A DNA stretch of 34,108 bases, taken from assembly GCA_031270685.1 (NCBI GenBank), contig JAISXA010000230.1, positions 1 through 34,108 on the forward strand, read 5' to 3'. Of this stretch, positions 1 through 34,108 are shown piece after piece (position 1 is the first letter of the stretch; every line of letters begins with the position of its first letter). The stretch is from Planctomycetota bacterium (GTDB lineage Bacteria; Planctomycetota; SZUA-567). Both the position numbers and the translations under genes were made by a program. The notes under the pieces are model-generated. The model did no database searches and was not told where the DNA came from. It worked only from the letters and a program-made list of their open reading frames with translations.

Positions 1-36
1 CGGGAATTATTGCCAGGTCGGCGCTATCGCCCGACC

Positions 37-125
37 TGACGAAAAATCAACCCATTGGTCCGTAAGCGGTAACATCTTTGGAGGAAATCGGGCGGTGGTT
101 GGCCCGATTTTCTCCAAAAGTCCAC
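37..125. repeat. A-family repeat, divergent copy A5 (left part degenerate or outside window)
   Basis: GACGAAAAATCAACCCATTGG...TCTTTGGAGGAAATCGGGCGGTGGTTGGCCCGATTTTCTCCAAAAGTCCAC matches the right part of A2. Confidence 0.75.
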
Positions 126-587
126 TTATTGACAACCCCCCGTTTTTCCGGATGCGACGATCCGGGCCCGCGAACCGATGCTTTTCTCGAGCAACCTGAT
201 CAACCCGGCCGCGACGGCGAATCCCGCCGCCGTCCCGGCGAGCGCGAAAAAGACAAGCGCGATTTCGCCGAAACCGGAGCCGGCGAGGATTCCGCCCAGC
301 AATCCGACAAGTGCGGGAACGAAGAACAGGGCGGCCATGGCCGCGCGTTTCGGCGGCCGATAAGACAACGACACCCGATCCCCCGGAAGCGGGGGAGCAA
401 CGGCGGCATCCGCCTCCGCCTCCAGGTCGAGGGGCGGAGCGGAGGCGCAGAGGCCGCACTCGGGACAACTCCCGCCGCAGTCCTCCCCGTCCGAGAGGAG
501 GGGCACCCGCACCACGACCCCGGATTTCTTCGTTTCCAGCACGATGCCGTGGAGAACTTTGGTTTCGGACATGTCGATCCTCGTCAT
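126..587 (-). CDS. rseC: RseC/MucC-family (SoxR-reducing system) membrane protein
   Basis: 153 aa ORF with an N-terminal Cys-rich motif (CGGSCPECGLC), then two hydrophobic helices (AAMAALFFVPALVGLLGGILAG / IALVFFALAGTAAGFAVAAG), the RseC layout. Alternative start at 572 (MSETK). Confidence 0.7.
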   Translation of the reverse strand: MTRIDMSETKVLHGIVLETKKSGVVVRVPLLSDGEDCGGSCPECGLCASAPPLDLEAEADAAVAPPLPGDRVSLSYRPPKRAAMAALFFVPALVGLLGGILAGSGFGEIALVFFALAGTAAGFAVAAGLIRLLEKSIGSRARIVASGKTGGCQ

Positions 588-822
588 CCGGCTCTCTCAA
601 ACCGGAACCATATTACTCCATGCGTCGCGGCATGGCAATCAAACACCGCCGATGCGATAATGAATGGTCTCCGTTTACGGAAAGCGGGATTCGGCCAGGA
701 TCGCAACGCCGGCGGAACGACTCATTCTCCCGAGGAAAGGGCGGGAGTTCGCGGACAGGAAAAGAGAGGCGAACGGGGCGGTTTGCGCGCGCTCGAAAAA
801 GCGCGAGGAGCGATTTTATTTT

Positions 823-833
823 CATAAATTATG
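823..833. promoter_or_regulatory. AT-rich dyad CATAAATTATG, candidate operator
   Basis: Near-perfect palindrome (10/11) about 20 bp upstream of a sigma70-like -35 box; operon encodes an RpiR regulator. Confidence 0.3.
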
Positions 834-853
834 ATAAAAAAATGAAAAAAATA

Positions 854-881
854 TTGCAAATTGAATAATCGCGGTTATAAT
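854..881 (+). promoter_or_regulatory. sigma70-like promoter (TTGCAA-16-TATAAT)
   Basis: TTGCAA at 854-859, 16-bp spacer, perfect TATAAT at 876-881, within an AT-rich island upstream of the plus-strand operon. Confidence 0.5.
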
Positions 882-1209
882 TCCCGCTTGTCATGGCGCA
901 TTCTTTTCCGTTTGCCTTTTCTGTATCCTGCTTTTCGCCGCGCCATCCCCTGTTTTTGTCAAGCGCTCTCACAATACGGTGATTCACAGCGCAAGCCGCG
1001 CCGAGCCGTGGTATGGGGCGTCAAGCCGGGCCAGGATCGCCCCGGGATCCCCGCTCCGGCGGCGACGCCGTGCTGCGCCAATAATCTTTAGTTTGCGAAA
1101 GCTATTGTGAAAAAAATGCCTTTCCTCGATAGGGATTTCCTCCTTGATCGATGAGATGCGTATTGTCTTCGTGGCGGCACGGCCACTCACCGGATAAGAG
1201 GAGAATGCG

Positions 1210-2643
1210 ATGCTCGACGGGAAAATCACCTTTGGCCTGATCGTAAGCACCCGGGGATGCTTCAACTTTGAAATGGCGGTCGAGGGAAAGAGGCAGCTTG
1301 TCTCCCGTCTCGCCACGCTGGGGCACGGCCACATCGTGCTCGCCGACGACGCCACGCCCACCGGATGCGTCGAGGGCAGGCCGGACGGGGTGAAATGCGC
1401 CGAGCTGTTCGGGAAAAACCGGGACAAGATAGACGGCGTCATCATCGTCCTGCCCAATTTCGGGGACGAGATGGGCGTTATGGCCGCTCTCGACGGTGCG
1501 CGTCTGGATGTCCCCATACTGCTTCAGGCGTCCGACGACCGCCTCGACAGGCTTGGCACCCGCGAACGCCGGGACTCCTTCTGCGGCAAGCTCTCCATCG
1601 CGAACAACCTCTGGCAGTACGGATACGCCTTCACCGACACCGCCAGCCATACCGTGGACATCGATTCGGACGCCTTCGCCGCCGATATCGGGCGCTTCGC
1701 CGCCATATGCCGCACCTATCGCGGCCTGCGTCGCGCGAGGATCGGCCAGATCGGCGTCCGCCCAGGCTGTTTTCAGACGGTGCGCATCAGCGAAAAGCTG
1801 CTTCAAGCCTCGGGTCTGACGGTCGTCCCGGCGGACCTGTCCGAGATCCTCGGAACCGTCTCCCGTCTCGACGACGGCGCGGCGGAGGTGAAGAACGCGC
1901 GGGAACGCCTCGCGGAATACGGCAATGTCTGTCCGGAAGCGTCCGGGGCGCAACTGCTGCGCCAGGCCAAGCTGACGGCCGCCATCGAAAAATGGATCGC
2001 CGAAAACGAGGTCGATGCGGTGGCGATGCAGTGCTGGGATTCGATCGAACAGAATTACGGCTGCGCCGCCTGCGCTACCATGAGCATGCTTTCGGACCGG
2101 CTGATCCCCGCCGCCTGCGAGGCGGATGTCGGCGGCGCGGTCGCGATGTACGCGCTTTCCCTCGCCGCGGGGAACGCCAGCGCGCTCCTGGATTGGAACA
2201 ACAATTACGGCGACGCGGCGGACAAGTGCGTGTGCACCCACTGCGGCAACAACGCCAGGAGTTTCATCTACGGCGCGAACCCGGCCGGCAAGCCGGAGAT
2301 ATCCTATCTCGACGTGCTGTCAACCACGCTGGGCAAGGACAATTGTTTCGGGGCGGTGAAGGGCAAGGTCAAGGCCGGCGACATGACTTTTTTCCGCGTC
2401 TCCTCCGACGACCGAAGCGGCTGTATGCGCGCCTACCTCGGACAGGGCGCATTCACCGACGATCCCTTCGCCATGTCCGGCTGCATCGCGGTGTGCGAAG
2501 TGCCGGAGTTGCGCAAGTTCATGGGCCACATCGTCAAGAACGGCTTCGAGCACCACGTGGCGATGGTCAGGGGCCACATTGCGGACATCGTGGAGGAAGC
2601 GGCCGGGAACTACCTGGGTTGGGATTTGTATCGGCATTCGTAG
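1210..2643 (+). CDS. L-fucose/L-arabinose isomerase-family sugar isomerase
   Basis: 477 aa; overall architecture and conserved C-terminal region (DKCVCTHCGNNARSF...GKDNCFGAVKGKVKAGDMTFFRVSSDD) typical of FucI-like proteins in sugar operons. Confidence 0.75.
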   Translation: MLDGKITFGLIVSTRGCFNFEMAVEGKRQLVSRLATLGHGHIVLADDATPTGCVEGRPDGVKCAELFGKNRDKIDGVIIVLPNFGDEMGVMAALDGARLDVPILLQASDDRLDRLGTRERRDSFCGKLSIANNLWQYGYAFTDTASHTVDIDSDAFAADIGRFAAICRTYRGLRRARIGQIGVRPGCFQTVRISEKLLQASGLTVVPADLSEILGTVSRLDDGAAEVKNARERLAEYGNVCPEASGAQLLRQAKLTAAIEKWIAENEVDAVAMQCWDSIEQNYGCAACATMSMLSDRLIPAACEADVGGAVAMYALSLAAGNASALLDWNNNYGDAADKCVCTHCGNNARSFIYGANPAGKPEISYLDVLSTTLGKDNCFGAVKGKVKAGDMTFFRVSSDDRSGCMRAYLGQGAFTDDPFAMSGCIAVCEVPELRKFMGHIVKNGFEHHVAMVRGHIADIVEEAAGNYLGWDLYRHS

Positions 2644-2697
2644 AGGCGATTGCCGAATGACCTACGGTTCATCGTGCGTATTTAAAAAGGAGATGGT

Positions 2698-3705
2698 ATG
2701 AAATGTTTGGCAAAAACAGTATTGGCGGCGCTGTTCGTATGCTGCCTGGCGGCGGGAGCCTCCGCCGGCGAGAAACTCCGGATCGCTTTCCTCTTTCAGG
2801 ACCTGGAGACCGAGTTCTGGGTCGCCGGCCACCAGGCCATCACGGAAACCTTGCGCGGACAGGGCATCGAGGTCATCGAGTTCAACTCCAATCAGGACGC
2901 CAACCGCCAGCTTGAACAGCTGCGCTCCGCGATCAATCAGCGCGTCGACGGCATCATGGTCATTCCCCACGACGGCAACGTCGCCGTGACCATGGGCAAG
3001 CTCGCCAACCGCGCCAACATCCCTTACGGCGTCTTCAACCGCCCCCCGTCCAGCAAGGACATCCAAGCGGTCGTGGTCGTCGCCGACAACCGCACCATCG
3101 CGGCGGCGGCAGTCGAGTACATGTGCGAAGAGGCCTTGAAGCTCGGACGCAAGTTCACTCCCGCCATCGTCGTCGGCGATCTCGCCGATCCCAACGCCGT
3201 TGAACGGCGCAACGGTTTTTACGATGCCGTGAACAATCCGAAGTACAAGGATCTCTGGATCGACAAGCCGATCGAGATCATGTCCAAGTGGGACGCCAAC
3301 GTCCTTACCCAGAACTTCCAATCCGCCATGCAGGCGAATCCGGATATCGACTTCCTCTTCACCTCGTCCGACTTCCTGATTCCAAACATCAAGGCCGTCC
3401 TCGCGCCCCTCGGCAAATGGGAGAAGGTCGGTCATCCCAAGCACGTCATCTTCGGCGGCCTGGACGGCGACAAGACCGCCTGCGGCCAGATCGAGGAAGG
3501 CTATCTCGACTCCACCGGCGTCCAGGACGTCTTCGCGGAGGCCGAGATGCTTATGAACGCGCTGGTCGCCGCCATCCAGAAGGGCGACACCAAGCCCAAC
3601 GAATGGCTCTACGACCCCGGATTTGCCCTCACCCACGGCAATTTCGGGGACCGTTGCCAGGATATGTGGGGCTGTAAGCTCATGTTCGAGGAACGCGGCA
3701 AATAA
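2698..3705 (+). CDS. sugar ABC transporter periplasmic substrate-binding protein (RbsB/XylF-like)
   Basis: Signal peptide MKCLAKTVLAALFVCCLAAGASAG, then a periplasmic-binding fold (VDGIMVIPHDG, IFGGLDGDKTACGQIEEGYLDSTG). Confidence 0.9.
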   Translation: MKCLAKTVLAALFVCCLAAGASAGEKLRIAFLFQDLETEFWVAGHQAITETLRGQGIEVIEFNSNQDANRQLEQLRSAINQRVDGIMVIPHDGNVAVTMGKLANRANIPYGVFNRPPSSKDIQAVVVVADNRTIAAAAVEYMCEEALKLGRKFTPAIVVGDLADPNAVERRNGFYDAVNNPKYKDLWIDKPIEIMSKWDANVLTQNFQSAMQANPDIDFLFTSSDFLIPNIKAVLAPLGKWEKVGHPKHVIFGGLDGDKTACGQIEEGYLDSTGVQDVFAEAEMLMNALVAAIQKGDTKPNEWLYDPGFALTHGNFGDRCQDMWGCKLMFEERGK

Positions 3706-3718
3706 TCCAATTTCACGG

Positions 3719-3759
3719 CGCGCCGTCCCTCCCCGCGCGGGACGGGGAGGGACGGCGCG
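3719..3759 (+). terminator. 17-bp perfect GC stem-loop between binding-protein gene and permease
   Basis: CGCGCCGTCCCTCCCCG / CGGGGAGGGACGGCGCG with 7-nt loop CGCGGGA; no U-run follows, so attenuator/mRNA-stabiliser rather than classical terminator. Confidence 0.7.
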
Positions 3760-3866
3760 GCAGGATCTTTCGCGCATTCGGTGACCGGCTTCACCGGGCT
3801 GCCGTTCCGGCGGCGCCGGCGGAGAAAATCGGTCAGCCGAATGCCAAACCCAGCGGGGATGCGACC

Positions 3867-4931
3867 GTGTCGGCTCAAATTGAATACAAGACTGAAGCGG
3901 GTTGGCGCAGGTGGTTGCGCCGGATTCTCGCCTCCGAGTTTTTCGTCCTCTACCTGACGATCGCGTACGTGCTGTGCCTGTCGCCATGGATTCCCTACTT
4001 CTGGAGCATGGGCAACCTCACCGACATATTGTCGAACACCTGGCCGCTCCTGGTCATCGCCGTCGGGCAGACCTTCGTACTCATCATCGGTGGAATCGAT
4101 TTATCCCAGACCTCGGTGTTGGCGTTCGCGAGCATCGTCGGCGCGGCGCTCATCTGCACCTCTCTTGAACCGTACATCTTCTCGAAATGCGTGATGTGGG
4201 GCTGGATTGTCGCCGAGGACGGCGGAATTCTCGCGCACAGCACGGCCGGATTCGTCCTCGCCATCGCGATCATGCTGGGGTGCGGCATGTTTGTCGGCCT
4301 GCTGAACGGCATCAGCGTCGCGGCGTTCAGGATGCCCGCCTTCATGGTCACGCTGGTTACCATGATGATGTTCAGCGCCGTCGCCCTCTACCTTGCCGGC
4401 TCGGAAAACATCATGCACCTGCCGGACGAATTCGTCCTGCTCGGCGACTCCTACGACCTGGTGTCCGTGCCCATGTTCATCGCCATCGGCGTCACCATTC
4501 TCGCCCACATCCTGCTGCGCCGGTCGCTTTTCGGGATGCAGGTCTATGCGGTCGGCGTCAATCCCATGGCCTCGCGCATTTCCGGGGTGCCGGTCCGCCG
4601 CGTCATCATCCTCGCCTTCGTCATCTCCGGCCTTTGCGCCGCGATCGGTTCGATCCTCTACACCGCGCGCTTCGAGATGGGCCGCCCCACCCTCGGCGCG
4701 ACCATGCTCATGGATGTCGTCGGCGCCAACGTCATCGGCGGCGTCAGCCTATCCGGAGGCAAGGGCAAGATCCTGTGGGCGGTGTTCGGAGTGCTGTTTT
4801 TCGTTATTTTGGCCAATACGCTCAATTTCCTCAATTTGAGCTTTTACACCATAGACCTGGTCAAGGGAGTGGTGATTTTCGGCGCCGCGACGCTCGACGT
4901 GGTTCGCGGCAGAATCGCCCAGGCGTCCTGA
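3867..4931 (+). CDS. ribose-type ABC transporter permease
   Basis: RbsC-like multi-helix protein with GQTFVLIIGGIDLSQTSVLAFASIVGA and MDVVGANVIGGVSLSGGKG motifs; GTG start. Confidence 0.9.
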   Translation: MSAQIEYKTEAGWRRWLRRILASEFFVLYLTIAYVLCLSPWIPYFWSMGNLTDILSNTWPLLVIAVGQTFVLIIGGIDLSQTSVLAFASIVGAALICTSLEPYIFSKCVMWGWIVAEDGGILAHSTAGFVLAIAIMLGCGMFVGLLNGISVAAFRMPAFMVTLVTMMMFSAVALYLAGSENIMHLPDEFVLLGDSYDLVSVPMFIAIGVTILAHILLRRSLFGMQVYAVGVNPMASRISGVPVRRVIILAFVISGLCAAIGSILYTARFEMGRPTLGATMLMDVVGANVIGGVSLSGGKGKILWAVFGVLFFVILANTLNFLNLSFYTIDLVKGVVIFGAATLDVVRGRIAQAS

Positions 4932-4992
4932 AGGCGGGAGAGGCGACGGAGGCCGGTTCCGGGCGCGTCCCGACGGAGTAAGGCGGACAAAC

Positions 4993-6525
4993 ATGGACGA
5001 CACACCCATCTTCCAATGCAACGGCGTCGGCAAGGCGTTTTTCGGCGTCAAAGCCCTGGACAACGTCGATATCGAGTTGCGGCGCGGCCGCGTTCTCGGC
5101 CTGATCGGCGAGAACGGAGCCGGCAAGTCGACGTTGATGAACGTGATCGGCGGCTTTTTCCCCCAGGATTCGGGGGAAATGTTCCTGGACGGCAAACCCT
5201 ACCGCCCGGAAGGGACGCTCGCGGCCACGAAAGCCGGCATCGGCTTCATTCATCAGGAATTGAATCTGTTCCCCAACCTTGCAATCGCCGAGAACATGTT
5301 CATCGACGACTTTCCCAAGCGCGGCCCCCTGATCGACCGCCGGGAAATGGCCAGGCGAACCACCGGGGTCCTCAAGGCGTTGGGAATGGATTTCCCGCCC
5401 TGGCTCAAGGTTGAGCGCCTTATGCCGGGCGAACGGCAGATGGTGGAGATCGCCAGGGTCCTCGCCTCCGACGCGCGCATCATCATTTTCGACGAACCCA
5501 CCACGTCGCTCACCGCCAAGGAAACGGAAAAACTGTTCGTTCTCATCGGACAATTGAAGGAGGAGGGTCGCGCCATCGTCTACATCTCCCACATTCTCGG
5601 CGACGTGGAGAAGTTGTGCGACGACCTGGTGATCCTCCGGGACGGCGGGATCACCGCCGCCGGGCGCTGCGGGGAATTCTGCGTCGAGCGCATGGTCGCC
5701 AGTATGATCGGCCGCGACATCGGCAGCATCTATCCGCCGAAAACGAACAAACCCGGCGGCGAGGTCGCCCTTTCGGTGAAAAACCTCAGCCAGTCCGGAA
5801 TCGTCAGCAATATTTCACTGGATCTCAAAAAAGGCGAGATTCTGGGGATTTTCGGGCTCATGGGCTCCGGGCGCACCGAACTGATGCGGATGATTTTCGG
5901 GGTGGACGACTACGAGTCCGGCGCGGTGACGGTGGACCGCGTCCCGATACGCAGGTCGAATCCGCGCGACGCCATCGACAAGGGGATGGCGTTCGTCACC
6001 GAAAACCGCCGCGACGAGGGGTTTCTGCAGAGCTACCCCATCGTCGACAACATCGGCCTGGTCTATATGCGCGACTTCATCCATCCGCTGACGCGCCTGG
6101 TGGACCGCAAGCGCGTCGCCGGCGAAAGCGTGCGCATCGCCGGGGAACTGAAGATAAAGTACGCCTCGGTGGACAGGCAGGCGGTGAAAAGCCTTTCCGG
6201 CGGAAACCAGCAGAAGGTGGCGCTCGGCAAGTGGCTGGTCAAGCGGCCGAAAGCGCTGATCCTGGACGAGCCGACGCGCGGCATCGATGTGGGCGCGAAA
6301 TACGAGGTTTACAACATCATCAACGATCTCGCCGCCGGCGGATCGGGCGTCATGGTGGTGTCCTCCGAATTGGGCGAACTCATGGGCATAGCCGACCGCA
6401 TCGTCGCCATGAACCGCGGGGAGATCATACAGGTGTTCGCGCGCGGGGAATTCGACGAAGAGGCGATAATGCGCGCCGCCTTCCGGATTCATGAGGACGG
6501 CATGCGCATCGGGAGCGCTTCATGA
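4993..6525 (+). CDS. sugar ABC transporter ATP-binding protein, two ABC domains (RbsA-like)
   Basis: Walker A GENGAGKST, Q-loop, Walker B FDEPTTSLT; second domain GLMGSGRTEL, LSGGNQQKV, LDEPTRGIDVGAK. Confidence 0.95.
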   Translation: MDDTPIFQCNGVGKAFFGVKALDNVDIELRRGRVLGLIGENGAGKSTLMNVIGGFFPQDSGEMFLDGKPYRPEGTLAATKAGIGFIHQELNLFPNLAIAENMFIDDFPKRGPLIDRREMARRTTGVLKALGMDFPPWLKVERLMPGERQMVEIARVLASDARIIIFDEPTTSLTAKETEKLFVLIGQLKEEGRAIVYISHILGDVEKLCDDLVILRDGGITAAGRCGEFCVERMVASMIGRDIGSIYPPKTNKPGGEVALSVKNLSQSGIVSNISLDLKKGEILGIFGLMGSGRTELMRMIFGVDDYESGAVTVDRVPIRRSNPRDAIDKGMAFVTENRRDEGFLQSYPIVDNIGLVYMRDFIHPLTRLVDRKRVAGESVRIAGELKIKYASVDRQAVKSLSGGNQQKVALGKWLVKRPKALILDEPTRGIDVGAKYEVYNIINDLAAGGSGVMVVSSELGELMGIADRIVAMNRGEIIQVFARGEFDEEAIMRAAFRIHEDGMRIGSAS

Positions 6526-7532
6526 ACAAGCTGAAACTGTTTCTCCTGAATAACGCCGCGTTCATCATCTTCATTGTCATCTTCGTGATCTTCGGGCTGT
6601 TGTCGCCGCGCTTCCTGGCCTACAAGAGCCTCGAAATCATCATCGTCAACGCCACCTTCATCGGCGTCATCGCGGTGGGCATGACCTTCGTGCTGCTCAC
6701 CGGCGGCATCGACCTGTCCGTGGGTTCGACCATGTATTTCTCGGCGGCGGTCCTGGGATACCTGGTGAACGATCTCGGAATTTCCATCTGGCTCGGGATG
6801 CTCGTCTGCCTGCTGGTGGGCCTCCTGATCGGCGCGCTCAACGCGCTCATGATCACCCGCATCGGCATGGTGCCGTTCATCGCCACCCTGATCTCCATGA
6901 TCCTGGCGCGCGGCGCCGGCATGTTCATCACCCGCTCGGTGCCGATGGACTACCCCGAATCCCTCACCACCCTCGACGCCATCAACGTCTTCGGCGTCAT
7001 CCCCATGCCCATCCTGCTCTTCGCGCTTGTCGTGCTGGCCGCTTCGGTGTTTCTCCGCGACACCCAGACCGGCCGTCAGCTCTACGCCATCGGCAACGAT
7101 CCGGAAGGCGGCCGTCGCGCCGGCCTCGACACCCGCCGACTCACCGCCATGACCTATATGATCTGCGGCACCTGTTCCGCGCTGGGCGGCATCGTTTCCA
7201 TCGCGCAACTCGGCAGGGTCAACGCCAGTTTCGGCGTCGGCAACGAATTCGACGCCATAGCGGCGGCGGTGCTCGGCGGCGCCAGCCTTTTCGGCGGCAT
7301 CGGCACCGTTTTTCCCGGAACCCTTCTCGGCGCGGTGATGATCCAGATGATCCAGTCCGGTTTGGTGTTCACCCGCATCGACCTTTATCTCCAGCCGATC
7401 ATCATGGCCGCGATCATCTTTCTCGCCGTACTGGTGGACAGCATCCGCAGTTCCTTCATCAAGAAGCTGCAGCGCCGCAACATCACCAGACAGGGCGACG
7501 CCGCGGCCGGAGACGAAAACGCCGACGGCTGA
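6522..7532 (+). CDS. second ribose-type ABC transporter permease
   Basis: RbsC-like (GMTFVLLTGGIDLSVGSTMYFSA; AAAVLGGASLFGGIGTVFPGTLLGA); 4-bp ATGA overlap with the ATPase gene. Confidence 0.92.
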   Translation: MNKLKLFLLNNAAFIIFIVIFVIFGLLSPRFLAYKSLEIIIVNATFIGVIAVGMTFVLLTGGIDLSVGSTMYFSAAVLGYLVNDLGISIWLGMLVCLLVGLLIGALNALMITRIGMVPFIATLISMILARGAGMFITRSVPMDYPESLTTLDAINVFGVIPMPILLFALVVLAASVFLRDTQTGRQLYAIGNDPEGGRRAGLDTRRLTAMTYMICGTCSALGGIVSIAQLGRVNASFGVGNEFDAIAAAVLGGASLFGGIGTVFPGTLLGAVMIQMIQSGLVFTRIDLYLQPIIMAAIIFLAVLVDSIRSSFIKKLQRRNITRQGDAAAGDENADG

Positions 7533-7597
7533 CGATCTCCGCCGGGTTTCAGGTCGGCTTTGCGGAAAGCGGGAACGATAACGACGGAGCCGGAAAA

Positions 7598-8206
7598 ATG
7601 GACCGGAACGAAATGTGGGACAAGGCGCTGCAGGTCTGGAAGACCGGCGCCCGCGAGTTGGAACGGCTTGGAACTTACATCGACCAGGACGTTTTCGCGA
7701 AGGTCGTCGAGGCCGTCGCGGGATGCGCAGGCAGGGTGGCCACGGCCGGCGTGGGCACCTCCGCCGCGGCGGCGAGGAAGATCGCGCATTCGCTGTGTTG
7801 CGTGGAGCGCCCCGCGTTCTTTCTTTCGCCGGGCGACGCGGTTCACGGCGGCCTCGGGGCGGTCCAGCCCGGAGATGTGGCCATACTCGTTTCAAAAGGG
7901 GGCGGCACGAGGGAAATCACCGATATGCTTCCCGCGCTGCGGACGAAAAAAGCGTTCGTCGTCGGCGTGACCGAGAATCCGGAATCGCAATTGGCGCGAA
8001 ACTCCGACCTGGTCGTCGGGATCAAGGTCGAAAAAGAGGCCGACGAGTTCAACCTGCTCGCCACCACCAGCACCACGGCGGTGATAGCTTTTTTCGACGC
8101 GGTGGCGATCGCGCTTATGACGCACACCGGATATACGCGCGAACGGTTCGCGGTCATTCACCCGGGGGGCGCGGTCGGCGACCGCCTTCTCGGAAAGGAA
8201 GGTTGA
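7598..8206 (+). CDS. SIS-domain sugar-phosphate isomerase (KdsD/GutQ-like)
   Basis: VATAGVGTSAAAARKIAHSL, VSKGGGTREI and HPGGAVGDRLL motifs. Confidence 0.82.
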   Translation: MDRNEMWDKALQVWKTGARELERLGTYIDQDVFAKVVEAVAGCAGRVATAGVGTSAAAARKIAHSLCCVERPAFFLSPGDAVHGGLGAVQPGDVAILVSKGGGTREITDMLPALRTKKAFVVGVTENPESQLARNSDLVVGIKVEKEADEFNLLATTSTTAVIAFFDAVAIALMTHTGYTRERFAVIHPGGAVGDRLLGKEG

Positions 8207-8211
8207 AGTCA

Positions 8212-9252
8212 ATGAAAGCGGCGGTATTCATCGAACCCGGACGCATCGAAGTGAGGGACGTCCCCCTCGCGCCGTGCGGTCCCGACGACATCATCGTCAA
8301 GATTCACGCCTGCGGCATCTGCGGTTCCGACGTGCGCAACTTCCGCGCCGGACTGCGCCGGAACGCGCAAGGCATCACCAGCCAGATCATGGGCCACGAG
8401 TTCACCGGTGTCGTTTCCGAGACGGGAGCGAACGTGACCCGCTACCGGATCGGCGATCCCGTCGCCGCCGCCCCCGACGTCAGTTGCGGCCGCTGCTGGT
8501 ATTGCCGGCGCGGCCTGGCCAACCTTTGCGACTACCACCGCATGCTCGGCGTCGATTGGCCGGGCGGGTTCGCCGAATACGCGCAGCTCCCCGCCGAGGT
8601 GCTGGAACGCGGCATGATCCATCATGTTCCCGACGGGCTGTCGCTCGACGACGCGGCCATGTCGGAGCCGGCGGCGTCGGTGATCGCCGCCCAGGAAAAC
8701 GCCGGAGTGGGTCTCGGCGACACGATTCTGATTCTCGGCGACGGCCCGATAGGGTGTCTGCATTTGGAGGTCGCGCGGGCCAGGGGGGCCTCGCGGGTGT
8801 TTATGTCCGGCGCGCTGCGGCTCAGGGCGGCGGAGGCGTTCGGGCCGGACCTGCTTATGGACGGCAGGCGCGAGGACGTGGTCCGAAAAGTTCGCGAAGC
8901 CACCGGCGGTCTTGGCGTCGATTTCGCCGTGTGCGCCAATCCGGTCGCCGCCACCCAGGAGCAGGGCGTGCAAGCGGTGCGCAAGCGCGGGACCGTAATC
9001 CTGTTCGGCGGACTGCCGAAGGACAAGCCGCGGACGACGCTCGATTCGAACCGGATACATTACGGCGAGATACGGGTGGTGGGGGCGTTTTCCTATCCGG
9101 CCCCCATCCACCTGAAAGCGCTCGCCGCCATACGCGATGGGGTCATTACTCCGAGCAAGTACATAACCCTGATCCTGCCCCTCGATGAAACGGTTCGCGG
9201 CTTCGCGGCCGCCGTAGCCGGCGAGGCGCTCAAAGTTTTGATCAAACCCTAG
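8212..9252 (+). CDS. zinc-dependent medium-chain alcohol/polyol dehydrogenase
   Basis: MKAAVFIEPGRIEVRDV...HACGICGSDVRNF, GHEFTGVV, structural-Zn cysteines CGRCWYCRRGLANLC. Supplied ORF (from 7615) is extended upstream; native ATG at 8212. Confidence 0.9.
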   Translation: MKAAVFIEPGRIEVRDVPLAPCGPDDIIVKIHACGICGSDVRNFRAGLRRNAQGITSQIMGHEFTGVVSETGANVTRYRIGDPVAAAPDVSCGRCWYCRRGLANLCDYHRMLGVDWPGGFAEYAQLPAEVLERGMIHHVPDGLSLDDAAMSEPAASVIAAQENAGVGLGDTILILGDGPIGCLHLEVARARGASRVFMSGALRLRAAEAFGPDLLMDGRREDVVRKVREATGGLGVDFAVCANPVAATQEQGVQAVRKRGTVILFGGLPKDKPRTTLDSNRIHYGEIRVVGAFSYPAPIHLKALAAIRDGVITPSKYITLILPLDETVRGFAAAVAGEALKVLIKP

Positions 9253-9262
9253 GAGATGCGCC

Positions 9263-10552
9263 ATGTACGGCATGTACGACAAGCTGAAGTTGCGCGAAAA
9301 GGAGGGGAATCCCATCCAGGTCGGCATTATCGGGGTCGGCCAGATGGGCGCGGAGATAGTGGCCACCATCGGCGAAATGGACGGCATGCGGGCCGCGGTC
9401 ACCGTCGATCTCACGATTGAACGCGCCGCCGCCGCGCACCGCCAAAGCAGGCGTCCGGTGAAAGTGACGGAGACGAACGATCCCGATGCCGCCGCGAAGG
9501 CGGTCGCCGAAGGCGGCGCCGTCGCCGCCACGGATTTCAGCGTCGCCACCCGGCTTCCGCAGGTCGACGTCGTCGTGGACGCGACCGGGTCCGCGGAGAT
9601 GGGGGCGGTCTGTTCCCTGGACGCGATTCACCACAAGAAGCATGTCGTGATGATGAGCGTGGAGTGCGACGTCACCATCGGCCCCATACTGAAGCGCATG
9701 GCCGACGACGCCGGCGTCGTCTACGGCATGGCCGCCGGCGACGAACCCGCCGCCATCATGGAAGTGTGGCGCTTCGCCCGTTCCATGGGCTTCGAGGTGG
9801 TCTGCGCCGGCAAGGGCAAGAACAATCCGCTCAACATCCACGCCACGCCCGACGACGTCCTGGAAAAGGCGAACGCGAGGAGGATGAGCGCCAAGATGCT
9901 TTGCGAGTTCGTGGACGGCTCGAAGACCGCCATCGAAATGGCGGCGGTGTCCAACGCCACCGGACTGGTCCCGGACGTGAGGGGGATGCATGCCGCGAAG
10001 GCCGCCGTGCCGGAGCTTAACCGGGTGTTCGTGCCGAGGAAAGACGGAGGGGTGTTGGAGAGGAGCGGCGTCGTCGATTTCGCGATCGGCGTCCATCCCG
10101 GCGTTTTCCTGATCGTCAAGACCGACAACCCCTGCCTGGTTAACGGCCTGTCGCAGCGCGACATGGGCTCAGGCCCCTATTACACGCTCTATCGCCCCTA
10201 CCATCTCTGTTCGATCGAGGTGCCGTTGACGGCCGCCAATTGCGTCCTGTACGGGGAATCGTCCGGCCATCCCGGACCAAAGCTGATCTCGGAATGCATC
10301 GCCATCACCAAGCGCGACCTCAAGGCGGGAGAGGCGCTTGACGGCATCGGCGAATATTCGTATCGCGGCTCCATAGATCTCGCCGCCACGGCGATCAGGG
10401 AGAACCTCCTGCCGCTCGGGCTCGCCAGGGGATACCGGTTGAAACGGGACGTCGGAAAGGACCGGGTCCTCGCCTACGACATGGTGGAGCTGGACGCGGA
10501 TTCGCCGCTGCGCCAGCTGCGGCGGCTCCAGGACGCCTTGCGGGAGGATTGA
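9263..10552 (+). CDS. homoserine dehydrogenase-like NAD(P)-binding protein with C-terminal SAF domain (COG4091 type, DXR-like/DRL relatives)
   Basis: N-terminal Rossmann motif VGIIGVGQMGAEI, long central domain, SAF-like tail (ITKRDLKAGEALDGIGEYSYRGSI). Confidence 0.7.
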   Translation: MYGMYDKLKLREKEGNPIQVGIIGVGQMGAEIVATIGEMDGMRAAVTVDLTIERAAAAHRQSRRPVKVTETNDPDAAAKAVAEGGAVAATDFSVATRLPQVDVVVDATGSAEMGAVCSLDAIHHKKHVVMMSVECDVTIGPILKRMADDAGVVYGMAAGDEPAAIMEVWRFARSMGFEVVCAGKGKNNPLNIHATPDDVLEKANARRMSAKMLCEFVDGSKTAIEMAAVSNATGLVPDVRGMHAAKAAVPELNRVFVPRKDGGVLERSGVVDFAIGVHPGVFLIVKTDNPCLVNGLSQRDMGSGPYYTLYRPYHLCSIEVPLTAANCVLYGESSGHPGPKLISECIAITKRDLKAGEALDGIGEYSYRGSIDLAATAIRENLLPLGLARGYRLKRDVGKDRVLAYDMVELDADSPLRQLRRLQDALRED

Positions 10553-10553
10553 A

Positions 10554-12080
10554 GTGCGCCTCATGGGATTGGACATCGGCACGACCGGATGCAAGGCGCT
10601 GGTAATCGACGCGGACGGCGGCGCGATCGTCGGCCGTTCTTTCCGCGAATACGGCATGGACGCCGGAACGGACGGCAAGGCGGAACAGAATGCCGAGCAG
10701 GTGTGGACGCTGGCGAAGACGGTCATGCGCGAGGCGCTCGCCGGGGCGAACGTCCCGGAAGTCGCGGCCGTCGCCACGTCGGTCCAGGGGGATACGGTCA
10801 TCGCCGTCGATGCGGACGGCGCGGCTCTCGCTCCCGCGATCCTCGGAATGGATTACCGGTGCCGGGCGGAGCTTCCCGCCGTGGCCGAACGTTTCGACGG
10901 GTTCGAACTGTTCGGGCGGACGGGAATGCGCCCGCACCCGATCAACGCGTTTCTGAAAATGCTGTGGCTTCGCCGCGCTCTGCCCGAGGTGTTTTCGCGC
11001 GCGAAGCGCCTGGTCACCTATTCCGATTTCGTGATGGGCCGCATGGGCTGTCCCGGCGTGATCGACGCCTGCACGGCCAGCCGCACCATGTGCTACCATC
11101 TCGTCGGTTCGGTTTGGGACGGGGAAATCCTAGCCGCGTTCGATTTTCCCGATCGGCTGCTGTCGACGCCGATCCCGCCGGGATCGGCGGCGGGAACCAT
11201 GTCGCGGAGCCTCGCGGACGAGCTTGGCCTGTCGAATCCGCCCGCCGTCGTGGCGGGCGGGCATGATCAGCCGGTGGCGGCCATCGGCGCGGGAGCGGTG
11301 ACCGGCGACATCGCCGTCGCCTCGACCGGAACGGCGGAAGTGCTGTCCAGGACGCTGGACGCTCCCCAACTTTCGCCAGGCATGTATAATAGTTATTATC
11401 CCTGCTATCGCTCGGCGATGAATGGGAAGTACTTCACGTTTTCGCTGAACCACGTCGGCGGTCTGGCGCTACGCTGGTTCCGTGACAACTGGAGCGCCGA
11501 GGAGGCGCGACTGGCGGCGGAAACCGGGCGTGACGCGTACGCGGTCATGGACGACGCGATGCCCGGGGACCCGACGGATATATTCGTCATGCCGCATTTC
11601 AACGGCTCGGGAACCCCGAATTGCGATCTCTCCTCGCGCGCGGCGATCGTGGGCATGACGCTTTCGACCGACCGGCATACGGTCGCGCTGGCGCTGCTCG
11701 AGGGGCTTACCTTCGAACTGCGGATCAACCTCGACCGGATGCGCGAACTCGGCATGGCCACGAGCAGGCTGCGCAACGTGGGGGGCGGTTCGCGGTCCGC
11801 CCGCTGGATGCAGCTCAAGGCGGACATTCTCGGCGTGCCGGTGGACGCCATGCGCGACGCCGACGCCGCCTGCGTCGGAGCCGCCGTTTTGGCCGGCGTG
11901 GGCGCGGGAGCGTTCGGATCGGTCGCCGCGGGCGCCGCCCGGCTGGCGCGGACCGCGCGGACCTTCGAACCCCGGCCCGAACCGGCGCGACGCTACGCCG
12001 GGCGGTTCGAAAAGTACAAAAGCCTGCACGGAACGCTCGCCCCGTTTTATGCCGCGTGCGACGCGAAAGAGGGATCATGA
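10554..12080 (+). CDS. FGGY-family carbohydrate kinase (xylulokinase-like) 1
   Basis: GLDIGTTGCKALVIDADG, VAGGHDQPVAAIGAGAV, NVGGGSRSARWMQLKADILGVPV; GTG start. Confidence 0.88.
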   Translation: MRLMGLDIGTTGCKALVIDADGGAIVGRSFREYGMDAGTDGKAEQNAEQVWTLAKTVMREALAGANVPEVAAVATSVQGDTVIAVDADGAALAPAILGMDYRCRAELPAVAERFDGFELFGRTGMRPHPINAFLKMLWLRRALPEVFSRAKRLVTYSDFVMGRMGCPGVIDACTASRTMCYHLVGSVWDGEILAAFDFPDRLLSTPIPPGSAAGTMSRSLADELGLSNPPAVVAGGHDQPVAAIGAGAVTGDIAVASTGTAEVLSRTLDAPQLSPGMYNSYYPCYRSAMNGKYFTFSLNHVGGLALRWFRDNWSAEEARLAAETGRDAYAVMDDAMPGDPTDIFVMPHFNGSGTPNCDLSSRAAIVGMTLSTDRHTVALALLEGLTFELRINLDRMRELGMATSRLRNVGGGSRSARWMQLKADILGVPVDAMRDADAACVGAAVLAGVGAGAFGSVAAGAARLARTARTFEPRPEPARRYAGRFEKYKSLHGTLAPFYAACDAKEGS

Positions 12081-12093
12081 AACGGAGAAGGTC

Positions 12094-12969
12094 ATGATAA
12101 TGAGCGAGGAAATGTTCGCCAGGATTCCCCATTCCTGCGCTCTCAAAATCCAGGCGGGGTATCCGAACCTGAAGTCGGCGGAGCGACGGGCCGTCGATTT
12201 TCTCATGGCCAACGCCGAGCGCATCGCCGACCTGAACATCGTCGATTTCGCGTCGATGGCCGAGTGCAGCGAGGCGACGGCGGTGCGCATGGCCAAGCGG
12301 CTCGGCTACGAGGGGTATATCGAACTCCGGCGATCCTTCGACCTGCACCGCGATGCCGAGCCGGAGGGCGTCTATCCCGAGATCGATTCGAAGGATCCCC
12401 TGCCGACGATGCTGGAGAAGGTGTTCAATTCCAGCATGTCCTCCCTCGCGGACACGTTGCGCACTCTCGACCTGGGTCAATTCACCAGGGCGGTTGACGC
12501 GCTGGTGGGGTCGGGGCAGATCCTGTTTTGCGGCATCGGCGACGGCGGGGTGGTGGCTCGCGAAAGCTATCTGCGCTGGCTCAAGGTGGGGCATACCGCC
12601 TACGAGTCGCCGGACGCGGACGAGCAGCTGTTTTTCACCACCCGGCTCGGTCCGGGCGACGTCATGCTAGCCTTTTCCCATTCGGGGCGAAGCCGCACCG
12701 TCAACAATGCGGCGAAGCTGTCGCGCAAGCGCGGCGCGACGGTGATCGCGGTGACCAATTATCCCGTCTCGCCCCTGGTGAAAACCTCCGACATCATCCT
12801 CCAGACCGCCGTGTTCGCGACCTTCGCCAACTTCGAGGTCATCGCCAAGCGGCTGGCGCAGCTGTGCATCGTCGAGAGCCTGTTTATCGGCTTTTTGCAG
12901 AAAATGGGAAAGCCGTACCTGAAACGCATGCTCGCCTACGAGGAAAGCGTCAAGCCGAACAAGGTATGA
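12094..12969 (+). CDS. RpiR/MurR-family regulator with SIS domain
   Basis: N-terminal HTH_6 (SAERRAVDFLMANAERIADLNIVDFASMAECSEATAVRMAKRLGYEGYIELRR), C-terminal SIS domain (GIGDGG..., AFSHSGRSRTVNNAAKLSRKRGATVIAVTNYPVSPL). Start could be 12100. Confidence 0.9.
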   Translation: MIMSEEMFARIPHSCALKIQAGYPNLKSAERRAVDFLMANAERIADLNIVDFASMAECSEATAVRMAKRLGYEGYIELRRSFDLHRDAEPEGVYPEIDSKDPLPTMLEKVFNSSMSSLADTLRTLDLGQFTRAVDALVGSGQILFCGIGDGGVVARESYLRWLKVGHTAYESPDADEQLFFTTRLGPGDVMLAFSHSGRSRTVNNAAKLSRKRGATVIAVTNYPVSPLVKTSDIILQTAVFATFANFEVIAKRLAQLCIVESLFIGFLQKMGKPYLKRMLAYEESVKPNKV

Positions 12970-12972
12970 TCC

Positions 12973-14508
12973 ATGCACTTTCTCGGGATCGATTACGGCA
13001 CCGGCGGCGCCAAGGCCACGCTCATCGCCGACGACGGCTCCGTCAAGGGGCATTCCTTTCGCGAATACCCGATCCTCACGCCCAAACCCGGATGGTCCGA
13101 ACACGAGCCCGGCCTGTATTGGGTCTATGCCCGCGAAATGATCCGCGCCATCCTCGACGAAACCGGCGTCGACCCTGGGGACATCGGCGGCGTGGCCGTG
13201 TCCTCCGCCATGCCCTGCCTGGTCATGGTCGACAGAAACGGCGACCCGGTAGGCAAAGCATACAACCTCATGGACCGCCGGGCGGTGCGGCAGGTCGAGG
13301 CGGTGCGTTCGCTCTTCGGCGATCAAAAACTCTTCGCCGTAAGCAAAAACCGCCTGGACGACCATCCGGTCATCGTCAATCTGCTCTGGGAACGCGAAAA
13401 TCGTCCCGGCGATTTCAAGCGCGTCGACAAGGCGCTCACCATCGACGGGTTCGTCGTCCGCAAGCTGACTGGCTTAAGCCGTTGCCACTATTCGGGCGCC
13501 GCCTTTTACGGCGTGGCCTACGACCTTCTCGGGCGGCGCTTCAATCTCGACATGCTTGACGCTCTCGGTCTCGACGCCGGCCTGTTTCCCCGACTCGCCC
13601 GCTGCGACGCGATCGTCGGCGGCATCACCCGCGTGGCGGCGGCGGAGACCGGGCTCGCCCCGGGAACGCCGGTCGCGACGGGGCAGGTGGACTGCAACGC
13701 GGGATGGATCGGCGGCGGCATGATCAAGGAGGGCGACGTCCAGATGAATCTCGGCACCTGCGGCAATTTCGGGATTCTTCACCGCGACGCCAATTTCCAC
13801 GAAAGCATGATCGGCTTCGCCTACACCACCGATTCCGAAAATACCTATATCACCGTACCGACCACGACCACCGGCGGCCAGACCATCCGCTACCTGCGCG
13901 ACAACTACTACCGGTCGGAGAAGAATAACGAGGCGCGCGGGGGCGAAGACGCCTATGAGGTCATCAATCGCGAGGCGGCGAACGCTCCCGCCGGCTGCGG
14001 CGGGCTGGTCGCGCTGCCCTATCTCATGGGCGAGCGGACTCCGATATGGGACGTTCGGGCGCGCGGCGTCGTCTTCGGCCTCAGCCTCAACCATACCCGG
14101 GGCCATCTGGCGCGGGCGATGATGGAGTCGGTGGCCTTTGCGCTGTACGACTCCTTCCGGATAATAAAGTCGTCGGGACGGCCGGTGAATCCGCCGCTGG
14201 TGTTGAACGAGGGAGGGGCGAAAAGCGCGTTGTGGCGGCGCATCATAACCGACGTCTTCGACCTGCCGACCGTCCTGGTCGAACGCCGGAACGGCGCGCC
14301 CTATGGCGATGCGCTTCTTGCCGCCGTCGCGGTCGGCGCATTCAGGGATTTTTCTTTCGCCAGGGAGTGGACGCGCTATATTGATCCCATGGAGCCGGAT
14401 CCGGCGGCGCACCAACTGTATATGGACTATTTCTCCCTCTACAAGTCGCTGTACGAGCATGTGAAAGGCGATTTTCAGACTCTCGCGAAGCTTCGCGACA
14501 AGGATTGA
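12973..14508 (+). CDS. FGGY-family carbohydrate kinase 2
   Basis: GIDYGTGGAKATLIADDGS, GGAKSALWRRIITDVFDLPTVLVERRNGAPYGDALLAAVAVG. Confidence 0.88.
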   Translation: MHFLGIDYGTGGAKATLIADDGSVKGHSFREYPILTPKPGWSEHEPGLYWVYAREMIRAILDETGVDPGDIGGVAVSSAMPCLVMVDRNGDPVGKAYNLMDRRAVRQVEAVRSLFGDQKLFAVSKNRLDDHPVIVNLLWERENRPGDFKRVDKALTIDGFVVRKLTGLSRCHYSGAAFYGVAYDLLGRRFNLDMLDALGLDAGLFPRLARCDAIVGGITRVAAAETGLAPGTPVATGQVDCNAGWIGGGMIKEGDVQMNLGTCGNFGILHRDANFHESMIGFAYTTDSENTYITVPTTTTGGQTIRYLRDNYYRSEKNNEARGGEDAYEVINREAANAPAGCGGLVALPYLMGERTPIWDVRARGVVFGLSLNHTRGHLARAMMESVAFALYDSFRIIKSSGRPVNPPLVLNEGGAKSALWRRIITDVFDLPTVLVERRNGAPYGDALLAAVAVGAFRDFSFAREWTRYIDPMEPDPAAHQLYMDYFSLYKSLYEHVKGDFQTLAKLRDKD

Positions 14509-14513
14509 CCGCC

Positions 14514-15041
14514 ATGAACCCCGAAGACGGATCGAAGGATATCCCCGCTTTTCCCATTACCAACATCGCGCAGATCTGCATTCTCGTCCCCGACCTGGAC
14601 CAGGCCATGAAATCCTTCTGGGAGCGCTTCCGCGTGGGGCCGTGGACCATCTACACCTACCGGAAGCCGTTTGTCCCCAACATGACCCGGAACGGCAAGC
14701 CGGCCGAATACGCCAGCCGCATCGGACTCGCCAACATCGGCCCGCTGCGGCTGGAATTGATTCAGCCGCTCGAAGGCGACACCGTATACGGCGAATATAT
14801 CGCGAAGCACGGATATGGCGTGCAGCATCTCGGCATTTTGACCGATGACATGCGGAAATCGCTCGCCGAAGCCGAGGCGGCGGGACTGCGCATGACCATG
14901 GACGGCAGCGGCTTCGGCCTCGACGGCGACGGGCATTACGCTTACCTTGATACCGAGGATCTGGTGGGCGTCACCCTTGAACTGATCGAACGCCCGAAAC
15001 GCAGGCGTGAGCCGGAAGGCCATTATCCCTCGCGGGCATGA
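14514..15041 (+). CDS. VOC (glyoxalase/bleomycin resistance) family protein
   Basis: ITNIAQICILVPDLDQAMKSFWERFRVGPW ... LRLELIQPLEG...HGYGVQHLGI, paired beta-alpha-beta VOC pattern. Confidence 0.78.
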   Translation: MNPEDGSKDIPAFPITNIAQICILVPDLDQAMKSFWERFRVGPWTIYTYRKPFVPNMTRNGKPAEYASRIGLANIGPLRLELIQPLEGDTVYGEYIAKHGYGVQHLGILTDDMRKSLAEAEAAGLRMTMDGSGFGLDGDGHYAYLDTEDLVGVTLELIERPKRRREPEGHYPSRA

Positions 15042-15886
15042 GAGTCGCCGGAGATCGCCGCAAGCGCGCCCAGCATGCCGAGGAGCGCGTCCCATCCCGA
15101 GGAATGCCCTATCCGGTCGACTCGCGCAAGAAACGGTTTCAACTCGCCTCCGGCGACGGCCCAGGCCAGAAGCTCGTGGAAAACGGCCGCGCCCTGACCT
15201 TTGTCGGCGGCGAGCAGGTGGGCGGCGCTGACGCGGTTGGTGCGTTCTAGGCGCGGGATGACGGATTCGGCGAGCCGGTTCGCGCGGCCGTGAACCGCGA
15301 ATGCCCGGAGCGCGAGCAGTGCGCCGGCGAGGATGTCGTCGCCGCTCGGCGTGAGTCCGGGACCGAGGCCGAGCAGGATTTCGGCCGCGTCGCGGGGGCG
15401 TTCCGCCAGCGCGAGAAGCCCTTTTTGGATTTCGGCGAGAAGGAAGGGGGATATTTCTTCGCTGTCGGTTTTTTTCGGGTGGAGGCACGCCGCGACGAGC
15501 GTACGGGAGGGGGCGGACGTTTTCGCCGCCGCGCGGATGGCGCGATGCGCGGCGCGGATTGCCGTCGGCGCCGCCGCTGGCAAGGATCGGGGTCGCCAGA
15601 CTGCGGCCCCGGTTATCGGAATTGAAACAGCCGCCGACCTCAGCGTTCCGTCGGCTAACGCGAATTTGTCGCCGACGCGCGCGAACCGCCCGGCGTTTTC
15701 CGGCCAAGCGGCGCAATTCAGGTGCAGCGGCCCGGCTTCCCGGAACTCGGAAAGGACGCACAACATTCCGCCCGCGTCGTCGGAGAGGTAGAAGCCGCCG
15801 GCGAATACCGCTGTCGCCGTCAGGCCGCGCCCGTCGAGAAGGGGCAGGGCGATGGCGCCCGCTGAAACGGCGGCGGCGCGGAGCAT
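15023..15886 (-). CDS. allH: DUF2877 protein, AllH-like oxamate carbamoyltransferase subunit
   Basis: DUF2877-type motif LLGLGPGLTPSGDDILAGALLALRAF; coupled to carbamate kinase (TGATG overlap at 15884-15888); context with fdrA/allG/allDE. Confidence 0.75.
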   Translation of the reverse strand: MLRAAAVSAGAIALPLLDGRGLTATAVFAGGFYLSDDAGGMLCVLSEFREAGPLHLNCAAWPENAGRFARVGDKFALADGTLRSAAVSIPITGAAVWRPRSLPAAAPTAIRAAHRAIRAAAKTSAPSRTLVAACLHPKKTDSEEISPFLLAEIQKGLLALAERPRDAAEILLGLGPGLTPSGDDILAGALLALRAFAVHGRANRLAESVIPRLERTNRVSAAHLLAADKGQGAAVFHELLAWAVAGGELKPFLARVDRIGHSSGWDALLGMLGALAAISGDSHAREG

Positions 15887-16842
15887 CAGGGAACCACGTG
15901 AGTGCCCGCCCCCCGGGCGAAGGCCTGGCCGAGGTTTTCCGGGCTGGTGATGATGACCTCCTTGCCGCCCGCCTTGATGAAATCGATGGCGGATTGGATC
16001 TTCGGTCCCATGCTTCCGGCGGGAAACTGGCCTTGCGCCATGTATTCCCCGAGCGCGGCGATATCGACCTTGCCGAGCTTTCTTTCCGCCTCCGTGCCGA
16101 AGTTGACGGCGACCTGCGGGACGCCGGTGGAAATGACGAGAAGATCGGCCCCGAGCTTGTTGGCGAGCAGGCGCGACGCGAGATCCTTGTCGATCACCGC
16201 GTCGACGCCCACATAGCTCCCGTCCGGCTTTTGCAGAACGGGAATGCCGCCGCCGCCGGCGGCGACGATGTTGAAGCCGGAATCCGCAAGGCTGCGCACC
16301 GCGTCCAGCTCGATGATCTCGATCGGCTTCGGCGACGGCACCACCCGCCGCCAGCCCCGGTTGGCGTCCTTTTTCATGGTCCAGTCGGGGTGTTCCTCGC
16401 GTACCTCCGTGGCCTTGCCGTCGTCGTAGAACTCGCCGACGAATTTGTCCGGATCGTTGAACTTGGGGTCATTGGGGTCGACCAGAACCTGGGTGATCAG
16501 GGTGACGGTGTTCGACGGCAGGCCGCGTTTCTTGAGCTCGTTGTGCAGCGCCTGTTGGATCTGATAGCCGATGCCGCCCATGGTGTCCGCGACGCAGGAG
16601 ACCAGCGGGAGGATGTGGAGGCCCGTGTGTCGGCGCGCCATCTCGGCCCTGAGCATCAGGAAGCCGACCTGGGGGCCATTGCCGTGGGTGACCACGACTT
16701 GCCAACCGCTCTCGATGACGTCGGCGATGTGTTTGGTTGTTTCCCGCACCGCGTCGTATTGGTCGGAGACGCTGATCTTTTTGCCGACGATTAACGAATT
16801 GCCGCCGATGGCGATGACCGCCAACTTCTTCTTGCCCGACAT
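15886..16842 (-). CDS. arcC: carbamate kinase (AllK/ArcC-like)
   Basis: AVIAIGGNSL, VVTHGNGPQVG, AAGGGGIPVL, GSMGPKIQSAIDFIKAGGKEVIITSPENL. Confidence 0.95.
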   Translation of the reverse strand: MSGKKKLAVIAIGGNSLIVGKKISVSDQYDAVRETTKHIADVIESGWQVVVTHGNGPQVGFLMLRAEMARRHTGLHILPLVSCVADTMGGIGYQIQQALHNELKKRGLPSNTVTLITQVLVDPNDPKFNDPDKFVGEFYDDGKATEVREEHPDWTMKKDANRGWRRVVPSPKPIEIIELDAVRSLADSGFNIVAAGGGGIPVLQKPDGSYVGVDAVIDKDLASRLLANKLGADLLVISTGVPQVAVNFGTEAERKLGKVDIAALGEYMAQGQFPAGSMGPKIQSAIDFIKAGGKEVIITSPENLGQAFARGAGTHVVP

Positions 16843-16858
16843 GAGCTGCTCCTATAGG

Positions 16859-17054
16859 GTCGACTTTTAAAGGAAATCGGGCCAACCGCCGCGCGATTTC
16901 CTTTAAAGATTCAACCGCTTTCGTTTTAATGGGTTGTTTTTTCGTCAACTCGACCCAAACCCGCGACGTTGCAAAAAAGCGTGGTTGAAAAGAACGCCCT
17001 GAAACTTTGAAGGAAATCAAACAGCGGTTTGTTTGATTTCCTTCAAAAGTCCAC
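16859..17054. repeat. A-family double-hairpin TIR repeat, copy A1 (full length, 196 bp)
   Basis: TIRs GTCGACTTTTAAAGGAAATC / GATTTCCTTCAAAAGTCCAC; flanked by direct repeat TATAGG (16853-16858 and 17055-17060). Confidence 0.88.
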
Positions 17055-18502
17055 TATAGGGGGAAATGGCCATTAACCGGAGTTTCGCAAATTGGGCGTT
17101 CAAACCGCCGAATGCCCAATTTGTAAAAATCGCGATCCTTGCGGCACAAGCGTTTTTTAACCAGCCGTCCATGCTCCAGGTCGCCGATCGCGTCGCCGTC
17201 CCTCGCCACCACCTTGCCGCGCACCAGGGTAAGCGCCGGCAAGCCCTTGCCTTTGAGCCCGACGAACGCCGAATTCCGGTTCAGATACTTGAGCGAATCC
17301 GCCGTGATCTCCCATTCGCGGTCCGGGTCGAGAATCACCAGATCCGCGTCGAGGCCGGGGCGGATCGCGCCCTTCGCATGGTCGAGGCCGAACGCCCTAG
17401 CCGTGGCGGCGGACGCCCTCGCCAAAATAGACGGCGGGCAGCCGCGCTTGACGACGCCCTCCGAGAATACCGCCTGCATGAGGCTCTGGATGCCGGAAAT
17501 GCCGCCCCATGCCCCGAGCACGCCATGGGTCTTTTCGTCCTTTTCGTCGGCGCGGCACGGAGAATGGTCGGAGGCGAGGGAGCCAAGCGTCCCGTCGAGC
17601 ACGTATTCCCATAATTTTTCGCGCGCGGCGGCGCTGCGCAGGGGCGGCGCGCACTTGAGCATTTCGCCGTCCCGGATTACATCCTCGTCGCAGAACGTCA
17701 GGTAGTGGCCGCAGGTTTCGCCGGTCACGCGCACGCCTTCGCGTCGCGCGGCGCGGATGATCTCGGCGACGTCGGGATGGCTGACATGGCAAATATGGAC
17801 GCGGACGCCCATCTCCCTGGCGAGTTCGATGATGGCCCGGGTGGATATGATTTCCGCCGACGGCGGGCGCGAATCCAGGAAATCCCTCCAGGTCGCGTTC
17901 TTTCCGGCGCGTTCCGCGGCTTCCGCCTCACCGGATTTGATGATGTAATAATCCTCGCAATGGAAGCCGCCCAAGCCGTCGAAACGCTTGAGCACGGCCA
18001 TGGCCCGGCGAACCGTCCCCAGGTCGGTGGATGAATAATCCGGCGACACCGGGGCGATGAATGCCTTGAAGGCGACGACGCCCGCCTGGTCGAGCCCCTC
18101 CAGATCGCCCAAATTGGCCGGAACGAGCCCGCCCCAGAAGGCGTAGTCGACATGGCTGCGGCCGGCGACCGCCTTTTCCTTGGCGGCGAAGATTTCGGCG
18201 TTGGTCAGCGCCGGTTCGTTCTGAAGCGGCATGTCGATAATGGTCGTCACCCCGCCCGCCGCCGCCGCCGCGGAGCCGTGCGGGAAATCCTCGCGCCAGG
18301 TGAAGCCCGGGTCGTTTAGATGGACGTGCGAATCGATCATGCCGGGAAAGACGTATTTGCCGCCGGCGTCGATGGTCTCCGCCGCTCCGGCGTCGGCGAT
18401 GTCGCCGATCGCCGCGATCCTTCCGGCCTTGACCAGTATCCCGCCGGCGAAAACGCCGTCTTCGCAAACTATCCGCGCATTGACGATCTTCAGCTCATCC
18501 AT
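17054..18502 (-). CDS. allB: allantoinase / cyclic amidohydrolase
   Basis: Metal ligands DSHVHLNDPG, carboxylysine context GVVAFKAFIAP, CHVSHPDVAEI, LASDHSPC. The last ~34 codons are encoded by repeat B1 and flanking sequence. Confidence 0.88.
   Translation of the reverse strand: MDELKIVNARIVCEDGVFAGGILVKAGRIAAIGDIADAGAAETIDAGGKYVFPGMIDSHVHLNDPGFTWREDFPHGSAAAAAGGVTTIIDMPLQNEPALTNAEIFAAKEKAVAGRSHVDYAFWGGLVPANLGDLEGLDQAGVVAFKAFIAPVSPDYSSTDLGTVRRAMAVLKRFDGLGGFHCEDYYIIKSGEAEAAERAGKNATWRDFLDSRPPSAEIISTRAIIELAREMGVRVHICHVSHPDVAEIIRAARREGVRVTGETCGHYLTFCDEDVIRDGEMLKCAPPLRSAAAREKLWEYVLDGTLGSLASDHSPCRADEKDEKTHGVLGAWGGISGIQSLMQAVFSEGVVKRGCPPSILARASAATARAFGLDHAKGAIRPGLDADLVILDPDREWEITADSLKYLNRNSAFVGLKGKGLPALTLVRGKVVARDGDAIGDLEHGRLVKKRLCRKDRDFYKLGIRRFERPICETPVNGHFPL
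17077..17157. repeat. B-family hairpin repeat, copy B1 (right side truncated)
   Basis: CCGGAGTTTCGCAAATTGGGCGTTCAAACCGCCGAATGCCCAATTTGTAAAAATCGCGATCCTTGCGGCACAAGCGTTTTTT; matches B2 and B3. Confidence 0.85.
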
Positions 18503-18573
18503 GACGGCTCTCCGAAAAATACGCGCCGGGGGGACGAAGCCGCCCTCCCGGGGCCCTGCCGGAAGTCAGGCGC

Positions 18574-19623
18574 TCAAACCGCGAAAGTGCCCTTGTTGTC
18601 GTAGTTGTTGCGATGGATCACGTCTGATACCAAGTAGGCGTAGATCTCGTCGACGATCTCGATCCCGTCCTTTTCGTAGGCCAATTTGCGCCGCCGGCTG
18701 CCTTCGCCGGGGAAGAGGACCTTGTCGTATCCGGGCGCGGGCTTGACCGCGTTCAGGTCGGCCATGAGCCGGTTGATATTCTTGAGGAACGCTTCCCGGT
18801 CGGTGAAGCGGGCCGGGTCGATGACGATGTGAAGCTGTCCCAGCATACGCATTTCGGTTAGATCGTTGTACATGGAAGTGACGTCCTTGCCGAACGGAAG
18901 TCCGAGAAGCACGCCGGAGAGGATGTCCACCATCATCGCCAGGGCGTAGCCCTTGGGCCCGGCGATGTGATTGAGCGCCGCGACCTGGAAGGGGTCCGTC
19001 GTCGGGTTGCCGTCCTTGTCCACCGCCCAGTCCTTGGGGATCTCCTCGTGGCGGGAGCGGGCGTGGAGGATCTTGCCCCACGCCTGGACCGTTACCGCCA
19101 GATCGACGATGACATGCCTCCCGTCGGCGGACGGCGAGGCGAAGGCGATCGGGTGGGTGCCGAAAAAAGGCTCCGCGCCGCCGTAGGGCACGGCCATCGG
19201 GTCCGATTGGCAGACGGAAATGCCGAGCAGGCCGGCGTCCGCCGCCTGTTCGACGAAATAGGACAGCGCCCCCGAATGCCCCATGCGGCGCATGCCGACG
19301 ACCGAGACGCCCGTTTCCTTGGCGATCCCGATGGCGTGGTCCATGCCGATCTTGGCGACGACCTGGCCGGCGGCATTGTCGCCGTCGAAAACCGCGGAGG
19401 CGGGTCCGGTGCGCTCGAACTTGAAATCGGGCTTGGCGTTGGTGCCGCCCTTGGCGATGCGCTCGGAATAGTATTCCACCCGCATCGCGCCGTGCGAGTG
19501 CACGCCGCGCAGGTCGGCGTGCGCCAGGACGTCGGCGACGATGTCGGCGTGTTCCCGGGAGAGCCCCGCCTTGTGGAGTTTGTCGCTCATCAGTTGGTGC
19601 AGTGTGTTCTTGTCTACGCGCAT
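18574..19623 (-). CDS. allD: ureidoglycolate dehydrogenase
   Basis: Long match to E. coli AllD recalled from memory (DTLHQLM..ADxRGVHSHGAMRVEYYSERIAKGGTN, MGHSGALSYFVEQAA, CQSDPMAVPYGGAEPFFGTHPIAFA, VQAWGKILHARSR, GPKGYALAMMVDILSGVLLGLPFG). Confidence 0.93.
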   Translation of the reverse strand: MRVDKNTLHQLMSDKLHKAGLSREHADIVADVLAHADLRGVHSHGAMRVEYYSERIAKGGTNAKPDFKFERTGPASAVFDGDNAAGQVVAKIGMDHAIGIAKETGVSVVGMRRMGHSGALSYFVEQAADAGLLGISVCQSDPMAVPYGGAEPFFGTHPIAFASPSADGRHVIVDLAVTVQAWGKILHARSRHEEIPKDWAVDKDGNPTTDPFQVAALNHIAGPKGYALAMMVDILSGVLLGLPFGKDVTSMYNDLTEMRMLGQLHIVIDPARFTDREAFLKNINRLMADLNAVKPAPGYDKVLFPGEGSRRRKLAYEKDGIEIVDEIYAYLVSDVIHRNNYDNKGTFAV

Positions 19624-19660
19624 GGTGGGTTCTCCTTGAAAAGGCCACTCCCGGCCACCC

Positions 19661-20686
19661 TCAGTTGACTCCGCAGATCGCGCCCAAAAGCGCCATGCGG
19701 AGCGGCACGCTGTAGCCGATCTGCTTGAAATAGAGCTGGAACTCGGTGTTGTCGATGGCCTGGTCGAACTCGAAGTCGTTGCGGGGCAGGGAGTGCATGA
19801 TGCCGATGGCGCGCCCGGTCTTCTTCTTCAGCTGCTGGAGGTCTTCGAGGGAGAAGTGATGGTTCGCCACCTTCTTCATGAAATCATCGCGGTTCGGATC
19901 CTCCTTCTTCAGCGAACTGCCCGGGAGGTAGAGGAGATCGGCTTTTTCCATCAGCTCGAGGTTGCCCTTCCGGTCGAGGTCGAAATGCTCTTCGTAGCTC
20001 GCGCCGATAGTCTTGAGCTTGTCGATCATCACCTGCGGCGTCCGCAGTTCGCTGGCGCCGGTGTAGACGATGTGCGCGCCCATGCGTGCGGCGCCGAGGG
20101 CGAAGGACTGGCCGGAGCGCGCGCGGGAAAGGTCCGGCGTCGAAATGATGATGCGCATCTCGTCGAGCGGCTTGTCGATCACCCGATAGGCGGTGTAGAT
20201 GTCCAGGAGTCCCTGGGTCGGGTGGGTGACGTGGCCGAAGCCGCCGCTGATGATCGGACAGGCGTTGGGGCCGAGCCGGTCGAGGGCGGCGAAAACCTCG
20301 TCCGCATCGCCGTGGCGCAGCACGAGGACGTCGGCGTATTGCGAAATGACGCGGATGCCGTCGTGGAGGCTTTCGTTCTTGGCCATGGCCGAGTTGTGCA
20401 ACGGGTCCGTTTCGGTGACCACCCTGCCGCCCATGCGGTGCATCGCCGCTTCGTGACTGCAACGGGTGCGGGTGCTGGGCTGGAAGAAAAGGGTGTAGAG
20501 AATCTTGCCCTTGAGGAGATCGAGCTGGGTGCGGGAATAGGGTTCGAGCAGCTTCGCCGCCTCGAAGAGTGCGGCGAGCTGTTCGCGCGTCCAGTCGTCG
20601 AGGAAGATCATGTTCTTGCCCTTCATGTCGGCGGCATTCAGTACGTCCTTGATATTCAAGGGTTTAAGATCGATTGCGAGAGGCAT
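19661..20686 (-). CDS. aspartate-carbamoyltransferase-like transcarbamylase, acceptor unknown
   Basis: Carbamoyl-phosphate motifs FFQPSTRTRCSHEAAMHRMGG, HPTQGLLDIYTAYR, HSLPR, NSAMAKNESL loop; RBS AGGAG before ATG at 20686. Confidence 0.9.
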   Translation of the reverse strand: MPLAIDLKPLNIKDVLNAADMKGKNMIFLDDWTREQLAALFEAAKLLEPYSRTQLDLLKGKILYTLFFQPSTRTRCSHEAAMHRMGGRVVTETDPLHNSAMAKNESLHDGIRVISQYADVLVLRHGDADEVFAALDRLGPNACPIISGGFGHVTHPTQGLLDIYTAYRVIDKPLDEMRIIISTPDLSRARSGQSFALGAARMGAHIVYTGASELRTPQVMIDKLKTIGASYEEHFDLDRKGNLELMEKADLLYLPGSSLKKEDPNRDDFMKKVANHHFSLEDLQQLKKKTGRAIGIMHSLPRNDFEFDQAIDNTEFQLYFKQIGYSVPLRMALLGAICGVN

Positions 20687-20724
20687 TGCTGGTTCTCCTG
20701 TAGTGGTTTGAAACACGGTTATAC

Positions 20725-20858
20725 CTGGAGTTTTGCAAATAGGGCATTCAAACCGCCGAATGCCCTATTTGTAAAAATCGCGATCCTTGCGCCACAAGCG
20801 TTTTTGATTTTTGCAAAATGGCGATTGGCGGTTTGATCGCCATTTTGCAAAACTTCAG
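20725..20858. repeat. B-family double-hairpin TIR repeat, copy B2 (full length, 134 bp)
   Basis: TIRs CTGGAGTTTTGCAAAT / ATTTTGCAAAACTTCAG; two hairpins, second a perfect 13-bp stem GCAAAATGGCGAT/ATCGCCATTTTGC. Confidence 0.87.
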
Positions 20859-20920
20859 ATCCATGTCTTGCCCCGGCCCGCCCCTGGCGGGACAGGGTGG
20901 AACGGGGATGCGATTCTCCA

Positions 20921-21700
20921 TCAGATTTCCACATCCCGGTGGCAGTCCTTGGAGTAGATGTACGAGAGGCGGCCGCGACCGGTGCCGTAGCACGCCTGCT
21001 TGGTGTAGGGGCCGAACCAGAGGAAATCCTCGGGCTGCACGGAGAGCCAGTCGTCGTCGAGAAGGTACATGCCCTGGCCCTCGTAGATGTACGCCCCGTG
21101 CTCCTGGACGTGCGTTTCGATGAACGGGTGGCAGCCGCCGGGGGCGAACGAAAGGGTGTGCATGTTCATGTCGTAGGTCTCGTCGACCGGCAGGAGGTCG
21201 CGGACAAAGACGTTTTCCATCTCGTCGTAGCTGCGCTCCTTGATGTCGTTGAGGTTGCCGAACACCGGCGCCGGAACGCGCGCGGGATCGGGATGCGGGA
21301 TATAACGTTGCTTGTACAAAAGGAAGCGGAGCGGTTTCGCGCCGACGTTCTTGAAGTGGATGCCCTTGCCCGCGGGCGCATAAGCGTAGCCGCCCTGGCC
21401 GAAGGTCTCGGTCCTGCCGCCCACGGCCAGTTCGAGCTCGCCCTCGCCGTCCAGGAAGTGGATGAAGGTCTCGACGCCCTCGGCGGCGCCGAATGCGCTT
21501 TTCGCGCAGCCGCCGCCGGCCTGCGCCGTGCCGATGTACTGCACGAAGCCGGCGCCGATCTTGGGGGTGCAGAGGATGGTGGTCCGGCAATTTTCCAGGC
21601 CCGGAATGACGTTGAACACCCGGCCCTCCGGGGGAACGAGGGCATAGATTCCCGGCTTGACCACGGCACGGGTTTTCAGGGGGCCATCGGGATACGGCAT
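20921..21700 (-). CDS. allE: (S)-ureidoglycine aminohydrolase
   Basis: Bicupin matching AllE: VVKPGIYALVPPEG..FNVIPGLENCRTTILCTPKIGAGFVQY, DMNMHTLSFAPGGCHPFIETHVQEHGAYI, C-terminus SYIYSKDCHRDVEI. Confidence 0.94.
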   Translation of the reverse strand: MPYPDGPLKTRAVVKPGIYALVPPEGRVFNVIPGLENCRTTILCTPKIGAGFVQYIGTAQAGGGCAKSAFGAAEGVETFIHFLDGEGELELAVGGRTETFGQGGYAYAPAGKGIHFKNVGAKPLRFLLYKQRYIPHPDPARVPAPVFGNLNDIKERSYDEMENVFVRDLLPVDETYDMNMHTLSFAPGGCHPFIETHVQEHGAYIYEGQGMYLLDDDWLSVQPEDFLWFGPYTKQACYGTGRGRLSYIYSKDCHRDVEI

Positions 21701-21786
21701 GACATTTCTCCTAATAAAAGAACGACACCAGAACGACACCATTTTGCGCCGGCGGCACTTGTCGCCTTCTTCGCGAATTGCTTTGG

Positions 21787-21797
21787 TGGTATTACCA
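21787..21797. promoter_or_regulatory. TGGTATTACCA palindrome, candidate FadR-family operator upstream of allE
   Basis: Fits the FadR-family consensus tnGTnnnACna; identical to 33951-33961; ends 87 bp before the allE ATG. Confidence 0.6.
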
Positions 21798-21826
21798 ATA
21801 CGGCAAATAAAAAACGGTCCTGCATC

Positions 21827-22023
21827 GTGTACTTTTGAAGGAAACCAAACAAACCGCTGTTTGATTTCCTTCAAAGTTTCAGGGCGTTCGTTTCAACCAC
21901 GCTTTTTTTACAACGTCGCGGGTTTGGGTCGAGTTGACGAAAAAACAACCCATTGAAACGAAAGCGGTTGAATCTTTAAAGGAAATCGGGCGGCGGTTAA
22001 CCCGATTTCCTTTAAAAGTCGAC
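21827..22023. repeat. A-family double-hairpin TIR repeat, copy A2 (full length, inverted relative to A1)
   Basis: GTGTACTTTTGAAGGAAACC ... GATTTCCTTTAAAAGTCGAC; central segment is the reverse complement of A1. Confidence 0.88.
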
Positions 22024-22030
22024 ACATCCG

Positions 22031-22774
22031 CTAGCCGGATTTTCTGCGTTTTTCGTTTTGCGCTTTCTCGCTGTGGCGGCGCGCGCTTTCGCGCCGGTTG
22101 CGGTCGCGCGCGAGATCGACCACGTTGTCGAGGTGCCTGTCCATGGCCTCGACCGCCATTTCCGCGTCGCCCTTGGTCACGGCATTGAGGACGACGTCGT
22201 GCTGCCTGGCGACCCCGGCCCGGAAAGCGCGGCTTTGCAACAGCTCGCGGTTGAACTCGGCCATCAGCCGGCGCATGGTCTTCATCGTCTCGAACAGCAT
22301 TGAATTCCGCGCCGCCTCGGCGATCGCGCTGTGGAAGGCGAAATCGCACTCGATGAAGCGCTCCATATCGTCGACGCTCGCTTTCGTCCGCTCCTGTATC
22401 TCGCGCAGCGTTTCCAGGTCCTCCCCGCTGGCGCGTTCGCTGGCGAACCGGACGGCGGCCTTCTCGACGACCTTGCGCATTTCGATCATCTCCTCGAGCG
22501 TATACTGGTTGAGGAAGGTGGAAAAACCCGATTCCATCGGGAAATCGGCGCTTTTCACATAGATGCCGTCGCCGTAGCGGGTTTCGATGACGCCGGCGTA
22601 TTCCAGCGCGCGCAGCGATTCGCGCAGCGGCGGCCGGCTGACCCCGAGCTGCTCCGCCATCTCGCGCTCCGGCGGCAGCCGGTCGCCGGGTTGCAGTTTG
22701 CCGTTGCGGATCAAATCGGTCAGTTGGTTGATGACCTGCGAAGCGATCGTTTTCTTGCTGACTTTTTTCAACAT
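22031..22774 (-). CDS. FadR-subfamily GntR transcriptional regulator
   Basis: IASQVINQLTDLIRNGKLQPGDRLPPEREMAEQLGVSRPPLRESLRALEYAGVIETRYGDGIYV wHTH plus helical FCD domain (DFAFHSAIAEAARN). Confidence 0.92.
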   Translation of the reverse strand: MLKKVSKKTIASQVINQLTDLIRNGKLQPGDRLPPEREMAEQLGVSRPPLRESLRALEYAGVIETRYGDGIYVKSADFPMESGFSTFLNQYTLEEMIEMRKVVEKAAVRFASERASGEDLETLREIQERTKASVDDMERFIECDFAFHSAIAEAARNSMLFETMKTMRRLMAEFNRELLQSRAFRAGVARQHDVVLNAVTKGDAEMAVEAMDRHLDNVVDLARDRNRRESARRHSEKAQNEKRRKSG

Positions 22775-22839
22775 GGCAACCCGTCCATTTCCGGATCGGA
22801 ATCCTCTTCCCCTTTCCTTCCGCCCAAGGCCGGGCGGGG

Positions 22840-24273
22840 TCACCGACCGCATTTTCCCAGGCGCTTTTCCGCGAAGCGCGACAGCGCCCGGCGCATGATC
22901 TCCATCGGCGGCGTGACGATCCCCGCCCCCACCTGTCCGACGCCGGGCAGGCGGTGCGCGACGCCGGTGTTGATGACCGGCATGATTCCCGTCGCCACAA
23001 CCCGGCGAATGTCGATCGCCGACGGGATGCCGATGAAATCCATGCCCGGAATCGGCAGGTCCGGGTTCGGTCCGACCGCGATTTCGCGCATCGTCCTGGT
23101 GTAGCGGTAGGCGTCCTCCGCTCCCCCGGCGCCGACGAAGCGCACCACCGCCGGTGCGGCGCCCATGGCCATGCCGCCGATGCCGAAACACTCGACGATG
23201 GCGGAATCGCCCATGTCGGGATTGGCGTCCGCCTCGCTGAAGCCTGGGAAGTAAAGCGCCTGCGGCTTGAGGCAGGGCGCGGTGAACCATTCTCCCTCGA
23301 GATCGGAGACGTTGATGCCGAAGTCGACGCCGTTCCGGCTCATCGCCGTCACCACGGTGGAATAGGGGATGCCGCGCAACGGATCCATGATCGCCTTGCA
23401 CGAGGCCATGGCGAGGTTGAGGAAAAACTGTTCGTTCCCGCCCGCGACGAACTCGACCGCCTTTCTGCCTTCCGGATTCCCGGACAGGGCGGCGTGGAAC
23501 CCGCCCGCGACGGCCTTGTGGAAGTTGAGGCTCGCCGCGACGTTCCGCTGGTGCATTTCGTCGCCCATTGCCAGCGACTGCGCCATCACCACCTTAAGGT
23601 CCACGCCGCCGCCGTCGACCAGCGCCTGGTCGATCGCGGGCGCGAGGACCGTTTCGATCCACCTGAGATTCGCGATCACCGACTCGTCGTTCGCGCCGAA
23701 GCGCATGACCTTGCCGATGCCCTCGTTGACGGGACAGAAGGCCTGGTTGCCGAAGGGTTCGTTCTCGACGACGAACACCGGCATGGAATGGGAGATCATC
23801 CCGGTCATCGGCCCGACGGCGCGGTGATGGTGGTTGGGGCGGCACTTGATTTTCCCCGAGGCGAGAAGTGTTTCCGCCCCGGCGTCGTCCTTGGCGAGGC
23901 CCTCGTATTTGACCGCGCCGACGAACGCGCCCCGCATCGGGCCGCACATGTCCGCCCAGGCGATGGGCGGGCCGGCGTGGAGGATCGTCTCCTTGTCGAG
24001 TCCCGCGATCACCTCGTGGGCGGGGCGGACCCGCTTCAGGACCGGCCGGCCCTTTCTCAGCCTGTCGAACGCTTCGCGGTTTGCCCGGTCGATGAGCGAG
24101 TCGCCCTTGTCATCGACGCATTCCGTTTCCAGGCGGAACAGCGCGTCCACCAGCTTGGCGTCCCCGCCCGCCGGCGGCTTCCAATCGAGGCGGGTGTACG
24201 GGGTATCGCTTTCCGCGAACGCCGCGTCGAAGACGTCCACCCCCAGAACCGCGACCTGCAGTTTATTGGTCAT
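22840..24273 (-). CDS. allG: DUF1116 protein, AllG/YlbE-like oxamate carbamoyltransferase subunit
   Basis: DUF1116-like architecture (ARPAHEVIAGLDKETILHAGPPIAWADMCGPMRGA; NRNGVDFGINVSDLEGEWFTAP); start overlaps the fdrA end. Confidence 0.82.
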   Translation of the reverse strand: MTNKLQVAVLGVDVFDAAFAESDTPYTRLDWKPPAGGDAKLVDALFRLETECVDDKGDSLIDRANREAFDRLRKGRPVLKRVRPAHEVIAGLDKETILHAGPPIAWADMCGPMRGAFVGAVKYEGLAKDDAGAETLLASGKIKCRPNHHHRAVGPMTGMISHSMPVFVVENEPFGNQAFCPVNEGIGKVMRFGANDESVIANLRWIETVLAPAIDQALVDGGGVDLKVVMAQSLAMGDEMHQRNVAASLNFHKAVAGGFHAALSGNPEGRKAVEFVAGGNEQFFLNLAMASCKAIMDPLRGIPYSTVVTAMSRNGVDFGINVSDLEGEWFTAPCLKPQALYFPGFSEADANPDMGDSAIVECFGIGGMAMGAAPAVVRFVGAGGAEDAYRYTRTMREIAVGPNPDLPIPGMDFIGIPSAIDIRRVVATGIMPVINTGVAHRLPGVGQVGAGIVTPPMEIMRRALSRFAEKRLGKCGR

Positions 24274-25807
24274 CGCCGTCTCCCGTAACGCCCATCGCCG
24301 CGCGCGCCGCCCACCTCGCCGCGCGCGCATTGCTGGCCAGCACGATCACGCCGGCCTCCCGCAGGATTTTCGCCTGGCTTTCCCGGGTCGGATTGTCGGC
24401 GTCGGTTCCGGTGACGGAGGCGACGACGATTTTTTCTTCGCTTTCCGGCTTCGCGGCCGTGAGCGCCTCGACGGCGAGTTCGGCCTGGCGGGGATGCGAT
24501 CCGTGGCCGATAACCAGGTCCATGAGCACGACCCGCACTCCCGGGTCGCGGAGCGCGGCCGCGATGCGGTCCATTTTGAGGTCGGGCGCCATCATCGGAT
24601 GCGGCCGGCCAACGGTGAATTCGTCTTCGCCCAGGTCCAGGAAAAGGTGGCCGGAGAACGCGTCCGAGCCGCCGATTTTTTCATATCCAGGCGCGGAAAG
24701 ATTGGACGCCCTGGGGCTGGAAAGCATTTCCCCGCAGATCAGCGCCGCCTCCTGGCACAGGGTGCCGCCGCCGAAAATGCCGTGCAGGCAGCCGCTTTTC
24801 GCCGGCGAGGGCGGGGGGGGAGCGCTTTCGGCGTCGCCGAGCGCCGCGCTCGGGCGAACGTGCCGCGCTGCCTTTACCGCCAGTTCCTCGAGGTCTCGGG
24901 CCGCCGCGACGCCGGCCTTCTCCTCAGCGGAATACTCGTCGGCGCCGAGGTAATGGACGAAGGCGGGTTTGCCGATTTCGCGGATCCGCGCCAACAGCTT
25001 TTTTCGCGTCTCGCGACCGGGAGGTTTTCCGAGGATGACGAGCGCCTCGACGGTCGGATCCTTGCCCAGCCTGTTCAGTGCGGCCAGCGCGGTGATTCCG
25101 CCGACATCGTCCTTGAGGTCGCGGCCGCCGGCGCCGTAGGCCTGGCCGATGCCCACGCCCATGCGCTCCAGAAGACAAGTCACTTCCTGCAGGCCGGTTC
25201 CGGATGCGCCGACGACGCCGACCGGCCCTTTGCGCACGCGGTTGGCGAAAGCTAGCGGCGTGCCGTCGATGATCGCGGTGCCGCAATCGGGCCCCATGAC
25301 CAGGAGCCCCTTCCGGTCCGCCAGCCGCTTGAGCGCGAGTTCGTCGGCGAGCGAGATATTGTCGCTGTAAAGCATCACATCCATGCCGAGGGCAAGCGCC
25401 TCGGCCGCCTCGTAACGGGCGAAATCCCCGGCGACCGACACCAGGGCGATGTTGAGGCCGGCGTCGGCCCGTTTGGCCTGCCGGAGGGTCGCCGGCGTCT
25501 CCTCGCCGACGCCGCCGCTTTTGCGGCGCTCAGGTTCCGCGTCGAGCAGTTGCAGCGCCAGTGCGGCGGCGGCGTCCACCCCGGCGGCATCGCCCTTGAT
25601 GGCGATCGCGAGGTCGTTCGGGGCGGCGGCGGCGATCTCCGGCGTCATGAGCCCGGAAGCGGCGAACAGGTCCTTGTTGCGGTCGGTCGCCATCATCGCG
25701 GAGACCGCCTCGACGCCGCCGCTCCTGGAAGCCTGCGCGGACAACCGCATCAGGAAAATGGAGTCCCGGTAGCTGTCCCTCTTTATTACAGCGAAAACTC
25801 GCGACAT
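24263..25807 (-). CDS. fdrA: FdrA/AllF-like acyl-CoA-synthetase-fold protein
   Basis: RDSYRDSIFLMRLSAQASRSGGVEAVSAMMATDRNKDLF, GPDCGTAIIDGTPLAFANRVRKGPVGVVGASGTGLQEVTCLLERMGVGIGQAYGAGGRDLKDDVGG. Confidence 0.88.
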   Translation of the reverse strand: MSRVFAVIKRDSYRDSIFLMRLSAQASRSGGVEAVSAMMATDRNKDLFAASGLMTPEIAAAAPNDLAIAIKGDAAGVDAAAALALQLLDAEPERRKSGGVGEETPATLRQAKRADAGLNIALVSVAGDFARYEAAEALALGMDVMLYSDNISLADELALKRLADRKGLLVMGPDCGTAIIDGTPLAFANRVRKGPVGVVGASGTGLQEVTCLLERMGVGIGQAYGAGGRDLKDDVGGITALAALNRLGKDPTVEALVILGKPPGRETRKKLLARIREIGKPAFVHYLGADEYSAEEKAGVAAARDLEELAVKAARHVRPSAALGDAESAPPPPSPAKSGCLHGIFGGGTLCQEAALICGEMLSSPRASNLSAPGYEKIGGSDAFSGHLFLDLGEDEFTVGRPHPMMAPDLKMDRIAAALRDPGVRVVLMDLVIGHGSHPRQAELAVEALTAAKPESEEKIVVASVTGTDADNPTRESQAKILREAGVIVLASNARAARWAARAAMGVTGDGDDQ

Positions 25808-25835
25808 GACCACTCCTCAAGTTTCAAGTCGCCGA

Positions 25836-27206
25836 TCAGCGATTATTGATGGGTCTGACGAACTTGCCGAACCCCGGTTCGACCTCGACTACGTTTTTCA
25901 CCCCGTCGTAGACCTTGACGCCGCGAACGTATGTCCCGAGGATCCGGCCGCGGATCCTCCGCCCCTCGAAGGGCGTCGCCTTTTCCCTGCTTTTGCCGAG
26001 CGAGCGCTCCCAGCTCCAGGTCCATTCCGCGTCCGGATCGACGACGACCAGGTCGGCGTCGGAGCCGACGCCGATCACGCCTTTCCGCGGATACAGTTCG
26101 AAGCGGCGGGCCGTGTTCGTCGCCAGAAGGCGCGCCAACCGCTCGGCCGGCAGGCCGCGCCGGTTGAATCCGGCGTCGAGCATGAGCGGGAAGGCGAGGT
26201 CGATGCCGGAAAGTCCGGGGGGCGATTCCCACAACGGCAAATCCCGGTCCTCGTCCAGGTACGGCGAGTGGTCGGAGGCGACCATCTGGATGTCGCCGTC
26301 CATGATCATCTTCCACAGCGCCTCCCGGTTCGCCTGGTCGCGGATAGGCGGGTTGCATTTGGCACGCGCGCCGCAACGGTCGAGGTCGCTGTCGTCCAGG
26401 GTCAGGTAGCTGTGGCAGGTCTCGACCGTGAAATCCGCCCCGCGTTCGCGGTAGAACCTCATGACGGCGGCGGTTTTGGCGGAGGAGAGGTGGCAGATGT
26501 GCATCCGGGCGCCGCTTTCCCGCGCGAAGAGGAGCGCCCGCTGTACCGCCTCGATCTCGGCGACGTCGGGGCGCGAGTCGAGGTGCGCCCGGCCGTCCTG
26601 TCGCCCCTCCCTGGTGAATGCTTCGCAGCAGTTGTCGATGATGTCGTGGTTTTCCGCATGCACGCCCACCAGGCCGTCGAAGCCGGCGACGTCGCGGAGC
26701 GCGCGCAGGAAGTCGTAGTCGCCCATGCGCGGGCTGTCGGGATCGGTCGAAAGGAAGACCTTGAACGCAACCGCGCCGAGGTCGTGCATTTCGCGGTAAT
26801 GCCCTTCGGCGTACGTGTTCATCCCCGCCCAGAACGCGAAGTCGACGTGCGACTTCTTCGCGGCGATCCCCATCTTGAGGACGAAAGCCGCCTTGTCGAC
26901 GGTGAGGGGTATGGACAGGGGCATTTCCATGACCGTGGTCACGCCGCCGGCGGCGGCCTGTCGCGAACCGCTCTCCCAATCCTCGCGGTGGGTGTTGGGA
27001 CCGGGTTCCTTGAAATGAACGTGCGGATCGATCATGCCGGGAAACAGCATCATGCCGCCGAGATCGATATCGCGGTCCGCCTCCGCATGAACCGCCTTGT
27101 CGGCCAAGAAGAGAACGCGCCCGCCCTTGACGCCGACGGCGAGCGCCTGGACGCGGTCCTCGAGGACCACGCGGTCGCAGCGCAGGATCAAATCGCATTT
27201 TTCCAT
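25836..27206 (-). CDS. second allantoinase/dihydroorotase-family cyclic amidohydrolase
   Basis: GMIDPHVHFKEPG, GAVAFKVFLS, MHICHLSSAKT, VASDHSPY; ATG at 27206 with upstream GAAAGGA. Confidence 0.85.
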   Translation of the reverse strand: MEKCDLILRCDRVVLEDRVQALAVGVKGGRVLFLADKAVHAEADRDIDLGGMMLFPGMIDPHVHFKEPGPNTHREDWESGSRQAAAGGVTTVMEMPLSIPLTVDKAAFVLKMGIAAKKSHVDFAFWAGMNTYAEGHYREMHDLGAVAFKVFLSTDPDSPRMGDYDFLRALRDVAGFDGLVGVHAENHDIIDNCCEAFTREGRQDGRAHLDSRPDVAEIEAVQRALLFARESGARMHICHLSSAKTAAVMRFYRERGADFTVETCHSYLTLDDSDLDRCGARAKCNPPIRDQANREALWKMIMDGDIQMVASDHSPYLDEDRDLPLWESPPGLSGIDLAFPLMLDAGFNRRGLPAERLARLLATNTARRFELYPRKGVIGVGSDADLVVVDPDAEWTWSWERSLGKSREKATPFEGRRIRGRILGTYVRGVKVYDGVKNVVEVEPGFGKFVRPINNR

Positions 27207-27225
27207 GGCCGATCCTTTCAATAGA

Positions 27226-28812
27226 TCACCCGAACGCCATCACCAGCGCGCCGATCACGGCGGCGCTGGCCACGGACGCCCCGAGCAGGCGGCGGATGAC
27301 CACGCCTTCCTGGCCGACCACCCCCGCGGTGGTCGCGCCGAGCATCACCTTGGACGGGGAGATGATGCAGCCGAGCGCGCCGCCGCTGGTCTGCGCGGCC
27401 AGGATGACCGCGACGTCGAAGCCGGTGAGGGTGGCGGTGGCATATTGGAACTGTCCGAAAAGGACGTTCGAACTGACGTTGGACGACGACATGAACGCGC
27501 CGAGCACGCCGACGAGCGGCGACAGCGCCCCGTACCATGAACCGGTCAGGTTCGCGGCCGAGGCGGCGAGGACGGCGGTTTGGCCGCTGCCGCCCATGAT
27601 CTTGCTCATGCCGATGAGGAGGATCACGGACAGCGCGGCGGGAAGCGCCTTTTTCCAAGTCGCGGCGCAGGCCGCGCGGATCCCGTTGCCGGGGAGCAGA
27701 TCTTTGCCATGATAGTACAACCCGGCCGTGACCGCCGAAAGCAGCAGGAAGAAGCCGGAGTGGGTAAGCCAGGCGATGGGGGAATGATACGCCGATCCCT
27801 CGCTCGCGAATCCTAGGCCGGTCGTGGAGGGTGCGAACGCGAAGCCGGTGGTGAATCGCCCGAGAGCCGATTTCACCGGTCCGACCAGGAGAACCAACAG
27901 GGTAATGACGGTGAGCGCGTAGTATGGGAGCATCGCCTGGTGCAAACTCATGGCGGCGGGTTCTGCGAGGTCGCCGGACTTTTCGCCTTCCACGATCGGG
28001 CTGTCGTCCTCGCGGCCGCCGGCGTACCTTGGCAGTCGGGCGAGAAGGAACGCGAGACCGAGGGCCGCCGTCGTCGGGATGACTGTGGAAAGCGAGGGCA
28101 GGACGCGGGTCAGAAGCATCTGCCCGCCGCCCATGACCAGTCCGAACGGGAGGATCGCCGGGAGGCCGTGGCGGACACCGCGAGCGCCGTCGTAGAACCA
28201 GCAGATGAAGAAGCCGGCCAGAACATTCATGGCGAAGAGGAACAAGCCCGCCCAGAACGCCGCCGAAAGCCAGATTCCGGCCGGCAGGTCCGCCTGCTGC
28301 ACCAGGGCGTCCCAGGCCAGGGCGAGGGTGCCGAAAGTGTTCGCCCAGCCGTGTCCCATGAGGGGGATGGCCACCGCCCACACCGGTTTGACGCCGATGG
28401 CGATGAGGAGCGGCGCGGTGACCGCAATCGGCACGCCGAAGCCGGACGGCCCCTGCAGGAAGCTGGCGAAGCACCAGCCGAGGGTAAGCGCCTGAAGCAG
28501 CCGGTCCGGAATGAGACGGGTCAGTCCGCGGCGGATCGCCGGGAAGGCGCCGGCCTGGAGGCTGATTTCATAGATAAGGATCGCGGGGAAGATGACGATG
28601 ATGATGGAGACGCTGTTCCACAGCCCCCTTAGGGCGTCAAACGCGATGTGTCCAGCCGACGCCCGGTAGAAGAGGAGGGCGATGGCGGCCGCGAGGGCGA
28701 TGCCGACGACCGAGGCGTGGACCGCCGTCCACTTGAAGCCGATAAGGAGGACGACGAGCGCGACGATCGGCACGGCTGCGGCGAGAGTGAGGAGCGGCGT
28801 CGCTTGGAGCAT
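27226..28812 (-). CDS. L-lactate permease (LctP)-family transporter
   Basis: Multi-helix; FLQGPSGFGVPIAVTAPLLIAIGVKP, SSSNVSSNVLFGQFQYATA, QTSGGALGCIISPSKVMLGATTAGVVGQEG. Native start MLQATPLL at 28812; upstream ORF extension comes from repeats. Confidence 0.88.
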   Translation of the reverse strand: MLQATPLLTLAAAVPIVALVVLLIGFKWTAVHASVVGIALAAAIALLFYRASAGHIAFDALRGLWNSVSIIIVIFPAILIYEISLQAGAFPAIRRGLTRLIPDRLLQALTLGWCFASFLQGPSGFGVPIAVTAPLLIAIGVKPVWAVAIPLMGHGWANTFGTLALAWDALVQQADLPAGIWLSAAFWAGLFLFAMNVLAGFFICWFYDGARGVRHGLPAILPFGLVMGGGQMLLTRVLPSLSTVIPTTAALGLAFLLARLPRYAGGREDDSPIVEGEKSGDLAEPAAMSLHQAMLPYYALTVITLLVLLVGPVKSALGRFTTGFAFAPSTTGLGFASEGSAYHSPIAWLTHSGFFLLLSAVTAGLYYHGKDLLPGNGIRAACAATWKKALPAALSVILLIGMSKIMGGSGQTAVLAASAANLTGSWYGALSPLVGVLGAFMSSSNVSSNVLFGQFQYATATLTGFDVAVILAAQTSGGALGCIISPSKVMLGATTAGVVGQEGVVIRRLLGASVASAAVIGALVMAFG

Positions 28813-28851
28813 GTCCCCTTCTTCCGTTTCTTTCTCTTGTCGGCGATAGAA

Positions 28852-29098
28852 CCGGATTTTTGCAACGTGGGCATTCACACCGCCGAATTCCCGCTTTGTA
28901 AAAATCGCGTTCCTTGCGGCACAAGCGTTTTTACTTTTTGCGAAGTGGTCGACTTTTAAAGGAAATCGGGCCAACCGCCGCCCGATTTCCTTTAAAGATT
29001 CAACCGCTTTCGTTTCAATGGGTTGTTTTTTCGTCAACTCGAACCAAACCCGCGACGTTGCAAAAAAACGTAGTTGAAACGAACGCCCTAAACTCCAG
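28852..29098. repeat. composite B3/A3 repeat (truncated A element bounded by B-type ends)
   Basis: B-type left part 28852-28944, A-type 28948-29092, ending in AAACTCCAG (reverse complement of the B terminus CTGGAGTTT). Confidence 0.75.
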
Positions 29099-29122
29099 TT
29101 ATTCATTCAATGCGCTTCGGTC

Positions 29123-29854
29123 TCACGCCCGCGCTTCGGAAATCTCCCCCAGATACGCCTTTTGCACCCGGTCGTCCAGAAGCAGGCGCGACGATTTGTC
29201 GTTCACCACCACCTTGCCGGTGGACATGACGTAGGCGTGGCGCGACACGCGCAGCGCCATGCGCGAATTCTGTTCCACCAGGATGACGCTCACGCCCTGC
29301 CGGTTGATGTCCACGATCGCGCGGGCGATCTCCTGGACGAACTTGGGCGCGACGCCCAGCGACGGCTCGTCCATGATGAGCAGCTTCGGGTCGGCCATCA
29401 TGCCCCGACCGATCACCATCATCTGCTGTTCGCCGCCGGACATGGTACCGGCAGCTTGGTGGAAACGCTCCTTGAGACGCGGGAACAGCGTGACGACCCG
29501 GTCGATGGAGGCGGCGATCTTCGACTTGTCGCGGCGGAGGAAAGCGCCCATGAGCAGGTTGTCGCGCACAGTCATGAGCGGGAACACGCGCCGCCCCTCC
29601 GGCACCATTGTTACGCCCCGCTCGACGATGGCGTCGGTGGCGAGCCTGTCGATGCGGTCGCCGTTGAACCAGATCTCCCCGGAGGAGATGGGCGTCAGGC
29701 CGGTGATGGCCCGCAGGGTCGAGGTCTTTCCCGCGCCGTTGGAGCCGATAAGGGAAATGGTCTCACCTTCATCCATGCCGATGGAGACGCTTTTCACCGC
29801 CAACACGCGGTCGTACTTGACCGTAATGTTCCTGGTTTCGAAATAGCGGGTCAT
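29123..29854 (-). CDS. livF: branched-chain-amino-acid-type ABC transporter ATPase LivF-like
   Basis: GSNGAGKTSTLRAITGL, TMSGGEQQMMVIGRGMMADPKLLIMDEPSLG. Confidence 0.93.
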   Translation of the reverse strand: MTRYFETRNITVKYDRVLAVKSVSIGMDEGETISLIGSNGAGKTSTLRAITGLTPISSGEIWFNGDRIDRLATDAIVERGVTMVPEGRRVFPLMTVRDNLLMGAFLRRDKSKIAASIDRVVTLFPRLKERFHQAAGTMSGGEQQMMVIGRGMMADPKLLIMDEPSLGVAPKFVQEIARAIVDINRQGVSVILVEQNSRMALRVSRHAYVMSTGKVVVNDKSSRLLLDDRVQKAYLGEISEARA

Positions 29855-30627
29855 ATGCCGAGCTCCTCGTCCTCGCGCCCCAGGTACGCCTCGATCACCG
29901 CCTCGTTCTCCTGGATTTCGGAGGGGGCGCCTTCCGCGATCATTTCGCCGAAGTTGAGGACGACAATGCGGTCGCTGACCTTCATCACCGCCGGCATGTC
30001 GTGTTCGACCAGGAGCACGGTGATGCCGCGACCCCGGATGCCGCGCACCATGCCGAGAGCGCTTTCCGTCTCCTCGGCGTTCATGCCGGCGAAGGGCTCG
30101 TCCAGGAGCAGGATCTTGGGGGCGGCGGCCATGCCCATCGCCATGCCGAGCGCTCGGAGGTGGCCGTGGGGGAGATTTTTCGCCGCCTCGTCCCTCATCT
30201 GTCCGATGCCGAGGAAGTCGATGATTTCCTCGGCGCTCCTGCGGAAGCCCGCCTCGTCGTCGCGCGCGACCCTGGTGCCCAGGAAGAAGCCGATCAGGGA
30301 CGCCTTGCTATGCAGATGGTGGGCCACCACCACATTGTCGAGCACGGTCATGTCGCGGAATATCGTCGTTTCCTGGAAGGTGCGGATCACGCCCTTCCGC
30401 GCGACGACGTGCGGCTTCTGCGAGGTGATGTCCTCGCCCCGGAACACCACCTTCCCGGAGGTGGCGGGCAGGAACGAGGAGATCAGCTTGAACAGCGTGC
30501 TCTTTCCCGCCCCGTTGGGGCCGATGACCGAGAGTATCTCGCCCTCGTGGACGTCGAAAGAGACGTTGTTGACCGCCGCCAATCCTCCAAAGCGTTTCGT
30601 CAGCTTGACCACTTCCATGATAGCCAT
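29851..30627 (-). CDS. livG: LivG-like ABC transporter ATPase
   Basis: LTKRFGGLAAVNNVSFDVHEGEILSVIGPNGAGKSTLFKLISSFLPATSG; LLLDEPFAGMNAEE; LVEHDM. Confidence 0.93.
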   Translation of the reverse strand: MAIMEVVKLTKRFGGLAAVNNVSFDVHEGEILSVIGPNGAGKSTLFKLISSFLPATSGKVVFRGEDITSQKPHVVARKGVIRTFQETTIFRDMTVLDNVVVAHHLHSKASLIGFFLGTRVARDDEAGFRRSAEEIIDFLGIGQMRDEAAKNLPHGHLRALGMAMGMAAAPKILLLDEPFAGMNAEETESALGMVRGIRGRGITVLLVEHDMPAVMKVSDRIVVLNFGEMIAEGAPSEIQENEAVIEAYLGREDEELGI

Positions 30628-31641
30628 TTAGATATCCCCTCCGGACGCTGGCCGGGACGGCGTTTTCGGCGGCAGGAATTTCGGCAGTCTGATGGATAGA
30701 AGTCCGTTGGGAAGCCACAGCATCACGCCGATCATGAGCAGGGCGTACAGGAGCGGCTGGTATTCCTTGAACCCCTGGAGAACCTCGAAGCCCATGTACA
30801 GGATGAAGGTGCCGACGAGCGGGCCGAAAACAAAGCCCAGGCCGCCGATGAAGCAGTACAGCAGGAAGTAGGTCGAATCCTGCACCGCGAAAGTTGCGGG
30901 ATAGATGCTCTGCTGCATGACGACGAAGAACGCGCCGCCGACGCCGGCGAAAAAGGTGCATATCGCGAAGGCGATGACGCGCAGCATCGGGACGTTGACG
31001 CCGAACGAGGAGGCGAGATCCTCGTTCTGTTGCAGGGAGCGGAACAGCCAGCCGAGGCGGCTGTTCACGACGCGGTGGATGACGGCGTAGGTGACGACGA
31101 GCAGGACCGCGCCGAGATAAAACAGCGCACGGTGCTTGTTCAACGTGGCGAAGTCGGGGATGACGGTAACGCCGAAGATCGACAGTTCGCCGGGCAGCGG
31201 AATGTTGAGAATGCCGTTGGGGCCGTTGGTGACCGCCTTGAGACTTTGCGCGGCGAGGCGGGCGGTTTCGGTGAGGCTGAGGGTGATCATCGAGAAATAC
31301 ACGCCTTTGAGCCGCAGCAGGGGCAGGCCGATTAGCATTCCGACGAGCATGCTCGCCAATCCGGCGAAGGGCATGGCGATCCAGAACGACAATCCCCATT
31401 TGGTGACGGCTATGGCCGCCGCGTATCCGCCTATTAGCGCGAACGCGCCCTGGCCGATGTTGATGCGGCCGATATAGAAGATGAGCCACACCCCGGCGCA
31501 GATGACCGCCAGCCCCGAGGCGGTGGTGACCACGCCGAGATAATAGTTGCGGCCGGCGCAGAGCCATGGCACGCCGATGAGGTAAAGCGCTATCGCCACG
31601 GCGGCGAGCGTTATTTTCCGGTTGCGGGTCATGGCTGTCAT
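30628..31641 (-). CDS. livM: LivM-like ABC transporter permease
   Basis: Multi-helix permease (NIGQGAFALIGGYAAA; FFAGVGGAFFVVMQQSIYP; GGLGFVFGPLVGTFIL). Confidence 0.9.
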   Translation of the reverse strand: MTAMTRNRKITLAAVAIALYLIGVPWLCAGRNYYLGVVTTASGLAVICAGVWLIFYIGRINIGQGAFALIGGYAAAIAVTKWGLSFWIAMPFAGLASMLVGMLIGLPLLRLKGVYFSMITLSLTETARLAAQSLKAVTNGPNGILNIPLPGELSIFGVTVIPDFATLNKHRALFYLGAVLLVVTYAVIHRVVNSRLGWLFRSLQQNEDLASSFGVNVPMLRVIAFAICTFFAGVGGAFFVVMQQSIYPATFAVQDSTYFLLYCFIGGLGFVFGPLVGTFILYMGFEVLQGFKEYQPLLYALLMIGVMLWLPNGLLSIRLPKFLPPKTPSRPASGGDI

Positions 31642-31705
31642 CCTGTCCAAAGAACCCCGAAAAGCGCCGCGCGCGGCGGCCGGGGACGCATCCGCGTTCG
31701 GGCGG

Positions 31706-32560
31706 CTATTGCCGACCCAGGAGGCCGCGCGGGCGGATTGCCAGAAAAACGATCAGGGCGACGAAAATGGCGAGATACTGGCTGCCGGACATAAAGTGCG
31801 CACCCAGGGATTCGAGCATGCCCAGGACCAGGCCGCCGATGATCGCGCCGGGGATGGCGCCCGCGCCGCCGATCATGACCATGATGAAGGCTTTGATGGA
31901 GATCCAGGTGCCCAGCCCGGAGTTGACCCCCGAGACGGAGACCAGCATGGCGCCGGCCAGCCCGGCGAGCAAGGCCGCGATCGCCCAGCCGAGCATGGAA
32001 TAGCGGGCGACGTTCACCCCCATGAGCCTCGCCGCATCCCGGTCCTGGGCCATCGCCCGGAGTCCGCGCCCCCAACGGGTATAGGTCATGAACAGGATGA
32101 AGGCGGCGATCAGGATCACCGACAGCGCGATGATGAGCGCCCGGCCGTAGGGGAGGAAAATGCCCTGGCCGATCCGGAGCACCCCGCCCGCGACCGGCGG
32201 CACGCCGCGGTGCTTTTCGCCGAAGAATATGATGAACAGGCTGTCCAGAAGCAGGGCCGAGCCGCTTGCGAGGAGCATGGTGCTTTCGTCCCGGGCGCTC
32301 CGCGCGAGAACGCGGCGGAAGAGGAGGACGTCGAACAGCACTCCCACCGCCGCCAGCGTCGCCGCGGCGGCGAAAAGGGCGACCGCGAACGGCAGTCCCA
32401 CGATCCCGTAGACGTAATAGGTGACGAAGCCGCCAAGCACGTACAGTTGGCCGTGGGCGAAGTTCATCACGTTCATCAAGGAAAATATCAGGGTCAACCC
32501 GAGGGCGATGAGGGAGTACTGCACCCCGGAATAGATGCCGTTCATCAACACCTGGCCCAT
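31706..32560 (-). CDS. livH: LivH-like ABC transporter permease
   Basis: MNGIYSGVQYSLIALGLTLIFSLMNVMNFAHGQLYVLGGF; MIGGAGAIPGAIIGGLVLGMLES. Confidence 0.92.
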   Translation of the reverse strand: MGQVLMNGIYSGVQYSLIALGLTLIFSLMNVMNFAHGQLYVLGGFVTYYVYGIVGLPFAVALFAAAATLAAVGVLFDVLLFRRVLARSARDESTMLLASGSALLLDSLFIIFFGEKHRGVPPVAGGVLRIGQGIFLPYGRALIIALSVILIAAFILFMTYTRWGRGLRAMAQDRDAARLMGVNVARYSMLGWAIAALLAGLAGAMLVSVSGVNSGLGTWISIKAFIMVMIGGAGAIPGAIIGGLVLGMLESLGAHFMSGSQYLAIFVALIVFLAIRPRGLLGRQ

Positions 32561-32672
32561 GGTCTTCTCCGGCCGTCTTTCGCGCGTTCCATTTCCGGGA
32601 ATGCGCACCCGTCGGTTTCAGATGGGAAAACCTCCGGGGCCGGCGCCGCCGGCCCCGGAGGGGATGTCGCGT

Positions 32673-33866
32673 TCAGTCCGCGACCGCGCCGACGAAGAGC
32701 GTTTCGAAATCGCCGTCGCGGTATTCGGTGACGACCATCGGCACGGAGATCTGGCGCTTGTGGCCGAAATCGGTTATGCCGACGTAATTGAGGGGACGGT
32801 TGTCCTTGAGGTAGGGATTGGGCATGGAGAAGGTGTCTATGGCCTTCATGAAGACATTGACGTCGTTGATGGCGGCCGGGCCGGCGGCCTTGATGGTGTT
32901 GAGGATGATTTCAAGGGCGTAGACCTTGGTGCCGGCCTCGTCGTTCCATTCGCCGGCGACCTTTTCGTAGCGCTTGATGAATTCTTCCATGTAGGCGCTG
33001 CGGATCTCGGGGGTGCTGGCGCCGCCGACCGAGATAAAGCCGTTGGCGAGGTCGCCGGCGAGCTCGGAGATGACCTTGGCGTCCTGGGCGGTTTCGGTGC
33101 TGATGATGCCCTGGAAGCCGAGTTCCCGCGCGGCGCGGATGAGGAGCGGGGTGTCGGCCGGGGCCGCGCCGGAGATCACCAGGAGGTCCGGATTCTTCTG
33201 GACCACGGAGGCCATTACCGGGAAGAAGTCTGTGGTGCCGACCTCGTAGGAGTCGGTATCGGCGACGATATTCAGGCCGAGACGCCCGGCGGCGAGCACG
33301 CCCTCGTCGCGCTGGTTGAGGGACTCGGAATCGTTGCGGGCGACGAAGGCGATTGACTTGACGCCCCTGTTCTCCTTGAGGTACTGATAGATGACGGGGC
33401 CGGCCTGGTAGGAGGCGATCATGCCGAGAATCGAGTTCTTGGCGGGCAGGGAGTAAAGCTTCTTCGAGAAGGCGTAGGGAATGCTGATGGCGCCGCCCTG
33501 TTCGATGGTGGGGACGATGGACATGGAGGTCGGGTCGATGTTGGGACCGATGATGTAACGGACGCCGTTTTCGTGGATCAGTCTCTCGGCGCCGGTGATA
33601 CAGACCTTCGGGTCGTTGCGGTCGTCGATGGAGATGATCTCGATCTTGTACTTCTTGCCGCCAATCTCGAATCCGCCCTTTTCGTTGATCATTTCGGCAG
33701 CCGCTTCGGCGCAATAACGGTTGACCAGGCCCCACGACGCGGCGGGTCCGCTCATGACGCCGAGGACGCCGATCTTGATCACATCCTGAGCCGGCACGAC
33801 GGACGCCGACATGATGAACGCCGCCGCCGCGAACGCCGACAATGCCGCCATTCTTTTCCTTAGCAT
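32673..33866 (-). CDS. livK: LivK-like periplasmic substrate-binding protein
   Basis: Signal peptide MLRKRMAALSAFAAAAFIMSASVVPAQD, then IKIGVLGVMSGPAASWG...; ATG at 33866 preceded by GAGGAGAAAG. Confidence 0.92.
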   Translation of the reverse strand: MLRKRMAALSAFAAAAFIMSASVVPAQDVIKIGVLGVMSGPAASWGLVNRYCAEAAAEMINEKGGFEIGGKKYKIEIISIDDRNDPKVCITGAERLIHENGVRYIIGPNIDPTSMSIVPTIEQGGAISIPYAFSKKLYSLPAKNSILGMIASYQAGPVIYQYLKENRGVKSIAFVARNDSESLNQRDEGVLAAGRLGLNIVADTDSYEVGTTDFFPVMASVVQKNPDLLVISGAAPADTPLLIRAARELGFQGIISTETAQDAKVISELAGDLANGFISVGGASTPEIRSAYMEEFIKRYEKVAGEWNDEAGTKVYALEIILNTIKAAGPAAINDVNVFMKAIDTFSMPNPYLKDNRPLNYVGITDFGHKRQISVPMVVTEYRDGDFETLFVGAVAD

Positions 33867-33950
33867 GCTTTCTCCTCGAAAAATGAAGTGACCGGAAAGA
33901 AATATTACCGCCCAAAGCATTACATACCAGATTGCGCTCTTACTGTCAAG

Positions 33951-33961
33951 TGGTATTACCA
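33951..33961. promoter_or_regulatory. TGGTATTACCA palindrome, candidate FadR-family operator upstream of livK
   Basis: Identical to 21787-21797; on the minus strand it lies one base upstream of a perfect TTGACA -35 box (33944-33949). Confidence 0.62.
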
Positions 33962-33990
33962 ATTAAAAAATATTTATGGTAATCGTGTAG

Positions 33991-34034
33991 GTGGACTTTT
34001 GGAGGAAATCGGGCCAACCGCCGCCCGATTTCCT
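33991..34034. repeat. A-family repeat, copy A4 (one terminal hairpin only)
   Basis: GTGGACTTTTGGAGGAAATCGGGCCAACCGCCGCCCGATTTCCT, then unrelated sequence. Confidence 0.75.
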
Positions 34035-34108
34035 GTTATGAAGTCTGGTGTCAAGAGGATATAATCGTGATTCAGAAAAAGCCGACACCTCACGTTTATT
34101 AAAGGAAA

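Follow-up and report, generated by a model that had tools for sequence, protein, structure and literature searches.

A densely dispersed family of MITE-like elements with hairpin ends in a planctomycete draft genome

Introduction

Bacterial MITEs are 100–250 bp long and reach high copy numbers, with complete copies next to truncated ones (PMC10969869, PMC2229807). A related type of element is represented by the TIMEs, which are non-autonomous, derived from Tn3, ∼262 bp long, flanked by 5-bp duplications, and known in mosaic and composite forms (PMC4133298). Hairpin repeats of the REP type have also been reported from Planctomycetes (PMC3733652).

Here, we analyzed a repeat family in a 34,108-nucleotide stretch of planctomycete DNA (the window; contig C2 of draft genome G000). 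An earlier note on the window had described a MITE-like family that is mobilized in trans, and this overall reading was borne out, with many truncated relics among the copies. We propose, with a probability of roughly 0.9, that the repeats are a family of non-autonomous DNA transposons of ∼196–198 bp with terminal inverted repeats (TIRs), i.e. MITEs, which depend on a DDE-type transposase acting in trans.

Results

The window contains two full copies, exactly where the earlier note had placed them. The first is a 196-bp element of subfamily A1 (16859–17054, plus strand), located between a gene of the amino-acid-kinase family (start at 16842, minus strand) and an amidohydrolase gene (17057–18502, minus strand), and framed by the target-site duplication TATAGG (16853–16858 and 17055–17060). 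Its left terminal hairpin (16866–16907, plus strand) has a 14-bp stem and two further pairs, its right terminal hairpin (17006–17047, plus strand) has an 18-bp stem, and each includes the inner part of the respective TIR. The second full copy, a 197-bp A1 element on the minus strand (21827–22023), has a GntR/FCD regulator gene on one side and a cupin gene on the other and is surrounded by a degraded 5-bp duplication (GATGT/GATGC).

A profile built from full copies recovered all three of the partial copies reported before, two of them with other boundaries. These are an A2-type copy on the minus strand (1–125 instead of 37–125; model positions 1–125), which is cut by the contig end and abuts an RseC/MucC-like gene at its stop codon; an A1 copy without the right hairpin (28948–29092, plus strand; model positions 1–148), situated upstream of an L-lactate permease gene; and a left hairpin alone that has lost its inner end (33991–34043 instead of 33991–34034, plus strand). 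The spacer described as conserved is shared by the A1 copies at 16859, 21827, and 28948, whereas the interior of the A2-type copy at 1–125 is different. All copies had been called intergenic, which holds for the Pfam-supported genes of the window but not genome-wide, as an IS1380 transposase gene on contig C238 is interrupted by one copy, and a LacI-type gene on contig C46 has a single-hairpin copy within its start. The TIR core matches 14 times in the window, compared with 0.57 matches expected by chance, and none of 100 shuffles scored that high.

The source draft genome comprises 3.18 Mb in 283 contigs and is 88.65% complete. Searching it with the pattern GTSGACTTTTRRAGGAAATC (at most one mismatch) returned 472 terminal-repeat sites, compared with 0 for the reversed pattern as control; the multicopy family is thus real and larger than reported. 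In the 1.18 Mb sampled for whole elements, we found 273 matches, 97 of them full length, and 63% of the genome was covered by the pattern search alone. On contigs C221–C240, chosen irrespective of their repeat content, 40 elements in 183 kb correspond to a density of 218 per Mb and to 2.74% of the DNA; the GC content is 47% for the element and 62.5% for these contigs. The copies are dispersed by the hundreds, have unrelated flanks, are not parts of one larger duplicated block, and occur across the genome and in relatives. Genomes with such an element load assemble badly: contigs break inside copies, and the contig of the window itself ends within one.

The termini are exact, and each end is a 20-bp TIR, GT[C/G]GACTTTTRRAGGAAATC, that also serves as the outer arm of a hairpin. 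Two subfamilies can be distinguished among 72 full copies, A1 (196 bp, 32 copies, mean identity 0.905) and A2 (198 bp, 40 copies, mean identity 0.909), which have the TIRs and hairpin loops in common and differ in their interiors. Within a subfamily, the mean identity is ∼91% and the nearest pairs are 97–98% identical, and about half of the full copies retain a recognizable duplication, which bears out the recent activity claimed for the family only in part.

When folded as single-stranded DNA, the element forms the two terminal hairpins and a weaker central hairpin (z −5.2), and the RNA folds into one long hairpin (z −7.0). In an alignment of 30 copies, both terminal hairpins are paired in 97.7% of cells. 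Nine pairs changed on both sides (62 cells), and covariation exceeds that in 500 of 500 shuffles, although kinship among the sequences can raise such counts and the difference between A1 and A2 accounts for much of the signal. Matching changes in both hairpin arms are also found within single copies. We infer that mobility or persistence of the element depends in some way on the hairpin structure.

Exact target-site duplications of 5–8 bp flank 31 of the 74 full copies with readable flanks (23 of 5 bp, six of 6 bp, and one each of 7 and 8 bp), and near-duplications (4 of 5 bases) flank eight more. Shuffling the pairing of flanks yields an exact duplication in 0.7% of cases. The duplications are T/A-rich, with T preferred at the first and A at the last position. 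Unfilled sites, which the earlier note had suggested looking for, exist as well. On contig C142, the element is inserted into a separate palindromic repeat (repeat B) and has CGAAT on both sides; uninterrupted copies of repeat B, among them that at 17076–17156 of the window and one from G001, a genome of the same genus, contain CGAAT once. Contigs C3 and C236 have 4.3 kb in common at about 89–90% identity, with the element present in C3 and missing in C236, and the stretch of G001 orthologous to an occupied intergenic region on contig C108 is short and free of the element. Together with the dispersal over unrelated flanks, the 5-bp duplications and these sites bear out the description as MITE-like.

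Fifty copies are single hairpins of 55–57 bp with outer ends on both sides. These could be independently mobile, the 196-bp element being a composite of two of them. Exact duplications around nine of the 50 copies (∼1 expected when 4/5 matches, a looser criterion, are counted), the recurrence of this size class with duplications in another genus, and the inner arms of the 196-bp element, which resemble decayed TIRs, fit such an origin. However, each outer arm of a full copy and the inner arm across the element form 14-bp direct repeats, so that a deletion between outer left and inner right or between inner left and outer right arms would create a 56-bp hairpin in place. The two ends of the 56-bp copies retain the GTC/GTG asymmetry (27:20 versus 9:32, p = 0.001), some of them show the hybrid arms predicted by deletion, and duplications are rarer than in full copies (9/50 versus 31/74, p = 0.006). 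The preserved asymmetry and the hybrid arms support deletion between the direct repeats as the probable main source of the 56-bp copies, and we consider their independent mobility, with a composite origin of the full element, rather doubtful. Slightly less probable still is its stricter form, in which the 56-bp hairpin, hardly longer than two terminal repeats placed back to back, is itself moved by a DDE transposase and two such units with decayed inner ends make up the 196-bp element; if the hairpin did move in this way, the synapse would need an unusual, perhaps extruded-hairpin, substrate. Rearranged forms comprise elements of 70, 81, and 94 bp with a duplicated partial left arm and with target duplications, and a 287-bp element whose left part is joined to another right arm. 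Left-left head-to-head forms also occur.

Within the taxonomic family, 16 genomes were sampled, and four of them contain the TIR pattern (472 sites in G000, 92 in G012, 13 in G001, and 9 in G014), with 0 sites in the other 12; the pattern gave one chance-like match in 376 sampled genomes of the phylum outside this family. Named carriers among the GTDB matches listed are the Planctomycetota MAGs Nc350_bin29, Nc350_bin215, and Ct408_bin81; at least five GTDB genomes from other phyla with one match each were disregarded, given that ∼4 are expected by chance for this 20-mer pattern. The plasmids, phages, and viral contigs searched contain no match to the element. In the same-genus genome G001, A2-like copies alone were found, and full copies are 84–89% identical to the consensus, whereas G012 and G014 carry almost exclusively A1-like copies that are about 91% identical. 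The alignable DNA of G000 is 76% identical to that of G001 and 71% identical to that of G012. This excess of element identity (∼91%) over genomic identity (∼71%) between genera suggests that A1 moved horizontally, with strong constraint as the alternative explanation. The two subfamilies differ in their history, one being shared with the same-genus relative and the other across genera.

No transposase lies between paired TIR ends in the 1.18 Mb sampled, where the elements measure 196–198 bp, and none is surrounded there by a TIR pair with a duplication at IS-like spacing. This lack of coding capacity agrees with the earlier claim of mobilization in trans, which we infer as well. The search for an autonomous element with matching ends, also suggested in the note, found none in the draft sequence of any genome covered; since assemblies break in copies and 63% of the genome was covered by the pattern search alone, such a copy could be missing from the assembly. 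The best IS-sized TIR pair (C46:12110–14390) encloses a LacI-type regulator and NadA, both named by reading translations, and has no duplication, and other TIR pairs of more than 300 bp look like chance.

The transposases of G000 are of the IS1380, IS701, IS4, and ISAs1 types (the latter assigned by reading its translation), and none of them is flanked by the ends of the element. IS701 has unrelated ends (TIR CACTACAA, duplication TTAA), and no matching TIR occurs near the genes of IS4 and the remaining DDE_Tnp_1 loci, several of which are truncated at contig ends. In G012, 19 bp ahead of a degenerate IS1634 match the element spacer, which we take as a repeat fragment or chance; the intact IS1634 copy in G012 has other, CGTAGTGCCAC-type ends and another leader, and the family is absent from G000. 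The four carrier genomes contain neither an rve domain (IS3/IS21/IS30/IS481, Tn7/Mu) nor a Tn3 transposase domain, and a search for the Y1 transposase (PF01797, Y1_Tnp), conducted in G000 alone (88.65% complete), gave no match.

Of 60 genomes searched, G000 and G012 alone have an IS1380 transposase. They are also the two with the most copies of the element, and the co-occurrence rests on this pair. Four plasmid copies of IS1380 have T/A-rich 5-bp duplications, the same length as those of the element, and a direct repeat (DR) of 5 is listed for IS1247 (PMC3281130). The IS1380 ends, CC[C/G]G[A/T]CTTATTCA, have SGACTTNT in common with the element ends, in register, but the element ends, GT[C/G]GACTTTT, do not match the IS1380-type end CC(C/G)G.CTTATTCA. 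Terminal bases are normally important to transposases. The terminal dinucleotide, CC in IS1380 and GT in the element, therefore makes this family a lead rather than a parent.

Discussion

In the proposed mechanism, a DDE-type transposase supplied in trans would cut at the GT...AC ends, and insertion with a 5-bp stagger would generate the 5-bp (sometimes 6-bp) T/A-rich duplication. Against this proposal stand the absence of an autonomous partner from the sequence searched and the full copies, about half, that have no duplication. Many bacterial MITEs are without a known autonomous partner.

The architecture of the family also recalls REPs and REPINs, i.e. hairpins, single or paired, that a Y1 (RAYT) transposase disperses, in which GTSGAC would take the role of the GTAG foot. 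A conserved 5′ foot beside the hairpin, singlets and inverted doublets, and hundreds of copies all fit this route, which the earlier note had mentioned. However, Y1 transposition proceeds through a single strand and makes no target duplication, whereas the element has exact 5-bp duplications and both ends of its unit are fixed. These duplications and the lack of a Y1_Tnp match in G000 make a REPIN/RAYT origin highly improbable. We consider it just as improbable that the repeats are non-mobile and have a cellular job as terminators, mRNA stabilizers, or protein-binding sites, having spread by recombination. The stable, covarying hairpins and the position of the window copies near gene ends would suit such a role, but target duplications, unfilled sites, the insertion into a transposase gene, and the patchy occurrence among relatives argue for mobility; secondary cellular use after insertion is possible.

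Within the reading as MITEs, the identity of the mobilizing enzyme is the less certain part. An IS1380-family enzyme is the leading candidate, and we name it tentatively. Somewhat favored is a transposase family without a recognizable gene in the drafts, either unclassified or lost at contig breaks: no transposase with matching ends was found, among the other families, ends could be read for IS701 and IS1634, and these are unrelated; and none of the four carriers has an rve or Tn3 catalytic domain. Nothing speaks directly against such an enzyme, but IS1380 is the sole family found that combines 5-bp duplications with partly similar ends.

The compensatory evolution of both end hairpins raises the question of whether DNA hairpins play a part in DDE-type mobility. 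In addition, a dense MITE load (∼2.7% of sampled DNA) is now documented in an uncultured planctomycete lineage.

Among the systems compared, the family shares its TIRs, target duplication, gene-free interior, and strong secondary structure with bacterial MITEs such as Correia/NEMIS, RUP, ERIC, Chunjie, and QMITE2. Unlike these, it duplicates 5 bp rather than TA, and each of its ends is a covarying hairpin; no related sequence was found outside one planctomycete family. TIMEs have 38-bp Tn3 ends, whereas the four carriers are without a Tn3 transposase domain. With REPs and REPINs, the family has in common hairpin singlets, inverted pairs, and a short foot at the hairpin base, but it differs by its target duplications and by the missing Y1 transposase. 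The closest resemblance in duplication and ends is to the IS1380 family (NF033539), with T/A-rich 5-bp duplications and SGACTTNT in register, although the ends begin with CC there and with GT here, and no element encodes or surrounds an IS1380 gene. For comparison with its density of ∼218 per Mb, a review gives 711 ERIC copies in Photorhabdus luminescens. The family is thus a new MITE family of a known kind, typical but unusually dense.

Contig Ends and Other Repeats

The left end of the window (positions 1–125) falls within an A element, and the final 15 bases of the window (34094–34108) are TIR-like. The window contig was therefore probably broken by the A repeats themselves, as judged from the sequence at its two ends. 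Among contigs C221–C240 of the draft genome, 5 of the 38 contig ends are located inside an A element or no more than 30 bp from one. A segment of 4.3 kb is common to contigs C3 (L111) and C236 (L254) at ∼89–90% identity and represents either paralogues or strain variants within the bin.

The window also contains a second hairpin repeat, beginning ACTGGAGTTTTGCAAATTGGGCATTCAAACCGCCGAATGCCCAATTTGTAAAAATC (17076–17156, 20725–20804, and 28851–28931), which has 154 matches in the 1.18 Mb sampled from the source genome and is not related to the A elements. A elements are at times inserted inside or next to it.

Composite Copies and Copies near Genes

Three A elements are mosaics (L138:14156–14236, L145:2918–2987, and L137:1520–1613), in which a duplicated partial left arm is followed by a complete 56-bp hairpin. 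Target duplications border each mosaic as one unit. The mosaics look like nested insertions that were re-mobilised via the outermost pair of ends. At L118:361–643 and L120:337–620, two left halves are joined head-to-head, forming near-palindromes of ∼283 bp.

The spacer of the 196-bp subfamily A1 has a 19-bp match with one mismatch in G012, an A-element-carrying genome from another genus of the same family (L280:288–306, contig C205); this match precedes the start codon of a degenerate IS1634 transposase by ∼20 bp.

One single-hairpin A copy (L061:210–270; C46:12110) is located within the start region of a gene for a LacI-type regulator. Further solo A ends (e.g. L055:1501) apparently maintain an open reading frame continuous with coding sequence, like the Rickettsia palindromic elements.
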